Source of the DNA: a virus
Length of the DNA: 64,000 bases
Reading direction: 5' to 3' (one strand)
IMG/VR virus record: IMGVR_UViG_3300037852_000102
Coordinates: 1-64,000 of that record
Both the position numbers and the translations under genes were made by a program. Shown here piece after piece: positions 1 through 64,000 of this stretch; within the stretch, counting starts at the first letter, position 1, and every line of letters starts with the position of its first letter. The notes below the pieces were generated by a model that saw nothing but the letters and a program-made list of their open reading frames with translations, was not told the origin of the DNA and ran no database searches.

Positions 1-1
1 G

Positions 2-361
2 CTGTTCGCGCTGTTCGCGCTGTTCGGACTGTTCGCGCTGTTCGGACTGTTCGCGCTGTTCGGGCTGTTCGGGCTGTTCGCGCTGTTCGGCCTGTTCGCG
101 CTGTTCGGGCTGTTCGGACTGTTCGGACTGTTCGCGCTGTTCGCGCTGTTCGGACTGTTCGCGCTGTTCGGGCTGTTCGGGCTGTTCGCGCTGTTCGGAC
201 TGTTCGCGCTGTTCGGGCTGTTCGGACTGTTCGGACTGTTCGCGCTGTTCGCGCTGTTCGGGCTGTTCGGACTGTTCGGACTGTTCGGGCTGTTCGCGCT
301 GTTCGCGCTGTTCGGGCTGTTCGGACTGTTCGGGCTGTTCGGGCTGTTCGCGCTGTTCGCA
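2..361. repeat. 9-bp tandem array (CTGTTCGNN)x40
   Basis: Forty head-to-tail copies of a 9-bp unit. The first seven bases CTGTTCG are invariant; the last two are CG, GA or GG, with a single GC and a final CA. A decayed copy (TATTTCGCG) follows. The unit is a multiple of three, so all six frames are stop-free. Frame 3 reads Cys-Ser-(Arg/Asp/Gly/Ala) and enters the next gene without a stop; frame 2 reads Leu-Phe-(Ala/Gly). The window opens inside the array, so its true length is unknown. Copy number could be affected by assembly. Confidence 0.97.
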
Positions 362-737
362 TATTTCGCGATTGTACAATCGCAAAAACCTGCAAACCGA
401 CCCGGAAGCGCCGAAATTTACCGGGCCGCCGCCGACCCCAACCATACCAGATATCCACAAGACAATCTACGCCGCCGCGTCCAATCCCGGCTCTCTCAAC
501 ATGGCCGATGTTCACACCTGCGAGAAAACCCATTGCCGTGGCGGCTGGGCCATCGCGCTCGCCGGAAAGGCTGGATACGCGCTGCAGGATTTCTATAATT
601 GGGAACTGGCAGCGATGCTGATCTACGATGCCAGCGATCCGGCGTTTAAGATCAACCCGGCGCGGTTCTATGACGGCAACGACGCCGCGCTTGCCGACAT
701 GAAACGGCTAGCCGAGCTTGAGGCCGCCAAAACTTAA
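3..737 (+). CDS. Phage protein with Cys-Ser-X repeats and conserved HxCxxxHCRxGW domain (5' partial)
   Basis: The C-terminal ~120 residues carry the motif HTCEKTHCRGGWAIALAG, then a Tyr/Phe-rich stretch and a closing segment ALADMKRLAELEA. I recognise this as a domain common in proteobacterial phages, where it often follows short Cys- or Asp-rich repeats. Here the same frame is open leftward through the whole 9-bp array as a Cys-Ser-X tripeptide repeat and runs off the window. The first start inside the unique sequence is a TTG at 372 with no Shine-Dalgarno in front, which favours an upstream start. If only the TTG is used the product is 121 residues. Function unknown. Confidence 0.55.
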   Translation, partial: CSRCSRCSDCSRCSDCSRCSGCSGCSRCSACSRCSGCSDCSDCSRCSRCSDCSRCSGCSGCSRCSDCSRCSGCSDCSDCSRCSRCSGCSDCSDCSGCSRCSRCSGCSDCSGCSGCSRCSHISRLYNRKNLQTDPEAPKFTGPPPTPTIPDIHKTIYAAASNPGSLNMADVHTCEKTHCRGGWAIALAGKAGYALQDFYNWELAAMLIYDASDPAFKINPARFYDGNDAALADMKRLAELEAAKT

Positions 738-765
738 TCACCGCAAACTGCCGGGAACCCTACCG

Positions 766-1929
766 ATGAACACCGCAACCGCCACCCGAGTCCCGTCGCC
801 CGAGCAAGAGGTGGCACAGGAATCGCCATCATCCAACCTACCTGATCAGGTCAGGCAGGTGCGGGCGCAGCCGCCGATGATCGACCCAGAAACGAACGAG
901 CCAGTGCGAAAGCACGGCCATACGGCAACCGCAGAGTTCGGCGATGTTGTCGGTGCTATTGCCGCCGTTATGTCCGAAATCCAGCCCGTCGAGAAGGGCG
1001 GCAAGAACACTTTCCACGATTACAAGTATGCTCGGATGCAGGACATTCTGCAGGCATTGACGCCGCTGATGGGCAAGCACGGAGTCGTGGTGTTTCAGTA
1101 CGAGGCCGCGCGCAATATGTTCGACGACGGCAAGGTGATGGCGATCACCTATGATTTCATTGTGGCGCACAAGTCCGGCCAAACGTGGATCACTCCCGTT
1201 CCGCAAACCGGCATGTCTCCGTGCCGAACGTCAAAGGGCACTTTCGACGATAAGGCTTTTGCGAAATGCCATACGTCGGCGCGCAAGTATTTTCTGCTGT
1301 CGCTGTTCCAAATCCCGACCGAGGACGAGGATGCCGACGCGGGGCCACGCAAGACCCGCACGGAAACGCCTGTTCCGGGTCCGTCCGGCTACGTACCGCC
1401 GCATCGGATTGATCCGTTGCGTGCCGAAAAATTCCCTGAATGGGTGCCGCGATACGAAAAGTCCATCGCCCATTCCAAGACCGCCGCCGAACTCGTGCAG
1501 TGGGACGAATTGAACGACGATCTGCTGTCCCAATTGAACAGCGGAAACCCCGATCTGTATGCGCGCGTGATGCAGACGGTGGCGAAGCTGCAAGCCGAAC
1601 TGGCGGAAAGTAAAATCGAAGCATGGGGAGAGAAACGCGGGGAGGGCCTGATCCGAGCCGCAACGACGGCGACCAAGGCCGACGACCCGATCACGTCCGG
1701 GCCGCAGACCAAGGCCGCGCGCCCCGAGGGGTGCCCTGACTGCGCCCGCGAGCCCGACGCCTTTCTGAAATGGGCGGACGACCGCATGGCCCGCATCAAC
1801 GACGCCGACGAACTGGCACTGATCTTCCGCGAGGAAATCGACCCGGCAACGGACGGCATCATGCGGCCTGACTACACCGAATTACAGGCGATCCTCGCGC
1901 GGCACGAAAAGCGGTTGGGAGCGGATTGA
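766..1929 (+). CDS. erf: ERF-family single-strand annealing protein
   Basis: 387 residues. Residues ~50-200 match the ERF superfamily of phage recombinases: an N-terminal helix with AAVMSEIQPVEKGGKN, the signature FHDYKYARMQDILQALTPLM, and a later FDDKAFAKCHTSARKYFLLSLFQI segment. These proteins anneal complementary single strands during phage recombination and replication. The C-terminal half is charged and variable and contains a CPDCAREP pair of cysteines. The ATG at 766 is preferred over a TTG at 718 because GGGAA lies about 10 bases upstream and it clears the previous stop. It is the first clear gene of the plus-strand early operon and is coupled to the next gene by a TGATG overlap. Confidence 0.85.
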   Translation: MNTATATRVPSPEQEVAQESPSSNLPDQVRQVRAQPPMIDPETNEPVRKHGHTATAEFGDVVGAIAAVMSEIQPVEKGGKNTFHDYKYARMQDILQALTPLMGKHGVVVFQYEAARNMFDDGKVMAITYDFIVAHKSGQTWITPVPQTGMSPCRTSKGTFDDKAFAKCHTSARKYFLLSLFQIPTEDEDADAGPRKTRTETPVPGPSGYVPPHRIDPLRAEKFPEWVPRYEKSIAHSKTAAELVQWDELNDDLLSQLNSGNPDLYARVMQTVAKLQAELAESKIEAWGEKRGEGLIRAATTATKADDPITSGPQTKAARPEGCPDCAREPDAFLKWADDRMARINDADELALIFREEIDPATDGIMRPDYTELQAILARHEKRLGAD

Positions 1930-2123
1930 TGTTGAGATTTTTATGCGGAACCCTCGTGCCGCCAACCATCTGGGTACTTTGGTGGCTCCTTTCCTCATTG
2001 CCACGCGCTGCTGAGGATTCGGCCCACGCGGTCGCCTATATTACCGCCATCTTTTTTTGGGTCGTGGCTATCTTTGGCCTTCTCGCGCTGGCCTATTGGA
2101 ACCGGGGGCGCGGCCATGGATGA
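1929..2123 (+). CDS. Small two-helix membrane protein
   Basis: 64 residues with two hydrophobic segments (about 3-21 and 36-56) separated by a short polar loop, ending in an Arg/Gly tail. The ATG overlaps the stop of the ERF gene by one base, implying translational coupling. The 3' end overlaps the next gene by 8 bases. No family recognised; a short inner-membrane protein of the early operon. Confidence 0.6.
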   Translation: MLRFLCGTLVPPTIWVLWWLLSSLPRAAEDSAHAVAYITAIFFWVVAIFGLLALAYWNRGRGHG

Positions 2124-2997
2124 ACTCCACATGGTCCGCGAGGGAAGCCACCTCGTGCCGGTCGACGAAATGTCCGCCGAGGAACTGGCGCGCTTGCCGC
2201 TCCGAACGCAGGTGCTCGTCAAGGTCACGCAGCCGAGGAATCTCCCGCAGCACCGGCTTGCGTGGGCGCTCGCCACCAAGGTTGCCGAGGCGTGCGATTG
2301 GCTGCACGACCGCGAGGACGCCATGGACTGGCTCAAGATCAAGGCCCGCCATGTCCGCTACATCCACGACCACCATAACGGAGAAACGACCATCGTCCCA
2401 AAGTCGATTCGGTTCGCCGCGCTGGATCAGCAGGGCTTTGATCGCGTGTTCAAACGGATGGTATTCGTCACGGTGAGCGAGATCATTCCCGGACTGGACG
2501 AGGATGCGCTGCGCGCTGAGATCGAGTCCATGGTCGGCATCGACCAAGCGCCGGGCGATCCCGCGCCAGCTAAACCCCCGCGCCAGCACCGCACCATGGC
2601 GGCGATGCCGGACCCAGTTTCCATCATCCCGCCCGCCGACGAACCGCCGCCCGCCAGCGATTTCCCCGGCGACCGCCCGCTACCCGAATCACCCGTTCCG
2701 ATGGCCCACCAGCCCGTGCCATCGGCAACGCCTGCGCCGTCGTCTCCTGCTGCACAGAATGCGGCGGCGCAGGCACCCGTTTCAACGCCCAAGAACTTCG
2801 CCGAATGGGCTCCATGGTGCCGCGCTTGGATGGCCACCATGGAAGCCGACCCGGAAAAGACCGATCAGGATGCCATGCTGCGGTGGAACGGCGAGCGCAA
2901 CATCCGCAACGATTGCGGCGTTAGCAGCCATGAGCGCGCGCCGATATTTGCGGAGTACAGCGACATGCTGGACCGGATGCGGGCGCGGAGGCGGTGA
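2116..2997 (+). CDS. DUF1367-like phage protein
   Basis: 293 residues. The N-terminal ~150 residues hold the pattern of DUF1367 phage proteins: a Leu/Val strand followed by QPRNLPQHRLAWALATKV (compare the R-x-R-N-x-x-x-H-R motif), then a helical region and a terminal helix ending in GLDEDALRAEIESM. A Pro/Ala-rich linker (about 155-235) leads to a C-terminal domain with WAPWCRAWMATMEADPEKTD. ATG 2116 follows GGGGGCG and overlaps the preceding gene. DUF1367 proteins sit among phage recombination genes, which fits the neighbouring ERF gene, but their biochemical role is not established. Confidence 0.6.
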   Translation: MDELHMVREGSHLVPVDEMSAEELARLPLRTQVLVKVTQPRNLPQHRLAWALATKVAEACDWLHDREDAMDWLKIKARHVRYIHDHHNGETTIVPKSIRFAALDQQGFDRVFKRMVFVTVSEIIPGLDEDALRAEIESMVGIDQAPGDPAPAKPPRQHRTMAAMPDPVSIIPPADEPPPASDFPGDRPLPESPVPMAHQPVPSATPAPSSPAAQNAAAQAPVSTPKNFAEWAPWCRAWMATMEADPEKTDQDAMLRWNGERNIRNDCGVSSHERAPIFAEYSDMLDRMRARRR

Positions 2998-3548
2998 TGG
3001 GTCGCGCTATCGTCGCTCAATTCCACAAGAGCAAGGGCGGTCGACTGACACTATGGTCTCTCGTTGTCATTGAAGAAAAAAAGGACCGCGACGGAAGTGT
3101 TTGGCTGGAGCGAGATATTTATGATGTCGATCTGTCGCGAAAGTATGGCTACCTTTACCATATGTCCGGCAGCGGCGGATCAGCCCCCGTCGAAGTTGAT
3201 TGTCTCTATTTCGCTAGTGGCGACGTGGAGATCAAGGAGACGCCATGCATGCTTTGCGAGCGCTCCAAGACAACCAAACGATGGAAAACGCGAGAGATAC
3301 GCGCACTCAATAAGACCCGTCGCCTCCGCATGCTGCCGAAAGCCTTCCGCCTTGAAGATGGTGGTGATCTCTTAGAGTGGCTGGAGGTTAATGGCATCAA
3401 TCAGGATTCGGTCTATTGCTCCGAATGTCGAGATTGCATGCCGTCTGATTCGCTCTGCGAGCATTGCTGGTGGTGCGACAATACTGGATGGTATTCGACA
3501 CCGAGCGACCGATGCGAATGCAAAGACCGCGAGGAATGCTATGGGTAG
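2997..3548 (+). CDS. Cysteine-rich phage protein
   Basis: 183 residues. The first half is beta-rich (LWSLVVIEEKK...); the second half holds many cysteines: CMLCERSK, CSECRDCMP, CEHCWWCDNTGWY and a final CECKDREEC. The spacing suggests at least two zinc-binding clusters. ATG overlaps the previous stop (TGATG) and the gene overlaps the next by 8 bases. No family recognised; a nucleic-acid or protein-binding zinc protein is the natural guess. Confidence 0.65.
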   Translation: MGRAIVAQFHKSKGGRLTLWSLVVIEEKKDRDGSVWLERDIYDVDLSRKYGYLYHMSGSGGSAPVEVDCLYFASGDVEIKETPCMLCERSKTTKRWKTREIRALNKTRRLRMLPKAFRLEDGGDLLEWLEVNGINQDSVYCSECRDCMPSDSLCEHCWWCDNTGWYSTPSDRCECKDREECYG

Positions 3549-3852
3549 GGTCAAGGAATCATACCCGTTTGCGCCGGGCTATCGCGAACTCACGACCTCG
3601 CGCGATGCTGCGAAGTTCGTTGCGGACCGCGCCGATATTCTCCGCGACCGCGTGCTGACGGCGATCCGCAACGCTGGGCCTGCGGGGCTCACCGCGGACC
3701 AATGCGCCAGCCGAATCGGTGAGACGGTGCTGGCGGTGCGACCCCGCGTTACCGAGTTGAAATGGGCGGGCAAGATCGAAACCACGGGCGAGCGCCGGGC
3801 CAACGCATCGGGCGCTAAGGCGGCGGTATGGAGGGTGAAGGTCGCGTCGTGA
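3541..3852 (+). CDS. Small winged-helix-like protein
   Basis: 103 residues. A helical N-terminus is followed by a typical winged-helix pattern: DRVLTAIRNAGPAGLTADQ (helices 1-2), IGETVLAVRPRVTELKWAGK (recognition helix) and a basic wing IETTGERRANASGAKAAVWRV. The start at 3541 follows GAGGAA. Probably a DNA-binding protein, either a regulator of the early operon or a replication-associated factor; nothing in the sequence tells which. Confidence 0.65.
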   Translation: MGRVKESYPFAPGYRELTTSRDAAKFVADRADILRDRVLTAIRNAGPAGLTADQCASRIGETVLAVRPRVTELKWAGKIETTGERRANASGAKAAVWRVKVAS

Positions 3853-4370
3853 ACAGCAACAGCATCGCCATCGTTGATCGGGAGATTGTCAGCGGCTCAA
3901 TCGAGGGTGTTGACTTCGGTCCGCGCCTTTGGGTTATCGCGCGTTCGCCTACCGCTGTGCTAGCTTGGATTTACGGCCATTCATGGTCCAACAACGGGCA
4001 CAGCCACTATGCGCAGCCCCATCTTTTGATCCTGCCAGACCGAACGCCTACGTTCATGCACAATCCGCGTTATATTTTGCTAACGCATGAGTGGACGCGA
4101 CTCACGGATTGGCGATTAGATGAGTTTGCAAAGCGGATAGAAGATTCCTTCCCGAGCCCATTGCAAGCGTTGGAATATATCAAAAAATCCGTTCGGGAAA
4201 AACGAACCGTGATTTTTGATGGCGGGGGCGGCTCTCTATTGCCAGCAAAATGCTACGGCGAAGCGCATCGCGATTGGCAAGCACAAGGCAATGGATTTAT
4301 CGTATTTCCAGAGGGTGCGAATCGCCATCAATTCTACCGACATAAACTCGGATGGAAACCGCAGGCATGA
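3849..4370 (+). CDS. Hypothetical phage protein
   Basis: 173 residues, mixed alpha/beta, with Trp/Tyr-rich stretches (WIYGHSWSNNGHSHYAQPH) and a glycine loop FDGGGGSLL. The GTG at 3849 overlaps the previous stop and has GAGGGTGAAGG just upstream, so it is preferred over the ATG at 3828, which lies inside the preceding gene. Codon use is a little richer in A/T than in its neighbours, hinting at more recent arrival. No family recognised. Confidence 0.55.
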   Translation: MNSNSIAIVDREIVSGSIEGVDFGPRLWVIARSPTAVLAWIYGHSWSNNGHSHYAQPHLLILPDRTPTFMHNPRYILLTHEWTRLTDWRLDEFAKRIEDSFPSPLQALEYIKKSVREKRTVIFDGGGGSLLPAKCYGEAHRDWQAQGNGFIVFPEGANRHQFYRHKLGWKPQA

Positions 4371-4648
4371 AACCCCGCTCCCCCAGCCTAGCCGCCCGCC
4401 AAGCCCGCCGTGACGCGGCGCTGGCCCGTCCCGAACTCGGCGCGGTGAGCTACATACTGACATCGGAATGGCTACCCGACGACGACCGCGAATGCACCGT
4501 TTGGGCGCAGACCGTCGATGATCGCGCGCCGTATCGGATACCATTTTCGGTCGCACGCAAGGATGGAAAGTGGATCAACACGGCGCGCGGGTATGTACTT
4601 GGGGTGCCGATTGTCGGTTGGAATTATAGGAGAACGGCCGATGTCTAA
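4367..4648 (+). CDS. Small hypothetical protein
   Basis: 93 residues with a basic helix (LAARQARRDAALARPELG) followed by beta strands rich in Trp and Tyr. ATG overlaps the upstream stop as ATGA, and an alternative in-frame ATG lies 15 bases earlier. The 3' end overlaps the next gene by 8 bases, so it belongs to the coupled early operon. No family recognised. Confidence 0.55.
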   Translation: MKPRSPSLAARQARRDAALARPELGAVSYILTSEWLPDDDRECTVWAQTVDDRAPYRIPFSVARKDGKWINTARGYVLGVPIVGWNYRRTADV

Positions 4649-4811
4649 GCCGAGCGTCAAAGCTTTGAGAGAACTAACGAGCGCAATCACCGAACTTGCG
4701 GAGATTGTTCGCGATCTTGATCCGGGGCGCACTCTGCAATATGAAAAGATTGCCGAGTTGTTGGAAAAGGCGCGTGGCAATATCACGCAAGCGGAAGCCT
4801 TTGGCTTGTGA
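4641..4811 (+). CDS. Small helical protein
   Basis: 56 residues, almost entirely amphipathic helix (VKALRELTSAITELAEIV...LEKARGNI). A strong TAGGAG lies ahead of the ATG. It overlaps the genes on both sides by a few bases. Too short for a functional call; it could be a dimerising accessory factor for a neighbouring gene. Confidence 0.6.
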   Translation: MSKPSVKALRELTSAITELAEIVRDLDPGRTLQYEKIAELLEKARGNITQAEAFGL

Positions 4812-5308
4812 CCGAACTCCGCCAAAAGCAGCCGCGCGTCCGCGACAAGGGTTTCTTAGCCTTCGTCGGTACTCGCCCGTGTTGCGTTTGCGGCGCGACA
4901 GGTCGGACACAGGCAGCACATATCCGCATGGCGAATCTAGAGATCGGCAAGGAATACACCGGCCACCGCCAGAAGCCGGATGACCGATTCGCCGTCCCAC
5001 TTTGCGGCCCCATCCTAGGCGCGCTCCCGCCGGTTCCCGGATGCCACGCAAGGCAGCATTCCGGTTCCGAGGCGGCTTTTTGGGCATGGGTGGACATTGA
5101 CCCGTTTTTCGTCGCCGCCAAACTGTTCGCCCGGTACGTGGCAGAACGGCCAGCGGAGCCCGTACAGAGGCCATCCGCTCCCAGGCCACGGAAGCCCAAG
5201 ACACGGGCGAAACGCGCTGGACGGCCTCGCCAGCAACGGCCATGGCCCAAGAAATCGGGTAAGTTGCAGGGGCGAGGCTTCCCCAAGGGGAAACGGGGGT
5301 TCCGATGA
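4808..5308 (+). CDS. HNH-type phage nuclease (DUF968-like)
   Basis: 166 residues. A CCVCG (25-29) is followed by AAHIRM (37-42), PLCG (64-67) and a CHARQH (79-84) cluster, an HNH/beta-beta-alpha zinc layout as found in DUF968 and related phage recombination nucleases encoded near ERF/RecT-type proteins. The last 45 residues are very basic (PRPRKPKTRAKRAGRPRQQR), suiting DNA binding. The GTG start overlaps the upstream stop. Likely role: DNA cleavage during phage recombination. The exact subfamily is inferred from motif spacing only. Confidence 0.65.
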   Translation: MTELRQKQPRVRDKGFLAFVGTRPCCVCGATGRTQAAHIRMANLEIGKEYTGHRQKPDDRFAVPLCGPILGALPPVPGCHARQHSGSEAAFWAWVDIDPFFVAAKLFARYVAERPAEPVQRPSAPRPRKPKTRAKRAGRPRQQRPWPKKSGKLQGRGFPKGKRGFR

Positions 5309-5457
5309 TGTCGCCAGCCTGGATTATTATGTTCTGGCCATGGGGCGAACAAGAAATCATTCAATGCGCCTCTGAGTTTGAGGCGGCGCGTGTGGTATAT
5401 CACAATACCTACTACGGTCGTCGTTGCCTGAAAATCAGCGTCAAGGCGTGGCGTTAA
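5305..5457 (+). CDS. Short ORF, 50 residues
   Basis: Starts at an ATG overlapping the HNH-gene stop (CGATGATG) and encodes an aromatic-rich N-terminus (MMSPAWIIMFWPWGE) and a basic C-terminus (YYGRRCLKISVKAWR). The tight coupling and uninterrupted frame support a real gene, though it is short and matches nothing I recognise. Confidence 0.45.
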   Translation: MMSPAWIIMFWPWGEQEIIQCASEFEAARVVYHNTYYGRRCLKISVKAWR

Positions 5458-5460
5458 CCG

Positions 5461-5634
5461 ATGCCCCGCCGCCCCACCCCACTCGTCCACCGGATCGACG
5501 CCGCGCTGGCGGATGGCGAATTGACACCAACCAAAAATCATGTAGCGTTACCCAATTCGCGGCGATCAACGCGACAGAAGCGGCACCCCTCACGAACTTC
5601 TTCGCGTCCGGTGTCGCAGAAATGTGACCCCTGA
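5461..5634 (+). CDS. Short basic ORF, 57 residues
   Basis: Begins three bases after the previous stop and fills the gap before the RAMP-like gene. The product is highly basic with many Arg/Ser (SRRSTRQKRHPSRTSSRP). No convincing Shine-Dalgarno is present, so it may be leader sequence rather than a gene. Confidence 0.3.
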   Translation: MPRRPTPLVHRIDAALADGELTPTKNHVALPNSRRSTRQKRHPSRTSSRPVSQKCDP

Positions 5635-5677
5635 ATCCGCTTCCGGGCTTGATCGGCTGGACGCGAAGGAGACTATC

Positions 5678-6286
5678 ATGGCGAAGGCGCAAGTTATCCA
5701 AATCTCTGAACCGACCAACGGCGGCAAAGAGGCAATCGACTATTCGCAGCCCTACGCGGTTGCGGTGACCCTTCAAGGGTCCGCCGACTTCCTGTTTCAT
5801 CGCTGGAACGCCGAGGCGGTAGACGAAAAGGCCAAGAGCGCGAAAAATTCCAAGGCCAAAAAGACCGATGATATCGAGAGCTACGTTTACAGAACTGACA
5901 ACGGCGAACTGGCGATTCCCGGCGAATATCTCCGTGGTTCGATCATTCACGCTGCCAAGTTTCGGCAAGACCCGCGCTCGCCGCGCAAGTCGGCGATGGA
6001 CCTCTTCAAGGCCGCTATCGTCGTCACGACGCCACTCGCCAGCCTCGGCGTCATTGATTGGGACTATCTCGACAAACGCCGCGTGATGATCCAGCGGCAG
6101 GGCATCAACCGCGTGCGACCTGCGATGCGTGCTGGATGGAAAGCGGAATTTCATCTGACGGTTTTGCTGCCAGAATACGTCGATCAAAACGCGCTGCGCG
6201 AGACTATCGAATCGGCTGGCCGCTTGATCGGCGTCGGCGATTTTCGCCCGACGTTCGGGAGATTTGGCATTGTGAAATTTGAATAA
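5678..6286 (+). CDS. Phage protein with RAMP/Cas7-like signatures
   Basis: 202 residues; ATG follows AAGGAG. What is visible: an N-terminal strand (AVAVTLQGSADFLFHRW), a Lys-rich loop (EKAKSAKNSKAKKTDD), a central IPGEYLRGSIIHAAK, a strand WKAEFHLTVLLPEY, a helix, then GRLIGVGDFRPTFGRFGIVKF. The IPGxxLRGS-type motif and a final glycine-rich turn after a ferredoxin-like beta-alpha-beta recall RAMP proteins of the Cas7/Csm3 type (IPGSSLKG and G-x-G loop). Relatives occur in other proteobacterial phages as uncharacterised proteins. The Cas7-like assignment is my inference from motifs. The stop codon is followed with no gap by the GGYNN pentamer array, so the two are almost certainly co-transcribed. 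No cas genes are nearby. Confidence 0.6.
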   Translation: MAKAQVIQISEPTNGGKEAIDYSQPYAVAVTLQGSADFLFHRWNAEAVDEKAKSAKNSKAKKTDDIESYVYRTDNGELAIPGEYLRGSIIHAAKFRQDPRSPRKSAMDLFKAAIVVTTPLASLGVIDWDYLDKRRVMIQRQGINRVRPAMRAGWKAEFHLTVLLPEYVDQNALRETIESAGRLIGVGDFRPTFGRFGIVKFE

Positions 6287-6649
6287 GGCACGGCCTGCCG
6301 AGGCTGGGTAAGGCGCGGTGGGGTTTTGTTGGGTTAGGTGTGGCAAGGCACGGTTTGGCTGTCTCTGGATAGGCAAGCCGTGGTTCGGATCGGCGAGGCA
6401 TGGCATCGGCGTGGCTAGGATAGGATAGGTGCGCTCCGGTTTGGTGTGGTTGGGTGTTGCACGGCCCGGTTAGGAACGGCGTGGCGAGGATACTTAGTCA
6501 ATTTTTTATGGCGTGGTCCGGCGTGGTTGTGTTGTGCAAGATTGGGTTAGCCACGGTCAGGTCGGGTTCGGTTTTGTAAGGCGTGGCGGGGTCCGGTCCC
6601 GTGGGATTGGGTTAGGTATGGCGCGGTTTGCTATGGTGAGGTACGGGCT
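6287..6649 (+). repeat. Pentamer-phased GGYNN array (69 units)
   Basis: Read in fives from the base after the upstream stop, the sequence is GGCAC GGCCT GCCGA GGCTG and so on. There are 24 units to 6406, one inserted C, 17 units from 6408 to 6492, a 17-base T-rich interruption (6493-6509), then 28 units from 6510 to 6649. By my count 55 of 69 units begin with GG and 62 have a pyrimidine at position 3; positions 4 and 5 look free. No unit is repeated in long runs, so this is a phased pattern rather than a simple microsatellite. The plus strand is strongly G/T-rich. No plus-strand reading frame crosses it. Confidence 0.93.
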
Positions 6650-6660
6650 TTCATGCCCGT
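6643..6660 (+). terminator. Hairpin closing the pentamer array
   Basis: ACGGGC, loop TTTCAT, GCCCGT: a perfect 6-bp stem placed exactly where the pentamer phase ends, followed by only TT. It may be a weak terminator, an RNA 3'-end stabiliser or a processing signal for an array transcript. Confidence 0.5.
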
Positions 6661-6726
6661 TTGATGAAATACTGTCGGCCACGCCCGGACCGCAGAACCG
6701 GATGGTTTACCCGAGGACCAAGAGCG

Positions 6727-6987
6727 ATGTTTGATTGCAAAACGTGCGGCGCAAAACTGACGGTGCGGAGCGCCTTTTGCAGCGCGGGGGTTGATCTTGT
6801 TTGCCAAGGTCGCGACCCAAATCCGGGATGCGGCGCGGTCCTCACCGCAGAGGAACGTCACTACTACGGCGACGCTTGCGAGCAATGCGAGGTCGCATGG
6901 GCCGACCGAATCGAAACGTGGCGGCGCGGTAGCGACGATTCGGAGTTGGATCAAAAATACGGATGTCCTAGCAGGACCACACACTAA
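6727..6987 (+). CDS. Zinc-ribbon-like small protein
   Basis: 86 residues. CKTCGAK near the start, a lone Cys in AFCSAG, then CQGRDPNPGCGAVL and CEQCEVAW give several paired cysteines typical of a compact zinc-binding fold. ATG 6727 has AAGAG just upstream; an in-frame TTG at 6661 is less likely because it overlaps the hairpin region. First gene after the pentamer array. No family recognised. Confidence 0.6.
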   Translation: MFDCKTCGAKLTVRSAFCSAGVDLVCQGRDPNPGCGAVLTAEERHYYGDACEQCEVAWADRIETWRRGSDDSELDQKYGCPSRTTH

Positions 6988-6999
6988 CGGGAGTCCACC

Positions 7000-7413
7000 A
7001 TGCCAGCCAAACAATACGCTTTCGAGCCGCAGGAGCACGACCCGAGAATCACCGCGCAGCAGCACTGGGCCGACATGCGCGACGAACTCAATGCAACGCG
7101 GGACGCCCTTGAAGCCGCGAACGCCAACGAGACGGCGCAGGCCGCGATGATCGACATGCTGCGCAAGGAACTCGCCGATACCAAGGCTGCGTGCGCCATC
7201 ATCGAACGCAGCAACACCGTCATGCGGACGAAATTGCAGGCCGCCGGGATGCTGGTGTTGGACGCACTCAAGACCGATGAAATCGAACGCGGCGTTGCCG
7301 TGTCGGAATATGCGGTCAGGAGCAACGTGCAGCCGATCCATCAGGACGAACCGAAAGGCGATAGGCCGTCGTTCCTGCGAATGACTGCGCCGCCCGCGAA
7401 TCACTTTCAATGA
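7000..7413 (+). CDS. Coiled-coil phage protein
   Basis: 137 residues. Residues ~20-80 are a long heptad-like helix (RDELNATRDALEAANANE..., MLRKELADTKAACAIIERS). N- and C-termini are polar and probably flexible. ATG follows CGGGAG. It overlaps the next gene as ATGA. Function unknown; the form suits an oligomerising or scaffolding factor. Confidence 0.6.
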   Translation: MPAKQYAFEPQEHDPRITAQQHWADMRDELNATRDALEAANANETAQAAMIDMLRKELADTKAACAIIERSNTVMRTKLQAAGMLVLDALKTDEIERGVAVSEYAVRSNVQPIHQDEPKGDRPSFLRMTAPPANHFQ

Positions 7414-7592
7414 TCCGGCTGCTGTTCACGGTTTTCTTGGACGGCGACCACGGCGGCGGTTTTGACGATGGACCGCCGCGCATTTTCTACCCGCCCCGCA
7501 GGCTGTGGCGATACATCGCGTTCGCCATTTTCGTTGGACTGCTGCTGATCGCGACCCAGCTTCATGAGCCGTGGGGCGATTACTTCAATTGA
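7410..7592 (+). CDS. Small single-pass membrane protein
   Basis: 60 residues: a short polar N-terminus with HGGGFDDGP, then one hydrophobic helix (YIAFAIFVGLLLIATQL). The start overlaps the previous stop as ATGA. Last gene of the left plus-strand operon, facing the convergent late operon across a terminator. Confidence 0.6.
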   Translation: MIRLLFTVFLDGDHGGGFDDGPPRIFYPPRRLWRYIAFAIFVGLLLIATQLHEPWGDYFN

Positions 7593-7595
7593 AAA

Positions 7596-7621
7596 GGCCG
7601 CCCCGGAGCATCGGAGCGGCC
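7596..7621 (-). terminator. Terminator of the minus-strand late operon
   Basis: GGCCGC and GCGGCC form a 6-bp outer stem with further internal G/C pairing. Read on the minus strand it is followed by TTTTC, as expected of an intrinsic terminator. It lies 22 bases beyond the last minus-strand reading frame and also separates the two convergent operons. Confidence 0.7.
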
Positions 7622-7979
7622 ATTAACCACCAAGCCCTGAAAATCAGGATGCAGGCGGCGCGTCGGTCGTGAGCCCGCTGGCCGCAGGTGCGGCAGGCGC
7701 AGCAGCAGGTGCCGGAGCGGGGGCAGGCGCGGGTGCAGCAGGGACTGCCGGGATCGTGTTCGCGGTGATCGCGTCCGCCGTCGCTTGATTGTCCGTCGTC
7801 AGGGTGCCAGCCGCCGCGTCAACGTCCGCCTGCACCTGCGCAAGCTGGGCCGCCGTCGCGCCGCCGGACGCCTGCAGCGCGGCAAGCTGGGCCGACACGT
7901 CTTTGAGGGCAGAGGTGTTCGCCGCTAGCAGCGAACGGAGCGAAGCCGATTCGGTCTGTTCCGCCGCGACCGCGGCGAG

Positions 7980-7987
7980 TAACTTTG
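7980..7987. repeat. 8-bp target site duplication, left copy
   Basis: TAACTTTG immediately left of the element end GGGAATT; identical to the right copy at 10058-10065. Eight bases is the usual duplication length of IS1595-family elements. Confidence 0.95.
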
Positions 7988-8019
7988 GGGAATTATATAC
8001 TTGACTCCCTCGATTTTTT
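7988..8019. repeat. Left terminal inverted repeat of the IS
   Basis: Begins GGGAATTATATAC and ends CGATTTTTT. It pairs with the right end at 10026-10057, with mismatches at four positions by eye. Confidence 0.9.
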
Positions 8020-8054
8020 AAGGCAAAATCTGCCCATAAATCAGGGGTTAGGCC

Positions 8055-8963
8055 ATGTCCAAGAGCACGATTTCCACCTTCCAGCTTTTTGAAATGTTCC
8101 CGGATCAGGAATCGGCCCGGGCATACCTTGAAGGTCGCCTTTGGCCAAATGGCCCGCGTTGTCCAGTGTGCGGACTTGGCGAACGGATTACAGTTCGCAA
8201 GGAGGGCTACTATCGTTGCAACCAATGCAAGGAAGATTTCACGGTGCGCACTGGCACGATTTTCGAGCGCAGCCACGTTCCGCTGCACAAGTGGGTTTAC
8301 GCGATGTACCTGCTCGTGACGGCCCGCAAAGGCATCTCCAGCATGCAACTGGCGAAAGAGATCGGCATTACGCAAAAGTCGGCTTGGTTCGTCCTGCATC
8401 GGCTTCGCGAAGCCTGCGGCGACAAACTCGAAAAGCTGCAAGGCATCATCGAGATTGACGAAACCTATGTCGGCGGGATCGAAGCTAACAAGCATGACCA
8501 CAAGAAACTCAAGGGCGGGCGTGGTGCGGTAGGCAAAACCGCCGTCCTTGGAATGCGGGAACGTGGCGGGCGCACCGTCGCCATGTCGATTGAGGCGACC
8601 GATGCGGAAACAATTCAGGCTGCGATAGTGAATCACGTCGAAGCCGGTTCGACCATCCACACTGACGAAGCCGGTGCCTACAAGGGCATGCCCTTCGATC
8701 ATGAGACCATCAATCATTCTGAAAAAGAATATGTACGCGACGGCGTAACGACCAACTCGATTGAGAGCGTATTCGCGGTTCTCAAGCGCGGCCTGATCGG
8801 TGTCTACCACCACGCCAGCGCAAAACATCTTGATCGCTATGTCGATGAATTTGCATTCCGCTTGAATGAAGGCAACGTAAAAAATCACACCATGACGCGG
8901 CTCGATAGCTTCGTGACTGGAACGAAGGGCAAGCGCCTTACTTATAAGGGGCTGATCCAATGA
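8055..8963 (+). CDS. IS1595-family transposase
   Basis: 302 residues. N-terminal zinc ribbon CPVCG (37-40) ... CNQCKEDF (55-62), a helical region with a helix-turn-helix-like segment (SSMQLAKEIGITQKSAWFVL), then a DDE-type catalytic domain: IDETYVGG (D135), HTDEAGAY (D204) and NSIESVFAVLK (acidic or Asn residue around 234-237). This order of zinc ribbon and ISXO2-like DDE/DDN domain is that of IS1595 transposases. Full length with no frameshift, so probably active. ATG 8055 follows CAGGGG at good spacing. Confidence 0.95.
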   Translation: MSKSTISTFQLFEMFPDQESARAYLEGRLWPNGPRCPVCGLGERITVRKEGYYRCNQCKEDFTVRTGTIFERSHVPLHKWVYAMYLLVTARKGISSMQLAKEIGITQKSAWFVLHRLREACGDKLEKLQGIIEIDETYVGGIEANKHDHKKLKGGRGAVGKTAVLGMRERGGRTVAMSIEATDAETIQAAIVNHVEAGSTIHTDEAGAYKGMPFDHETINHSEKEYVRDGVTTNSIESVFAVLKRGLIGVYHHASAKHLDRYVDEFAFRLNEGNVKNHTMTRLDSFVTGTKGKRLTYKGLIQ

Positions 8964-9124
8964 CGCAGCAGAAACCGCCGAAAGAACTAGATGCGATTGC
9001 CGATATCGTTCTCGCCTATCGGCCAAAGCCAAAGACGAAAGCGGGAAAGCAGCGGAAACGCTTGGCGCGGAAGCTGTCACGTATTGCTCCAGTAGATCGC
9101 GCCAAGAAGGAACGCGAGTATTAG
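8960..9124 (+). CDS. Short basic ORF coupled to the transposase
   Basis: 54 residues, starting at an ATG that overlaps the transposase stop as ATGA. The second half is very basic (KPKTKAGKQRKRLARKLSR). The position directly behind the transposase and the coupling suggest an IS accessory protein, perhaps DNA-binding. Confidence 0.55.
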   Translation: MTQQKPPKELDAIADIVLAYRPKPKTKAGKQRKRLARKLSRIAPVDRAKKEREY

Positions 9125-9143
9125 CGACCAGACTACAAAAGCA

Positions 9144-9974
9144 ATGCAACAGGTGCGAAAGCCGTTTTTGCCCGCATGGTATCTGCCGAACGGGACAAAG
9201 TACGCCCATGAAAATGAATTAGAGGGCGCATCCGGTTCGTGCGAACGCTGGAGTATTTGGTGCGGTTTTCTGGTCATCGTCGGTATCATCGCAGAATTTG
9301 CCATTGCCATGATTGAGCCGCCGTATGGCCTGTTTTTGAAGCTTTCAGCCGTTCCCGACGCGGGAGTCGCCATAGGCATCGTCGGCGAAGTGCTGTTCGG
9401 CATATTGAACAACAGACTCCAAACCGAATTGCGAGCTAGATCAAACGCGAAACTTTCCGAAGCTATCGAGCGCGCCGCAAAAACTGACTTGGCGCGCGTC
9501 GAGTTAGAAAAACAATTGTCAGCACGGACATTAACCCAAGAGTCATTTGATATTTTGCAAAAACTCAAGGGAAAAATCCCCGCTGTCATAGTGGCCTCCG
9601 ATGCAGATTCGGAACCGGCATGGTTTGCTAATATAATCGCGATTGCTCTCCAAAAAGCTGGAATCGATGTTGGTATAGTTACGCGCGGAGCGCATGCGCA
9701 TAGCACTGCGAATTTTGTTTGTGATAGGCGAGCATTTTCTAACCCAGATGGCGAGCCAACGAATGGCGAACCGCTAGTCAGCATCTTCAAGGAAGCAGGT
9801 ATCCCGCTGGACGGAATCTCAGCCGTCCGCCCCATGGATTTGCCAGAGGACAATCCAGATGTCCCAATGATCGTAATCGGCGGTCGGTTTATCATCCCGC
9901 CTAATCCGCCGTACCTCGGGCCAAATAATTCTGCACCCCCGGCAACGATGCTTGAGAGAATTAGAAACCCGTAA
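9144..9974 (+). CDS. IS passenger: two-helix membrane protein with cytoplasmic domain
   Basis: 276 residues. An N-terminal polar segment (LPNGTKYAHENELEG) precedes two hydrophobic helices (about 40-58 and 69-92), a charged coiled segment (RARSNAKLSEAIERAAKTD) and a C-terminal alpha/beta domain (IPAVIVASDADSEPAWFANIIAIALQKAGIDVGIV). Similar membrane proteins occur on mobile elements of Bradyrhizobium relatives, to my knowledge without a known function. It lies inside the inverted repeats and so moves with the element. More A/T-rich than the phage genes around it. Start codon uncertain because the Shine-Dalgarno is weak. Confidence 0.7.
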   Translation: MQQVRKPFLPAWYLPNGTKYAHENELEGASGSCERWSIWCGFLVIVGIIAEFAIAMIEPPYGLFLKLSAVPDAGVAIGIVGEVLFGILNNRLQTELRARSNAKLSEAIERAAKTDLARVELEKQLSARTLTQESFDILQKLKGKIPAVIVASDADSEPAWFANIIAIALQKAGIDVGIVTRGAHAHSTANFVCDRRAFSNPDGEPTNGEPLVSIFKEAGIPLDGISAVRPMDLPEDNPDVPMIVIGGRFIIPPNPPYLGPNNSAPPATMLERIRNP

Positions 9975-10025
9975 AGAAGCGCGCCACCCTGTCGGAGGCC
10001 GATTCTGGATAGCCGAAATTTTGAG

Positions 10026-10057
10026 AAAAAATTAAGGGAGTTAAATATATAATTCCC
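10026..10057. repeat. Right terminal inverted repeat of the IS
   Basis: Ends TATATAATTCCC, the inverted partner of the left terminus; it abuts the right target duplication. Confidence 0.9.
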
Positions 10058-10065
10058 TAACTTTG
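10058..10065. repeat. 8-bp target site duplication, right copy
   Basis: TAACTTTG, identical to 7980-7987. On the minus strand it encodes part of the Ser-Lys-Leu at the break in the interrupted gene. Confidence 0.95.
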
Positions 10066-10178
10066 AGGTGTCGATGGCCATGGCGCTGAGCTTCCCTATG
10101 ATGATGGAAAATCGCGGATCGTCCGCATATTTATGGTTGATGGTGAATTGCATCGTGCAAGGTCTAGCGCAAAACCAG

Positions 10179-10322
10179 TCAGCCGTAAATCCGTCCTATC
10201 ACGATTGCCACCGCGATCATAAACAGCGTCGCGAGGATCAGGATGTCTTGGGCGCGGGTCGTGTACTGCTTGGGACGAGCGGCCAAGGATTTCGCGCGCT
10301 CGCTGTGTGGGGGTTTGTTCAT
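10179..10322 (-). CDS. Small single-pass membrane protein
   Basis: 47 residues: a basic N-terminus (MNKPPHSERAKSLAARPKQYTTR) and one C-terminal helix (ILILATLFMIAVAIVIG). GGAGAC lies 9 bases before the ATG. A longer frame of 83 codons covers the same bases but lacks such signals. It lies just upstream of the IS-interrupted gene, among other small membrane proteins at the end of the late operon; a lysis-related role is possible but unproven. Confidence 0.6.
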   Translation of the reverse strand: MNKPPHSERAKSLAARPKQYTTRAQDILILATLFMIAVAIVIGRIYG

Positions 10323-10476
10323 CTGTTTTTGTCTCCAAAACATTCAACAGCCTCGGCAGATACTACGTGGGCCGCGCGGCATCGGTGGCAGTCGGTCGAT
10401 CTGAGATTCGCGGCCCCGGTCAGGCGTCGGACACTGGCCGGAATCGTTTTGATCTTCTATCGGGCACCGCTCCCGA

Positions 10477-10920
10477 TCATCGGCTGAGTCGCGCTGGAAA
10501 GTGGCCAGCGGTGAATACCCCCAGCCCTCCCCCGAACAAGGCTTGCTCTGCCGCCAGCAACATCGCGATCAGCACAACCGCGGCCAGAATGTATTTTAAC
10601 GCTGGGGCCAGTGCTGGGAGCGCGATCCAGTCGATGACGAGATTGAGGATAAAGAACACGGCGTAAATCACGATGATCGCCACGGCAAATTCGATCACGT
10701 TGCCCGGGGTAATAACCGGCCCAGCACCGCCGCCGAACAGCACCGCCTTAATCATCAGCAAAGCGAGGATCGTCCCGGCGATGCCGAGCGCGATGCGCGC
10801 GATCTGTTTCATTCTGGCGTCGGGCACGATGCCGTCCAGCGCGACATAGATCATATAAAAAATGCCGATTAGTCCGACGACTGAAATTAAGAAATCGACG
10901 AGTCCGCTGCCGGTTGACAT
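10477..10920 (-). CDS. Multi-pass membrane protein (holin-like size)
   Basis: 147 residues with four hydrophobic stretches: 8-29, 45-62, 75-95 and 104-127. GGAGGGATT precedes the ATG. No family assigned. Size, topology and position downstream of endolysin and spike genes would fit a holin or other envelope protein. Followed by ~150 bp with no gene up to the next small ORF. Confidence 0.6.
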   Translation of the reverse strand: MSTGSGLVDFLISVVGLIGIFYMIYVALDGIVPDARMKQIARIALGIAGTILALLMIKAVLFGGGAGPVITPGNVIEFAVAIIVIYAVFFILNLVIDWIALPALAPALKYILAAVVLIAMLLAAEQALFGGGLGVFTAGHFPARLSR

Positions 10921-10964
10921 AGAGAATCCCTCCGGGGGTGAGATGGTCCAATTCGGTCAGGCGG

Positions 10965-11153
10965 TTAAAGTTCCACCTTGCGGATCGCGACCTCGTAAAT
11001 CACGCCAGTCTCAAATTCGATCCGGTCCTTGAGCAATTCCAGCGTCACATGCTCGCGACCGTTTCGCTGCACTACGGGTTTCAACAGCGCGATGGCCGAA
11101 CTGTCAAAAGACACCGCCGCCGTGCAAATGAATTTGTCGGCAACCATATCCAC
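10965..11153 (-). CDS. Small hypothetical protein
   Basis: 62 residues, predicted beta-rich with a central basic helix. Starts at GTG 11153 or ATG 11147, only 4 or 10 bases after the preceding gene. No hydrophobic segment and no recognised family. Confidence 0.5.
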   Translation of the reverse strand: MDMVADKFICTAAVSFDSSAIALLKPVVQRNGREHVTLELLKDRIEFETGVIYEVAIRKVEL

Positions 11154-11157
11154 GCGC

Positions 11158-11625
11158 TTATTTTGCTGTTACCGGGACCATGATGCGCTGGCGCAGGCTT
11201 TCCAACTCAGCCCGAAGGGTTCTCACTTCCTCAATGATCGTGGGGGCAGATCGTCTGTCCTGTTCCTCGTTGCGCCGCTCAAGCCGGTCCATCCGGGAAT
11301 CTAGAGCGGCCACGGTCGCAACAGCGTTAGTGCGGTGCAGTTGCTCTCCTTCGATGTGGTCGATGCGCGCGATGTTCTTTGTAATATCGCTTCTGATCCA
11401 AGCAAACTTGGTGGCCACAGTTTTCTTGTATTCGTCGTTGGTCTGAATCGAGGTGTAGAGTTTTGCAAGCTGATCGCTGTCTTTCTCACGCCCAATTTCC
11501 AGCTTTTCAATTCGTGCGCTCTGAGGCCCAATGACCGCCGCACCAAGGGCGCTCACTGTAATAACGACGGCACCAACAGCGCCGATCATCGTTCTGATCC
11601 AGTCCCCATTATTGGATGCTGGCAT
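11158..11625 (-). CDS. Membrane-anchored coiled-coil protein
   Basis: 155 residues. One N-terminal transmembrane helix (about 10-33, MIGAVGAVVITVSALGAAVIG) is followed by long charged coiled coils to the C-terminus (IEKLEIGREKDSDQLAKLY..., LDSRMDRLERRNEEQDRR). GGGAGA precedes ATG 11625; an upstream in-frame ATG at 11664 lacks a site. The architecture of one anchor plus a periplasmic coiled coil is what an inner-membrane spanin looks like, so a lysis role is a reasonable hypothesis. Confidence 0.6.
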   Translation of the reverse strand: MPASNNGDWIRTMIGAVGAVVITVSALGAAVIGPQSARIEKLEIGREKDSDQLAKLYTSIQTNDEYKKTVATKFAWIRSDITKNIARIDHIEGEQLHRTNAVATVAALDSRMDRLERRNEEQDRRSAPTIIEEVRTLRAELESLRQRIMVPVTAK

Positions 11626-11673
11626 ACGGTCGTCTCCCGCGCCCCGGCAGGAAGCGGCATTCATACCCGCAAA

Positions 11674-11850
11674 TCACTTGATCGGCAACGCCGCGAGTCG
11701 CTGCCTAAGCAATACCCGAACCCGCAGCCGACCAAGAATTTCACAGGCCGATGGCAGTTCGGTCTTGCGGGCCTCCGCGCGCGCCACCTTCATGCGCTTC
11801 CGAACCCGCCATCCCTTCATGGACGCGGCGCGACGACTCTTGATACTCAT
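11674..11850 (-). CDS. Short highly basic protein
   Basis: 58 residues, about a third Lys/Arg (SIKSRRAASMKGWRVRKRMK...). ATG 11850 has GGGAAG upstream; an earlier ATG at 11889 would overlap the previous gene. No family recognised. Confidence 0.45.
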   Translation of the reverse strand: MSIKSRRAASMKGWRVRKRMKVARAEARKTELPSACEILGRLRVRVLLRQRLAALPIK

Positions 11851-11885
11851 GGGCTTCCCGGCCTCGTTGTGCGCCGTGAAACAAT

Positions 11886-12275
11886 TCACTCGCGTTCGAA
11901 ACTCACATACGCCAGACCGTCGACGAGTCGCAAGCCCAGCGCCACAAACGCGCTCGGAGGTAGATCAATCGCCCGCTTCAATTTCGGATCAGGCCCGATG
12001 TCACCGATTCGGCATCGGATGCACAAGCCTGTTGCGACCGCACACACCCTCAGAACGGTGCCAAGCGGTTCGCTAGGCGACGCACAAACGAATCTCTCGG
12101 GATCAGGATCGTATGGCCGCAGCCGCTCGCCGGTCGATGCTATCGTGTCGTCGAAATGGCTGGCGATGCCGGGAGACGGTTCGCGAATCATAATCCTGCG
12201 CCATGCGTCATCGAACGTCCCGGCGTTCGCCGAACCCGCCCAGATCGCCAACGCAACCGCGAGTGACTTCCTCAC
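11886..12275 (-). CDS. Secreted RlpA-like double-psi beta-barrel protein
   Basis: 129 residues. Signal peptide (MRKSLAVALAIWAGSANA) with likely cleavage near 18-19. The mature part follows the RlpA/expansin barrel pattern: GIASHFDDT, TGERLRP, CAS-PLGTVLRV, CRIGDIGPDPKL, RAIDLPPSAFVALGLR. The conserved D-x-G-P and final R-x-I-D-L-(S/P)xxAF-xxLG are visible. RlpA proteins bind or cleave septal peptidoglycan, so this phage copy may help breach the cell wall during lysis. Overlaps its upstream neighbour as ATGA. Confidence 0.75.
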   Translation of the reverse strand: MRKSLAVALAIWAGSANAGTFDDAWRRIMIREPSPGIASHFDDTIASTGERLRPYDPDPERFVCASPSEPLGTVLRVCAVATGLCIRCRIGDIGPDPKLKRAIDLPPSAFVALGLRLVDGLAYVSFERE

Positions 12276-12628
12276 AGCCCAGATTTGTGCGAGCTAGGGT
12301 GAGCCATCGTAGTCCGCATTTCCTGATTGTTGATGACTTGGTTTAGCAGCGTGTGCGTGTGCCGCTGGCCCTGATTAAATTCGGTCACGTTCTTTGCGAT
12401 GTCGGCCAGAATGGCGTTCGTCTTGCGGCGTTCCTCGTTGGCGTCGTGCGCCTGCAAATAGGTGGGCATGTCCATCGCCGATACATTATTCGACATGCCC
12501 TTGCTGTCCCGCTCCCCGCGCCGCCACGCCGCTACCCCAAGAAACGTAATGACGATGACGAAAAAGCCCTCGGCAATAGGCCATTTAGCCAAAATGCTTG
12601 GGTCAGTTGCCGCTGTGGGGTCTAACAT
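12272..12628 (-). CDS. Single-pass membrane protein with helical tail
   Basis: 118 residues. One hydrophobic helix (EGFFVIVITFLGVAAW) near residue 28, then a polar helical tail (ANEERRKTNAILADIAKNV...HTLLNQVINNQEM). ATG 12628 lies within the 3' end of the upstream gene (26-base overlap). Overall form resembles phage tail-adjacent or spanin-like small membrane proteins. No family recognised. Confidence 0.55.
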   Translation of the reverse strand: MLDPTAATDPSILAKWPIAEGFFVIVITFLGVAAWRRGERDSKGMSNNVSAMDMPTYLQAHDANEERRKTNAILADIAKNVTEFNQGQRHTHTLLNQVINNQEMRTTMAHPSSHKSGL

Positions 12629-13031
12629 CCAAGGCCGCCCGATATGAAATGTAGACCTCTGCCCCGGTGAAAGAACTCCAGAAGAAAACCATAGGCGACG
12701 GGAACCCCTGATTGATCGAAACGCGGGCCATTGAGAGAACGAACGTAAGCCACAAGATCGACCGCACGATGGCGCTGAATGACCGCAGCCGCGGTCCAAT
12801 CCGAAGGGAACTGCCATTGGCGATCAACGCGACGATGCCTGTGATTCCTATCGCCACGAACGCCAGTGCGGTCGCAATCTCTCCGATGTTCAAAACCAGC
12901 ACCCGCAAAATGCTCCCTTGTGCGATCATCGGCCATATCAGAATCGAAACCCCGAGCATGATCATCGGCACAGAAAATGCCCACTCAAACAGCCTCGCGT
13001 CAAGGTAGTACGTTATGGGTTTCGAAACCAC
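12603..13031 (-). CDS. Multi-pass membrane protein
   Basis: 142 residues with three or four hydrophobic helices (about 16-38, 49-72, 85-101 and 111-130). It begins at GTG 13031, six bases beyond the previous stop; the ribosome-binding site is weak and an internal ATG is possible. Part of the cluster of small membrane proteins in the lysis region. Unknown family. Confidence 0.5.
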   Translation of the reverse strand: MVSKPITYYLDARLFEWAFSVPMIMLGVSILIWPMIAQGSILRVLVLNIGEIATALAFVAIGITGIVALIANGSSLRIGPRLRSFSAIVRSILWLTFVLSMARVSINQGFPSPMVFFWSSFTGAEVYISYRAALDVRPHSGN

Positions 13032-13037
13032 AGTATT

Positions 13038-13403
13038 TTACCCGATATTCGGATTCGGCGTGGCGCGGTCGATGTAATTTTGCTCTTGCTCCGGCGTCAT
13101 CTTGGGAGCGCCGACGATTTGACGAGTGATATTTTCGGCATGGGCGCGGGCTACCGCAGGGGTGACCGTTCCAATCGGAGCCGCAGCGACGAAATCCTTG
13201 ACGGCCTTGGCCAGATCGGGCGCGGCTTTCTCAGCCGCAGCGAGCGCGCCCGGGCCTTCCGTCGCCGCCTCCTGAATGACGGGGCCGACCGCCACAAGCT
13301 GATCCTCGTGCGTTTCCAGAAATCCGATCAGGCCAGCATATTCGGGGTGCAGCCAACCGAGAACGTGCAGCATTCCGTCGGTGGCTTGTTTGTTGATAGC
13401 CAT
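13038..13403 (-). CDS. Hypothetical helical phage protein
   Basis: 121 residues, mostly alpha-helical and Ala-rich (TEGPGALAAAEKAAPDLAKAVKDF), with no membrane segment. GGAGGATGCC precedes ATG 13403, which is preferred over an ATG four codons earlier. Lies behind a hairpin that may partly insulate it from the outer-membrane-like gene upstream. Confidence 0.6.
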   Translation of the reverse strand: MAINKQATDGMLHVLGWLHPEYAGLIGFLETHEDQLVAVGPVIQEAATEGPGALAAAEKAAPDLAKAVKDFVAAAPIGTVTPAVARAHAENITRQIVGAPKMTPEQEQNYIDRATPNPNIG

Positions 13404-13421
13404 GGCATCCTCCAAATTGTT

Positions 13422-13444
13422 GGGGCGGTACGACGCGCCGCCCC
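13422..13444 (-). terminator. Intercistronic hairpin
   Basis: GGGGCGG and CCGCCCC pair around a 9-base loop. On the minus strand it lies about 16 bases after the stop of the outer-membrane-like gene and is followed by AACAATTT, so it may attenuate rather than fully terminate. Confidence 0.45.
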
Positions 13445-13459
13445 TCGCGAAACGCTATA

Positions 13460-14164
13460 TCACCATTCGATGATGGAGCCGACTCGGAACTCGGAGCCGC
13501 GTTTGATGCACCCGACGACTACACCAATGCACGTCTGCGTGCTCGGCAACGTGTATTCGGCGAAAGCGTCGAACACGAGGCCGTTGGAAAGCCGCGTCTT
13601 GGTCCCGATCTGGAATCCGCCCGAGAGCAAATATTGCTTGTTGCTCGCCAGTCCGATTGCCACGCCCGTGTCATCCTGATGGAAGGCCAACGCGAGATAG
13701 GGATTAGTCGTCACCACGTTGACGCCGGTCGGAAGCGGGATCAGCGACGGCACCGCGTTCTGCAGCGAACTGAGCCCCGGAACCAGAGCAATAAGCTGAT
13801 TGATCGGAGCGCCAAAGCCGAACCGCTCCATGAAACTCGCTGGCCCCGTGGCATTGAATCCGTTCCCCGAGCCGTTGAGGTTGGCGAAATCGCCGCTACC
13901 ATCGGCGAACCAATAGGCGGCACCAACCGGGCAAGTATAGCCGATAGTCAGGCCGACCGCGCCCTGCACGATTTGCGTGCCAATCGCGGCGTTTGACACC
14001 GAGCCGGTCGAACCCATCGTGTTGACGCCGTAGTACATGCCGCACTTGAGGCTCGGATAGGCGAAGGAGATGGGCGGAGCTTTGACCGGCAGATCGGCAG
14101 CGAGTGCAGCAGACCCGGCGAGCAAAGCCGACGCGAAAGCAAAACTGCGAAGCAAGTTTTTCAT
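13460..14164 (-). CDS. Secreted outer-membrane-like protein
   Basis: 234 residues. A clear signal peptide (MKNLLRSFAFASALLAGSAALA) is followed by ADLPVKAPP, the N-terminus typical of Bradyrhizobium and Rhodopseudomonas porin-like proteins. The mature part is Gly/Asn-rich with alternating hydrophobic strands (YLLSGGFQIGTKTRL, GLVFDAFAEYTL) and a final strand ending in Trp (FRVGSIIEW), as in beta-barrels. Four cysteines are present. Perhaps a host-derived gene that changes the infected cell surface. The barrel assignment is inferred; no tool was run. Confidence 0.65.
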   Translation of the reverse strand: MKNLLRSFAFASALLAGSAALAADLPVKAPPISFAYPSLKCGMYYGVNTMGSTGSVSNAAIGTQIVQGAVGLTIGYTCPVGAAYWFADGSGDFANLNGSGNGFNATGPASFMERFGFGAPINQLIALVPGLSSLQNAVPSLIPLPTGVNVVTTNPYLALAFHQDDTGVAIGLASNKQYLLSGGFQIGTKTRLSNGLVFDAFAEYTLPSTQTCIGVVVGCIKRGSEFRVGSIIEW

Positions 14165-14280
14165 GACATTACCCCTGATTGAATGTTGACAGTGCGGGCA
14201 CGCTAGGGCGGCAACTGATTCGCCTCTACCGCGCGCAAGCCGTCAAACTCATTTCCTCAGCGAGTGCGACCTTTTTGCAA

Positions 14281-15003
14281 CTACGCCTTGGGAGCCGCCG
14301 CGCTCGGGGTCGCGGGAGATAACGGCGACGGCGGCGATGCCGGAACGCCTGACGCAACCGCCGTGGCCGCCGCGTCCAGATTGGCCAGCATCTTGGCCGC
14401 GCGCGCCCGTATCGCTTCCTCGGCTGCCGGGCTTGTCGGGTCGACGCCGATGGCCTTGAGCGTGTCTGAACCGTGTTCCTTGGCATAGGCTACCGCACTC
14501 GCCATTACCTGATTTTTCACCTCATAGGTGAGTTTGCCCGAGAGGTTCGCCTGCGCGTCGTGCGCCCCGAGCGCAACGCCGTTTTCCACAATCTCCTGAA
14601 ACTTGGCCCGCTGGGCGTCGCTCGTGGTCAGCCCGAGCCGCGCTCGCAATTTCACGTAGAGGTCGACCAACGCCGCTGCAATGAGCGGCATCAGAATCGG
14701 CACCATCCACTCAATGATCGCACCCGCGTAGTCCCCGAACGCCACAGTTTCCTTGGGCGGCGTCGGCTGGGTCACGGTGACCACAGGGGCGGGCGTGGGA
14801 GCGTCGAACGTCGCGGGCGGCTGCTGGATCGTGATGTTCGGCATGGGCACCGGCGGCCCTGCCTGCGCCAGCAGCGGCATGTTGTCGTTCGACCGTGACA
14901 GCACGAGCAATGGCATATTGTCGGGCATCGCCCGGTAATAGTCCGCTGCCATCGCCGACGTGCTCGCGATCACCGCCAGCGCCGCAATCAAAATCCGCTT
15001 CAT
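14281..15003 (-). CDS. Membrane protein, possibly an LLH-type holin
   Basis: 240 residues. Signal-like N-terminus (MKRILIAALAVIASTSAMA), a Pro-rich exported linker, a transmembrane helix (IIEWMVPILMPLIAAALVDLYV), then a helical cytoplasmic part (AKFQEIVENGVALGAHDAQ..., VMASAVAYAKEHGSDTLKAIGV). The helix plus an Ala-rich amphipathic region with YAKEHG-like repeats recalls holins of the phage LL-H superfamily; this is a tentative match. GGGGAG precedes ATG 15003; longer frames reaching 15315 overlap the antisense HNH gene and are not credible. Confidence 0.5.
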   Translation of the reverse strand: MKRILIAALAVIASTSAMAADYYRAMPDNMPLLVLSRSNDNMPLLAQAGPPVPMPNITIQQPPATFDAPTPAPVVTVTQPTPPKETVAFGDYAGAIIEWMVPILMPLIAAALVDLYVKLRARLGLTTSDAQRAKFQEIVENGVALGAHDAQANLSGKLTYEVKNQVMASAVAYAKEHGSDTLKAIGVDPTSPAAEEAIRARAAKMLANLDAAATAVASGVPASPPSPLSPATPSAAAPKA

Positions 15004-15109
15004 GTGATTCGCTCCCCAAATGTCAATCAACGGGTTGTAACGCGGATTGCTGGATTTGTCGCCTGCTATTTGGTATCCGTAATCGGACCAAACAAAGTTG
15101 GTATTTGCC

Positions 15110-15643
15110 ATGATCTTACACAACAAAATATGCCAAGTTTGCAACGTCGCGTTCACTACGATTCGCAAGCGGCAGAAAACTTGCGGCAACAAATGCGGCG
15201 GTGGCCTTGGCGGAAAGGCCCCCAGCAAGCGCACCTGCCCGTGCGGACAGCCAGCTTCTAAAAAAGGGTGGTGCGCGAAGTGTTCCCTTGACCGTAAGCG
15301 ACAAAGCCGCCGCAATTTTTACTACCGCCATCGGGAAAGCATCAAGGACGACCATCGCACGCAGTACGCCACCGACCCAGCCAAACGAGAAATGATTCTC
15401 GCTTACTCAATTAAAAAACGGTTCAATGGATTGCGCGAAGCGCGCCTCAAACTTGATAACTACGCTTGCCAAAAATGCGGTTCCAAAGAAAAGATTCTCG
15501 TTCACCACAAAAAACGGCGCGCCAATCGAAACAAAAAGGACGTAGAAAGCACGATTAACGATCTACTTACTCTATGCCGATCCTGCCATTTCAGACTGCA
15601 CTATGAGGCAGGCCATCTAAAGCCTTCCGCAAAGCGGCTATAG
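15110..15643 (+). CDS. HNH homing-type endonuclease, antisense to late genes
   Basis: 177 residues. CQVC and CGNKCGG, then CPCGQPASKKGWCAKC form N-terminal zinc-binding pairs; a basic central helix follows; the HNH core is CQKCG, VHHKKRR, LLTLCRSCHFRLHYEAGH. It is the only plus-strand gene inside the late block and its last 53 bases overlap the endolysin gene tail to tail. ATG 15110 is chosen over TTG 15098. A/T-richer than its neighbours, as expected of a mobile intron-less homing endonuclease. Such genes drive their own spread between related phages. Confidence 0.85.
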   Translation: MILHNKICQVCNVAFTTIRKRQKTCGNKCGGGLGGKAPSKRTCPCGQPASKKGWCAKCSLDRKRQSRRNFYYRHRESIKDDHRTQYATDPAKREMILAYSIKKRFNGLREARLKLDNYACQKCGSKEKILVHHKKRRANRNKKDVESTINDLLTLCRSCHFRLHYEAGHLKPSAKRL

Positions 15644-16460
15644 TGATTTCGCCACACAATCCGTCCACTTCCAGCCCCTTCCATTTCTGGAACGCCATCA
15701 CGGCCAGCCGGGTGATTCGGTCGTAATTGTTGTTCGCCGGAAGCGGCGGCGTGCAGCCGAGCGCGTTCAATGCGCCGTGGATTTGCACGGTCGACATGGT
15801 GCCACCGCCATGGCCAACCGGCGGCGGGGATGGCGCGGCCACCACCGTGTGAGCCGTTACGGTCGGCAGCGCCCGCCGCAGCGCGAGGTCCGGCGCAAGT
15901 TCGGCAATCGCGAGCATCACCGCGACGCAGCCCAACTGCGTGTCGTAAGCGTTCGGATTCCACACGCCATCGGAGACATACTTGCCGCCGTTGTAGATGT
16001 TCGTTCCCGCCCAATTGTAGCCGGTGTGCTTGCCGTGCGCACGCGGCCCAAATCCGTTGAAGGCTTCCCACTCGTAAACAGCGCGCTCTTGCGTCCAGCC
16101 CTCGGACTGCGCAGCCACCTTGTCCAAACCGTCAATGTGAAACGCCGTCTGCGCCCCCGCCTCGAACGTCGCCCACGGGCCATAGCCGCGTGGCACCAGC
16201 GTTGTCTTGTGGCTCGTACCGATGATCTTTTCGCCGTTGCACAGCGCACACCGGAAATCACCGCTGCACTCCCGCTCGTGAATGCAGGCGTCCGGCACCA
16301 CCAGCACCGTCGTGAGTGTCTGGATTTCCTCGTACCGCGTGCGCGAGGTCAGCAACCGCTTGCCGACCGCCAGCGCCGTGGGCCTGATCGCCGGGAGAAT
16401 GTGCGCGCCCGAAAGCAGCGCGGCGTTTTCCAGTTTTAGAGTTTCGTAAGGATGCTGCAT
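15591..16460 (-). CDS. Endolysin with C-terminal peptidoglycan-binding domain
   Basis: 289 residues. The catalytic part (about 35-195) has HERECSGDF with candidate catalytic glutamates at 62/64, a LCNGE turn, GPWATFEAGAQTAF, YEWEAFNGFGPRAHGKH, YNWAGTNIYNGGKYVSDG, then a hydrophobic helix: the pattern of a lysozyme-like family found in phages and cyanobacteria (muramidase-type). A Pro-rich linker leads to a peptidoglycan-binding repeat (IHGALNALGCTPPLPANNNYDRITRLAVMAFQ..., VDGLCGEITIAALRKAL, quoted in parts). No signal peptide, so export needs a holin. The 3' end overlaps an antisense HNH gene. Confidence 0.75.
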   Translation of the reverse strand: MQHPYETLKLENAALLSGAHILPAIRPTALAVGKRLLTSRTRYEEIQTLTTVLVVPDACIHERECSGDFRCALCNGEKIIGTSHKTTLVPRGYGPWATFEAGAQTAFHIDGLDKVAAQSEGWTQERAVYEWEAFNGFGPRAHGKHTGYNWAGTNIYNGGKYVSDGVWNPNAYDTQLGCVAVMLAIAELAPDLALRRALPTVTAHTVVAAPSPPPVGHGGGTMSTVQIHGALNALGCTPPLPANNNYDRITRLAVMAFQKWKGLEVDGLCGEITIAALRKALDGLPHSAV

Positions 16461-16469
16461 GGCCGACTC

Positions 16470-17600
16470 CTATGGATCGATGATGATTCCTGCTGGCGCG
16501 GCGATCCCGCCGTACTTGCGGAAGCCGCTGGAGTTCTGCGTGATGCCGTCGAACACGCCGGGCGAGGACTGCGGTCCGAACTCGTTCTTGATGAACTGCG
16601 ACGGGAAGTTTGGGTCCAGCACGCCGCCGCCCACATCGTAGCCGTAGCACGTCGCCGTCGTCAGAGTCGATCCGTTCGCCGTCTTGTGCTGGTTGCGCTC
16701 CGCGATCAGGTTCCAGCACTCTCCGCCGGAGATGTTGACGTGAACGAACGACGGCATGAACGTGCCGCCGGACGCCTGCGCGAGCGGGTGCGCGGTGTTC
16801 CAGTCGCTGCTGCTGTACATCTGGGAGAGGAAACGATTCCGCTCCCAGCGCCAGTTGCGGCTGCGGACGACGCTCATGCCCCAGCCCCAATTGTCCTGTA
16901 TCTCGTTCATCTCGATGCGGCCCATCTGCGGCGGCCCTTCCACCGTGTCGATCATGATGCCGCCGACGCCGTTGTACGAGAACACGTTGTTGATGATCTC
17001 GCACTGGCCGGTGGTGAGCCGCAGGCCGATGCCGTGGTTCTGGATCGACTGCGAGTAGGCAATCTTGAGACCGGCGGGACTCTGGCCAGCGCCGAAGTCC
17101 ATGCCGTTGCCGTAGCACTGCTGGACGTAGCAGTGCTCGATGTCGAGGCCGTAGCACTGGTATACGTCGCTGAGCGACGGATTGATGTCCGGCCGCCACG
17201 GCGTCATGATCCCGCTCTGGAAACCGTTCGGGAGCCAGACGCGCTTGAGGGAGGCGAAGAACGCGGCCGTCAGGCTGATCCCGTTCAGCGACCGACCGGG
17301 AGCCGGACGCAGCACCACGTCCTGAATCAGGTGGCCGAGGCTATACCTACCGGAGCCCGCCGTGTCGTTCTGGATCAGCGCGCGGTTCATGCCGCCATCG
17401 CTGTCGAAGTCGCCGATCAATGTGGTGCGGAAACCCGGTGCCCCGATCAGCGCGCCGCCGCTGTCGGTCGAGGTCGCGGCAACCACGCCGACCGGAGCGG
17501 TCACGCGGATCGTTCCGGCAGGCAGCGGCGTCCCGCTGCGGTAGGCGTCGTTCACTGGCCCGGTCTGGTCGAGAACTCCGCCGTCTGCGATGACCGTCAT
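16470..17600 (-). CDS. Beta-helix tail spike (pectate-lyase-like fold)
   Basis: 376 residues. Repeated short strands with Asn/Gly turns (ISGGECWNLIAERNQHK, GIGLRLTTGQCEIINNVF, GRIEMNEIQDNWGWGMSVV) indicate a right-handed parallel beta-helix, as in phage tail spikes and polysaccharide depolymerases. It follows the long fibre gene after 3 bases and precedes the endolysin. Probably recognises or degrades a host surface polysaccharide. Catalytic residues cannot be named from sequence alone. Confidence 0.7.
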   Translation of the reverse strand: MTVIADGGVLDQTGPVNDAYRSGTPLPAGTIRVTAPVGVVAATSTDSGGALIGAPGFRTTLIGDFDSDGGMNRALIQNDTAGSGRYSLGHLIQDVVLRPAPGRSLNGISLTAAFFASLKRVWLPNGFQSGIMTPWRPDINPSLSDVYQCYGLDIEHCYVQQCYGNGMDFGAGQSPAGLKIAYSQSIQNHGIGLRLTTGQCEIINNVFSYNGVGGIMIDTVEGPPQMGRIEMNEIQDNWGWGMSVVRSRNWRWERNRFLSQMYSSSDWNTAHPLAQASGGTFMPSFVHVNISGGECWNLIAERNQHKTANGSTLTTATCYGYDVGGGVLDPNFPSQFIKNEFGPQSSPGVFDGITQNSSGFRKYGGIAAPAGIIIDP

Positions 17601-17603
17601 CGT

Positions 17604-20573
17604 CTACCCCGTTCTTTCAAATGCAAAAGCCGCGAAATTATCGTTGCTCGGTTCAAGGCTCGCCGTACTGCCGCAAACCCAATTGATCGTGTCACCTGTC
17701 AGCGACGAACCGCCAATGGTAAGTTGTGTTGTTGAGGCTGTCACGGTCAAAGACGCGATAGCCGTTCCCGATGATGCCACGCAACGCGGTGCAGCGCCCC
17801 ACGTCTTGCCGAAGTTGATGACGCAGGAAGTAAGAACGCCGGTGCCAGCGATGACGGTGCCGAAGTTGTCCCCGCCGGAAACGGTCGGCGAGGTACCGCA
17901 GCTTGAGACTGCTGGCGTGGTTCCGGTTCCTGCCAGCAAGTGAGTATTTGCCAAGATGGCACCAATGCCGGGATCGCCCACCGATGCGCCGACGCCAAAT
18001 CCGCCGCTCGCAAATACCGTAGCTGCCGTCGTGAGGTTATTGTGCGTTCCGGAAGGAGTTGTCTTGAACGCAATGAAGGCGCTGCTGTCCGTGCCGCTTT
18101 GCGTGTTGAGCGTGTTGTAGGTGATGAAGGCATTTGAGATGTAGCTCGTGCCGTCATAGGCCTGTCCGCCGAAACCAGCATATTCTTTACTACCGCTGCC
18201 TGCGGTTGGCGCTGCCGCTGTACCTTGGGCGTAGCGGAGGAAGTTAATGATTTCTCCCGACCCGAACATATCGATGGTTATGCCGGGCAGCCCCGATCCA
18301 GTAGCACCGACTAAATGTAGCTGTTGGCCTGAATTTGCGGCAACTGCAGTCGCCGCAGAATTACTGTTGATAGTGAGCAACGCGTCGGGAGTGACGTTGG
18401 CTCCGATTTCCCAAAGCTGCCCGGTCGAGATGCTGCCAGCGAAGGTCGAGCCGTTGCTCTGGAACGTCAGCGCGCCCGATGCGGTGTGGATCGGTGACGA
18501 GATCGACGTTGAGGCCGTGATCGCGGTTCCGGCGATAGTCCCGCCGCCCGTGATGTTGTTGCCCCCCATCGCGATGGCACCGCCAGCGGTGAAAGCATTG
18601 ATCGTAGTCGGCGATATCGTTCCGAACGTCTGCGTCCCGGTGAAGGTCTGCGCTGCGTCGGTTCGTGCAATCGTGGCGCTAGTCGTCGGGAACGTCATCG
18701 TGGTGGTGTCGGTGCCGGCCAGCGTGATCGAGTTGTTGAAGGTCAGGGTCTTTCCAGCAGCGCCGGTCAGCGTGTAGGTGCCAGTTGTGAACGTATTGCC
18801 GTTGATGGTAGTCGATGAGAGAGCTGCTAGACCATTGATGCTGTTGCTATTGCCGACGATGCTGCCGCCGAGGGTAAATCCGTTTATGGTCGTTGCCGCC
18901 AGCGTCGCAACCGTGGTCGTGCCGGCGATAGACTGCCCGCCAGCGGTTGTGACGCACGTCGGGCACGCGATGGTGCCAGTGGTCGTGATTGTGCCGCCCG
19001 TAATTGGGCCAGTGGTCGCGATACTGGTGACGCCGGTGCCGGGGGGCGTGACCCATGTTCCATCGCCACGCCAATATGTAGATGACGATGCTGACGTTCC
19101 ACTGTTGAGATTCGCAACCGGTAGATTTCCAACGACGCCGCCGTTGACGTTGCCAGCCGCGAGATTGACCGCCGACATGTTCGCGCCGGGGATCATGCCA
19201 GTCCACGTCACGTTCGACGCGGAGATCGTGACGCCGGTTGAGAGCGTGCCGCTCGATGGCGTTCCCAGCGCGGGCGTCGTCAGCACCATGTTGACCGCCG
19301 CAATTCCACTCGGCAGCGTTGTCGAGGCTTGCAAGACGCCGCCGGAGCTGAATGACACGACCGAACTATTCACCGCCGCGAGCGCGCCCAGCGTGCCGCC
19401 TGAGGTCGCATTGTAGAGAATGCCGGGGCCGCCAGAGACCGTCGTGCTGCCGACCGTCACGCTTGAGGCCGCCGCCGTGATCGTCTTGGTGTCGCCGAGG
19501 TTGACCGTCGTGCCATTCAGGACGAATGACGAGTTGACCAACCCGGCGTTGCCGAGCTGCGCATACTGCGGACATGCCGTGCTCTGCGAAACGAGGGCCA
19601 GCCCCGACGAACCTGCGCTGGTCGGCACGGTGTTCATCGCGCTCGTGCCAGCGCCGCACAGCAGGTAACCCGTCGTCAGCGAGGCTAGCCCTGAGCCGCC
19701 GCTCGGCACGCCAAGCGGGGCCAGAGGAAGAGAGAGCACGCCAGCGCCGGTTAGCTGCATCCCGTTGACGAGCGCGTTCTGCGCGGACCCGCTCGAACCG
19801 GCTGGCGCGATCTGGAATATGATGCCCCCACCCGCTCCGGTGCCGGTGCCCTGAGACCCCGCGATGATCCGATTCGCACCTGCCGTGTTCGACGTTCCCG
19901 CAATGACATTCTGCACGATGCTGGTTTGTGCTACCGGCGCGGCGGCATCCGGCGCTCCGAACCGTAGTGTTCCGGCGCTGACCCGCTCAATAAACGTGTC
20001 ACGGTTCGCGTTGCCCGGACCAAAGGCCACGCTCGGAATGTCGGTTGCGTTCATGCCGACGCGAACGCGCGCCACCGTATCGCCAGCAATTTGCGCGTAC
20101 CAGCCGGGCGACGAAGCCGACGCCCCCTGATTGGTCTGCTGCGCTAGGAATGTGTTGGCGACGGTGAAATCAAAACTGATCGTAGCAACGCCGCCCGAAA
20201 AATTCGCGAGGATCGGCGACGTGCCGATAAGTGACGCGCTCGAAATCGTCGGCGTGTAGGTGTGCGCCGTGCGGTCCAGAAACCCGCTCACAACGTATTG
20301 CGTGCCGTCGAACATCGAAATCGGCGACGGGTTCACACCCGTCTGAGCCCACATCGAAAACGTGACCGGAGACGGCGGCTGCGTGGTCCCCGCGAACATC
20401 GACAGGATATTATTGATGTCGGTCGCCGCCGCAGCGAAGTTGCCGCGGATCGGCGCGGACGCTGTCGGCGATCCCTGCGCAGGAATAGCCGGATTGATCG
20501 TGCTGCCGCCCGCGAGCGCCGACCCGATGGAAACCAAAAGCGCAACGACCGCGCCAAAAACCCGATTCATCAT
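17604..20573 (-). CDS. Long tail fibre protein
   Basis: 989 residues. The N-terminus has a hydrophobic signal-like helix ([20 protein letters not shown]), unusual for a virion protein but seen in some rhizobial phage fibres. The body is Thr/Ser/Gly/Ala-rich with repeated motifs ([46 protein letters not shown]) typical of long beta-structured fibres, and the C-terminal 200 residues are less repetitive, probably the receptor-binding tip. ATG 20573 follows GGGAACGA; a TTG five codons earlier is possible. Confidence 0.75.
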
Positions 20574-20618
20574 TTCATTCGTTCCCAAAAAGTCACCCGG
20601 CTTTTAGGGGTCGAAAGT

Positions 20619-23009
20619 CTAGAACAGCCTGCGCCTTGGATCGCGCCAGCCTTGAGTATAGATGCTAATGGGGATGCCCGCTGCACTGGCACGTACCCCG
20701 ATTTGGGCTGCCGTATTTGTGACCCGAGAAAAATCGCCAGCCGCCGCGCCGTTGGCAGTTGTTTGGATCAAGTCTCCGGGAGAACCTACATTCGTCACGG
20801 CAACATCATTTTGATATAGCGACGTGAACAGTATGCCAGCAAAGCCGCCCGGGCTGTTGATCGCGGCTTGGAAATGCGCGGTGACGGCGACGCCATTGGG
20901 GACTCCCGTCAGGACTTGCGAAATCCGAGACGTTCCGACTGTAACGTTATTGTTGGCCGCTGCTGCCAAAATGAACTCATCACCAATTTGAAGCATCGAC
21001 AAGATGTTGGCGGACCCATCGGTGAGGAACGAGCCGAGGCACTGCTTGGTAGTGAAGCTGGCAGGCAGCGTCGGCGTTGGATACGACTGCGACGCCAGAA
21101 TGTCGAACCCGTCCACCAGCGCAGTTGTCGCCGGAGCGCCGGACGACACGTTGCCGCCAGCGTTCGACCAAGTGATGCTGTTGGTGGTGACCGCAGTAGC
21201 GATCTGGAATCCGTCGAACCCGCCGCCGAACCCCTGTGTGCGGAACTGACTTCCGACGCCCAGCCCGTGATTGGCAATCGTCATGCTCGCGACGTTCGAG
21301 GCGCGCGACACCGCCGTGGGCACCATCCCGGTCTTACCGATCAGGTAGATGTGCCACGTCTGATTCGGTCCCTTGGTCGAAGCATCGCACGCGCCGTTGT
21401 TCGTACCGCCCGCCCACGATTGATCGAGTCGCTTGGTCATCCCGGCGAGGATCATTTGCAGATTGGTGAGATTCTGATCGTCGCGAACGCTGCCGGTCGT
21501 CACGTTGAACGCATAGGTGGGATTCGTCGCGTCGTTTTGAATGCGCAGATTGTCGACGGGCTGAATCGAGCAATAGGGGAACGGCGCACCGGCCACGCTC
21601 AACATCTGCGGCGTGATCGTCGCAGGCTGCACGGTGAGCGCGCCCGTGCCATCGGTGCCAAGCGTCAACCCGTTGTTGGTAGTGAGGTTGCCAGCGCCGT
21701 CATTCTTGAGGAACGCGCCGATGTTCATGGTGGCGAGTTGCCCAAGCTGGGCGCTCTGGATCAGGTACACCGTGCCGGTCCAGATCACGGAGACGAACTC
21801 GCCTACCGTGAGTTCGCCGCCGGTCAGCGGCACAGGGCCGGTTTTGTTGATCGCCGACACGCCAGTGCCGTCCACGTTGAGCGTGGTGGCTCCCGTGTTA
21901 GGTCCGGGGCCAACCGTAAACGTGACGATCTGGCCGGGTGTCTTGGCAAAACCAGCCGGAGTCGTGGTGGCGACCACCTGCGCATTTGCCGCCCCCGTGG
22001 ACGTGCCGCCCGCGAACTGCGACGTGCTCGCGCCCACAACCGAAGTCCACACCGCCGTCGATGTCGTGCCCGTGGTGGTGCAGATGTAAAGCAGCTTGTT
22101 CGTGGTGTCCCAGCACTGATCTGGCGCACCGTTGACGTTGGCATTACCGGCCACGTTGCCGTTCGGATTGCCTGCATTTTGCCTGATGGCACTGATTCCG
22201 CCGGTCGTGTTCGACGCTGGCATGTTGGTGAGCGGCAGTTGATTCTTGACCTCGGCGGTGAGGTCGATCTGCGGCGCTTGGCCCGCGATGCCCTTGTGGT
22301 GCTGATTGAGCAGGCCAGCGATGAACGGTGCGCCCGGATAGTTCGACGGCACGTTGCTGCCGACCGATGGTCCCGCGACCAAAATCTGGCCCGACGTGAT
22401 CTGCGTTTGCCCGAACGTCAGATCGACAAGATACATCGGAACCCAGCCGGTGGTCGGCGTCGGCGGCACCTCGCTGCCGGTCGTGGCAACCGATCCATAG
22501 AGCACCTGAATCGCAACGGTCCCGAGCCGCACGGTCGGCTGTATCTGGCCGTCGTTGTTCGGGCCTTGGAACGGCTGCGATGGATTGGTGGAATTGTAAT
22601 AGAGCAAGAGGCCGCCGGTCGGATCGCCGGTCGCAACCTGATCGACCTGTGCGAACTGCGCTTGCACCAGCGCCCAGCGGCTCTGCCCGCCCGCCAGCCC
22701 CGAGGTTGTCAACGCCACCTGCTGAGTCGCCGCGAGGCCCTGCTGCTGAATGATCTGCGTATCCGACGCCAGCGCGCCGTAAGACGTGGAATCCACCGCC
22801 GACTGCTGATAGATGCTGCCCGCCGCTAGGTTGATGGTCAGCGTGGCGGGTGAGGTCGGCGTGGCACCGAAACCAGCGAGTTGCGCGCCAATCGTGCCGG
22901 AAAGGTCTTGCTCCAATTGGCACAGCGCGATCAGCGCATCGCGCAGACCCCACAGGATGTCGAACGTGCGACCCTGTTCCTCGGAGTATAGAATCGGTCG
23001 GTCGACCAT
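20619..23009 (-). CDS. Tail fibre / collar protein
   Basis: 796 residues. The N-terminal ~120 residues (YSEEQGRTFDILWGLRDALIAL) look like a baseplate attachment region; the middle contains QHHKGIAGQAPQIDLTAEV, common in phage tail proteins that join fibres to the baseplate, and the rest is Gly/Thr/Asn-rich beta structure. It lies directly after the gpI-like baseplate gene, the usual place for fibre genes of P2/Mu-type tails. Confidence 0.7.
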   Translation of the reverse strand: MVDRPILYSEEQGRTFDILWGLRDALIALCQLEQDLSGTIGAQLAGFGATPTSPATLTINLAAGSIYQQSAVDSTSYGALASDTQIIQQQGLAATQQVALTTSGLAGGQSRWALVQAQFAQVDQVATGDPTGGLLLYYNSTNPSQPFQGPNNDGQIQPTVRLGTVAIQVLYGSVATTGSEVPPTPTTGWVPMYLVDLTFGQTQITSGQILVAGPSVGSNVPSNYPGAPFIAGLLNQHHKGIAGQAPQIDLTAEVKNQLPLTNMPASNTTGGISAIRQNAGNPNGNVAGNANVNGAPDQCWDTTNKLLYICTTTGTTSTAVWTSVVGASTSQFAGGTSTGAANAQVVATTTPAGFAKTPGQIVTFTVGPGPNTGATTLNVDGTGVSAINKTGPVPLTGGELTVGEFVSVIWTGTVYLIQSAQLGQLATMNIGAFLKNDGAGNLTTNNGLTLGTDGTGALTVQPATITPQMLSVAGAPFPYCSIQPVDNLRIQNDATNPTYAFNVTTGSVRDDQNLTNLQMILAGMTKRLDQSWAGGTNNGACDASTKGPNQTWHIYLIGKTGMVPTAVSRASNVASMTIANHGLGVGSQFRTQGFGGGFDGFQIATAVTTNSITWSNAGGNVSSGAPATTALVDGFDILASQSYPTPTLPASFTTKQCLGSFLTDGSANILSMLQIGDEFILAAAANNNVTVGTSRISQVLTGVPNGVAVTAHFQAAINSPGGFAGILFTSLYQNDVAVTNVGSPGDLIQTTANGAAAGDFSRVTNTAAQIGVRASAAGIPISIYTQGWRDPRRRLF

Positions 23010-23063
23010 GCGCGCCCCCTACGTCCCTCTAGATCAAATACCCTACCCGGCAGCGAAACGCTA

Positions 23064-23855
23064 CTAGCTCCACGACAACCCAGCCTGATCCCAGTTTTGG
23101 CCGCTATCCCAGCTTGGCGCAGGCGCAGGCACGAACTTGACCCACGCAATCGTCCCCTCACACTTGGTCTGATTGATCGCGTTATACACGACCTGCGGCC
23201 CAAGCGTTACCGATGGTTCAAGGTCGATCAGTGACGAGCCCGGGCTATCCCAAAAGAAAATCGAATCGTAGCACGGCACCGGATTCCCATTGAGCAGCGC
23301 GGGCGTGGGCAACACGCACTCCAAAAAACCCTGATAGGCGAGATTGCGTTGCGCTGGAATCGCCGATCCGGTCCAGCGGAACGGCGTGCGCGCGTTGTCC
23401 ACGTCCCAGTAGAAATGCCCCCATGCGCCCGTGTCGGCGGGCCGCCATGGTTCGATGATCCGCGGCGCGTAGCCGGTCACGGCCTCCACAGCGGCGCTGA
23501 TCGCGGCTCGGGTCGCGCGCGGCTGCAGCATCGCCGCGGTCAGCCGCACACGATACGACGCATCCGATTCGCCCGGATTGCGCGGCACCGCGTAAAGCCC
23601 GCTACCGAAATAATCCAGCGAGGCGAGGTCCAGCGCGCCGTTGATCGCCGTCTGGATTCGGGTCGCGGCCAGCGAATAGATCAGCCCGCCGTTCTCGAAT
23701 GACAGGCCGCCGCCGATCATCCCCATGACGGCATAGAGCACGCCGCCCGGCGATTTGGCTTCCGGCGACGACCACCCCGGCGGGAACAGCGCCGCCATCC
23801 GATTTGCGTAATCGGTGGCCGATAGCGGCGGGATGGTGGTGGGAAGCGTGCCCAT
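23064..23855 (-). CDS. Baseplate wedge protein, gpI/YmfQ-like position
   Basis: 263 residues. N-terminal segment with YANRMAALFPPGWSSPEA (PPG-x-W motif often seen in YmfQ/DUF2313-type tail proteins), ALDLASLDYFGSGLYAVPR and SYRVRLTAAMLQPRATRAAI, then a Trp-rich C-terminal half. Gene order J, this gene, fibre matches gpJ-gpI-gpH of P2 and gp47-gp48 of Mu. Likely links baseplate to tail fibres. Confidence 0.65.
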   Translation of the reverse strand: MGTLPTTIPPLSATDYANRMAALFPPGWSSPEAKSPGGVLYAVMGMIGGGLSFENGGLIYSLAATRIQTAINGALDLASLDYFGSGLYAVPRNPGESDASYRVRLTAAMLQPRATRAAISAAVEAVTGYAPRIIEPWRPADTGAWGHFYWDVDNARTPFRWTGSAIPAQRNLAYQGFLECVLPTPALLNGNPVPCYDSIFFWDSPGSSLIDLEPSVTLGPQVVYNAINQTKCEGTIAWVKFVPAPAPSWDSGQNWDQAGLSWS

Positions 23856-23858
23856 CGG

Positions 23859-24998
23859 TCAGTAGCTCGAAACTGTAACGTGATTCACATCGGTGCGCGT
23901 CGCTTGGAACCCGGTCACCGTCAAGTCTGCCGCGTGCCCGTTCAACGTCGTCCCAGACTGCACCGCAACCACGCCCGACACCGCAAGCGCCGCCGCCTCC
24001 ACCGTGCTCACGTAAAGCGACGACCCGATGCCGTTGCCGTTGATCGCGGTAATGACCGCATTGGCCGCCGCCGCCTCAACCTGCTGTGCATTCACTCCAG
24101 CCGCCAGCTTCACCGCGATCACCACGGAAACCTCGATCACGACCACGGATACGACCTCGGGCATGATGGTGAACCCGCGCACCGCATCGACCGCAGAAAA
24201 CACCGACGCCAGCAGGGACGACGGCGGCGATCCGGTCCCGTCGTCGACGGTCACGACGAACTCGCCCGGCCACGGATTGCCGTTAACGTCGACATTTTCC
24301 TGCAAGTTAAATTCGATGCCCTGCTGTACTCCCTCGATTGCCGAGACGATGGCCCCATATGTCGCTTTCGACAGCGAGTTGAGGAACAGCACGAACCGAT
24401 TGCGGAACGAGGTATCCGACTCGGCGTCGGCCCCGTTGGTGATCGGCACAAGGTTGGTGACCGAATCAGCGCCCGGGACGGGAGTGGCCACCTGCGCCAA
24501 TTGCCCCACGGTGACGTTGTAGGCGCTCCCGGAAATCAGCGCCTCAGCCGTGGCGGTGAGGCTGCTCTGGCCGATCTGCAACACGTAGCCATTGAGCGCC
24601 GCGTTGAACGTCGGCTGATTCGTGTCCGCCGCCAGCGCGTATTGAATCGCGCCGCCGACCGTCTGCACCACCATGCCGACTGGGTAGAGCACTTGCACGG
24701 CCGCGGGCGAGGCTTTCGACACCACCACCGGACCCTCGGCGAACTGGCCGGCCAGCCGCGTGAACCCGAATTGCGCATAAAACGTGTCTAGGTCGGCTCC
24801 CGTGGAGGTCTGCGCGCGCGCCACCGCGTTGACCAACTGCACCTGCGCCTGCAGGAATACGAGTTGCGCCGCGGTGGTCTGCATCAGCGCATAGAGCGCG
24901 TCGCCAGCCTGCAACGTCGGCTGAAACCCGAGCGACGCCGCCCACGAGGCGGTCATATCGGAAACGAAGGTGTTAAAGTCCTTGGCCGGAATCCCCAT
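23859..24998 (-). CDS. Baseplate J-like protein
   Basis: 379 residues. Matches the Baseplate_J family: GADLDTFYAQFGFTRL, VGMVVQT...QYALAADT, a middle Ig-like section with GADAESDTSFRNRFVLFLNS (the ESD-x-x-xRxR motif), then AIVSAIEGVQQGIEFNLQEN and repeated beta-alpha-beta with VVVIEVSVVIAVKLAAG. The start ATG overlaps the stop of the gp25-like gene. Forms the wedge periphery of the baseplate in contractile tails. Confidence 0.9.
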   Translation of the reverse strand: MGIPAKDFNTFVSDMTASWAASLGFQPTLQAGDALYALMQTTAAQLVFLQAQVQLVNAVARAQTSTGADLDTFYAQFGFTRLAGQFAEGPVVVSKASPAAVQVLYPVGMVVQTVGGAIQYALAADTNQPTFNAALNGYVLQIGQSSLTATAEALISGSAYNVTVGQLAQVATPVPGADSVTNLVPITNGADAESDTSFRNRFVLFLNSLSKATYGAIVSAIEGVQQGIEFNLQENVDVNGNPWPGEFVVTVDDGTGSPPSSLLASVFSAVDAVRGFTIMPEVVSVVVIEVSVVIAVKLAAGVNAQQVEAAAANAVITAINGNGIGSSLYVSTVEAAALAVSGVVAVQSGTTLNGHAADLTVTGFQATRTDVNHVTVSSY

Positions 24999-25411
24999 CA
25001 CGACACCTTAAGCGAGATTGTCCCCGGCTGCCCGGTCAGCAGCGTCACCCCGATCACAATCCACAACGTCGCCGGGTTCGGTCGCTCGAACACGATGGAC
25101 GGCGGAATCGTGGTGTTCACGTCCTCGTCCTCTAGCACACCCTGCGCGATCTTGCGCTCCACCTCGGATTCATAGTTCTGGTTTAGCGCCTGATCCACCA
25201 GCGAGCCGAGGCCGATTCCGAAATCCTGATTGAACACATCATCGGCGGGAGTGAACGTCTGGTCCGGCAACCGCCGCGCCGGATTGGTGATGATGCGGCG
25301 GGTGATTCGCTGGCGAACCCGTGTCCAACCAACGGCAGGCTGGATCGACCCCGATGGCGTCACCATCAGATCGCTGTTGAAATCGAGGCTGAAATCCGCG
25401 CCGTTGTTCAT
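24998..25411 (-). CDS. gp25/gpW-like baseplate wedge protein
   Basis: 137 residues. Contains DFSLDFNSDLMVTPSGSIQPA, RRIITNPARRLPD, FGIGLGSLVDQALN and a strand-rich end, the pattern of T4 gp25/P2 gpW lysozyme-related wedge proteins. It lies between the spike and J genes, as gpV-gpW-gpJ in P2, and overlaps both by a few bases. Confidence 0.8.
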   Translation of the reverse strand: MNNGADFSLDFNSDLMVTPSGSIQPAVGWTRVRQRITRRIITNPARRLPDQTFTPADDVFNQDFGIGLGSLVDQALNQNYESEVERKIAQGVLEDEDVNTTIPPSIVFERPNPATLWIVIGVTLLTGQPGTISLKVS

Positions 25412-26193
25412 TCGGCCTCCAAAACCGTCGTCAGTTGCGCGTCGGTCATTTGCTGGTTAGGCGGCTGCGCCGTTCCGCCCGAAACCGGATGCGTGTGCGC
25501 GTTGAACAGCGTCACGAACGCGGCGGTGACCAGCTTGTTCACGAGGCCGCCGACCGCGCCGATGCTTGATGCCGTCGCGGTGATCGCCAGACTGCCGAGC
25601 GCCGCCAGCGTGAGGTTGCCACTGGAATTGAGGGTGCAATCCCCTTCCGAGTTGACGGTGATCGCGCCCCGCGACGTGATCGACGTGGCCCCTTGTGTCG
25701 TGATGGCGAGGTCGCCTACCGCCGTCATATTCAGTTTTTCCAGCGACGTGACCGTGATGCTTTTGTCGGTGGCCAGTTTGATCGACGAACCACCCTGCGC
25801 CTGCAGCCCGACCTCCCCCGGTTGCAGATCGGGGAACGGCGGCGCGTTGACCTGATTCCAGACCTGAGACGCCACCGCCTGCACACCCACCTGCCGGTCG
25901 ATCCGCTGCACCACGCACAGTTCGCCGCCGGTCGGGTTTTGCTGGGTGGCCCCGCCCATCGGCGCGATCTGAATACCCCAGCCCGCGCCCGCGCCAATCG
26001 TCCCCAGCGGCATCCATGCGGTGAGCACCGGCGTACCGTCCTCGTCGCGCTGGCTCGGCAGCACGAGGCGAACGCGATGGGTCAGCGGGTCATACGACGC
26101 AATGTGGCCGTACACGAACGGCGCATAGCCGCCATCCTGCTGTTCCGATGCCAGCTTCATGTTGTGCAGAAACTCGTCAGCCGCTCTGCTCAT
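25408..26193 (-). CDS. Baseplate spike protein, gpV-like
   Basis: 261 residues. N-terminal OB-like domain (YGHIASYDPLTHRVRLVLPS, MGGATQQNPTGGELCVVQRI), then short repeated strands (SITVTSLEKLNMTAVGDLAITTQ quoted in part) forming a beta-helical spike, ending in FNAHTHPVSGG. The H-x-H near the tip is the iron-binding signature of P2 gpV-type membrane-piercing spikes. Overlaps the hub gene upstream by one base. Confidence 0.85.
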   Translation of the reverse strand: MSRAADEFLHNMKLASEQQDGGYAPFVYGHIASYDPLTHRVRLVLPSQRDEDGTPVLTAWMPLGTIGAGAGWGIQIAPMGGATQQNPTGGELCVVQRIDRQVGVQAVASQVWNQVNAPPFPDLQPGEVGLQAQGGSSIKLATDKSITVTSLEKLNMTAVGDLAITTQGATSITSRGAITVNSEGDCTLNSSGNLTLAALGSLAITATASSIGAVGGLVNKLVTAAFVTLFNAHTHPVSGGTAQPPNQQMTDAQLTTVLEAE

Positions 26194-27473
26194 TATCCCA
26201 CCGGAGCCGGTTTGGTCGCCGCCTTGCCCTTACCCTCGGGCTGGCGGTCCAGCATCGTGAAACTCGTGTCGAACTTGCTGCCGCCTTTGCTGATACTAAA
26301 CGCATGGTGGTAGGCCGTCACGTAATAGGTGTGGGTCGCGAACTCGGGATTGATCAGGCCGGAAAGCGTCGCCTGCTGGCCCGGGGCCATGCCGGGGATC
26401 ACGTCGGCCTCGCACGCCGCCACCAACTCCCGCTTGGCGATGTCTGCTGCAATCGCTTCCGCGCGCGACTGCGCCTGCGACGCGGTGAGCCCGTCCATGT
26501 GGTAGGTGTAAATCGGGATGGCGTTTTTCTTGGAACCCGAACCCGTGCCGACCGCCTTTGCGATCTGCGACGCCTGCGCGCCGCCCCACGCGCCCGCGTG
26601 AACCGTGCCGCCGTCGCTCGTCGAATAGTTCGAGCCGATCACATAAGCCTGCCCCGTGGTGATCTGCGCCAGCGTCGGGTCATACGACAGCACCATCACC
26701 CGGAACGTCAGGTTGCGGCGCGGGTTGTGGGTCACGCGGCATTTGATCAGCGGGATGCCGCCGCCGGTTTGCCGGTAGGTCAGCGCCAGCGTTTCCAGTC
26801 CGGCCCCGGGCTCGCCGAAAACCAGATGCTTTTCCGCGTTCACATAGACGATGTTCCCGCTCTGCCGCGCCAGTTTCGTCAGGATGCCCCACAGCGTTTG
26901 CGGCGTGGAGGTCATGATCGTGTCGTCGGTGTTGCCGAAAATCGCGCCCACATCCGCATCGGCGTTGCTGATGTTCTGATTCAACCGCAGGTCCGGGATC
27001 AGGGAAAATTGCGTCGCGATGTTGGTCACGATCTGCGACAGCTTTTGGTTTTGCGTGCTCACGCCCGAGTCGGCGGTCTGATCCGGCGCAAGGGCTGCGC
27101 TCGAACCGCCCACCACATTGGTGAGCACCCGCTTTTGGTCAACGAGCGGCCCCGCCCAGTCCCGCGCGTGGATCGTCACCGAATCGTTGTCATAGTCGAA
27201 GTCGCCGGTGACGTACTCCCCGGAAAACAGATGCGTGTCGCCGAACGCCTCGCTGTTCGGGTCGTCGTCGCTCACGTAAACGTCAATCGGCAGCGAGCCG
27301 GGCGCGGCGATGGACGCGGCCACGATGTCCACCCCAGCGTCGGCCATGGCCTTGATGCTGGACGTTCCCACGAGGCTCCCCGTCGATCCGTAGGCCCCTC
27401 CGGTCACGGTGAACGAATCAGTTGGCAACTGGCCGCCGCTGCCCCCGACGATCAGGCGCGGGATTACGGTCAT
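26193..27473 (-). CDS. Baseplate hub protein, gpD-like (late control D)
   Basis: 426 residues. Beta-rich start, HARDWAGPLVDQKR, a helical middle with QIVTNIATQFSLIPDL and LWGILTKLARQSGN-IVYVNAEKHLVFGEP, and a C-terminal domain with THTYYVTAYHHAF and FDTSFTMLDR. These are characteristic of phage late-control-D / gp27-like hub proteins that hold the spike. Start overlaps the upstream LysM-like gene as ATGA. Confidence 0.8.
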   Translation of the reverse strand: MTVIPRLIVGGSGGQLPTDSFTVTGGAYGSTGSLVGTSSIKAMADAGVDIVAASIAAPGSLPIDVYVSDDDPNSEAFGDTHLFSGEYVTGDFDYDNDSVTIHARDWAGPLVDQKRVLTNVVGGSSAALAPDQTADSGVSTQNQKLSQIVTNIATQFSLIPDLRLNQNISNADADVGAIFGNTDDTIMTSTPQTLWGILTKLARQSGNIVYVNAEKHLVFGEPGAGLETLALTYRQTGGGIPLIKCRVTHNPRRNLTFRVMVLSYDPTLAQITTGQAYVIGSNYSTSDGGTVHAGAWGGAQASQIAKAVGTGSGSKKNAIPIYTYHMDGLTASQAQSRAEAIAADIAKRELVAACEADVIPGMAPGQQATLSGLINPEFATHTYYVTAYHHAFSISKGGSKFDTSFTMLDRQPEGKGKAATKPAPVG

Positions 27474-28339
27474 ATCGGCACCGTCAGGGTGAACGTGCCC
27501 ACCGGCTGGGGATCAGGCGGCAGGTTCGATGCCGATGCGATGCTTTCCCACAATCCCGCATTTCCGAGATATTGCGCGGCCAGAGCAAACAGGTTCGGAT
27601 TGACCGCCTGCACGAGCCGAACGCCGCCCGCCGGATTGCCAATGATCTGATTGACCGCCGTCCCGCGCACCGACAGGTCCAGCGCGGGCGAGGCCGTGGT
27701 GGGGTCGGTCCCGAGCGAATACGGCAGGCAGGCGTTTTCGAGCGCGAGCGCCGCCGCGTTGATCGTGGCCGCGTCCGCCGTGCTGATCCCCGCCACCGTG
27801 CCGTTCCCGTTCAACAGCCCAACTGACACCGAATCGAGCAACGCCTGCGCATTGTCCGCCAGCGTGCCGGGCAGCGACAGGCCGTCCGTGGCATCGATCA
27901 TACCCGTGATCGCCGTGACCTCGCCCGAAAGCAGCGTCTCAGCACTATCCGGGGCGAACGGCACCGTGCCGACACCGGAGAGGTCAGCAATCGGTTCAAA
28001 CATGATGGTGTAGGGCACATACCATTGATGTTTCGGCTTGGCCGAAAACGACGCCACCATGCCGGTCCACGCAAAATCGCCGTAGGAAAGCGTCACCTCG
28101 TTGCCGAGCGCCCGTATCCGGTCCAACTGCTGCGCCCGCGCGAACGCATCCGAGCCGGTCAGGATTCCGGTCCACGACACCGGATGCGGGAACGCCCCCA
28201 GCGGGGTGATGGTGATCAAGCCCCCGGGGAACTCGTGTTTCACGAGCGTCTGCCGCCCGCCGATCTCGCCGATTTCCTCGGGGATTTCGAGCCCGGACAG
28301 CACCACGTTGCCGATGATCAGGAACAGCCCGTTGCTCAT
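27470..28339 (-). CDS. Baseplate/tail protein with C-terminal LysM-like domain
   Basis: 289 residues. N-terminal beta domain with GGRQTLVKHEFPGG, FARAQQLDRIRALGNEV and FEPIADLS (typical of tail adaptor proteins before the hub), a helical middle, and a C-terminal NPNLFALAAQYLGNAGLWESI-type LysM-like motif (quoted in part) ending TFTLTVP. Equivalent in position to P2 gpX or T4 gp53-type connectors between tape measure and hub. Confidence 0.65.
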   Translation of the reverse strand: MSNGLFLIIGNVVLSGLEIPEEIGEIGGRQTLVKHEFPGGLITITPLGAFPHPVSWTGILTGSDAFARAQQLDRIRALGNEVTLSYGDFAWTGMVASFSAKPKHQWYVPYTIMFEPIADLSGVGTVPFAPDSAETLLSGEVTAITGMIDATDGLSLPGTLADNAQALLDSVSVGLLNGNGTVAGISTADAATINAAALALENACLPYSLGTDPTTASPALDLSVRGTAVNQIIGNPAGGVRLVQAVNPNLFALAAQYLGNAGLWESIASASNLPPDPQPVGTFTLTVPI

Positions 28340-28524
28340 TAGTTTGCCGGAGGTCTGTGAGAAGCTGGAAATAGGCTGTCTGGATCACAACAACACCATG
28401 TTGGCGATATGCCATCATCATACTCAAAGAGCATCGTCATTTCGAAACCTTTGATCTTACCAGCGCGGGCCTCGTTTGTGAGTTTAACCAATTCATTGAC
28501 GATCTGTGTCTGACTATTGCTCAT
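28339..28524 (-). CDS. Small protein between tape measure and hub genes
   Basis: 61 residues. N-terminal helix (QTQIVNELVKLTNEARAGK) then a short Cys-rich stretch (WCCCDPDS). Its last base is shared with the next start (TAATG). Several myoviruses carry a small ORF here, but I do not recognise this one. Confidence 0.5.
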   Translation of the reverse strand: MSNSQTQIVNELVKLTNEARAGKIKGFEMTMLFEYDDGISPTWCCCDPDSLFPASHRPPAN

Positions 28525-28533
28525 GGGTTTTCC

Positions 28534-30510
28534 TCATGGGAGTGCCGCCCCCGTGGCATACGGTGACGACGCGACGCTATCGGCCTCTCCCAGATTGTGG
28601 GTATGGCCTTGAGCAATCTGTCGGTTGATCTCGATTAGCACGCGATTGGCAAGACCTTTCACGTCGTCCGTACCCTCCGGCACGTTCATTGTGATGTCAG
28701 CCTTGACGATCACAGGCGATCCTTGGCCCGGCACCGTACCCGGCGGCAGCGTTGCGATTCCAGCGTTAGCCGCCCCGAGTCCCGTAGTGGCTTTGTTCCA
28801 AAGATACTGACCGCCTTCCGCCGCGCCGTAGGTCAATGCACCCACAGCCATGCCGAGCGGGATTGTCGCCCATGCCGAGGTTCCTGCGGTCACCAAACTG
28901 GCGAGGCCACCCACAACTCCACCGGGGACAAGACCCTTTGACATGCCGCGCTTCAGTGCATCGCCAAGCGTTCCGGGGTTCGGGACGCCGCCAATCTGCC
29001 CTTGCGCTGGCATTGTTTCGCGAATTGCTTTGAGAATCCCGCTGACGGTTTTCAGGCTTTCAGTGAGCGGCGGCAGCACCACGGTTGCCAATTCCATCAA
29101 CACTACCGTCAGTTCCGAAAACGCCGTGCGAGCCTGCTGCACTGGCGATGCTTTGCCATACGCGCCCAGCACGTCCTCGCCGCCAGCCGCCGACTGCATC
29201 TGCTGCGATAGGCGCGGGAACTGAGCGATAAACTCCGGCAGGTTGAACAGCCCCGCCTCGCGGCCACCCTGCTTTCCGAACACGGTATCAAGCGTTTGCA
29301 TCCGCTGCGCATCGGGCAGCGCCGCAAGATTCTTGCCGAGCAATGGCGAGAGTTTCAAAAGGCTGGCCTGCCAATCGGTCTTGCCACCCTCGCCCGTCAC
29401 CATCCATGTCGGCACACCACCGGCCACGAGCCCCAACCCCTCCAATGCCTCGTTGTGGTGCAATTGCGTCTTGGTGAGATGATCGCCGGTCGCTGGCATG
29501 AGTTTTGAGAAAAACGCCTGAATCCACGTTCCGGCCTTGGACGACCCGATGCCCGCCTGCTGGTTCATCGCTGTCAGGAACATGATCGAAGTCGGGTCCA
29601 TTCCCATGCCGCCGACAAGCGACGGCATCGCATAGGACAGCGCCGTGGTGTATTGCGTCAGTGTTTTCGGCGTGAGTTGCGATGCATAGGCGAACTTGCG
29701 GTACAGGTCCGGCAGCTTCGCCGGATCGTAGGTTCCGGTCATATGCGACAGCCCGACAAGGGCCTCAGCCGATTCCTTGAGCGGCGTTTCCTTGAGCCGG
29801 GCCTCCTGCATCGCGTAGGGCAGCATCGTGTCCAGTACCGCCATGCGTTCATTGAACGGCAAACCGGCAAACTGCCGTTCGCTGCCCAGCACGGCCTCGC
29901 CAACCTCTTTCGGAGAGAATCCGCCCGAAATGGCATTACGGGTGATCACGCTGCGCAACTGCTTGAACACCTCGCCACGGTTCATGCCCGCGTCAACCTT
30001 GATCTGGCCGGTGATCATGGCCCGGGCAGCAATGTCCTCCACCTCGGCTTCCTCATAGACGCCATAGGCGAGAGCACCGGCCCCGGCCATAGCCGCATTC
30101 CCGCCGCCTCTAAAATGGGCATGGCCGCCCGGAATCCGCGTGCTCAGGCTAGATACGTGGAAACCGCCCCCGCCAGCGCCCGGGGCTGGCCCGTGGCGGC
30201 CTCCACCGCCCCCGCCGGGCAGAACCACCGACCGCCCCGCCGCCGCGCCAGCGCGGCCCGCAGCGGCCAACTGAGCGGTAAGCGCCCGAGCCGTGGCCAG
30301 CGCCCCGGTCAGGCTGGCGTCCATCATCGCCGCGCCTTCCGTGATGGCCGCCGTCATGGCTCCGGCTGCCGTCGTGATCGACTGCAATTCGGTCTTAACC
30401 CGCGTCGTGTCGCGCGCCAGTTCCCGCATTGCAGCAGACAGACGCTGCACGGTTCCGCTAGCCTCGTCTTTGACTTGGAACACGGCCCCGACTCTAAACG
30501 AGGTGATCAT
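28534..30510 (-). CDS. Tail tape measure protein
   Basis: 658 residues. A helical N-terminus (VKDEASGTVQRLSAAMRELARDT), a Gly-rich low-complexity stretch (about 95-130), a long middle region with EEAEVEDIAARAMITGQIK and other conserved tape-measure motifs, and a hydrophobic segment near 540-575 (GGVVGGLASLVTAGTSAWA). Located right after the virion morphogenesis and chaperone genes. It sets tail length and is passed into the cell. By the usual rule of thumb, 658 residues implies a tail of roughly 100 nm. Confidence 0.8.
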   Translation of the reverse strand: MITSFRVGAVFQVKDEASGTVQRLSAAMRELARDTTRVKTELQSITTAAGAMTAAITEGAAMMDASLTGALATARALTAQLAAAGRAGAAAGRSVVLPGGGGGGRHGPAPGAGGGGFHVSSLSTRIPGGHAHFRGGGNAAMAGAGALAYGVYEEAEVEDIAARAMITGQIKVDAGMNRGEVFKQLRSVITRNAISGGFSPKEVGEAVLGSERQFAGLPFNERMAVLDTMLPYAMQEARLKETPLKESAEALVGLSHMTGTYDPAKLPDLYRKFAYASQLTPKTLTQYTTALSYAMPSLVGGMGMDPTSIMFLTAMNQQAGIGSSKAGTWIQAFFSKLMPATGDHLTKTQLHHNEALEGLGLVAGGVPTWMVTGEGGKTDWQASLLKLSPLLGKNLAALPDAQRMQTLDTVFGKQGGREAGLFNLPEFIAQFPRLSQQMQSAAGGEDVLGAYGKASPVQQARTAFSELTVVLMELATVVLPPLTESLKTVSGILKAIRETMPAQGQIGGVPNPGTLGDALKRGMSKGLVPGGVVGGLASLVTAGTSAWATIPLGMAVGALTYGAAEGGQYLWNKATTGLGAANAGIATLPPGTVPGQGSPVIVKADITMNVPEGTDDVKGLANRVLIEINRQIAQGHTHNLGEADSVASSPYATGAALP

Positions 30511-30959
30511 GCGCGTCCCCGTTCGGACAGCGGCACCAACAGTGCCACCGCCGCGTCATAGAAAGCATCTTCGGAAAGCGGCGCGGCGCTTTGCATGGCC
30601 AGCGCCAAGAATGGTCGCGGCGGTATCCGCGACGTGCCGAGTTCCTGCCACATCGCCTTGTCCAGCGGTGAACCCACAACCACAGCGTAGGGCACGACCT
30701 CAGCGGCGATGCTGTCCCGCATTTCGCCCGTGCGTAGCAGCGGGTCGGTGGCGGAGACGCGCCCGACAAACCCAAGGCGCTGCTTTTGTGCCACCGTGCT
30801 CGCCGCCAACGGCGGCCATGACGGCAACTCATGCCCGATGTATTCAACCGCCATCGTTCGGGCGAGCGCCCCGACACGCGCCAGAGCTACGTCAATCTCC
30901 GGCATGGCTCGCCGTGCCGATCCTGCCAGAAAATCCGCGTATTGTTCGAATGTGACCAT
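30507..30959 (-). CDS. Tail/neck morphogenesis protein (gp10/gpS-like)
   Basis: 150 residues. Motifs WPPLAASTVAQKQRLGFVG, LLRTGEMRDSIAAEV, VVGSPLDKAMWQELGTS and IPPRPFLALAM are those of HK97 gp10-like or P2 gpS-like tail completion proteins. Overlaps the tape measure start as ATGA. In other phages it lies upstream of the tube; here it lies between chaperone and tape measure. Confidence 0.7.
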   Translation of the reverse strand: MVTFEQYADFLAGSARRAMPEIDVALARVGALARTMAVEYIGHELPSWPPLAASTVAQKQRLGFVGRVSATDPLLRTGEMRDSIAAEVVPYAVVVGSPLDKAMWQELGTSRIPPRPFLALAMQSAAPLSEDAFYDAAVALLVPLSERGRA

Positions 30960-30968
30960 GCCCGGGGC

Positions 30969-31659
30969 TCACTTTGGTTTCGGAGCGATTAGTTTCCCGG
31001 TCTGCCAGTCTACCGTAAAGCCGTCCAGTTGCGCCGCCGCATAGATAAACGCCTTGCGCTCCATGCTGTCCATCCGTTTCGCCTCACTCCACGGCTGGCC
31101 ATACTTGTATGCGACGTGAACCGCCTCCTGAAAATCAGGCCCCTCGCAGATTTTTTTTTAGCAGTTGCAGGTCTGAAATCCGCACCTGCCCCCAATGCTT
31201 GTCGTACCAGAACGCGAGTTCGTCTATCGGCACGTCCCCCAGCATATTGGCAACAGCCGTCAGGTCCACGATGTTGGCGATCTGCCGTGGCTGCTTGCCG
31301 TCAATCGTTCGGATGCACATGCAGACGCGCGCCAGTCGGTCGATCACGGGATTGCTCGTCGCGTCCGGGATCGTCATGGCGATTCGCATCGTGAGCGAAA
31401 TCCCGGGCGGCGGTCCGAACTCCACCATTCGCCCATCCAGCAGTTTGACCTCGATTGATTCCACGTCCTCGCGCGGCGGCGGCAATGCTTCCGATTCGGC
31501 TGGCGTCTGTGCTGCCGCGGCGTTGCGCTCGCGCATGGCGGTCGCAGAGGCGGCCAGTTCGGCGTTCTTGGTATCGCGAGCCTGCCGCGCCTCGGGCTTG
31601 GGCGCGGCTTTCGTGTTGATCCGCAGTTCGGCGTCGGCGTGACGCGCTTCCGTTTGCAT
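30969..31659 (-). CDS. Tail chaperone frameshift product (G-T fusion)
   Basis: The 174-residue chaperone frame can shift on a run of nine A (CTA AAA AAA AAT) into a second frame that begins KICEGPDFQEAVHVAYKYG and continues with WSEAKRMDSMERKAFIYAA to a stop just before the next gene. The second frame has no start of its own near the run and has a TAA directly before the A-run, so it is entered only by slipping on those adenines. The required shift is +1 or -2; the -1 frame gives a nonsense basic peptide. Tail-chaperone frameshifts are a known conserved feature of tailed phages. Fusion length is about 229 residues. Confidence 0.75.
31135..31659 (-). CDS. Tail assembly chaperone (unshifted G form)
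   Basis: 174 residues. A charged Ala-rich N-terminal half precedes VKLLDGRMVEFGPPPGISLTMRI and DRLARVCMCIRTIDGKQ, ending LKKNLRGA at a stop 15 bases after a nine-adenine run. Its position between the tube and the tape measure and its slippery end identify it as the tail assembly chaperone that coats the tape measure during tail growth. Confidence 0.7.
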   Translation of the reverse strand: MQTEARHADAELRINTKAAPKPEARQARDTKNAELAASATAMRERNAAAAQTPAESEALPPPREDVESIEVKLLDGRMVEFGPPPGISLTMRIAMTIPDATSNPVIDRLARVCMCIRTIDGKQPRQIANIVDLTAVANMLGDVPIDELAFWYDKHWGQVRISDLQLLKKNLRGA

Positions 31660-31684
31660 GGCAATCCCCCGGCTAGAAAATCAG

Positions 31685-32176
31685 TTACGCGGCAAGTCCC
31701 GTCAGGAACGGCGTCCCGCCGCCGGTCTTAATGCAGTCCGACCACATGAAACTCAGGCCGTTGTCGACCTCTTTCATCGCGGCGAAGTTGCCGAAGTCCG
31801 GCGTCTCGAACTGCACTCCGGTGTAGAGATATTCGTCGATGGACGAATCCCTGTTGAGGATTGACGCGGCGATGGCGAACACCGGAATGATCCCGCTGTT
31901 GTGGTAAGCGGCCATCAGTTCCAGCACCATCGACTGCAGGTTGCCATTCGTGCGTGCGAACCGCATCCGGCCATCGCCGCCGTTCCACACGGTCTGAAAG
32001 ATCGGCTTGCCGCCGTTGGTGATCGGCGTGACCTTGATGACCGAACTGTGCGCCTTGGAGTCGAAGTCCAGCAGCAGCCCGAGCGCATCGACTGGGAACT
32101 GATCGCCGAAATTGTCGGAAATCGACAGACCGATGTCGGTGCCGATGTTGTACGCGGTACCGTTGATCGTTGCCAT
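31685..32176 (-). CDS. Tail tube protein
   Basis: 163 residues, right after the sheath gene as in P2/Mu-like tails. Pattern: MATINGTAYNIG start, GLLLDFDSKAHSSVIKVTPIT, VWNGGDGRMRFARTNGNLQS, then a short helix and strands. Consistent in size with myovirus tube subunits. AGGGGACC precedes the ATG. Confidence 0.75.
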   Translation of the reverse strand: MATINGTAYNIGTDIGLSISDNFGDQFPVDALGLLLDFDSKAHSSVIKVTPITNGGKPIFQTVWNGGDGRMRFARTNGNLQSMVLELMAAYHNSGIIPVFAIAASILNRDSSIDEYLYTGVQFETPDFGNFAAMKEVDNGLSFMWSDCIKTGGGTPFLTGLAA

Positions 32177-32188
32177 GATGGTCCCCTG

Positions 32189-34144
32189 TTAATTCGACTG
32201 CAATTGCTGGCCCGGCGTTGCGCCCACCGTCACAACAACGGTGCCGCCTTGCAGGGAGACGATGAAGAAACGCACTACGGACAGATAACGCACGCGAAGT
32301 AGCGCATAGAGGTAGTGCGCACCGATGCTCGCTGGCGTGTTGACGCCATTTCCCGGAATAGCGTTCGGTGCCCCGTTGAACGCGCAAATCACCGAAAAAT
32401 CGTCGATGATCCCCACGCTGCCGTTCGCGCCCTTGAGGCTGTCCAAGAACGTGTTGAACTGATTCCGCACGGCGTTGCGCAGCGGGTCGTTCGGCTGCTG
32501 ACTTTGCAGCGCATCGACAAACTGGCCCATGGTGGTTCCGATGGACCGCGCGAGGAACGAGGTCATGCGCCAGTATTCCATCCCCGCCGTCACCGGGTTC
32601 AACGACGTGATCTGGCCGTGGCGCGTGCCGAAGATGTTGCCCGCTGGGATCGGGTTGGTGATGAAGATGATTCCCGCCGCCGTAAGCTGGGCGATCTCGC
32701 TGATGCTGTATGGCTGGATATTTCCGGTGACCGGGTTGTTGCGCTCGGTGCCCAGGCACAATTGCACGGGTTTGTTGCCGATGCCCTGTTCGGGCGAGAG
32801 CGTGGCCGCCATGCCGCCGACGTAGGCCGTGGGCGGCACCAGCCGCGTCACGTTGTTGAGCGGGTCATAGAAATAAACCCAGTCCTTGACGTAACCGAAC
32901 GACGGATCGTGCTGGCCGATGGACGCGGATAGCCCCGTGGCAACCGCCGTGCTCGTGCCGGTGGGGAACGGGAACAGCGTCGAGATGCCGTTGCCGCGAC
33001 CGAACGCCACGAGGGACGCTGGCAACGCCTGATCCGTGCTGCCGACGATCCACGAAATGCCCACCGCTGGGTTGACGCCCTGCAGCGCATAGAGGCCGGT
33101 CGCCGGAATGGCGGTGTTGCTGCCGAGTAGCGTGGCCGTCACGACGCCCGCGCGGCCATCGGTGCCGCCGGAGAACGTGGACGTGCCCGCGGTCGGCGCA
33201 GCCACCGCGATGTTCGGCGTTCCAGCCTTGACGATCTGCGACGGCCCGCGCACGCCATTGATGCCCTGCGCAATCGCGTTTGCCAGTGCGGTGAAAAACG
33301 TCGCGTTGGGCAGGTTCGGGTAGAGTTCGCTGATGCCCAGCGTCGGCAGCGCGATGGTCGCCGATGTGGTGTTCGCACCCGCGCCGGTCGCCAGCGTCGC
33401 CGTGAGAGCATTGCCCACGCTGCCGGTGAAAATGCCCGACAGCACGAGGCCAGCGGTGACCGCAGCACCAGTGCCGAGCGTGAACGTGCCGGTGCCGGTG
33501 ACCGCACGGGAAACCGTGGCCTGCGGCGACAGCGCGGTGGGCTGATAGATCGAAACGACGCCAACGAGGCTCGTGGCGAAAATGCCGACCGCCGACAGGG
33601 CAGCGGTGGCGTTGATCAAGGCCGCGACACCGGCGGCAATCGTGGTCGGGGTCGGCGATGGGCTGGCGGGCACCGTATAGGTGATGGTGAGCGGCGAACC
33701 GGCAATTGCCGACGACGTGAACGTGAGCGCGATGGTGTCTGCAGCAACGCCCGCCGCCGAGGTGCCGGTGATGCTCGCCGAGGTCGCCGCGCCGTTGAGC
33801 GTGCCCGTGGCCGCCACGTCGGTGCCGTCAGACACGCGCACGCCCCACGCCTCAAGCGTCGCCGCGCTGGCAGCCTGTCCGAACGCAATCGCCAAATCAG
33901 TCGGCATGTCATAGGGGTCAGTCAGCGACGCCGCCGAAATCGGCCCGAACGTCTGCATGGCGTCGAACGGGTTGCCCATGTGCTGGGCCATGTTCACCGG
34001 ACCCCAGCCCGCCGTTCCCACGATGCCGATCACATCGGTGGGCACGCCGACGATGAATCCGGGCGGGTTCTGGATTTGGATATAGAGGTCGTCGGCCCCG
34101 AGAGACGCCGGATTGAACGAACCTGCGGGAATAATTTGCGTCAT
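32189..34144 (-). CDS. Tail sheath protein
   Basis: 651 residues, large for a sheath. The N-terminal region (PPGFIVGVPTDVIGIVGTAGWGPVN) and the C-terminal domain (GTRHGQITSLN, TSFLARSIGTTMGQFVDALQSQ, FSVICAFNGAPNAIPGNGV) are typical of myovirus sheath subunits. Between them are one or two inserted Thr/Ala-rich beta modules (DTIALTFTSSAIAGSPLTITY, AGVAALINATAALSAVG) that also occur in other virion proteins here. GGGGGCG precedes ATG 34144. It contracts to drive the tube through the envelope. Confidence 0.85.
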   Translation of the reverse strand: MTQIIPAGSFNPASLGADDLYIQIQNPPGFIVGVPTDVIGIVGTAGWGPVNMAQHMGNPFDAMQTFGPISAASLTDPYDMPTDLAIAFGQAASAATLEAWGVRVSDGTDVAATGTLNGAATSASITGTSAAGVAADTIALTFTSSAIAGSPLTITYTVPASPSPTPTTIAAGVAALINATAALSAVGIFATSLVGVVSIYQPTALSPQATVSRAVTGTGTFTLGTGAAVTAGLVLSGIFTGSVGNALTATLATGAGANTTSATIALPTLGISELYPNLPNATFFTALANAIAQGINGVRGPSQIVKAGTPNIAVAAPTAGTSTFSGGTDGRAGVVTATLLGSNTAIPATGLYALQGVNPAVGISWIVGSTDQALPASLVAFGRGNGISTLFPFPTGTSTAVATGLSASIGQHDPSFGYVKDWVYFYDPLNNVTRLVPPTAYVGGMAATLSPEQGIGNKPVQLCLGTERNNPVTGNIQPYSISEIAQLTAAGIIFITNPIPAGNIFGTRHGQITSLNPVTAGMEYWRMTSFLARSIGTTMGQFVDALQSQQPNDPLRNAVRNQFNTFLDSLKGANGSVGIIDDFSVICAFNGAPNAIPGNGVNTPASIGAHYLYALLRVRYLSVVRFFIVSLQGGTVVVTVGATPGQQLQSN

Positions 34145-34154
34145 CGTCGCCCCC

Positions 34155-35036
34155 TTAGCCCACCTGTAGCTGCACCTGCATCGTGGCCACCGGGGCCAAG
34201 ACTGCAAACAGCGCGTCCGTCACCGTCACCGGGTAATCCATGCCTACCATAGTGTCGTGCCGGTACACGTCCTCCAGAGTATCGTCCTCTAAATCATAAT
34301 CCGACACATAAGACAATCGTGCCACCGTGCCGTCCGGCAGTGACGGCCCGAAATTCAACTCTGATTCGGCGACGGCGTCGGCGAGCGCGGCTGTCATTGC
34401 GTTGCGCTGTTCGACGGTCTGAGTCCAGATGATTATCTGCACCTGCTGATCGCGCCGCCCGATCTCGCGCACCTGCGACCCGCCGTTGCCCGCGTAAGAC
34501 CCGACCGCCAGCGCCACCGTCGCCACGTTGGTGATCGTCACCACCGGCCCCGATGCCGTCGCGGTCAGCATCCCTGCCATGGACGAATCACCGTTGATTG
34601 CCGCGGCCAGTTTCGTGGCCATGGTCGTCGGCGTATCGGTGTGCAGCCCTGAAACCACCACCGCGCCCGTGTTCGCGCCCAGCATGATCGCCAGCGCCGA
34701 CACCGCGTCGCCGTCCGTCATGGTCCCGCCGAGCGTGATCTGCGCCGTGTGACCGGGCGCGATGTGATCGGGCGCAATCGCCGTGGTCAGCGTCGCTGGG
34801 ACCACGATCTGCGAAACCACGTAGGGATTCCACCGCGTCGCGTTCTTGCTGATCTTCCGGTCGTAAATCGAAACGATGGCGGGCTGGCCTGCCGGTGTCC
34901 CCTTGGCGATGCCCTGCAACACGCCAACCGGCGGGTAACCGATGCCCGACTTGTACGGGATCGACGGCGACAGCCCGTTGAGCGCGGTGTTCACCAACGC
35001 TTGAATCGAGGTCAGCACGTCGAACTGTGAAGCCAT
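34155..35036 (-). CDS. Neck/tail terminator-type protein with inserted beta module
   Basis: 293 residues. N- and C-terminal parts (FDVLTSIQALVNTALNGL; QVQIIIWTQTVEQRNAMTAAL; ETH-free end YPVTVTDALFAVLAPV) resemble phage tail-completion proteins. The middle (residues ~95-175) is the repeated module (TLGGTMTDGDAVSALAIM, TMATKLAAAINGDSSMAG, PVVTITN). It directly precedes the sheath gene, the place of tail terminators in Mu-like phages. Confidence 0.6.
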   Translation of the reverse strand: MASQFDVLTSIQALVNTALNGLSPSIPYKSGIGYPPVGVLQGIAKGTPAGQPAIVSIYDRKISKNATRWNPYVVSQIVVPATLTTAIAPDHIAPGHTAQITLGGTMTDGDAVSALAIMLGANTGAVVVSGLHTDTPTTMATKLAAAINGDSSMAGMLTATASGPVVTITNVATVALAVGSYAGNGGSQVREIGRRDQQVQIIIWTQTVEQRNAMTAALADAVAESELNFGPSLPDGTVARLSYVSDYDLEDDTLEDVYRHDTMVGMDYPVTVTDALFAVLAPVATMQVQLQVG

Positions 35037-35842
35037 CAGCCGTCGCTCCTGATCTTGCGGTCGCAGGTCAACTGGTAGCCGGAGACGCCGGTTTTCTGCT
35101 CATACGGCACCACCACGAGATAGCGCGCGCCGTTTTCGTCCACCAGCGCATCGCCCTCCGCTGGCATGTAGCCGGGCAGCGGCGGCACGTACACGAACCA
35201 CTTTGCCTCTTTCAACATGCCGGGGACGCCGGGCTGGAAAATCCAGTCGTGTTGCCGGATCGCCGACATGAAGCCCGCCGGGACGAAACTGGCATTCCCC
35301 GCGCCCGCGGTGCCGAACGCATAGGTGCCGCCCGACAGCACCAGCGGCAGGTCGTTCACCAGCGTTTCTTTCCAATACGTCGCACCGTTCGCGCCGACCG
35401 ATGCAGGTGATTCGGCTGGCCGGTAGATTTTCACTCGCCGGTCGAGACGCGCTCCAATCGCCTTATTCTCCGGGGGATGCCACGCCAAGCACATGGCGTT
35501 GAACTCAATGGTTCCGGGAATCGAAGTAGCTCCCGCTCCGTATGAGAATCCGGGGGCATAGGCGGGGTCGTTTTGCACAAACACGTCACCCAGTACGAAT
35601 CGGTCCATGTTCGCCACGATGTCGTAAAAAAGTGCAACATTTTTGATGCCCAGTTCCAGTTTGGTTTCCGCGAGCCTGCGCCTAAACATATAGAAATTGG
35701 GGACCGTCACGTTCCATGCGCCCGGGAAATCGCCCGATGATCCCGAGCCCAGCCGGTAGCCAACGAACGGTTGGCCGACGTGCTTGGCAGCTTGGCCGCG
35801 ACCGTGGTCTATGTGGCGCTGGATTCTCGCATATTGAGTCAT
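35036..35842 (-). CDS. Head-tail region structural protein
   Basis: 268 residues, beta-rich, with many Tyr/Pro turns (FQNDP-like VFVQNDPAYAPGFSYGAG; VYVPPLPGYMPAEGDALVDE). No signal peptide or membrane segment. It overlaps genes on both sides by 1-4 bases in the head-tail joining block. No family recognised by eye. Confidence 0.6.
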   Translation of the reverse strand: MTQYARIQRHIDHGRGQAAKHVGQPFVGYRLGSGSSGDFPGAWNVTVPNFYMFRRRLAETKLELGIKNVALFYDIVANMDRFVLGDVFVQNDPAYAPGFSYGAGATSIPGTIEFNAMCLAWHPPENKAIGARLDRRVKIYRPAESPASVGANGATYWKETLVNDLPLVLSGGTYAFGTAGAGNASFVPAGFMSAIRQHDWIFQPGVPGMLKEAKWFVYVPPLPGYMPAEGDALVDENGARYLVVVPYEQKTGVSGYQLTCDRKIRSDG

Positions 35843-36672
35843 GCGAATGCCACCCCGCCACTACGCTTGGGCTTTTGCGTCGCGTCTTTGTTGACCGGAA
35901 TGCCGAGAAAATCGGAAAGAAGGGCGACCGTATTCTCGTAAAGAGAACGCCGCTGCCCGGCCTCGTTCGAACGCGGACTCCATTCGACCGTTTTGCTCGT
36001 GTCGAGATTGTCCGATGTCGTCCAGTACGCCGCTTCAAGCGCGTCCAGAATCGGGATGTAGCCCCACAGCACCGTATTGCCGCCGTCAAGCGAGGTCGGC
36101 CCGGGCGGCAGCAGCGAGCCGTCCGCCGTGATCGACGGGTAGAGCAGCCCGCTGCCGGACACCGCCACGGTGAAAGCCGCCGATCCGGCAGGACCGCGGA
36201 AACCCAGTTCCGGCACCGGCACCGCATTGGCCGCCCACGGTCCCGTCCCGTAGGGCGCGAGCGCGTAAATCTTGGCCGCCTGCAACACCGCGTTCTGATT
36301 GATCAGCGACGCCAGCGTGAGCGCCACGGTCAGCGCGGGCACATTGCCGGACGTTGGCGGCCCAACCGTCGCCGTGACCGTCTGCGGGCTAGCGATGCTC
36401 CCGCCGGAAAGCGTGATGCTGGCCGTGTCGCCCTGATTCGGCGTCGGCCCCACCAGCGACACCGCGCCGTAAGGAGCCCCCACAATGCGCGCTTCCTCGT
36501 CCGGGTTCATGTTGTTCATTCGGTATTCCAGCGCGCCATAGGCTTGGAAAAACCGATAGCCGACCGACCCCTGCGCGAACTGCGCGCCGCCGGGCGACAC
36601 GACGTAGTTCCCGACCACGCCATACTTCAAATGTCGTCTGATTGCGGATTTCTGAGCAAGGGTGAGCGCCAT
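35839..36672 (-). CDS. Head-tail connector-type protein with inserted beta module
   Basis: 277 residues. The helical N-terminus (LTLAQKSAIRRHLKYGVVGN) and the C-terminal helix (AGQRRSLYENTVALLSDFLGI) resemble a head-completion/adaptor protein that docks on the portal. The middle holds another copy of the beta module (ASITLSGGSIASPQTVTATV, LTLASLINQNAVLQAAK). ATG 36672 is chosen because it follows the previous stop. Confidence 0.6.
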   Translation of the reverse strand: MALTLAQKSAIRRHLKYGVVGNYVVSPGGAQFAQGSVGYRFFQAYGALEYRMNNMNPDEEARIVGAPYGAVSLVGPTPNQGDTASITLSGGSIASPQTVTATVGPPTSGNVPALTVALTLASLINQNAVLQAAKIYALAPYGTGPWAANAVPVPELGFRGPAGSAAFTVAVSGSGLLYPSITADGSLLPPGPTSLDGGNTVLWGYIPILDALEAAYWTTSDNLDTSKTVEWSPRSNEAGQRRSLYENTVALLSDFLGIPVNKDATQKPKRSGGVAFA

Positions 36673-36676
36673 GGCG

Positions 36677-37312
36677 TCACCCCGCGCGCCGGGCCGGAAT
36701 GATGCGGGGCAGTTTGAAAACCGTCTGGCAGGCCGGGCAGCACGCCATGCCCGGCGCATCGCCCACCGGAACCATCGGCGCGTTTTCCACACGCAACGCC
36801 ATGATCAGCGGGAAGTCCGTCACCACGTCGTTCGGCTTGAAATGCGCCATGACGGGGCCGACCATGCAGGAGAACTTCTCAAGGAACACATGCGGGCCGG
36901 TCGCGGCGCGGTCGATCGCGGCCTGTGCAGCGCGCGCGGCGCTGGCGTGGTCAGGCAATGCTGCGATGAACGAATCCACCTGCTCGTCGGTCGGGTCCAG
37001 ATCGTGCTCGCCGAGGCCCTGCGGAACGGGCGGCACGAAACCAGCGGCCAAATCTCCGTTGCCGTGTTCGGCGATCAGATGAAACGTGCTCGGCTCGGGC
37101 TGGGCGGCCAGCACCGTCTTGGCCCGTTCCACGTCGGCCAGCGTGAGCGCAGGCGCGGTTTCAAGTGTCGTGGCCTCATGAGCCGCCGCCACGGGTTCGG
37201 TCGCTCCCGCGTCCGCAGCCCACGGCGACGCCCCACCGCACGACGGACACGCCTTGCGGTTCCGATGCACGGGCTCCTGACACTTCGCGCAATCCCGGTA
37301 ATTCTTGTTCAT
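36677..37312 (-). CDS. Zinc-binding structural-region protein
   Basis: 211 residues. An N-terminal zinc ribbon (CAKCQEPVHRNRKACPSCG, residues 8-26) and a C-terminal CCPACQ pair flank a helical middle. The start overlaps the previous gene as ATGA. Located among head-tail genes; no family recognised. Confidence 0.6.
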   Translation of the reverse strand: MNKNYRDCAKCQEPVHRNRKACPSCGGASPWAADAGATEPVAAAHEATTLETAPALTLADVERAKTVLAAQPEPSTFHLIAEHGNGDLAAGFVPPVPQGLGEHDLDPTDEQVDSFIAALPDHASAARAAQAAIDRAATGPHVFLEKFSCMVGPVMAHFKPNDVVTDFPLIMALRVENAPMVPVGDAPGMACCPACQTVFKLPRIIPARRAG

Positions 37313-39291
37313 ACGATGGGCATCCCCTGCGCAACCATCTGCGCCAGCACATCATAGCCGATGTCATAGGGCTGGCCATAGTAGAACGCGCTGATCCCGC
37401 CGTTCGACGGCGCGAACTCGAAATTGTTGGCCGCAAGGATCGGCCCGGTGCCGCCCGACAGCAGACCGCTCGCCCCGCCCGCGCCGCCGCTCATGTGCCC
37501 GTTCGACGGCGTAAAGGTCACGGTTTCCGTGCCGCCGCCGGTTTCGGTCACGGTCGCACTCACCACGGTGGTGTTGCCGATGACGCCCTGCTGGGTGATC
37601 GTAATCACGCCCGCAAGATTGCTGGCCGAAATGTCAGCATCCTGCAGGGTGGTGTCGCCGTTGATCAGCGCGACCAGCCCCGCGGCAATGGTCGTGGCGC
37701 TGTCGGCCCCGATCAGCGTGTAGGTCTTGGTCACCGGCAATCCGGGAACGCCGGAATTGGTGAACGTGAGCGCAACCGTATCGGTCGCCGCCGGAGCGGA
37801 CGAAACGATGGTGGCAACTACACTGGCCAGCGTGTCGTTGATGACGACGGTTTCGGTGTTCTTGCTCAACACCGTAATGGTTTCGGTCGGTGTGGTCGAA
37901 AGCGTGATGGTTTCCGAGCCCGGGCTGACAGACTGGGCAAACCGGATTTGCCCGTTGTCCTGCTGGTAGCCGAACGTGATCACGTTGGTCGACGGCGACG
38001 CCGTGATGCCTGCCGCGATCAGCACCGGATCGGCATTGATCGTGTTCGACAGGTTGGCGGCAAGCGTGGTCGTGGTTTCGCCCAGCAGCGCCGTCCAGCT
38101 AACCGCGTGCGTTCCGCCCGGCAGGTACGCCGCATTGAACGTCAGATTGAGCACGTCGCCAGCCGCCACGGCCCCGGTGATGGTCGCGGTCGGGGTGATG
38201 GTGTTCACCCATGCGGTATAGCTGATCGGCTCCGCAGCCGCCGGAACCGCAATGGTGACGACGCCGGACGAATTGGTCCCGGTGATGGTGTTTGCGGCCA
38301 AGGTCGCGTCGGCATTGATCGCGGTGGCGAGGTTCGCGCCCATCGTGGTGGCGTTCTGGGTCGTGGTGAGAGCCGAGGTCACGAGCACGCCGCCCGGTTG
38401 GCCGGACCCGCCGCCCATGTGGCCGTTCGACGGAATGAACGTCACCGTCTCCGAACCCGACACCGTGCGCGTCACCACCGTGGAATTGCCGATGGCACCC
38501 TGCTGCAACATCTGGATTTCGTTGCCGTTGGCAATCGCGGTGATGTCCGCGGCCTCAAGCGTCGTGTCCGCATTGATCAGCGCGGTGAGACCCGCCGCGA
38601 CGCTCGCCGCGGTATCGCCCGCCAAAACGGTGTAGGTCTTGGTGACCGGCAGGCCAGCCACGCCCGAGTTCGTGAACGTCAGGGCCACGGTGTCGGTCGG
38701 CGCGAACGTGCCGCCGAGGTCGGCCAGCACCGTCGCAGGCGTGAGCACGCTCAATGCCGGGCCGGTAAACAGCACTCCGAAAATGTCGCCGGTCAGCGCC
38801 GTGCCGCCCACGGTGATCTTGCTGGGCTCGCCGAGCGGGGCCTGCAGCGTGGTGAAATTGCCGACCGGGCCGCTTTGGTTGAACGTCAGCACCGAGCCGG
38901 CCACGTCCACCTCAACGTCGAACTGCGCCAGTGCCGCGTCGTCGTTGAACAGGTCGGCCAGCGATTCGGCAATCGAAGTCACCGTGTCGCCGCTCACCGT
39001 GGTGTAGGTGTGCGAGAACAGCCCGTTCGGGAAAACCGCGTTGAGCAATTCCAGCGTGATCTCGTCGCCGGTAGTCACATTGCCGCCAATCGTCGCGGTC
39101 GCGCTCGCATTGGCGCGCGGGTCCGCCACCAAGAAACCGGCGGGCGACGAATGGTTGACCGTGGGCGGCATGACGTTCGCCGAGCCATCGCCCAGCACGC
39201 GGTTCCGGTCGAAGTTCGGAATCAGCGTCGGATTGCGCGGATCGAATTTCCCGGGGGTGCCCTGCGGCGGCAGGAGGGTGCGGACGACCAT
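37309..39291 (-). CDS. Large virion protein built from repeated beta modules
   Basis: 660 residues. After a short N-terminal arm, the protein is four to five copies of a ~100-residue module with the pattern DTVALTFTNSGVAGLPVTK-TYTV ... AAGLTALINADTTLEAADI ... and PSNGHMGGGSG-type linkers; two copies are nearly identical. The C-terminus (FEFAPSNGGISAFYYGQPYDIGYDVLAQM) is unique. The same module is inserted in the sheath, a neck protein, an adaptor and others. A decoration or spike-like head protein is likely. Confidence 0.65.
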   Translation of the reverse strand: MVVRTLLPPQGTPGKFDPRNPTLIPNFDRNRVLGDGSANVMPPTVNHSSPAGFLVADPRANASATATIGGNVTTGDEITLELLNAVFPNGLFSHTYTTVSGDTVTSIAESLADLFNDDAALAQFDVEVDVAGSVLTFNQSGPVGNFTTLQAPLGEPSKITVGGTALTGDIFGVLFTGPALSVLTPATVLADLGGTFAPTDTVALTFTNSGVAGLPVTKTYTVLAGDTAASVAAGLTALINADTTLEAADITAIANGNEIQMLQQGAIGNSTVVTRTVSGSETVTFIPSNGHMGGGSGQPGGVLVTSALTTTQNATTMGANLATAINADATLAANTITGTNSSGVVTIAVPAAAEPISYTAWVNTITPTATITGAVAAGDVLNLTFNAAYLPGGTHAVSWTALLGETTTTLAANLSNTINADPVLIAAGITASPSTNVITFGYQQDNGQIRFAQSVSPGSETITLSTTPTETITVLSKNTETVVINDTLASVVATIVSSAPAATDTVALTFTNSGVPGLPVTKTYTLIGADSATTIAAGLVALINGDTTLQDADISASNLAGVITITQQGVIGNTTVVSATVTETGGGTETVTFTPSNGHMSGGAGGASGLLSGGTGPILAANNFEFAPSNGGISAFYYGQPYDIGYDVLAQMVAQGMPIV

Positions 39292-39295
39292 CGGA

Positions 39296-39499
39296 TTACC
39301 TCTTTGCCTTCATCAATTTGCCGGGGCCAAGCGGCGTGACCTTATCACCTAGCTTGGCGCGATTCGTGTCGCGTCGCATGGCCTGCTCACCCGCCGCATA
39401 CTTGTCCCAGTCCGGCGTAAATTGCTCGTCGAACTTGGAAAAAACGGCGGCTTCCGTTTTCGGGCCGCCGTTGATTCGGGTGATCACCTTGCGGGCCAT
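39296..39499 (-). CDS. Small basic protein
   Basis: 67 residues, many Lys/Arg, with KFDEQFTPDWDKYAAGEQAM in the middle. Sits between the modular virion protein and a second small ORF. No hydrophobic segment; unknown. Confidence 0.5.
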   Translation of the reverse strand: MARKVITRINGGPKTEAAVFSKFDEQFTPDWDKYAAGEQAMRRDTNRAKLGDKVTPLGPGKLMKAKR

Positions 39500-39539
39500 G
39501 TCGATTTTCTCAACCGTCTAGTAGGGCGCAAAAATCGAG

Positions 39540-39746
39540 TTACTTGACCCGGTTCATCGGGTCCGCGTAGTGCGCCGCACTCCGCTCGTGATCGGCACCC
39601 GGCGGCTTCGCAACGCTGCCCGTTCCCGGCACCGTCATCGATTCGCCCTTGGTCACACCACTCACGTTCACCGATTCCGCACCGCGTCCGCCTGACTTCT
39701 GACCGCGCAACGAGGCCGACATATCCTTGGAAACTGGTTTAACCAT
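39540..39746 (-). CDS. Small Gly/Ser-rich protein
   Basis: 68 residues, low complexity and polar (SLRGQKSGGRGAESVNVSG), probably disordered. Located just beyond a terminator that follows the capsid and HNH genes. Unknown. Confidence 0.5.
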   Translation of the reverse strand: MVKPVSKDMSASLRGQKSGGRGAESVNVSGVTKGESMTVPGTGSVAKPPGADHERSAAHYADPMNRVK

Positions 39747-39771
39747 GGTCCTGTCCTCTCCGATTTCAAAA

Positions 39772-39797
39772 CGGGGGCCGAGTCGCCCCGGCCCCCG
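39772..39797 (-). terminator. Terminator downstream of capsid/HNH genes
   Basis: CGGGGGCC and GGCCCCCG make an 8-bp stem with a 10-base loop. On the minus strand it is followed by GTTTTGAAAT. It would let the highly expressed capsid transcript end before the head-tail genes. Confidence 0.6.
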
Positions 39798-39859
39798 CCG
39801 TCACCGCCACGATAGCCGCCGGGTAGGACTATCGCAACAGACCCCAAGCGCCCCCGGAA

Positions 39860-40618
39860 CTAATTCAGCATCGCCCGGTCGCGAATCTCTTGCGCGCGAT
39901 CCGGCGCGTATTCCTCAACCGTTCTGTCCTGCTTGCTCGAATTGCACGGCAGACAAGCTGGAACGATGTTGCCCTTTTGATTCTTGCCGCCGCGTGACAG
40001 TGGCGTCAGATGCTCAAAGGTCATTTTCGTTTCGACGCCGCAATAAGCGCAGGAATGGTCGAACTCTTTCAGCAGCGCCAGCCAATCGGCGCGCGTGAAT
40101 TTCCCCTCCAGCGACAGCACTTCGGAAATCGTGCCGTCCGCTCGGTACGCCTCTCGGCGCAGCATCGCCTTGCGCAGACGCCTGCGATCACGTTCAACCA
40201 CGCGAACGTCTGGACGCTGACGGTAGACCTTTCGCTTGGCTTTGAACTCTGGCGTCTTGCGCATGGCGTTCGTCTTGGCCTTCCGGGCTTCGCGATTGTC
40301 TCGCCAACTTTTTAGCGAGGTTACTCTGGTTCGATCATTGTGGCAGGAAATACAATATGACCCTGTTCCTGTCGGACTCCTTACGTTCTTGCAAAATTCA
40401 GCGTGCGATTTTGTTTCCTTGCAGAGAGCGCATTTCCTTGTCTCAGTTGGGTTGATGGTTGGCGGGTTCGCCTTCGCTCTCGCCAACTTCTCTTTTGCCA
40501 TGGTCCCGTTGCACGCCTTGCAGTACACATCGAATCCATCACCGTACTTGCGTTTCGACGGGTAGAAACCACCAACCTTCGGTTTCGTTTCCCCGCAACG
40601 CGGACACCGCTTTTGCAT
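39860..40618 (-). CDS. HNH homing-type endonuclease beside the capsid gene
   Basis: 252 residues. Two N-terminal zinc-finger pairs (CPRCGETK ... CKACNG and CALCKETK ... CISCH), a very basic central helix, then an HNH core CAYCGVETKMTFEHLTPLSR, GGKNQKGNIVPACLPCNSSK. GGAGG sits before ATG 40618; the upstream ATGs are weaker. Inserted directly downstream of the major capsid gene, a favoured neighbourhood for homing endonucleases. Confidence 0.85.
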   Translation of the reverse strand: MQKRCPRCGETKPKVGGFYPSKRKYGDGFDVYCKACNGTMAKEKLARAKANPPTINPTETRKCALCKETKSHAEFCKNVRSPTGTGSYCISCHNDRTRVTSLKSWRDNREARKAKTNAMRKTPEFKAKRKVYRQRPDVRVVERDRRRLRKAMLRREAYRADGTISEVLSLEGKFTRADWLALLKEFDHSCAYCGVETKMTFEHLTPLSRGGKNQKGNIVPACLPCNSSKQDRTVEEYAPDRAQEIRDRAMLN

Positions 40619-40650
40619 GCTCGCCTCCATCTGCGAACACACTATACGGA

Positions 40651-42021
40651 TTATCCCGCATGCTCAATACAGAGGGCTCTTTTGTAAAGGGAGTTCGATG
40701 CGGTTGGGATAATGCTTGTGGTCGAAGTCTGGTCGCTCGGGACGGCCATGTCGCCGATCCACGTCCACGACTGGCTCGCGTTCTGGCCGAGCCGGTCGAG
40801 CGGCGGGCGGATGATCTGGGCCACGTTGTTGATCAGAAACACGTCGTTGATCGGGCTCATGCCCTCGCGGGCGATCCACGAATCGATGCCCTCGAAATTG
40901 CCCTGAATGAGACATTCGGCACCGAGGATGATCGGACGCCGCACGCGGACACCGATGGCCGACGTTCCCGTGGCACCCGTCGCGTTGGCCTGCTGGACGT
41001 AGGCTTCCGTCGTCGGGATGTAGGTGACGCCCAACAGCCGGATGATGTCGCCGTCGCGGTACTCGCGCGAATCGGAGCGGCCCGCGAACAGGATTTTGAA
41101 GTCCTGATCGGCCCAAAGCTGGCGCATCGACGTGTTGTCGAGAATGCAGTGGTAGGAGCCATCGGGCATCGGCGGCACGCCGTTGTCGCGCAGGTACGCC
41201 ACGCCGTCCTCAACGAGGCTCATGGTCATCACGTCGCTGCCGGTCAGTTGCGCCGTGGTCTGTTTCGAGAACGGACGCAGGATTTTCGGAGCGTTGAGCG
41301 CCAGCAGCGCATCGCCGTTGACCGGGGTAGTGGCGGCGGTGAACGTGATCACGCCCGAGATACCATCGGGGGCGCTTGAGTGGTTGGTGCCATCGGCAAC
41401 CGCCGCGGTCACGGTGAGCGTCTGCGCCACACCACCGGCGGCGATCTGGACCTCGAACACGGTCAGCGGGTTGGTGGACGAAATCGGCGTCACCACGCCG
41501 TTGACCAGCACCGTGGTGAAACCGCGGATGTCATCGACGTGGGCGGTGGTGGTCGATCCCGCGCCGAGGTCGGTGCGGACGCGGCTGTTGCCGCCGAGGT
41601 AAGCCGAAAACAGCTTGAACCGGGCGATGCGCTCAAGCGACTGCGCCGCCTGCACGCCGGAGTTCCGGCTGTTCGCGAACATCTGATTCGCGATGCCCGC
41701 GAGTTCCTGCATCAGGTTGGTGTCGACCGTATCGCCGTATTCCTGCATGTTGAACGAATACTGCTCAACCGAGAACGACGACGGCGTAAGCCCGTTGTCC
41801 AAGCCTGTGTTGGTGCTCGGGTTCATGGGCGTGGTGACCGGCGCTTTGCGGCCCTTGCGGGTCCGGGTCAGCGTCTCGCCGATTCGGGCGGGCACCGTTT
41901 CCTCAAGAGCGGCGCGGCGATAGGCGAGGACCGAGTCCAGCCCTTCCTCAAATTCCCGCTCCAAGAAACCCAGTTGCAACGTCGGAACAAGCGCGGCGGG
42001 AAAATTGGTAAAGCCAGCCAT
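40651..42021 (-). CDS. Major capsid protein (N4 gp56-like family)
   Basis: 456 residues. FTNFPAALVPTLQLGFLERE, GETLTRTRKGRKAPVTTPM, FSVEQYSFNMQEYGDTVDT and DVMTMSLVEDGVAYLRDNG, FKILFAGRSDSREYRDGDI, GISP-like EGMSPINDVFLINNVAQI match the HK97-fold capsid proteins annotated as N4-gp56 family. A ~60-residue Thr/Ala-rich insertion (about 190-250, VQIAAGGVAQTLTVTAAVADG) may be a surface domain. It follows the scaffold gene by 1.8 kb with small genes between. Confidence 0.8.
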   Translation of the reverse strand: MAGFTNFPAALVPTLQLGFLEREFEEGLDSVLAYRRAALEETVPARIGETLTRTRKGRKAPVTTPMNPSTNTGLDNGLTPSSFSVEQYSFNMQEYGDTVDTNLMQELAGIANQMFANSRNSGVQAAQSLERIARFKLFSAYLGGNSRVRTDLGAGSTTTAHVDDIRGFTTVLVNGVVTPISSTNPLTVFEVQIAAGGVAQTLTVTAAVADGTNHSSAPDGISGVITFTAATTPVNGDALLALNAPKILRPFSKQTTAQLTGSDVMTMSLVEDGVAYLRDNGVPPMPDGSYHCILDNTSMRQLWADQDFKILFAGRSDSREYRDGDIIRLLGVTYIPTTEAYVQQANATGATGTSAIGVRVRRPIILGAECLIQGNFEGIDSWIAREGMSPINDVFLINNVAQIIRPPLDRLGQNASQSWTWIGDMAVPSDQTSTTSIIPTASNSLYKRALCIEHAG

Positions 42022-42318
42022 GGCAGAGGCCCCCTGAAAACGGTCAAGCGTTGGATTGCATAGGGATTGCAGTCTGGGCGGTCGGCCTGCCGACGCTGCC
42101 TTGGGCGCTTGCCCGAACGATGTTTACGACAATCGTTGGTGTCGGTTTCCACGTTGCGATCTTGCGTCGCTCAAGGAAACTGCGGAGCCTGCTCGTACAC
42201 GTCCACCGTTTGATCGGCTTGGGGGAGGGCCTGCCCTCTCCCACGGATCATGTTGGATTTGTCAATACGACGAAATTTTGAAACGCGCAAGGGGTTGGCG
42301 CAACGGGTAGTGCAAACG
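42022..42318 (-). other. 297-bp leader upstream of the capsid gene
   Basis: No convincing gene on either strand; a 66-codon minus frame lacks a ribosome site. It contains a strong hairpin at 42221-42242 (GGGGGAGGGC, CT, GCCCTCTCCC, one mismatch) and, upstream of that on the minus strand, a TTGACA (42265-42260) without a matching -10. It may be the 5' leader and promoter zone of capsid mRNA. A tRNA-like D-arm near 42296-42318 does not extend to a full tRNA. Confidence 0.45.
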
Positions 42319-42531
42319 TCAGCGCCTGCCGCTAGATCGAGCAGTCGGAATGCCTTGTCTACAATATGCCGATAAAATACTTTGAGATGCTCTAATAGCG
42401 TCAGCGGATTTCTCGCAAGCCTCAGAGGGAAGCGGTCCGATCATTTGCGTACCCATGGACTCCCAGCTTTCTATGGTTGTAGACGGCTGGAGATTGGCGA
42501 CCATCATGACTATCAGAAAAAATTCTGGCAT
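42319..42531 (-). CDS. Small exported-type protein
   Basis: 70 residues with a short hydrophobic N-terminus (MPEFFLIVMMVANL), two cysteines in the mature part and a basic tail. GAGGGAAAC precedes the ATG. Function unknown. Confidence 0.5.
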   Translation of the reverse strand: MPEFFLIVMMVANLQPSTTIESWESMGTQMIGPLPSEACEKSADAIRASQSILSAYCRQGIPTARSSGRR

Positions 42532-42555
42532 GTTTCCCTCAATGCTGGCCGCGCC

Positions 42556-42723
42556 TTACCGGGGGCCGTGTAGCTCTCTCTCGTCTGCCGGTAAACGCTG
42601 CATTGCTTCTCGCCCAACCCTAAACCCTGTGATAAATCCTTCGGTGACAAACCCAACCACGACGCCAATCAACACTGGAAAGCCGCCAGCATAGCATTTG
42701 AGAATGGTCCAGAGCGGTTTCAC
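42556..42723 (-). CDS. Small single-pass membrane protein
   Basis: 55 residues: one hydrophobic stretch (YAGGFPVLIGVVVGFVTEGF) and a charged C-terminus. The GTG start has GGAGGGG six to ten bases upstream. Part of the small membrane/secreted group between scaffold and capsid. Confidence 0.55.
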   Translation of the reverse strand: MKPLWTILKCYAGGFPVLIGVVVGFVTEGFITGFRVGREAMQRLPADERELHGPR

Positions 42724-42739
42724 TTTTCCCCTCCAAAAA

Positions 42740-43276
42740 CTACTTGTCCAGAATCTTGTCGATGTCCGCCAGCGTGGTGCCCGGAATCTCGTTGGTCTCC
42801 AGCTTGAGGTCGTCGCGCTTGATGTGGATCAGCGTGACGTGGCAGGGCAGCGTGCCGAGCGCGACTAGTTGTTTGCTGTATTCCGCAAAGTCCGGGTTTT
42901 GGTGTTCTTTCTTGTCATCGCCCGTGACCGTCTGCGGAATCTCAGGTGCGCCCTTGGCGATCTCCGAAAAGATTTTTTGCCGCGCGTTTTCGATCTCGGT
43001 GGGGATGTTCGCGAGCCGCGCCTGATTCTCCGCGATGTTGCCGCGCAGGGTCGCGTTCTTGAAAATGTAGGACTGCACGTTGCCCTTGTCGGTCGTGTAG
43101 CCGTCCAGCCCGCGCAAGCCCCGCAGGATCGTCACGCAGTCGTTGAACGTAAATTCGGCCTTGGGGATCACGGTGGTGCGCGGCGGCTCCGGTGTCGGCG
43201 CTGCCGGAGCCTGCTGGCCGAACGCAACGGTTGCCATGGCGAACATGGCAGCGAAAATCATCAACAGCTTTTTCAT
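42740..43276 (-). CDS. Secreted phage protein
   Basis: 178 residues. A signal peptide (MKKLLMIFAAMFAMATVAFG) is followed by a Pro-rich segment and a helical domain with FNDCVTILRGLRGLDGY and a single later Cys (LPCHVTLIHIKRDDLKLE), suggesting one disulfide. An exported protein in a head-gene block is unexpected; function unknown. Confidence 0.6.
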   Translation of the reverse strand: MKKLLMIFAAMFAMATVAFGQQAPAAPTPEPPRTTVIPKAEFTFNDCVTILRGLRGLDGYTTDKGNVQSYIFKNATLRGNIAENQARLANIPTEIENARQKIFSEIAKGAPEIPQTVTGDDKKEHQNPDFAEYSKQLVALGTLPCHVTLIHIKRDDLKLETNEIPGTTLADIDKILDK

Positions 43277-43329
43277 GGGGTGTGCGCCTTTCCCGGGCGG
43301 TTCGTGGTGGTGACTGTCGTTTGGAAACT

Positions 43330-43716
43330 TTAGCCGTCCAAAACTTTTTTCGCCTCATTAAGGGCGGTTTGAAGATCGATGCAAGTCCCGTCTGGACGTT
43401 TGCCATGAATGAACCCGTAAAGCACCCGCGCCATCTTCAAGCAGCGGCTTTCGTAGTTCATCATGATCTCTCGGGTACGATCATATTCGTGCTTCCATCC
43501 CTCGGCCGCCTCCTTTGCGTTGGCGGGAACCCCGCCTCTAGGGAACTGCAAGCGGCAAACCGGCGGATCGACAAGCGCTTCCAAGTCGGCGACCTGCGCA
43601 GTTAATCGTTTGATTTCGTCGCGATCTTCCCGCGCCTCCTTCAGGATTGGACCGACGATCTCGTTATAGTCCGCATGATCTTCTATTTGTTTGAAAACGC
43701 TGTCATGCCGTGGCAT
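43330..43716 (-). CDS. Hypothetical coiled-coil protein
   Basis: 128 residues. Long N-terminal coiled coil (ILKEAREDRDEIKRLTAQVADLEAL), then a helical domain with YESRCLKMARVLYGFIHGKRPDG. GGAGAAA precedes ATG 43716; an ATG 16 codons earlier is less likely. First gene behind the 43.85-kb promoter. Confidence 0.6.
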   Translation of the reverse strand: MPRHDSVFKQIEDHADYNEIVGPILKEAREDRDEIKRLTAQVADLEALVDPPVCRLQFPRGGVPANAKEAAEGWKHEYDRTREIMMNYESRCLKMARVLYGFIHGKRPDGTCIDLQTALNEAKKVLDG

Positions 43717-43841
43717 CGTCGGGTTTCTCCAAAAGGGCGATCCAGTAAACCGCCTCGGCACCAACCACGCGCGTGGCCTAGCTCCGAAGTTACCTGATGG
43801 CGGCGCAAGGTCGGATAACTCACGCTAGATCGCCCAACAGT

Positions 43842-43870
43842 ATTATGCGGAATTACCCGCACGATGTCAA
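43842..43870 (-). promoter_or_regulatory. Sigma-70-type promoter inside the head block
   Basis: On the minus strand TTGACA, 17 bases, CATAAT. The -35 overlaps the stop of the scaffold gene. It would drive the small genes and capsid separately from the terminase-portal transcript. Confidence 0.65.
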
Positions 43871-44562
43871 CGGTCCTTGAGGGCGCGTATCGCTTGATCT
43901 TGTGCAGCCCGGTATTCGGCAGGCGGTAGCGTCCGAGCGGTTGCTGGCGATGGGGGCGGCGATCCCGGCGTGACCGGAGGTGCGGGGTTGCCCGTCCTCG
44001 GGGCCGGAGGCGGCCCGCCTGCGGTGAAATAGTTCGGCTTCTTTGCCTTGAACGCGGCGATGGCCTCGGCGACGCCAGTCACATTGCCCTTTGCGTCCAC
44101 AACTATTGTGGTGCGGTCGATCATCGGAAGCAAATCCAGATCGGTCAATCCAGCGGTGGCGGCCTCTGCCATCAATCTGGCGTCCGCGATCTGCTGATTG
44201 CGTTCGGAGATGGTGGCGGCTGCGGTGGCTTCCGCGGTGGCCACCCGCTGATCAGCTTCCTGCCTGATTCGGTCGGCCTCGGCGCGGGCGGCGGCCTCGG
44301 CTTCCCGCGCCGTGCGGGCGTCGATCCGGTACGCCGCAGCCTCGGCGCGCAACGCTGCCGGGTCATCACTGCTGGCCCGCTGCGGAGCGGGAGGCGGCGG
44401 TGGCGCGTGGTGTACCGGCGGCGGGGCAGGCGGCGGCGCTGGGGGCGCTGGCGGAGGCGGGGCGGGGTTCGGCGGGTTCGGCTCGTCAAAGTGCATCAGC
44501 GGGCCGCCCAGCGCACGCGGCAGCAGCAGGCTGGAAATCGTCGTTTCCCCGGTCTTTGTCAT
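43867..44562 (-). CDS. Scaffold-type protein (phage GP20-like)
   Basis: 231 residues. A Pro-rich N-terminus (PPAPPAPPPAPPPVHHAP), a long coiled coil (ARTAREAEAAARAEADRI...), and LDLLPMIDRTTIVVDAKGNV followed by AFKAKKPNYF, the end-pattern of GP20/minor structural scaffolds (x-V-D-x-x-GNV-x-G ... KP-x-x-F). Expected to guide capsid assembly; it lies between the portal and capsid genes as expected. Confidence 0.7.
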   Translation of the reverse strand: MTKTGETTISSLLLPRALGGPLMHFDEPNPPNPAPPPPAPPAPPPAPPPVHHAPPPPPAPQRASSDDPAALRAEAAAYRIDARTAREAEAAARAEADRIRQEADQRVATAEATAAATISERNQQIADARLMAEAATAGLTDLDLLPMIDRTTIVVDAKGNVTGVAEAIAAFKAKKPNYFTAGGPPPAPRTGNPAPPVTPGSPPPSPATARTLPPAEYRAAQDQAIRALKDR

Positions 44563-44583
44563 GGTTCCCTCGTGGTTTGCGAA

Positions 44584-45294
44584 TCAGATTGATGCGTTGA
44601 GCGCAACGGTGACGTTCGCGCCCGTGCCGGTCAGCGTTTGCAGCCGGGCCTTGATGTAGGTCGGCAACGTCGTCAGTTCGGTGAACCCGAACGCGGCGAG
44701 GCTGGACCCGATCTTGGTCCCGTTGGTCAGGGTCGCGACCGCTGCCGTCTCGCTGGCCCCGGCGGATAGCGTGGTGGTCACGCCGGTGAAATTCGCAACA
44801 CCCTGCGGAGTGCCGCCAGCCGTATCGCCGCCCGGCCAAATGCTCGGGAAATTGATCGTGACGATCGCGCCCGCCTGTTGGGCGGAAATCCCGCAGCCCT
44901 GCAGGTTCACGTCCGCATTGATCGCCGCGGCCAAAGCCACGGCCAGCGTCGTGGTGGTGTCGCTGCTGCCCGCCGTAACCACAACGGCCTCGGTGCCAGC
45001 GCCCGGCAGGTTAGGATTGGTGAACGTCGCGGTGATCGTGTCCCCGCTCGTAACCGTCGATCCGATGGTGATGGTGTAGCCGTTGACCGGGTTCGGGTTG
45101 TTCGTGCCGTAGATGTCCACGCTCAACGTCGATTGCGAGCCGAACAGTTCCAGCGAAATATCCTTGGCCCCGCCGATCTGAATCCACGGCCCCTCGTAAA
45201 CCGGCACCGCCTGCGCCGCGGGTAGCAGCAGCGCGTTGAGGCCGTAAGCGCCGACGAACCGGGGCGAGAGAAAATCAATCAGCGGTGTCTGCAT
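44584..45294 (-). CDS. Virion protein with one beta module
   Basis: 236 residues. N-terminal arm, GPWIQIGGAKDISLELFGSQ, then the repeated module (TITIGSTVTSGDTITATF, LAVALAAAINADVNLQGCG, IVTINFP). Possibly a head decoration or adaptor. Its first 20 bases overlap the biotinyl-domain gene. Confidence 0.55.
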   Translation of the reverse strand: MQTPLIDFLSPRFVGAYGLNALLLPAAQAVPVYEGPWIQIGGAKDISLELFGSQSTLSVDIYGTNNPNPVNGYTITIGSTVTSGDTITATFTNPNLPGAGTEAVVVTAGSSDTTTTLAVALAAAINADVNLQGCGISAQQAGAIVTINFPSIWPGGDTAGGTPQGVANFTGVTTTLSAGASETAAVATLTNGTKIGSSLAAFGFTELTTLPTYIKARLQTLTGTGANVTVALNASI

Positions 45295-45508
45295 GTCCGT
45301 CCCCTTCGATCTCGGCTAGCGCCTCACCCTGCCCGACGAACGCACCCAATACCACCAACCACGTCAACACGCCATCGCACGGCGCAACAATCGGGAACAT
45401 CGTTTTCATGCACTCCAGTTCACCGATGCTCTCGCCCGCCTTCACGCTGGCCCCCGTCTCCGCGTAGAATTGGCTCACGCTGCCGACCGTCTCCGAACTG
45501 ATTCGCAC
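45275..45508 (-). CDS. Biotinyl/lipoyl carrier-like domain protein
   Basis: 77 residues, covering a whole biotinyl domain: strands around VGSVSQFYAETGASVKAGES, the modification loop GELECMKTMFPI (Lys35) and the second half VAPCDGVLTWLVVLGAFVGQGEAL. In biotin carriers the loop is (E)-x-M-K-M; here it is CMKTM, so the lysine is kept and the second Met is shifted by one. It stands alone with no carboxylase gene near. Overlaps the next gene by 20 bases. Could be biotinylated by host BirA or be a structural reuse of the fold. Confidence 0.7.
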   Translation of the reverse strand: MRISSETVGSVSQFYAETGASVKAGESIGELECMKTMFPIVAPCDGVLTWLVVLGAFVGQGEALAEIEGDGHADTAD

Positions 45509-46221
45509 TATAAAAACGCCTCCTGCTTCGGAGCGGGCTTCGGCGCTTCAATGAACAAATCCGGCCGCGCCAGCGCGTCGGCGATGCGGCGGCAGGCGAT
45601 CTCGAAATACTTCGGCTCGATCTCGATGCCGATAAACTTGCGGCCGAGCTTGACGGCGGCAACGCCGGTGGTGCCGGAGCCCATAAAGGGGTCAAGGATG
45701 GTTCGGCATTCTTCAGGAAGATGCTCGATGCACCACTTCATAACATTTGCTGATTTTTGGGTCGGATGAAATCTTTCCTCACCACCTTTTCGCTGAAAAC
45801 CGTTCCAGCACCACCGGATCAGGCGAACGGCTTGGTCAAGGTTGGTCCACGCCAGTTCGCAATCTGCAAAGTCCGTTTCACCGTTGCATTTATCCCAAAT
45901 GAGCCAGCAGCGCGCCGGCGGAAGCTCATAATAATTGCCGCCAAAAATAATCTGGTATGAAGACATTTCACACATAGCGGCGAGCAAGCCGACATCAATC
46001 GGTTTCTGATCCCAGTTGTATTCGCCATAATCGCGCGGCGATGCATTGCGCCAGCGCGGGCTGCTTGTTCCTCTACTCGCTGTTCGCCTTGAACTTTCAC
46101 CAATCCCATACGGCGGATCAGTCACCACGGCGTCGACCTTGCCGAGATCAGGCAATATCTCCCGGCAATCGCCGCAATAAAGCGTGACGCCTTCGGCGAG
46201 ATGTTCGACGCGCGGGTTCAT
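45508..46221 (-). CDS. DNA methyltransferase (N6-adenine/N4-cytosine type)
   Basis: 237 residues. DPPYGI at 35-40 (motif IV) comes before a variable target-recognition stretch, and LDPFMGSGTTG at about 176-186 (motif I) comes late: a beta-class order. FHPTQKS and GIEIEPKYFEIACRRI complete the domain. ATG 46221 follows GAGG. Phages use such enzymes to protect or mark their DNA; there is no cognate endonuclease gene beside it. Confidence 0.9.
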   Translation of the reverse strand: MNPRVEHLAEGVTLYCGDCREILPDLGKVDAVVTDPPYGIGESSRRTASRGTSSPRWRNASPRDYGEYNWDQKPIDVGLLAAMCEMSSYQIIFGGNYYELPPARCWLIWDKCNGETDFADCELAWTNLDQAVRLIRWCWNGFQRKGGEERFHPTQKSANVMKWCIEHLPEECRTILDPFMGSGTTGVAAVKLGRKFIGIEIEPKYFEIACRRIADALARPDLFIEAPKPAPKQEAFL

Positions 46222-46243
46222 ATGATCCTCGAATCCTGCTCCA

Positions 46244-46423
46244 TCATGGCAGCCGAGCGATGTCATCGACGATCACAAGTTTCCCGGCGTTGGCCAATCG
46301 TTCGACCTCCGGCCACAGGGCTCCGGGCGGTTTCGTTAGTGTATCTTCGGCGAGTGCTCGGCTCAAATAGCCGCGACTGCTGATATCAGCCAAAACCGAT
46401 TCCTCAGTTATTTCTACCCACAT
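46244..46423 (-). CDS. Small hypothetical protein upstream of methyltransferase
   Basis: 59 residues (starts MWVEITEESVLADISSRGYL, ends VIVDDIARLP). The ATG overlaps the previous stop by one base (TGATG). It is acidic with an amphipathic helix; no family recognised. Confidence 0.55.
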   Translation of the reverse strand: MWVEITEESVLADISSRGYLSRALAEDTLTKPPGALWPEVERLANAGKLVIVDDIARLP

Positions 46424-46749
46424 CAGACGATTCTCGAATCCGCTTCCCGCCAGTTCAAAACGATGGTGGCACCGCGATCCCGCCCGCCCATTTCCAGCAT
46501 CAGCCCGTCCTCAGCTCCCGCCATCAGGACGAAACTCCCAGTGAAGCATGAAGGCTGGAACCATAGCGGGCGGCCCGCCCCCGTCAAGACGCGCGCGCGA
46601 ACCCATGCACCTGCGGAAAGGATTTGCACGCTGTAGAGTTCGCAACTCCGGCGCGCGAACCGCGTCACCCCGAGCGTGTCCACGGTCGCCGACCGCATCA
46701 GCGAGCCCGGCGCGCAAGGGGCGTATATCTCGCGGTCAGGCTGCAACAT
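46423..46749 (-). CDS. Hypothetical structural-region protein
   Basis: 108 residues, beta-rich with VQILSAGAWVRARVLTGAG and LWFQPSCFTGSFVLMAG. It overlaps the upstream gene by 14 bases and the downstream one by one. Appears to be a small head-region protein; no family recognised. Confidence 0.55.
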   Translation of the reverse strand: MLQPDREIYAPCAPGSLMRSATVDTLGVTRFARRSCELYSVQILSAGAWVRARVLTGAGRPLWFQPSCFTGSFVLMAGAEDGLMLEMGGRDRGATIVLNWREADSRIV

Positions 46750-47203
46750 TGGCGCGACGGAAGGGCTGCCAGACGAACGTCGCGACCGCAGCGACCGAAT
46801 TGTGGCCGCCGCCTGCGTGGATCGTCAGCCCGTTGTGAAACCCCGCATTCAGCATCCAGCTTCCCATGACAGCAGGCAATGCCGTGTAGAACGCGCGCCC
46901 GTTGCGCTTGCCCCACTTTTCCAGCACCTCGGGCGGCGAATCGAACGCCGGTTCGTCCACAGGCACGTCCTCGGGATTGGTGAAAAACCCGTTTTCATCC
47001 GGGATGCCGTCGATGATTCGAATGCCGCCCGACCCGCCGTGCGTGCAGGCGCAGGTGATGATCGTGCCGGGGCCGCGTTCGAGCACGAACAGGCCCTTGT
47101 CGTTCAACAACCATGCTTTGGCCCCCATCACGGGCTGCGGGACTTCAACGTGTGTCACGGCAGGCTGCGCCTCGCCCGACAACGAATGGCCAACCGCTCT
47201 CAT
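46736..47203 (-). CDS. Hypothetical structural-region protein
   Basis: 155 residues. Gly/His-rich strands (TIHAGGGHNSVAAVATFVW) and a central acidic loop (PDENGFFTNPEDVPVDEPAF). The start overlaps the portal stop as ATGA. Possibly a portal-associated head protein; not recognised. Confidence 0.55.
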   Translation of the reverse strand: MRAVGHSLSGEAQPAVTHVEVPQPVMGAKAWLLNDKGLFVLERGPGTIITCACTHGGSGGIRIIDGIPDENGFFTNPEDVPVDEPAFDSPPEVLEKWGKRNGRAFYTALPAVMGSWMLNAGFHNGLTIHAGGGHNSVAAVATFVWQPFRRANVAA

Positions 47204-48981
47204 TCCAATGCTCCCGCCGTGCTCGCGCTAATCAGCCCCGTCCCGCCGCCCACCTGATCCTCGTCACCCTCGGGCGTGCCGGGCGGGTTGTTCACGTCAA
47301 TCGAGGTCGGTGACGGAATGATCTCAGTCGGTTCCTCGGGGGAGGTCGGGCTGTCGTCCACATCCTCGTCCTCGGCATCCGTCGCCTCAAGGTCCAGCAT
47401 TCCGATGTCCATATTGATCAGCAGATACGCGCGCGCCTCGTCGATGGTCAGGAATTGCTCGCTGTCCTCGCCACCGCCCTTTGCTGCGGTTTTCGGCGGC
47501 TTGGGGCGCGTCGGTGGCACCTCGGGCGTCCCGGGTGTCGCTGGGCCGCCGCCAGCCCCAGCTGGCTTGCCGGGCTGCGCAGGCGTGCCGGGAGCCGTCG
47601 CCTTAAGCGGGTCGATGGCGATCTGCAACGCCTGCATGAGAGCAAACAATTCATCCGGCGTCGGCTGGAACAGCCGCGGCCACTGCAATTGAATCCCACC
47701 CACGGCGTTGTCACCCATCAGCTTCGCCGCCATCGCAATCTTTTTGATCAGCGGCAACGCGCCATCCTCGCCGTACTGGCTCCGCAGGTCCATCACGAGG
47801 TCGTTGGATTCCTCGTCGAGATATTCCATCGCGCGGCCCGACAGCGGGGCTTTCATCTTGTCGGGGTCTTTGCGAGACGCGGCGATCTGTTCCAACGCGA
47901 AATTGCGCAGGCTTTCGATCAGCTTCAAGCCGGCGTCGGTGCCGGTGCCGGACATTTCCAGCAACTCAGCCCCGCCCTCCCCGATGGTCATGCCATCGTC
48001 CTCTTTGTACCCGGCGCGCACCTGCAGCACGTTCGCAGGCCCGCGCACCATGTCGTCGTTCATCAACTCGCCCTTGATGACCAATTGCGGCGCGGCGTTG
48101 TAGCGCACCCCGCGCCCGATCTGCGACAGCGTGTAATCCAGTTCGATGCTGTTGGGGATCGCGTCGGCCCATGTGCAGTCGCCGTCAACGCCGCTGCCGC
48201 CCGCGAGATTGACGAACCACTGGCCGGGCACGAAATTCAGCCCGTGCGTTATCGTGCCGTCCGCTGTTCCGACCTTTGGGGCTGGCTTCAATTCGGTCGG
48301 CGGCGTCTTGTTGTCGGTGAACCCGTCGACCGGATTCCACTTGTCCTGCGGGATCGGCAGATAGGTGATTTCCTCGGATGTCGTGTAGTCGCGCACGAAC
48401 CAGTAATTGGCGGCGTTGTCCAGCTTGATGCCGAACATATCATCGGGCAGCCCGAACGCGACGAGCCCCGCGCCTGCCGCCGTGTATGACACCCGCAATT
48501 GCGCGAGTTCGCCGAAATCGTCAAACGACGGCTTGCAGTATTTCGCCCGCCACAGCGTCAGCGCCAGCCGCGCGTCGTCCTTGGTCCCCTCCACCCGGAA
48601 CGTCACCGCAATCGACCCGACGGAGCCCAGCAGCACGGCCTCGGCCATCTTCTGCCAGAACTTCGCGCGCCGCAGCAGCCGGTTCAACGGCTTAAGCTGG
48701 GCCTTGTCCTTGAGCCGCAGTTTCGGACGGTGCCGTCCGGCGAACAGTTTCCGCGCGCTCCACCGCGCCACCATGCGCGGGAGGCGGAACTGCGCCGAGG
48801 GCCGCCGGTCCTCAAGCGGAATCATCTTCTGCTGCTGGTCCAGTTCGTCGTAAAACGCCGAGGGCAAGTGGTCGTAAAACGTGCCGTCCAGCAGCCGGTC
48901 GAACTGATCCAGCCGCTTGTAGCGCGGCCAGCGTTTGGCCCATTCGGGAAGCTGGATTTTGTCTGCAGTCTTGCGGAACAT
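47200..48981 (-). CDS. Portal protein
   Basis: 593 residues. N-terminal helical region (RLDQFDRLLDGTFYDHLP), FWQKMAEAVLLGSVGSIAVTF, a stem-like helix, SIELDYTLSQIGRGVRYNAAPQL and SGRAMEYLDEESNDLVMDLR, typical of SPP1-type portals. The C-terminal 130 residues are Pro/Asp/Glu-rich and disordered. It follows terminase by 1.6 kb, as usual. Forms the dodecameric channel for DNA entry. Confidence 0.8.
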   Translation of the reverse strand: MFRKTADKIQLPEWAKRWPRYKRLDQFDRLLDGTFYDHLPSAFYDELDQQQKMIPLEDRRPSAQFRLPRMVARWSARKLFAGRHRPKLRLKDKAQLKPLNRLLRRAKFWQKMAEAVLLGSVGSIAVTFRVEGTKDDARLALTLWRAKYCKPSFDDFGELAQLRVSYTAAGAGLVAFGLPDDMFGIKLDNAANYWFVRDYTTSEEITYLPIPQDKWNPVDGFTDNKTPPTELKPAPKVGTADGTITHGLNFVPGQWFVNLAGGSGVDGDCTWADAIPNSIELDYTLSQIGRGVRYNAAPQLVIKGELMNDDMVRGPANVLQVRAGYKEDDGMTIGEGGAELLEMSGTGTDAGLKLIESLRNFALEQIAASRKDPDKMKAPLSGRAMEYLDEESNDLVMDLRSQYGEDGALPLIKKIAMAAKLMGDNAVGGIQLQWPRLFQPTPDELFALMQALQIAIDPLKATAPGTPAQPGKPAGAGGGPATPGTPEVPPTRPKPPKTAAKGGGEDSEQFLTIDEARAYLLINMDIGMLDLEATDAEDEDVDDSPTSPEEPTEIIPSPTSIDVNNPPGTPEGDEDQVGGGTGLISASTAGALE

Positions 48982-48984
48982 GCC

Positions 48985-49293
48985 CTATGCCTCTTGCGGG
49001 TCGGCGGGATCAACGTCGGTGGAGGTGTTCGCAATCTGCTGGCCGTAATCGGTGGCCGCGACATGCATCCCGCTGTGCAAGACGTGCATCCGGGTCAGGT
49101 TGTTTTTGACCCCGAACCAGCCATATGACACGCGCTCGCCGGGGCGGATATAGGCAAACGCAATCGCCCTGAGTTGGCCGCTTTCGGCCTTGGCCAGCAA
49201 TTCCTTGAGCGACTGGACGACCTCGGCGACGGGCTGCACACCCAAGGCATGGTCCGGCTGTGTCACGCCCGGGAATGATTTTACTTCGGCCAT
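48985..49293 (-). CDS. Hypothetical protein next to portal
   Basis: 102 residues. Helical segment (PVAEVVQSLKELLAKAESGQL) then strands (IAFAYIRPGERVSYGWFGV). ATG 49293 preferred to an ATG five codons earlier. Similar small proteins stand between terminase and portal in other rhizobial phages; no function known. Confidence 0.55.
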   Translation of the reverse strand: MAEVKSFPGVTQPDHALGVQPVAEVVQSLKELLAKAESGQLRAIAFAYIRPGERVSYGWFGVKNNLTRMHVLHSGMHVAATDYGQQIANTSTDVDPADPQEA

Positions 49294-49311
49294 CGGCGGT
49301 CCCCTCACGCC

Positions 49312-49761
49312 TTATGCGGCGGCGGGCGGTTCGGCGTCAAGCACCACCCGCCCTCTCGCCTTAACCTTTTCGATAGCCCACGCTGGCGGCGAATTGTCCG
49401 CTCGGCTGCTGTTACACGGTTCACAAGCAACGACGATGTTGTCCCACCGCTGCGTTCCGCCACGACTTCGCGGTATCAATTCGTCCATGGTTGCATCTTC
49501 AAGCCGCAGCACCGTGGGGCACCAGAAGCACTTGCCGCCTTGATGCTCGTGGAGAATGCGCTTTCGCTGTCGGTATTTGGAGCTAGTAAGTCGCCCCGGG
49601 CCGGTCGCGACGGCGGCGGGTCGCGCATGAAGTAGTCGCCAATCGTGCAGCGCATCGTACTGTGGGACGCTGTGCGCGGACAGGTGCATGTCCTTGTGCC
49701 CGAACGACGCGCGCGCCACGACGTTGTTCTGGCCCATGGGCGAGCCTTTCGACTTGTGCAT
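49312..49761 (-). CDS. HNH endonuclease
   Basis: 149 residues. HNH core: CFWCPTVLRLEDATMDELIP, RSRGGTQRWDNIVVACEPCN, with an N-terminal basic tail. Start 49761 or 49737, the latter with AAAGG upstream. Third HNH gene in the late block; phage packaging HNH proteins also lie near terminase, so it might act in packaging rather than homing. Confidence 0.75.
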   Translation of the reverse strand: MHKSKGSPMGQNNVVARASFGHKDMHLSAHSVPQYDALHDWRLLHARPAAVATGPGRLTSSKYRQRKRILHEHQGGKCFWCPTVLRLEDATMDELIPRSRGGTQRWDNIVVACEPCNSSRADNSPPAWAIEKVKARGRVVLDAEPPAAA

Positions 49762-49782
49762 GGATAGGCGTTCCCTTGATGC

Positions 49783-50055
49783 TCATGGCTTGCTGTCCGT
49801 GATCTGCTTGCGGAACGCATCGCGCGCCTTCACCGCGAACTTGTATCCCTCGGTCGCGCGGCCCAGCGCGCCATCATCGCTCGGGTCCAGCATCGCTGTC
49901 TCAAGGTTCGAATACAGCAGCTTGACCCGATCCTGAAACGCCTCGTCGATGGCGTCCAGCGCCAGATTGCGCGCGCGGTCGGGTCGATCTTCAGCCTTGG
50001 CCGATGCCAGTTCGCCCTCGTCGGCCAGTTTCTTGATCGTGCCGGTGTCAGCCAT
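49783..50055 (-). CDS. Small helical protein
   Basis: 90 residues, nearly all helix (LADEGELASAKAEDRPDRAR; DAIDEAFQDRVKLLYSNLE). Overlaps the upstream zinc-ribbon gene by 8 bases. Unknown. Confidence 0.55.
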   Translation of the reverse strand: MADTGTIKKLADEGELASAKAEDRPDRARNLALDAIDEAFQDRVKLLYSNLETAMLDPSDDGALGRATEGYKFAVKARDAFRKQITDSKP

Positions 50056-50257
50056 TGCGCACGTTCCATTCTTTTGCAGCCTCGGCAACGCCAAATTCAG
50101 AAACGGTGCGGGCTGAGCAATTATCGCATCGAATCACTGCGCCGCATGAACCGGATGGGGCAGCGTGGGCGGTCGCACCGCAGAATGGACAGCGTGCCAG
50201 CACGGGATTCCATGCCGGATGATTAGCAGAAAAAGGTGGGGATATAGTTTCAGCCAT
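50048..50257 (-). CDS. Lar-like restriction-alleviation protein
   Basis: 69 residues. CPFCG (23-27), a third Cys at 38, CDNC (44-47) and a final AKEWNVR, the layout of Lar-family zinc ribbons (CPFCG ... C-x-x-C ... AxxxWN-R). Lar proteins blunt host type I restriction. The match is by pattern and the protein is short, so the anti-restriction role is tentative. Confidence 0.65.
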   Translation of the reverse strand: MAETISPPFSANHPAWNPVLARCPFCGATAHAAPSGSCGAVIRCDNCSARTVSEFGVAEAAKEWNVRNG

Positions 50258-50606
50258 TGATTTCCGTCCTGTTGCGCTGCTGATCCTCGTACCATAGCCA
50301 ATCGACCTCAGACCACAGCGCCGTGCTCTCCCCGCTCGGCAGCCGCGACGGGCCGAATATCCGCCAGCCGGTCAATCGGTATCCCAATTCCGGCGCGGGC
50401 TTGCTGCCGAGAATGCCGGACGGTTCAACGATGTGACTGATGTGGCTGAAATCTACATTCGGCTCGTCGATGACATTCAACCACACACCGTTGACTTCGA
50501 CGCGGACTTTGATCCGGCCGCTGTGGGCGTCCAGCCACACGCCTTGTATGGCGACGGGCTCCTGTAATGACGCTCTGGCGCGTGCGTGGTCTGCTCTTTG
50601 TGACAT
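50250..50606 (-). CDS. Hypothetical phage protein
   Basis: 118 residues, beta-rich with many Trp (GVWLDAHSGRIKVRVEVNGVW quoted in part). GGGAGGTAGGT directly precedes ATG 50606. Lies just after terminase. Not recognised. Confidence 0.6.
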   Translation of the reverse strand: MSQRADHARARASLQEPVAIQGVWLDAHSGRIKVRVEVNGVWLNVIDEPNVDFSHISHIVEPSGILGSKPAPELGYRLTGWRIFGPSRLPSGESTALWSEVDWLWYEDQQRNRTEING

Positions 50607-50608
50607 AC

Positions 50609-52213
50609 CTACCTCCCGAATATCGACGTGGCCGCGTTCACCGTGCGGCCCGAACCCATTTCCTGCCGGGATGGCTTTTGCAACGTGGCATATGCGCCGC
50701 TCGCCGCGTCCACCTTGTCTTTCAGCGCGCCTCCCGGAAAGGCACACGCTTGGTCTATGAAGCCCTCAGCCCATGGTGGCAACGGCTGATTCGGATTGCA
50801 AACAATATACACATTCCCCGCCTCACATTGCGAGGCCAGCGGTTCGGCTCGGCTGGCCTTGTCCCCGCTTTCCCGCAAAAACCGTACGTTGAACTCGCCC
50901 AGCATTCCGGCATGATGCCGCTTTACGATTTTTCCCGCACCGCCCGGGTCTTGCGGCAGCCCGATCTCATAGGGGAAATACGTCATGCGATCCGTCATCG
51001 CCGTGTTCTTTATCAGCGGGTCGTGGTTTTCCAGCCATTCCGCCTCGCACCCGGCAATGTAGATATTGTTCCCGCGATCCTTGCCCATCAGCACGCCAGC
51101 CGTCTGCGCCGTGTTCGCCTGTGCGAACTTTTCATCGGTCGCCGCGATGTCCCAGAACCGCACCCACCGCGTTCCAGTCGGGGCCGCTCCCACCATCTTG
51201 AACCAGTGGCGCTTGAACATATTGCCTTCGCGCTGGCCCGGCCTTTGCTGGTGTTGCCCGGCGACCGCGTAGGCCGTCATGGTCCCTTCGTCACGGTCCA
51301 CCGTTTCCTTGGGGAACCGTTCCGGGAAAATCAGTTCGCCCTCGCTTGCGCGGGGATCGGTAAACAGCGGCGTGACACACCTGCGCGCGACCTCGAACCG
51401 CATGGGCAGCATGATGTGGATATATCGCTGGGTGCTCACCAGCGCCAAACCGGACACGTCTTTGACGTGCAGTCGTTGCATGATGATGATGATCGCCGAC
51501 GTGACAGGATCATTGACCCTGCTGTGCAGCGATTCGCGGAATATGCGTTCCGCTCTCGCGCGGTCCAAATCCGATTCGGTCTGTTCGGTCGAATGCGGAT
51601 CATCCACTAGAACCCGGTCGGCGCGACCTCCTGTAAGTCCGGTGAACGCCAGCGCGCGACGCCAGCCCATATGATTGTTGTGAAATTCTTCCTCGCCGCT
51701 CTTGGTCAGGTAAACGTCGGACTCAGTGCCGCGTCCCCAGCGTTCTTGCCACCATTCGGAGGCGATCAGTTCGCGCATCTTGCGGGTGTCGCGGCCTGAC
51801 AATCCTTCAACACGATAGGCCGTCGAAAGGTAGGACAGCCAAGGCATCTTGGCCGGTCCCCACTCCCACGACGGCCAGAACACGCCCACCAGCAGAGATT
51901 TCATCATGCCCGGCGGGACGTTTATCAAAAGCCGGTTGAGGTGGCCCATCTGCAGCAGGCGGCCATCGGTGATCGCCTCTAGGTGGTCGCAAATCGCCTG
52001 CAGCGCCCAGCCCCATTTCAGAACCGCGTTCGGTTCTAGGACGTGCCACGCCTCTTTGATGTAGTCCGCGAGGGGAAGGCGTTCGGCTGGCGCGGCTGTC
52101 TTGGCTAGGCGCTCGGCCTCAGTGTCGCGTCGTATCCGCTCCGCCCGTACCGCCTGAATCAAGTCTGTTGGGCTGTATTCGCTGAATAGCTGTTGCAAGA
52201 ACGGCAAATTCAT
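50609..52213 (-). CDS. terL: Terminase large subunit
   Basis: 534 residues. Walker A-like NVPPGMMKS (about 98-106), Walker B VLVDDPHS (201-208), coupling motif region IIIIMQRLHVKDVSG, and nuclease domain starting RFWDIAATD (Asp355). These define the ATP-driven packaging motor with its endonuclease. It overlaps the small subunit by 95 bases. GGATGACC lies before the ATG. Confidence 0.92.
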   Translation of the reverse strand: MNLPFLQQLFSEYSPTDLIQAVRAERIRRDTEAERLAKTAAPAERLPLADYIKEAWHVLEPNAVLKWGWALQAICDHLEAITDGRLLQMGHLNRLLINVPPGMMKSLLVGVFWPSWEWGPAKMPWLSYLSTAYRVEGLSGRDTRKMRELIASEWWQERWGRGTESDVYLTKSGEEEFHNNHMGWRRALAFTGLTGGRADRVLVDDPHSTEQTESDLDRARAERIFRESLHSRVNDPVTSAIIIIMQRLHVKDVSGLALVSTQRYIHIMLPMRFEVARRCVTPLFTDPRASEGELIFPERFPKETVDRDEGTMTAYAVAGQHQQRPGQREGNMFKRHWFKMVGAAPTGTRWVRFWDIAATDEKFAQANTAQTAGVLMGKDRGNNIYIAGCEAEWLENHDPLIKNTAMTDRMTYFPYEIGLPQDPGGAGKIVKRHHAGMLGEFNVRFLRESGDKASRAEPLASQCEAGNVYIVCNPNQPLPPWAEGFIDQACAFPGGALKDKVDAASGAYATLQKPSRQEMGSGRTVNAATSIFGR

Positions 52214-52508
52214 CTTGGGTCATCCCGGCGAACAATTCGTGCAGGTTAAGCCCTTTGTGCGTCACCATGGCAAGGCGGTTGTGGCAGTAGGGTGCGGCGG
52301 CGCGGGCGGCATCGACCCGTTCGGGACGCGGCACCTTGCTGTTACGCATCACACTCAGGAGGAAATCCAAAGGCATGATACCGCCTGCCTTTGCCGCGAG
52401 GATGGCACGCTGGCTAACTTTGTTCGGTATGCCCTTTTTGCGTCCGCCATGTTTCTTGCGTTTGGGTGGGGCCTCAGGCGGTGACGGCGGTTGTGGTTGA
52501 TCTACCAT
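52119..52508 (-). CDS. terS: Terminase small subunit-like protein
   Basis: 129 residues. A basic Pro-rich start (PPKRKKHGGRKKGIPNKVSQ; GGRKKGxPNK as in DUF5681 and related proteins), then helices PLDFLLSVMRNSKVPRPERVDAARAA quoted in parts. Its place just before TerL indicates a DNA-recognition role in packaging. Confidence 0.7.
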   Translation of the reverse strand: MVDQPQPPSPPEAPPKRKKHGGRKKGIPNKVSQRAILAAKAGGIMPLDFLLSVMRNSKVPRPERVDAARAAAPYCHNRLAMVTHKGLNLHELFAGMTQDEFAVLATAIQRIQPNRLDSGGTGGADTTRH

Positions 52509-52538
52509 GAGAATCTAGCCCGGTCGGTTTCTACTTTA

Positions 52539-52772
52539 CTACTTTTCGGACTTAATTTCTATTTTGTCTATAGGGTTGCGCTTTGCGGCCTCGCGTCTCG
52601 GCTTGACCTTGGTTTCGTATGAAACCCGGCTGGACACTCGGCAGTTGTCCAGATGTTCGAGGCGCTTGCAGGAGTCGCAGTAGCTTCGCGCCTTGGTCCG
52701 CTGAATGTAAACGAACGGTTTTCCGCATCGCTTGCAAATCGACCTGACTCGTTCCCCTTCAATTTGGTTCAT
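52539..52772 (-). CDS. Small zinc-ribbon protein
   Basis: 77 residues. CKRCGKPFVYIQRTKARSYC and a following CDSCKRL give a two-CxxC zinc ribbon; the C-terminal half is basic. First gene upstream of terminase. Overlaps the next gene as ATGA. Confidence 0.65.
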   Translation of the reverse strand: MNQIEGERVRSICKRCGKPFVYIQRTKARSYCDSCKRLEHLDNCRVSSRVSYETKVKPRREAAKRNPIDKIEIKSEK

Positions 52773-53005
52773 GCGACGATCACGGCGATAACCCGCTGGC
52801 GCAGCGATTGATCCGACTCGCCGATCATGCGCAGCACGCCAAAGTTCAGCCCCGCGCGATCAAGCCAGATGCCAGATAGCGGGAAAGTTACCGGAGCGGT
52901 TTCGTTTCCGAGTTCGGCGAGGAACGGTTCCGCGCGCAGGCCGCCGAATGCCGCAGCCATCGTTGATCCTGCACCGATGATGATTTGGCGGCGGGTGAGC
53001 GTCAT
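52769..53005 (-). CDS. Small protein with Tat-like N-terminus
   Basis: 78 residues. TRRQIIIGAGSTMAAAFGG resembles a twin-arginine export signal (R-R-Q plus hydrophobic core). The remainder includes GVLRMIGESDQSLRQRV. Whether it is exported is uncertain, since the hydrophobic core is short. Confidence 0.45.
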   Translation of the reverse strand: MTLTRRQIIIGAGSTMAAAFGGLRAEPFLAELGNETAPVTFPLSGIWLDRAGLNFGVLRMIGESDQSLRQRVIAVIVA

Positions 53006-53217
53006 GTCTGGAACTTTCGCAGGTCGATTATCTTGCCGCCGTCCTGCACCATCGCCACGAACTCGTCCATGGTGAGGTCGACTATCACGCGGGCGACGTT
53101 CAGGCCGTGGCCGTCAACCATGATGGTATCTGTCCCGCGCGGGTGAACCGTCCACGTCGTCGAAATAACTGGGCGCGTGCTGCCGTCGTGGTGGACGTTG
53201 AACATCAGCGCGGTCAT
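53002..53217 (-). CDS. Small hypothetical protein
   Basis: 71 residues with strands FNVHHDGSTRPVISTTWTVH and a helix LTMDEFVAMVQDGGKI. ATGA overlap with the neighbour on either side. Unknown. Confidence 0.5.
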   Translation of the reverse strand: MTALMFNVHHDGSTRPVISTTWTVHPRGTDTIMVDGHGLNVARVIVDLTMDEFVAMVQDGGKIIDLRKFQT

Positions 53218-53462
53218 CACAAAATCCTCAGGCTTGCGGAGTTGAACTCGATCTCGTTGGCGCTCGTGCCCTTTTCGAAGTCGATATGCTCCATGGTGAT
53301 TCGCTGCTTGATTTCGTCCAGTGCGGCGCTGTGCCAGCCCGGCGGCATGGGGTCGCCGGTCGTGACCGTGATCGCGCGGGCCGCGTGGTTCCTGCGCACG
53401 ACGTAGCCGCGGCGGGATAGCTCGGTGATGATCTCGGAGTCGGTGATGCGACGCCAGTTCAT
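53217..53462 (-). CDS. Small hypothetical protein
   Basis: 81 residues. ITDSEIITELSRRGYVVRR and a helix HSAALDEIKQRITMEHIDFE. The start overlaps the previous stop as ATGA; the much longer frame to 53654 covers the neighbour and is not credible. Unknown. Confidence 0.5.
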   Translation of the reverse strand: MNWRRITDSEIITELSRRGYVVRRNHAARAITVTTGDPMPPGWHSAALDEIKQRITMEHIDFEKGTSANEIEFNSASLRIL

Positions 53463-53710
53463 TGCTGCGTTCCGTGCGGCAAGGTCGAGACGATCACAAA
53501 CCGTTTCCAGCATGATTCGCAGAACATCGTCGTGTCGCCATTTAATCCGGCGATGATGTATGAATCGCCATCGCGGGCTTTGGGTAGAATGGCTCGGCAG
53601 GCGATCACGCCGCACTTTCCATCCGACACCTGAGCGAGTGGTCGGATGATGCAATGCGTGGGGATGCTAAACCCCTCGCGGAAATGTATCTGCCCGATGC
53701 CGTCCGTCAT
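53459..53710 (-). CDS. Small protein with paired cysteines
   Basis: 83 residues. Cys in THCIIRP, KCGVIACRA and MFCESCWKR suggest metal binding. Overlaps next gene as ATGA. Unknown. Confidence 0.5.
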   Translation of the reverse strand: MTDGIGQIHFREGFSIPTHCIIRPLAQVSDGKCGVIACRAILPKARDGDSYIIAGLNGDTTMFCESCWKRFVIVSTLPHGTQQ

Positions 53711-54108
53711 TGCCGTGTCGCCTCGTCGGCCTCGCGCGCGGCGCTCATTTCGGCAAACCACGCGAGGTCGTCAAGCCGGACCTCCCAGCCCTTCGGTGTG
53801 ATCTGCCAGTGGATCAACGTCGTTTGCCCGCTGCGCGCGCCGGGCGCGGGTTTGATTTCCGTCCGGTATGTGACGAGCCCGAGGGCCACGAGCGCGTCCC
53901 AGTCTTTCGGCCAGTGCCACTCTGCCTCGGCTTTGCCAAAGAACGGTCGACCGTCCAGCACGCTCGGATCAAAGTGGCCCGGCGACACCGCGCCGTTGAA
54001 CAGCGCCGCGAACGTGTGCTGCACATGATTCGCCTGCCGGGCGATCACCGCCGCGGGGCGCTCCGGCAGAGCGTCAAAGATGGCTTGTGCGTTGGGTCCG
54101 ATTTGCAT
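53707..54108 (-). CDS. Hypothetical protein with winged-helix-like region
   Basis: 133 residues. AQAIFDALPERPAAVIARQ, followed by WPKDWDALVALGLVTYRTEI and TTLIHWQITPKGWEVRL, gives a helix-rich first half and a two-strand wing, like small transcription or replication proteins. GGGAAG precedes ATG 54108. Upstream lies ~155 bp with no gene. Confidence 0.5.
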   Translation of the reverse strand: MQIGPNAQAIFDALPERPAAVIARQANHVQHTFAALFNGAVSPGHFDPSVLDGRPFFGKAEAEWHWPKDWDALVALGLVTYRTEIKPAPGARSGQTTLIHWQITPKGWEVRLDDLAWFAEMSAAREADEATRQ

Positions 54109-54263
54109 GTGGCTTCCCGGCCTCGAAATAGGTGGGCGTCTCTCCGCCCTGTCACGACACGGTTTCGGTGCGTCGTTCCACCTAGATGCTATCCCAGCAC
54201 CCGAGGGCCGGTTCACTCCGCATGATATGGCGCTGCAGTCACCGGAAACCCGCCCACCATCCG

Positions 54264-54620
54264 TCAATCCCGTGGTTCCGCGTCCTCGTGGCTACCGGCA
54301 CGGGCTGCCTGCCCGCCGTCATCGTGAGGGCGCGGATTTGGGGCTGCCGTATCGCCTACCACCGGGAAATTGTAGTTCATCCCGATACCGTCCGCTAGCC
54401 TTTCCACCAATAGTTTCTGGTGCAATTTGCAGGATGATTCGAACCACGTTTTGCGTTCGGCCATGAACGCCTGCACGAGGTCCGCCGGTATCGGTCCCCA
54501 TAGCGTGGTCCCGATGCTGCGGCTCATTTTCTCCTGCACGTAATGTAACCCGTCGCCGCCGATCTGCGGCGTGAGCGTGAGGGTGATGGTCAGGCTGTCG
54601 GGGTCGATCATATTTTCCAT
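54264..54620 (-). CDS. Hypothetical phage protein
   Basis: 118 residues. A strand TITLTLTPQIGGDGLHYVQE, then a helix FMAERKTWFESSCKLHQKLL and a polar tail. GGGAACG lies before ATG 54620; ATG 54611 overlapping the upstream stop is an alternative. Confidence 0.5.
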   Translation of the reverse strand: MENMIDPDSLTITLTLTPQIGGDGLHYVQEKMSRSIGTTLWGPIPADLVQAFMAERKTWFESSCKLHQKLLVERLADGIGMNYNFPVVGDTAAPNPRPHDDGGQAARAGSHEDAEPRD

Positions 54621-54904
54621 GTTGCTACGTTCCCGGCGTCGTAATCACGCGGCAACCAACCGTTCGCCTTGTATCGGTCGATCTGCGCCTGCAACGCCAC
54701 GTTGATATTGCAGAACGGCGAAACCGTCATCAGGCAGTTCGTCACGTTCCGGCGTCGACGGATGTACGGATTGCGCCAGAACCACGGTTCCTGCGTGCTG
54801 TCGATGAAAGTCACCCACTCCACGTCGTCGAGATTCGAAATGATTCCGATGCAGACGGCTGGCCCGAGCGGCGTGGTGACGGGGAATGGATCAAGCGGGG
54901 TCAC
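54608..54904 (-). CDS. Hypothetical phage protein
   Basis: 98 residues, starting at GTG 54904 which overlaps the previous stop (GTGA). FPVTTPLGPAVCIGIISNLD, then RNPYIRRRRNVTNC and a helix ending DYDAGNVATWKI. Unknown. Confidence 0.5.
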   Translation of the reverse strand: MTPLDPFPVTTPLGPAVCIGIISNLDDVEWVTFIDSTQEPWFWRNPYIRRRRNVTNCLMTVSPFCNINVALQAQIDRYKANGWLPRDYDAGNVATWKI

Positions 54905-55074
54905 CGCCTTACCCCGCCCAATAGCATCAGAGCACAGATGGGGCCTAAGACAGCGCCGCAAAATGCAATTACAACGTAACCTGACGTGTCCTCTTCAAGC
55001 CATGCCTTGGGGGTGCTGAGCCACAGAGAAAACCAGCCAGAGAGCGCCCACAATGTTGCAAAGGTGTAAATCAT
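54901..55074 (-). CDS. Small two-helix membrane protein
   Basis: 57 residues with two hydrophobic helices (TFATLWALSGWFSLWLS and YVVIAFCGAVLGPICALML) joined by a short acidic loop. ATGA overlap with the previous gene. A longer upstream frame is shadow sequence. Confidence 0.55.
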   Translation of the reverse strand: MIYTFATLWALSGWFSLWLSTPKAWLEEDTSGYVVIAFCGAVLGPICALMLLGGVRR

Positions 55075-55316
55075 GGCTGCCTCAATTCTGGGGACACGTT
55101 GTCCACCACAAAGTCGATCAGGTGCCCGTGGGAGTAAACCGGGTTCCCGTTCACGTCCCACTGCCCATCGAACCTGCGGAACTCCTGCACCCGCAGCCGG
55201 GCGCGAATCGTGGTCCCGTCCGCGAGCGCGTATTGCGTCCACGGCTCGATTGCGCCGATGACCCTGACGACCGTGCTGGCGTTCGTGGTGAACGGCTTGG
55301 CGGGTTCGATGGGCAT
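55071..55316 (-). CDS. Small beta-rich protein
   Basis: 81 residues, with strands TVVRVIGAIEPWTQYALADG and RARLRVQEFRRFDGQW. Start overlaps the previous stop (TGATG). Unknown. Confidence 0.5.
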   Translation of the reverse strand: MPIEPAKPFTTNASTVVRVIGAIEPWTQYALADGTTIRARLRVQEFRRFDGQWDVNGNPVYSHGHLIDFVVDNVSPELRQP

Positions 55317-55738
55317 CAGGACAGGTCCGTGGCGGGGCTGGGAGCGTCGTTGGGAGCCGTTCCGGTTTCGGGTGCCGATGCGGCGGCGGCCTCGGGCTGG
55401 GCCACCACGGGCGGCGCTGGGGCCGCTACGTGCACCACCGGCACAAAGTCGTCGCCCCCGTCCGCGAACTCTACCCGTTTGATCGGGCGGAACCGGCCTG
55501 TAGTCGGGTCGATGATCGAAAACGTCGGCAGCCCGTCCACGTCAAAGTTCCCCGCAGCGAGGTTCAACCGCATCAGCGGCGGAACCCCGGGCCGCATCGC
55601 AACATCGCACGCGATGATCCCCGGAACCGCGTTGCCCTTGGCGTCCAGCACCTTGAGGTCGCCGCCCCAATTCAGAACGCGGATGTGGTCGGCGTGCATA
55701 GCTCGGCTGGGCACTTCGCCGTTGTGGCGCGCTTTCAT
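55316..55738 (-). CDS. Hypothetical protein with Pro/Ala tail
   Basis: 140 residues: a globular first part (HIRVLNWGGDLKVLDAKGNA; GLPTFSIIDPTTGRFRPIK) and a disordered Ala/Pro/Glu-rich last 45 residues. AAGGAA precedes ATG 55738. Unknown. Confidence 0.55.
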   Translation of the reverse strand: MKARHNGEVPSRAMHADHIRVLNWGGDLKVLDAKGNAVPGIIACDVAMRPGVPPLMRLNLAAGNFDVDGLPTFSIIDPTTGRFRPIKRVEFADGGDDFVPVVHVAAPAPPVVAQPEAAAASAPETGTAPNDAPSPATDLS

Positions 55739-55754
55739 TTTCTCAGGTTCCTTT

Positions 55755-55826
55755 TTAGGTTGGCAAACCCAGCGACGTGAATAGGTAGAGCACGACAATC
55801 AGGGCCAACGTCAAGGATAGTTTCAC
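55755..55826 (-). CDS. 23-residue hydrophobic peptide
   Basis: GTG start overlaps the previous stop (GTGA); product MKLSLTLALIVVLYLFTSLG and three more residues, a single membrane helix. It fills an otherwise empty 84-bp gap in the coupled gene train. Small size keeps confidence low. Confidence 0.35.
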   Translation of the reverse strand: MKLSLTLALIVVLYLFTSLGLPT

Positions 55827-56095
55827 GACGCCCGAAGGTCTCGCTCACGAATCATTTTTTCGGTTTCGCGGCGCTGTTCCTGCAATGACAGTTGGAAAAG
55901 CACCATCTGGGCGAGGCCAGCGGACGCACGGGACATGGCAAGGAGTGTGCGGGCCGCGCGTACCGGCTCAGTGATCTCGTCGCAATAGCCCTTTTCGATC
56001 CGGTCGGCGATGTCGTGAAGCGCCTGCAACGGATCGTCCAAGGAATCCAGTGCCGCCGTCAATTCCGGAATTGTCACGTTTTTGAGTCTCGGCAT
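55823..56095 (-). CDS. Small helical protein
   Basis: 90 residues, helical (VTIPELTAALDSLDDPLQAL; TEPVRAARTLLAMSRASAGL), basic end. AGGAG lies just ahead of three consecutive ATG codons (56101, 56098, 56095); the last has the best spacing. Confidence 0.55.
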   Translation of the reverse strand: MPRLKNVTIPELTAALDSLDDPLQALHDIADRIEKGYCDEITEPVRAARTLLAMSRASAGLAQMVLFQLSLQEQRRETEKMIRERDLRAS

Positions 56096-56127
56096 CATCA
56101 TCTCCTGTTGGCTGCGTGTGGCAGCGA

Positions 56128-56220
56128 TTAGATACAAATCCCCAGCATGACCGCGATCAGCGCGAGCCCCGACAGCACGAAAATCGCCTCGTCTCGGGTG
56201 ATGGTGCGGAGCGCGGTCAC
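56128..56220 (-). CDS. 30-residue membrane peptide
   Basis: GTG overlaps the upstream stop as GTGA; MTALRTITRDEAIFVLSGLA followed by a hydrophobic end. One membrane helix. Supported by coupling only. Confidence 0.4.
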   Translation of the reverse strand: MTALRTITRDEAIFVLSGLALIAVMLGICI

Positions 56221-56552
56221 TGTAGCAACTCCACAAATTCCTCGTAATATCCGATTACTTCGGCGTAGCCGCTGCCGTGGCCGTGCTCCCATGCAAGGGA
56301 CCATAGTTTGCCGGCCTTCGGATGGCCTGCAACGTCATTCTCTGCTTCAAGGTCGGATCGCAGCAAATCGCCCATACGACCTTCGTTTTCTTGATAAAGA
56401 CGACGCTGCGCCCGCTGTCGCTGCTTTTCAGCTTCCAAGTGATCGCGCGCCTGCTTGACGCTCATCCGATCTTCATCAACCGGAATCTTTTCGATATCGA
56501 ATGGAACTGTGTTTGCGTATTTTCCGGCGGCCAGATTATCGCGAACACTCAT
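56217..56552 (-). CDS. Phage protein with MSVRDNLAAGKY start
   Basis: 111 residues. The start MSVRDNLAAGKYANTVPFD is of a type seen repeatedly in rhizobial phages. A charged helix (KQARDHLEAEKQRQRAQRRL) and an acidic, Trp-containing end follow. Start overlaps the previous stop. Function unknown. Confidence 0.6.
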   Translation of the reverse strand: MSVRDNLAAGKYANTVPFDIEKIPVDEDRMSVKQARDHLEAEKQRQRAQRRLYQENEGRMGDLLRSDLEAENDVAGHPKAGKLWSLAWEHGHGSGYAEVIGYYEEFVELLQ

Positions 56553-56821
56553 CAGAACGCGCTCCTTCTTACGCCGTCCTGCTGCTTGCCGTAGGGCGTC
56601 ACCATCACGCACGGCCCCGAATCGTCCGGCAGCCCGCGATCCCGCCGCCATGCCCGCCGCTCCGCTTCCGCGCGCTCTGTCAGCCATTGGGTCGCCTCCC
56701 GCAGGTACTTCGGCGGGAAGTCCGGCGATCCGTATTCACGGGCCGCGCGGAGCGGGGCGCGTTCGGCGATGGCGGCGTGGTCAACTTCGCCTGATTCGGT
56801 GAGCATGGGCTGGTAGGTCAT
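56552..56821 (-). CDS. Small helical protein
   Basis: 89 residues; helix-rich with LREATQWLTERAEAERRAWR and a polar end. ATGA overlaps on the upstream side. Unknown. Confidence 0.5.
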   Translation of the reverse strand: MTYQPMLTESGEVDHAAIAERAPLRAAREYGSPDFPPKYLREATQWLTERAEAERRAWRRDRGLPDDSGPCVMVTPYGKQQDGVRRSAF

Positions 56822-57072
56822 CACCGCCGATCCTCTTCAATTGACTGGCGAACTGACGCGGACCCATAAATGTTCTCGTCTGTTCGATCATCAAACTGAA
56901 TGCCCTCAAGCTCTCGGCTTGCCGCCTTTACGGTGTCACAAGCCCGCGCCAGAGTAGCGCGGATATAGGGAGGGATGCGCTTATCGTCGCATTCGCCTCG
57001 CAGAAGTTCGACAACCCGATCCAATCGGGCCATCCTGCGGTCGCGTTGTGCTTCTGTGATAAATTTTGCCAT
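56821..57072 (-). CDS. Small helical protein, first gene of the leftward operon
   Basis: 83 residues, helical and charged (AQRDRRMARLDRVVELLRGE; LARACDTVKAASRELEG). AGCAGGAGACC before ATG 57072 resembles the site of the ASCH-domain gene. It heads the minus-strand run that reaches terminase. Confidence 0.6.
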   Translation of the reverse strand: MAKFITEAQRDRRMARLDRVVELLRGECDDKRIPPYIRATLARACDTVKAASRELEGIQFDDRTDENIYGSASVRQSIEEDRR

Positions 57073-57208
57073 GGCGGTCTCCTGCTGCTGTGCCCATGTT
57101 GTCGCATGGGGGAAAACCCGTGTCAAGCACTTTGCGTATTTTCCCAAATAATTGTTGCAAGCCAGTTTGGGGTGTGCAATAAGGGTCTCACAGCAGCAGG
57201 AGAGATAC
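57073..57208. promoter_or_regulatory. Divergent control region
   Basis: Lies between leftward and rightward operons. Leftward: TTGACA at 57126-57121 with a poor -10. Rightward: TTGCAA at 57155-57160, 16 bases, CAATAA at 57177-57182. GGAAAACCCG (57111-57120) next to the leftward -35 recurs, with one extra A, upstream of the ASCH gene. Both transcripts open with a CAGCAGGAGA-type ribosome site. No operator repeat was found by eye. Confidence 0.55.
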
Positions 57209-57448
57209 ATGCACGGTCGCACATTCAACGTCCTGACCATGGGCCAGAACGCTACCCTCTGGGGACCGCGTTTGGAATCTTCGCCTCATGCCCGATATTA
57301 TGGGAAGTGCGGTGTCATCATCGCCAAAGATGGCGAGCCCCGCAGAGGCCACGGATTCGTCACCCTCCGATTCCCTGATGGGCACATAGCTCGCGTGATG
57401 CACCACAACGTCGCCCTCGGCGATAACAGCCGTGCATCGGAGGATTGA
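57209..57448 (+). CDS. Small beta-rich phage protein
   Basis: 79 residues. GKCGVIIAKDGEPRRGHGFV, TLRFPDGHIARVMHHNVALG. AGGAG precedes the ATG. First gene of the rightward operon. Unknown. Confidence 0.55.
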   Translation: MHGRTFNVLTMGQNATLWGPRLESSPHARYYGKCGVIIAKDGEPRRGHGFVTLRFPDGHIARVMHHNVALGDNSRASED

Positions 57449-57451
57449 CCG

Positions 57452-57742
57452 ATGCCTGACCCCTCCACCGTCGAAATTCTCACGCGAGAAGGCCCAACTC
57501 TGACCAATGAGAATGGCGCTCTCGATTATCAATACCCGTCCTGCCGTGGATGCAAGTGGTTGCGCGTTCACGATTGGCATTATTTCTATTGCCGCGATCT
57601 AGGCGACAAGAGCAAGCCCGATTACACATCGGTTTATAGCGGCGGAATGCGGCGAATCTTTACCTATCCGCGTCCGCTTCCTGAATGCCGATTCCAAATT
57701 CCAGCAGAGGATGCGCCGCCAGAGAGGGAGTTTCTGCGATGA
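57452..57742 (+). CDS. Small Cys/aromatic-rich protein
   Basis: 96 residues with YPSCRGCKWLRVHDWHYFYC and a later Cys in LPECRF, a likely metal-binding cluster. GGAGG precedes the ATG. ATGA overlap with the next gene. Confidence 0.6.
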   Translation: MPDPSTVEILTREGPTLTNENGALDYQYPSCRGCKWLRVHDWHYFYCRDLGDKSKPDYTSVYSGGMRRIFTYPRPLPECRFQIPAEDAPPEREFLR

Positions 57743-58182
57743 CCGATCAACCGCAAAGCCCGTTCGTTCCCGGCGCTCGGGTCGCGATCTATACGGGCGA
57801 CCGCCATACTGCTTTTGGCTATCGCGAAGATTACGTTCACAAGGTAGGCAAGACGGGCAGGTTCACACTGCGAAGCGATACTAAACAGCAATGGAGACCA
57901 TGCAAACCATATAGCATCCGAGCATTTTGGACTGCCGATCAAACTGGCGATCACGGTTGGTCTGGCGGCGGTTCGCTCCGAATTTGGGACGAAGCGAACG
58001 ACGCCGAAATCACGGCCACGATAGCACGGCGCAGGCGATTTGAAAAATTCGATAAATTGAAAATGGCAATTGGCCGCATTTCATTTTCGGATTTGATCAC
58101 CGATGAATTGCTGGATCAATTCGAGATTGTCGTGCTGGGCGTCAAACCAATTCCGAAGGAAAAGCCGGAGCGCCTGCCATGA
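57739..58182 (+). CDS. Hypothetical phage protein
   Basis: 147 residues. An SH3-like beta part (GARVAIYTGDRHTAFGYRED; VGKTGRFTLRSDTKQQW) followed by a helical end with RRRRFEKFDKLKMAIGRI. Unknown. Confidence 0.55.
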   Translation: MTDQPQSPFVPGARVAIYTGDRHTAFGYREDYVHKVGKTGRFTLRSDTKQQWRPCKPYSIRAFWTADQTGDHGWSGGGSLRIWDEANDAEITATIARRRRFEKFDKLKMAIGRISFSDLITDELLDQFEIVVLGVKPIPKEKPERLP

Positions 58183-58331
58183 CCGCCCGCGCCCGCGTCA
58201 TCGCCGCCGCCATGTCGTGGACATACGACCGCGCCCGCCGTCTCGGCATGTCCAGCGCAGAGGCCGAAATCGAGGCGTTCGAGGTCGCGGAATTTATCAA
58301 GGAGATCACAGATGGCAAAATCAGTTACTAA
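58179..58331 (+). CDS. Small helical protein, 50 residues
   Basis: ATGA overlap with the previous stop; MTARARVIAAAMSWTYDRAR then RLGMSSAEAEIEAFEVAEFI, entirely helical. Its 3' end overlaps the next gene by 20 bases. Supported by coupling and composition. Confidence 0.5.
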   Translation: MTARARVIAAAMSWTYDRARRLGMSSAEAEIEAFEVAEFIKEITDGKISY

Positions 58332-58521
58332 ACGAGAAATTTCACTCAAGAATCGCGCCGATCAGCAAATGATTCGCGATATTCAAACGCTCGAATCTTT
58401 CGCTCATGCCCGCGGTCTGCATGTCACTGCCCATGCCCTCAATCGAGCCAAGAATGCATTGGGTTGGGAAGTTGCTGGTGATGTCGAACAAGCCGCAAAG
58501 GCATCCTTCGCGCTCGCATGA
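58312..58521 (+). CDS. Small helical protein
   Basis: 69 residues. AAGGAG precedes the ATG; a helical pair with IRDIQTLESFAHARGLHVTA and HALNRAKNALGWEV. Unknown. Confidence 0.55.
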   Translation: MAKSVTKREISLKNRADQQMIRDIQTLESFAHARGLHVTAHALNRAKNALGWEVAGDVEQAAKASFALA

Positions 58522-58700
58522 AGCCATCCGCCAAACTCCTGCTGCACCGCAACAAGCCGGTGGGCCGGTCGATCTCCGCTGCGGACGTGGCGGCCATGGT
58601 CAAGTCGGCGAATGCTCGGCAGTCGGCTGCAAATGACCCGAGAGCGGATGCTTTGCCATCGCCTCGGAAAGGGACCGCGAAACCGAAAGGCGCTCCGTAG
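58518..58700 (+). CDS. Small basic protein
   Basis: 60 residues, ATGA coupled to the upstream gene. Basic with a short helix (SAADVAAMVKSANARQ). Its last 101 bases overlap a convergent minus-strand gene. Confidence 0.5.
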   Translation: MKPSAKLLLHRNKPVGRSISAADVAAMVKSANARQSAANDPRADALPSPRKGTAKPKGAP

Positions 58701-59094
58701 GGCCTCCTGAGCGTCTTGAGAGAGCTTTCTGGCGGGGAACGCACGACACCGACACCGGAACCCGCTCGCAATCCCGGCTCCCGAACCCCAGCCGCGTCAC
58801 AACGATGGTTTCCGCCGCGAACCACCACCCGTCCAGCGGTGCTCCCGGTTCCCGGCCCCGCTTGCGGAACTTCCTGATCTCCCGCTGGCGTTCGATCTCC
58901 GCCCGGCGCTCGTCCGATGCTGGCAGGCCCCGACCGTTGCGGTAGGCCGCGCGCGGATCGTGCATCGCGCGGGCCTCTGCGATCAGCCGGTGAATCCTGC
59001 GGATGCCCGGCCCCGTGATCCCGAGTTCCGCGGCGATCTGCTTCACGGCCAGACCTTTGGCACGACGTTCCAGAATTGCGTCTGGGAGGTCCAT
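58600..59094 (-). CDS. HTH-containing phage protein
   Basis: 164 residues. N-terminal helix-turn-helix (ILERRAKGLAVKQIAAELGI; TGPGIRRIHRLIAEARAM), then a basic helix (ERQREIRKFRKRGREPG) and a variable Ser/Arg-rich tail that reads across a convergent gene. Likely a DNA-binding regulator; the tail beyond ~residue 130 may be dispensable or the overlap real. Confidence 0.55.
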   Translation of the reverse strand: MDLPDAILERRAKGLAVKQIAAELGITGPGIRRIHRLIAEARAMHDPRAAYRNGRGLPASDERRAEIERQREIRKFRKRGREPGAPLDGWWFAAETIVVTRLGFGSRDCERVPVSVSCVPRQKALSRRSGGPTERLSVSRSLSEAMAKHPLSGHLQPTAEHSPT

Positions 59095-59453
59095 CACTCA
59101 TCTTCCCGATGGCTTGAAGGGAGAGGGCGGTCAAGATGACGTGGGCTCTGCACGTACCATTGACGGGTCGCATGAAACCGTTCAACGCTTTCGTCCTCCA
59201 GTTCCTTATCGAGCCCGAGCCGAACGGCATCGAGACGAACCTGTAATTCGTCGCGCTGGTTTTCGGTTTGGCGCAACGCCATCACAAGAGAGCGCTCGCC
59301 GCCCAGCTTGATGCGGCATGCGGGCGTCGCGGCCGGACTAAATCCGAAATGGTCGCGCGCCTCGCCGGGCGTTCGGAAAACGTCGCCGCAGTGGAAGCAT
59401 ACCCAGCCATGCTTCGGTCTGTTATAGACCCATTCTTCCGGCTCTGGTTTCAT
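59094..59453 (-). CDS. Phage protein with CxxC zinc finger
   Basis: 119 residues. WVCFHCGDVFRTPGEARDHF is a C2H2-like knuckle (CxxC ... H), followed by AATPACRIKLGGERSLVMAL and a long helix. This arrangement is familiar from alphaproteobacterial phages. ATG 59453 overlaps the upstream stop as ATGA. Confidence 0.65.
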   Translation of the reverse strand: MKPEPEEWVYNRPKHGWVCFHCGDVFRTPGEARDHFGFSPAATPACRIKLGGERSLVMALRQTENQRDELQVRLDAVRLGLDKELEDESVERFHATRQWYVQSPRHLDRPLPSSHREDE

Positions 59454-60838
59454 TTGCACTTCGTTTCCACAGGACTGTCGTTCCCCTCTCCCCGATGGCG
59501 CGCTGCGGCGAGGGCGGAACGGGCGCGGCGAACGTCCTTTGGTGTGATTGCGAGATCGGGAGCGTCGATCATGTCATTGTATGCGCCGGGTGCGGCATCG
59601 CGGACCAAGGCGATCTTGGCGAACGGCTCCAGCGTCTTGGCCAAATTCTCCGCTTGGTTCATGAACTTTTCCATGTCCAGAAGCGCATTATCCCGCTGAA
59701 CCTTTATACGAGCCACGTCTTCTAGCGCCTCAATGATCGCCTTGCGGCCGTCCTCCGTATGGATTGGCAGACGTGATGGACAATCGGCATGATGCCCGCG
59801 CTCTTTCGGAAAGTGCTGTCCGCAGTCGGGACATTTCTCGCTCTCCCCCGCTTGCGGCGATGGGGCAGGGGCGGCGGAGAGTCTCGCCGACACTTCCGGG
59901 GCAAAGCATTCACCCATTTCGTTATTACGCTGGAGCCCGGCCAGAATGTCAGCATCGTCAAGCGTGTCGCCCCAACTGCCGATCATTGCCAGCAGGCACG
60001 GACTCGCACCTTTGAGCACGTTCACCGCTCGATAAAGTTCGCTGGTGATTTTCAGACCTGTTGCGTCAAGGCAGGTTTTTAGCTTCGAAGAGGGAGGCAC
60101 GGCAGATCGGTAACAAACCGTTGGACGGTAAGGCCAGCGGCGATTGCAGGGCACACAATCCCAGCCTAATGAGGATTCGGAGATGACGCATGATTCCAAC
60201 GCCTCCCGCGCTGCTGATGGGGGAGGGGCGGCGAGCGGTAGCACGGCATCAGTGCAGCGCGGATGTGTATAGAGCGGGATCAGTGGCGCGTTGTGTGTTT
60301 TCGCCCATTCCTTGGCAAGGTCATTGCGCCGCCACCAAATACGAACGTTGGCTTCGTCTTTTGACAGAACGATCCACGCGACCGGCTCCAACACCTCCCG
60401 CGCACTGCGGGCAGCGAGTAAGGCTTCAACGCGAAGCGCCGTTTCCTCAACGCATTCGAGCGTGACCTGATAGCCAGTTGCTTTCTCAACATCGGCCTTT
60501 AAGCGGTCAAGCCACTGTACGTCGAGACGCCAGCCACCTTGCGTCTCGTCAACCTTGGTTACTCTTGGCAACGCCTCCCGCACATCCGGGAGGGAGCGGG
60601 CCGTCTCAATTTCCTTGGTGCACCCGAGGCCGCATCCGCCTTTACAATCAGGGCAGTCTTGGCATTCAGCGCCATAAAAAACGGACGGGCCATAGGCGCG
60701 CGCGATATAAGATGCAAGCTCGCTTTTACTAATAAGCGCCATGTCCGAATATTCTTCTGGCGAAGTCCGATCGTCTTTTTCGATCAGATCATGCCAGCAC
60801 TTGTCCGCCAGCCTCTCCATCTCCGCACGGCTCGTCAT
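59450..60838 (-). CDS. Large Cys-rich phage protein
   Basis: 462 residues. The Cys cluster CQDCPDCKGGCGLGC near residue 60 and CPDCGQHFPKERGHHADCP near 350 suggest two zinc sites; between them are PVAWIVLSKDEANVRIWWRR and PLIPLYTHP, an element common in phage ead/Ea22-like proteins, and a C-terminal helical region (RKAIIEALEDVARIKVQRDN). Probably a mosaic phage accessory protein; function unknown. Confidence 0.6.
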   Translation of the reverse strand: MTSRAEMERLADKCWHDLIEKDDRTSPEEYSDMALISKSELASYIARAYGPSVFYGAECQDCPDCKGGCGLGCTKEIETARSLPDVREALPRVTKVDETQGGWRLDVQWLDRLKADVEKATGYQVTLECVEETALRVEALLAARSAREVLEPVAWIVLSKDEANVRIWWRRNDLAKEWAKTHNAPLIPLYTHPRCTDAVLPLAAPPPSAAREALESCVISESSLGWDCVPCNRRWPYRPTVCYRSAVPPSSKLKTCLDATGLKITSELYRAVNVLKGASPCLLAMIGSWGDTLDDADILAGLQRNNEMGECFAPEVSARLSAAPAPSPQAGESEKCPDCGQHFPKERGHHADCPSRLPIHTEDGRKAIIEALEDVARIKVQRDNALLDMEKFMNQAENLAKTLEPFAKIALVRDAAPGAYNDMIDAPDLAITPKDVRRARSALAAARHRGEGNDSPVETKCK

Positions 60839-60990
60839 GGGTTTTTCCTTTCAGTGCGCCAGCGAGAACCACACAAGGCCCACATGACTTTAAGCCACCA
60901 CGGCGGGCGATGCTGCCAACAAGCGCCTAATGTGCATGGACAATCGGGCCAGCCGCATGTTCGCTGCGTCTCCGCACGGCTCGTCTGCAT
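60835..60990 (-). CDS. Short Cys/Trp-rich ORF
   Basis: 51 residues. CGWPDCPCTLGACWQHRPPW and a basic end. AGGAACGC precedes the ATG; ATGA overlap with the next gene. Confidence 0.45.
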   Translation of the reverse strand: MQTSRAETQRTCGWPDCPCTLGACWQHRPPWWLKVMWALCGSRWRTERKNP

Positions 60991-61002
60991 GGTGTGCGTT
61001 CC

Positions 61003-61182
61003 TATTTCCGTTCTGGCGCAGAGCGCGGCACAGGCTGGCACATGGCATTCAGTTTGGTGGGTGCAGATGCGATAAGCGCGTTAGCGCCCTTCTGACACGT
61101 CTCCCGATCCATTGGACCCAGCGAGCCACCCGCACCACCAGATATCGTGTAGAAAACAATCAATATGTAAAGCTGCGACATT
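61003..61182 (-). CDS. Small exported-type protein, 59 residues
   Basis: MSQLYILIVFYTISGGAGGS looks like a short signal or anchor, followed by two Cys and a Pro-rich end. TAGGAG lies 8-13 bases before the ATG. Fills the space between neighbours in the same direction. Confidence 0.5.
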
Positions 61183-61222
61183 CGGTCATTCTCCTATGGT
61201 TGATGTTCTGCATTGGATGCGT

Positions 61223-61282
61223 TTATTGAAACTTGGTCGGCAGCATCGCGCGCCTCTCCGCACGGTTCGGGGGATTGGTCAT
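61223..61282 (-). CDS. 19-residue peptide
   Basis: ATGA overlap with the upstream stop; product MTNPPNRAERRAMLPTKFQ. Very short basic phage peptides of NRAxRRA type do occur, but this is only suggestive. Confidence 0.25.
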   Translation of the reverse strand: MTNPPNRAERRAMLPTKFQ

Positions 61283-61602
61283 GGGCGGCGGCCTTCTGCT
61301 TTTGCGATTGCGTTACAAAATTCGTCATATAATTTCATGTTTTCGTCGCTCTCACAGAAGTTTGCGAGGATCGACTTCGTCGCCTTCATCGCTCTAAGCA
61401 TGTCAGGCGCCGCGGCCATCAATCGTGCATTGGCAAGATGGGTCTTTTTCAAACGGTCCGAGTTGTCAAAGCCAGACCATTGCACGATGGCGTTGCCATG
61501 GTCGCTTTGAATTTCAATGATCCTGTCGCGGGATAACTGCGGACGTAGCGCTGCGTGGTATACCTTCCACGGTCCCGGCGTGTGCTTGCCTTTGGCGCTC
61601 AT
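61279..61602 (-). CDS. Phage protein of the HTPGPW family
   Basis: 107 residues. KHTPGPWKV at the start, then IIEIQSDHGNAIVQW and THLANARLMAAAPDMLRAM. This pattern is common in phages infecting many proteobacteria; the function is not known. GAGGG precedes two in-frame ATGs; 61602 has the better spacing. Confidence 0.65.
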   Translation of the reverse strand: MSAKGKHTPGPWKVYHAALRPQLSRDRIIEIQSDHGNAIVQWSGFDNSDRLKKTHLANARLMAAAPDMLRAMKATKSILANFCESDENMKLYDEFCNAIAKAEGRRP

Positions 61603-61612
61603 CTTCATCCCT

Positions 61613-61984
61613 CTATCGTTGGGCGGGAGGATCGGGGAGGGGTTGCCAATGTGTTGGCTTGTCGCCAGTTTCTCCGACCAACCAATCACACCGCCACGCG
61701 CCAATTGGTGGGCTCCAATAGCCGGTGACACGATTATTTGCGTCAGCAAGCCAAATGCGTGTTCCGTTCCGGGGCGCAGTCTCAATCGGCTGCCACGGCA
61801 TTGTTTGGGCAGGAATGCTCAAACGCCGAGAAATCTCCTTGAGCACATCGCCAGGATCGACGATGAGCCCGCTCTTGTCGTGCTGGACACTCAGCTTCGC
61901 ACCGGGCTGTCCGAGATGCCATGCCATGGTCGCAATGTTTTCCTCAAGCGCCAGCAGTTCTTCGCGTGTCATGGGCGCGGTCAT
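61613..61984 (-). CDS. DUF551-like phage protein
   Basis: 123 residues. The C-terminal half PWQPIETAPRNGTRIWLADA...THWQPLPDPP is the DUF551 signature (WQPIETAP and HWxPLPxPP). The N-terminal half is a helix (MTREELLALEENIATMAW). Function unknown. Confidence 0.75.
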   Translation of the reverse strand: MTAPMTREELLALEENIATMAWHLGQPGAKLSVQHDKSGLIVDPGDVLKEISRRLSIPAQTMPWQPIETAPRNGTRIWLADANNRVTGYWSPPIGAWRCDWLVGETGDKPTHWQPLPDPPAQR

Positions 61985-62205
61985 GACAGTGGCCCCTCGT
62001 TGAACTCGTGAACGATCCGCTCGGCTTCCTCCCGGATCGTGTGAAGTGATATGATCGTTGCGCCGACCAACGTGCCTTCGCACTTTGTAGTATCCACGCT
62101 AAAAACCGCGAATGGTTCCGGATTTGGAGTGCGCAGTTCGCCTAGAACGTACCAAACCGTGCGCTTGCCAGATTCCGCATTAACAGGAGATGTATGCGCG
62201 GTCAT
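61981..62205 (-). CDS. Small hypothetical protein
   Basis: 74 residues, beta strands RTVWYVLGELRTPNPEPFAV and a terminal helix REEAERIVHEFNEG. ATGA overlaps at both ends. Unknown. Confidence 0.5.
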   Translation of the reverse strand: MTAHTSPVNAESGKRTVWYVLGELRTPNPEPFAVFSVDTTKCEGTLVGATIISLHTIREEAERIVHEFNEGPLS

Positions 62206-62375
62206 GGTTTAGCCTGCTGCATGACTACACGTTCGCATGACGCAAACGCCTCTGTCGCTTTTCGCAGTTCCTCGTAGCCGTCTTGCCCGATATGAACACC
62301 ACTGCGCTCAAGAGCGAGTTGCAGATAATGAGAGAAAATCTCAGCAGCTTGAGCCATTGAAATGTTGTTGGCCAT
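62202..62375 (-). CDS. Small helical protein, 57 residues
   Basis: MANNISMAQAAEIFSHYLQL, then a helix with DGYEELRKATEAFASCERVV. GAGGAATTGAAG precedes the ATG; ATGA overlap with the next gene. Confidence 0.55.
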   Translation of the reverse strand: MANNISMAQAAEIFSHYLQLALERSGVHIGQDGYEELRKATEAFASCERVVMQQAKP

Positions 62376-62420
62376 CTTCAATTCCTCACCCCATCAACGT
62401 GAATTTCAAACCCGGAACGG

Positions 62421-62555
62421 TCATCGGCAGTACCAGCCCTTAAGCTTCCGCATTGCTCCCAGCACTTCTCGAATGTCGCGGGCGGCGAGTTTTGTTTCCG
62501 CCTGTATCAGAATAATGATGGCGCGCTCATTGAGCGCCGGACTTCGCGAGTGCAT
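62421..62555 (-). CDS. Small helical protein, 44 residues
   Basis: LNERAIIILIQAETKLAARD, then IREVLGAMRKLKGWY: the form of short helical phage ORFs. GGGAG lies 9 bases before the ATG. It overlaps the gene upstream in another frame by 29 bases. Confidence 0.45.
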   Translation of the reverse strand: MHSRSPALNERAIIILIQAETKLAARDIREVLGAMRKLKGWYCR

Positions 62556-62646
62556 CCATTGCGCTCCCGATCCGGATGATGGCCTCGGCAAGAATTTCCT
62601 TACTCTCGGGCTTCTCGGCATTCTTCACAACTTTGATATTTGCCAT
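62527..62646 (-). CDS. Small helical protein, 39 residues
   Basis: MANIKVVKNAEKPESKEILA, then EAIIRIGSAMDALAKSGAQ. GAAGGAAA precedes the ATG. Both this and the next gene have good sites, so their overlap looks genuine. Confidence 0.45.
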   Translation of the reverse strand: MANIKVVKNAEKPESKEILAEAIIRIGSAMDALAKSGAQ

Positions 62647-62658
62647 TTCAATTTTCCT

Positions 62659-62766
62659 TCAAATCCATGAGCATCCCCCGCCAGCCTGCGGAATGCAGGG
62701 AAGCGAGAACCATGCGAGAGCGTAGAGCGGGGCGCAGAGGCCGGTGAGCTGGAGGACGCGGGTCAT
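62659..62766 (-). CDS. 35-residue hydrophobic peptide
   Basis: ATG overlaps the previous stop (ATGA). LQLTGLCAPLYALAWFSLPC is one likely membrane or signal segment. Short, so tentative. Confidence 0.35.
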   Translation of the reverse strand: MTRVLQLTGLCAPLYALAWFSLPCIPQAGGGCSWI

Positions 62767-62978
62767 GCCGTCACCGCAGGATAGCACGCCGCGCCCGTCT
62801 CAGGTGCGTCAGCCTTGCGGTCGAAATACCTGCACCGCGAAATCTGCGTTGACGCTAATCCCGGCGGGAACGTCGTCAGCGAGCACACGCCGTCGCGAAC
62901 GTCGGTGATGATCGCGGCATACTCGTCGCCAGCTATGGCGCGGTAGAGTACGGGCTGGGATTTGTACGGCGCACTCAT
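62763..62978 (-). CDS. Small beta-rich protein
   Basis: 71 residues. PVLYRAIAGDEYAAIITDVR and SLTTFPPGLASTQISRCRYF; resembles small SH3-like phage proteins. ATGA overlap with the ASCH gene. Unknown. Confidence 0.55.
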   Translation of the reverse strand: MSAPYKSQPVLYRAIAGDEYAAIITDVRDGVCSLTTFPPGLASTQISRCRYFDRKADAPETGAACYPAVTA

Positions 62979-63334
62979 AGCTTCACAAACTCAATTCGGG
63001 TGATGACCTTGTTCGGATAGCAACCGCGATGGCTTGCGCAGAAGTATTCCACAAATTGCGTTGGCGTATCATGGGGGAACCCTTCTCTCGCGCATTCGCG
63101 TTTCCCGTAGTCAGGTTCCTTCGTCATGCGGTTCAGCGGCTCGCGTCGCACGTCCGCCACACGAATCATCCCGAGCCGCTTGACCTTCTCGCCTTTCTTG
63201 AGACCTTGGCCCTTTTCGACCGCGCACAATTCGTCACCAGCCTTCAAGTTCTCCCAGCCCATGCGCCGCGTCACATCCTTGGTGCCAGCAAGGAACTGCG
63301 GAGTCGTAAGCGAAAATGAAATGTTGCGCGGCAT
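62975..63334 (-). CDS. ASCH-domain protein
   Basis: 119 residues. SLTTPQFLAGTKDVTRRMGW, LKAGDELCAVEKGQGLKKGE, KVKRLGMIRVADVRREPL and a C-terminal strand (NKVITRIEFV) follow the ASCH (PUA-like) pattern. ASCH domains bind or process RNA or modified nucleosides. GCAGGAGACC precedes the ATG. A common phage accessory gene; the substrate is unknown. Confidence 0.75.
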   Translation of the reverse strand: MPRNISFSLTTPQFLAGTKDVTRRMGWENLKAGDELCAVEKGQGLKKGEKVKRLGMIRVADVRREPLNRMTKEPDYGKRECAREGFPHDTPTQFVEYFCASHRGCYPNKVITRIEFVKL

Positions 63335-63400
63335 ATGGTCTCCTGCTTGCTAGCCGAGACGGTGCCACAACGCGGAAAAACCCGCAAGTGTTATTTTGGG
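63335..63400 (-). promoter_or_regulatory. Leader/promoter region of the ASCH operon
   Basis: Contains CGGGTTTTTCCG (minus strand; 63383-63372) after CTTG, resembling CTTGACACGGGTTTTCC in the 57.1-kb divergent region, and the same AGCAGGAGACC ribosome site. No canonical -10 is visible. Confidence 0.4.
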
Positions 63401-63406
63401 GTAGTT

Positions 63407-63453
63407 GGGGCGGGCGCTGGCATCTACAGCAAGCAGAAGATAGCGCCCGCCCC
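63407..63453. terminator. 12-bp perfect inverted repeat
   Basis: GGGGCGGGCGCT and AGCGCCCGCCCC separated by 23 bases. No T-run on either side, so not a standard intrinsic terminator. It stands between two minus-strand genes and may block read-through, protect an RNA end, or bind a protein. Confidence 0.5.
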
Positions 63454-63487
63454 GGCGGAACACCTGAGAGGCGGTCCGATTACGGCA

Positions 63488-63739
63488 TTACGTGACTTTG
63501 CGCCGTTTCACAATCTCTGGGACCGGAGCATTTGGGGATAACGGCTTGCCGCAACCCTGCACGAGCGCAGCCCGCAGGAGGTCGTCCAGATCGCCATCCA
63601 TCGTCGCGTCGAACGGCTGCACAACTCCGGTGCGCAGGTCTTTCACATAGCCGCGATCCTGCACGTAGCTGCGAATCTGGTGCCCAAACCCGATCTGATC
63701 TCGGATGGGCGGCACGTATGTTTTATCGATCTGGCGCAT
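63488..63739 (-). CDS. Hypothetical phage protein
   Basis: 83 residues. MRQIDKTYVPPIRDQIGFGH, RTGVVQPFDATMDGDLDDLLRAAL quoted in parts, and a basic end. ATG 63739 lies within the end of the next gene (17-base overlap). Unknown. Confidence 0.5.
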   Translation of the reverse strand: MRQIDKTYVPPIRDQIGFGHQIRSYVQDRGYVKDLRTGVVQPFDATMDGDLDDLLRAALVQGCGKPLSPNAPVPEIVKRRKVT

Positions 63740-63914
63740 AGCTAAACCCATCCGGCGACGTGCATGGGCCGCACACAAATTCCTGCGGGCGCTGGCGGAA
63801 CGTGCGGTGCGGATTGCCGCAGCGGTCGCATAGCTCAATGCGGCCAGCTACCGCCGGATCGTTGCGACGGCGCGACCGCTCTTTGAGAAAATCGCCAGCG
63901 TAATAGGGGTGCAT
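63723..63914 (-). CDS. Small zinc-ribbon protein
   Basis: 63 residues. CDRCGNPHRTFRQRPQEFVC and CGPC: two CxxC pairs. Basic N-terminal half. The ATG lies a few bases beyond the stop of the truncated gene at the window edge. Confidence 0.6.
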   Translation of the reverse strand: MHPYYAGDFLKERSRRRNDPAVAGRIELCDRCGNPHRTFRQRPQEFVCGPCTSPDGFSYAPDR

Positions 63915-63917
63915 CGC

Positions 63918-64000
63918 TCAATGCCTCCGCACGCCAAGGTGCCCCGCGAACCGCGCGAAGTCGTCCGGGTGCAGCAGAACCACTTTCCCATCCGCCTCCG
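63918..64000 (-). CDS. Partial gene at the right edge
   Basis: Only the last 26 codons are in the window (EADGKVVLLHPDDFARFAGH, then LGVRRH). Same direction as its neighbours. Start lies beyond the window. Confidence 0.5.
   Translation of the reverse strand, partial: EADGKVVLLHPDDFARFAGHLGVRRH

Follow-up and report, generated by a model that had tools for sequence, protein, structure and literature searches.

A Cas7-like RAMP gene and, starting at the base directly 3' of its stop codon, an array of 69 pentamers of the form GGYNN lie on the + strand of the window analysed here (64,000 nucleotides, positions 1 to 64,000 of the IMG/VR virus record IMGVR_UViG_3300037852_000102). The gene is termed vipr and the array units are described in terms of guides on grounds developed below. 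In window coordinates, the features of the locus are as follows.

5678-6286, + strand: vipr gene, 202 aa, Cas7-like RAMP by PDB profile match and fold; stop codon TAA at 6284-6286
5779-5811, - strand: site within vipr (codons SADFLFHRWNA) matched at 22/22 under skip 1 by the guide of a related locus, L154
6287-6406, + strand: GGYNN array, run 1; 24 units, 20 with GG and 22 with Y at position 3; putatively one or two guides
6407, + strand: inserted single C that shifts the phase, seen in the sequence
6408-6487, + strand: GGYNN array, run 2; 16 units before the tail
6488-6509, + strand: putative guide tail or separator GGATACTTAGTCAATTTTTTAT, 22 bases, recurring in relatives between GGYNN blocks
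6510-6579, + strand: putative 14-unit guide, NN = GT CC GT TG TG AA TG TA AC CA CG TC TT AA
6580-6649, + strand: second 14-unit stretch of the last block; probable further guide, no target found under skip 1 in IMG/VR
6643-6660, + strand: hairpin ACGGGC-TTTCAT-GCCCGT at the array end, -11.3 kcal/mol, z -2.5

The vipr reading frame is intact and conserved. Its ATG at 5678 is preceded by a ribosome-binding site, GAAGGAG, and the GTG start listed at 5624 is unlikely. The protein is assigned to phrog_4652, a family of unknown function, and searches against Pfam and PADLOC returned no match. A profile built from 38 relatives matched a single PDB sequence, 36pp_D, annotated as 'SUSP1 Vipr protein' (E 7.4e-11), and the AlphaFold model of the protein (pLDDT 88.6), when searched with Foldseek, gave type VII Cas7 and Csm (Csm3) RAMPs as top matches (E 4e-7). 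Searches with tblastn linked the protein to those of Suspvirus and Felixounavirus, SUSP2 among them, with approximately 37% identity to the SUSP2 protein over 70 residues. Residues G181, G185, D188, R190, P191, G194, and R195 are invariant, and a glycine-rich loop, GRLIGVGDFRPTFGRF, lies close to the C-terminus. The protein is thus a small RAMP with an RRM core and a glycine-rich loop, kin to SUSP1 Vipr.

SUSP1 is the reference phage of type II VIPR (Viral Interference Programmable Repeat), a CRISPR-related phage weapon first reported in 2026 (preprint PMC13142463 = bioRxiv 2026.04.26.720920); a literature search on VIPR found no other paper. The system is composed of the phage RAMP protein Vipr and of vrRNA guides that consist of 9-16 YNNGG (GGY/NN) units and a 3' tail, with an accessory vap gene beside vipr that is typical but not universal (PMC13142463). 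The ribonucleoprotein reads double-stranded DNA via the NN bases, passing over one target base with each unit, and shuts off its transcription; for SUSP1 and P. fulva, the production of the RNAs, this skipping, and the silencing have been demonstrated (PMC13142463). Natural targets include rival phages, satellites, and other VIPR systems (PMC13142463).

A preliminary description, made from the letters of the window, had reported a 69-unit array beginning after a stop codon, in which 55 units start with GG and 62 carry C or T at position 3, interrupted by an inserted C at 6407 and a T-rich break at 6493-6509. A recount gave identical values across 6287-6649: the in-phase run at 6408-6492 comprises 17 units (15 with GG, 13 with Y at position 3) and that at 6510-6649 comprises 28 (20 with GG, 27 with Y). 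The phase itself is not attributable to base composition. A phase-chain score that allows small indels reached 138 for the array, compared with a mean of 11.3 and a maximum of 26.4 in 500 dinucleotide-preserving shuffles and with 21 for the runner-up chain within the 64 kb window. A Fourier analysis at period 5 over all 363 bases gave no signal because the two phase breaks cancel it; in windows of 120 bases, the period-5 power of the array is the maximum of the whole window, and on the + strand only. An Rfam search identified no family at the array, a blastn search of the array against a phage collection gave no match, and a hammerhead search in ten relatives found none. The terminal hairpin, which was not called by a simple terminator scan, is likely to form the 3' end of the last RNA.

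The 17-base T-rich segment, which the preliminary description took for a break, belongs to GGATACTTAGTCAATTTTTTAT and is better read as a recurring guide tail than as a defect. Close variants occur four times in L119/L118 (with a spacing of 104-123 nt in L119) and three times in L156 (64-67 nt), and the recurring tail was found in the window, L119, L118, L154, and L156. Judged by sequence, the layout in L119 and L156 is that of guide plus tail, guide plus tail. In the window, no clear tail interrupts the 40 units of the first block, and guide boundaries within the 69-unit array are marked less clearly than in L119 or L156.

The association of array and gene was examined in 140 related loci drawn from viral and bacterial genomes. 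Almost every one of the first 80 viral relatives has a GGYNN array adjoining vipr, and in 132 of the 140 loci an array lies on the strand of vipr and no more than 300 bp from it (103 upstream, 98 downstream); only four opposite-strand arrays were found within 2.5 kb in the 140 loci. The commonest length of upstream arrays is 14 units, and in the SUSP2 locus runs of 41, 11, and 14 units surround the gene. The phased pattern is therefore carried by related phages at this locus; the two outcomes that the preliminary description had named as refuting, no excess over shuffled sequence and absence of the pattern from relatives, were not observed. Separate searches for sister phages yielded three distant matches with terminase and none with Erf. 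Array size varies widely: in L030 (1544-4467), more than 500 units surround one gene, and giant arrays together with a few opposite-strand arrays lie beside the gene in L030, L164, L072, L076, and L067. In two loci (L053:3438-3502 and L066:3170-3234) a 13-unit array lies in frame within the vipr coding sequence, where it translates to an extra loop, YSAASRGTASGGKASHGEAGCGAATG, and a shorter in-frame version occurs in L080 near 3430-3450; in these three loci a guide-like array is lodged in the effector gene itself.

Across 60 aligned pairs of homologous arrays, substitutions per site at positions 1 to 5 amounted to 2.3, 3.7, 11.7, 9.2, and 9.0%, a contrast between GG and NN that is somewhat inflated because the pairs are non-independent and GG content served to recognise the arrays. 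At position 3, 132 of 168 changes were between C and T. These rates indicate that G, G, and a pyrimidine are held while NN drifts or is driven. Among 6,936 units clade-wide, G is present at position 1 in 86% and at position 2 in 77%. Tandem repeats with a conserved GGY and a hypervariable NN thus flank vipr.

To decode the arrays, 444 guide runs comprising 8,922 units were compared, with skips of 0 to 4 target bases per unit, to 1.8 Mb of related loci in which arrays had been masked. With a skip of one base, three guides scored at least 20 and up to 24, compared with a maximum of 18 for shuffled guides, and skip 1 was the sole source of scores of at least 19 outside homologous array sequence. 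A set of 2.7 Mb gave the same skip-1 picture; there, isolated shuffled guides scored 20-22, half of these being GC-skewed, so that single scores of about 18-20 without biological context are weak. Matches under skip 3 were rejected: they were chains through vipr itself and, once these were masked, the remainder fell on homologous, array-like stretches of related contigs. L154 (the same contig as L029) carries upstream a 14-unit guide that fits vipr in the window, in L116, in L122, and elsewhere at 22/22 bases, compared with 15/22 for the vipr of L154 itself. L065 has a guide that scores 20/20 on the codons for the glycine loop in several rival vipr genes and 18/20 on those of L065 itself, with at least eight consecutive units matched in more than 40 loci. 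A guide of L097 matches 30 of 32 bases a short way upstream of vipr in rivals, and that of L164 on L123 (score 18) is suggestive only. By their sequence, the best matches of the relatives' guides are thus aimed at rival vipr genes, a share that does not equate to target preference because the search set was centred on vipr. The preliminary description held that positions 4 and 5 vary freely; decoding to sensible targets indicates instead that they are guide letters. Its suggestion of periodic contacts with a filament-forming protein fares well with respect to the GG/Y phase, which is selected and adjoins a RAMP/Cas7 gene, and poorly with respect to NN, which carries information.

Three guide cores of the window were scanned against IMG/VR under skip 1. 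The core before the tail at 6488 had no match, and that of 6580-6649 had two chance-like matches and no convincing target. The core of 6510-6579 had 92 matches, mostly to leucine-type tRNA genes, and the full guide spans tRNA nucleotides -3 to +39, through the anticodon. L250 and L258 gave the top score, 27/28, each with a solitary ochre-suppressor tRNA (anticodon UUA); a tRNA with anticodon CUA (amber) in L213 follows at 26/28. Among ordinary tRNA-Leu genes, the tRNA-Leu(UAA) genes of L292 and L296 come closest, also at 26/28, and the others match at no more than 25/28. A target at 28/28 was not found in IMG/VR under skip 1, and a second scan keyed to the acceptor stem yielded nothing above 27/28. 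Lone UUA-anticodon tRNAs lie in phage contigs at L250:233-318, L258:1623-1709, and L226:2154-2239, unlike most of the other tRNA matches, which lie in large tRNA clusters. It should also be noted that in a close relative 31 tRNA genes occupy 3.5 kb (L154:12829-16335), approximately 2 kb downstream of its VIPR locus.

The target of the 6510-6579 guide is, on these matches, quite probably a leucine-type tRNA gene. We infer the owner of that target and the reason for attacking a tRNA gene: as a tentative reading, the phage may direct this VIPR guide at the nonsense-suppressor tRNA genes of its competitors and so silence them. The prospects are about even that the guide is instead aimed at an ordinary tRNA-Leu gene, of the host or of a tRNA-carrying phage and perhaps as an integration site, rather than at a suppressor. 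The mismatches of the tRNA-Leu(UAA) genes in L292 and L296 are confined to the anticodon arm, and tRNA-Leu genes are frequent attachment sites. What speaks for a suppressor is the end of the guide: its last two units, TT AA, agree throughout with the UUA anticodon loop in both 27/28 matches, and no leucine anticodon among the matches listed agrees with them in full.

Explanations that do without a working guide system are further from the observations. A structural DNA or RNA element, such as a two-tier G-quadruplex (GGN3GGN3GG) or a packaging or recombination signal with NN as mere spacers, is very improbable, even though GGN3 spacing is compatible with two-tetrad quadruplexes and the recombination genes Erf and NinB lie nearby in the genome: G-quadruplex loops demand no C or T at position 3, the NN runs decode to rival vipr and a tRNA gene under skip 1 only, and the array stands beside vipr on the same strand in 132 of 140 loci. 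That the locus is a former VIPR system in which processing of the 69 units has ceased is unlikely, if somewhat less so. Such decay would be consistent with the loss of GG in 20% of units, with the single frame-shifting C, and with the presence of one clear tail among 69 units, but vipr is intact and conserved, unit degeneracy is comparable clade-wide (86% and 77% G at positions 1 and 2 over the 6,936 units), and the 6510-6579 guide still matches its target at 27/28. A CRISPR array was also considered and rejected. The locus has no constant repeat or spacers and no cas genes, in agreement with the preliminary description that it is neither CRISPR nor a microsatellite, and PADLOC has no match for the protein. 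The sole tandem repeat found in the window is unrelated: 39.9 copies of a 9-bp unit, GCTGTTCGG, with 88% match at positions 1-359, directly before the region of an Erf-type annealing gene. Approximately 1.4 kb after the array, an IS1595-family transposase (ISXO2-like) is encoded at 8055-8963 in this phage genome; the element had no similar DNA in a plasmid collection.

Considering the array, its protein family, their association, the constraint at each position, and decoding above controls, all of them observed here, 5678-6660 is almost certainly a VIPR locus composed of a vipr gene and a vrRNA guide array. Protein family, array, and decoding agree with VIPR, as does nearly every other aspect compared, and the locus would therefore join a very recently described system. 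It shares with SUSP1 VIPR a phage-encoded RAMP homologous to SUSP1 Vipr (PDB 36pp), GGY/NN pentamer arrays that flank the gene, putative tails after guides, and skip-1 decoding to rival mobile elements that include other VIPR systems (here vipr genes, and tRNA genes in phage contigs). It differs in that its Vipr is distant in sequence, its array is long and near-continuous (69 units, with up to several hundred in relatives), and its putative tail is short and T-rich whereas that of SUSP1 is a pseudoknot. No recurrent neighbour that could represent a vap gene was found beside the vipr of the window. Ten other loci, L081 (6615-7058) among them, have a candidate vap gene, lysine-rich, whose overlap with the stop codon of vipr amounts to four bases. 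A tRNA gene target is absent from the main text of the preprint (PMC13142463). With the RAMPs of class 1 CRISPR systems (Cas7/Csm3, type VII Cas7), Vipr shares the fold and would be expected to share assembly on a guide RNA in which positions stay unpaired at regular intervals; the locus differs from those systems in its lack of repeats and spacers and of other cas genes, in its period (5 nt rather than 6 nt), and in holding information in two of every five bases.

By analogy with the published system, the array would be transcribed into one or more small guide RNAs (vrRNAs), their ends to be placed only approximately, with the T-rich 22-base segment serving as guide tail and the terminal hairpin as RNA 3' end. 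Vipr units would assemble on this RNA, each holding the invariant GGY of a pentamer, and the NN bases would be turned outward to pair with target DNA by twos, one target base being skipped per unit. Transcription of the bound target would then be silenced, a step taken from the preprint (PMC13142463). The phage would thereby turn VIPR on its competitors, with relatives' guides directed to rival vipr and the 6510-6579 guide to a leucine-type tRNA gene.

VIPR is months old and experimentally known from few systems, and the locus and its relatives provide independent, sequence-only support for the skip-1 code in another clade. That the array was spotted blind by a reader without tools indicates that the pattern can be discovered de novo. 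The clade presents a conflict of guides against guide systems with self-avoidance. In addition, tRNA genes, perhaps those of stop-codon suppressors, are suggested as natural VIPR targets; if this is true, silencing of suppressor tRNAs would strike rivals that rely on stop-codon readthrough or recoding.
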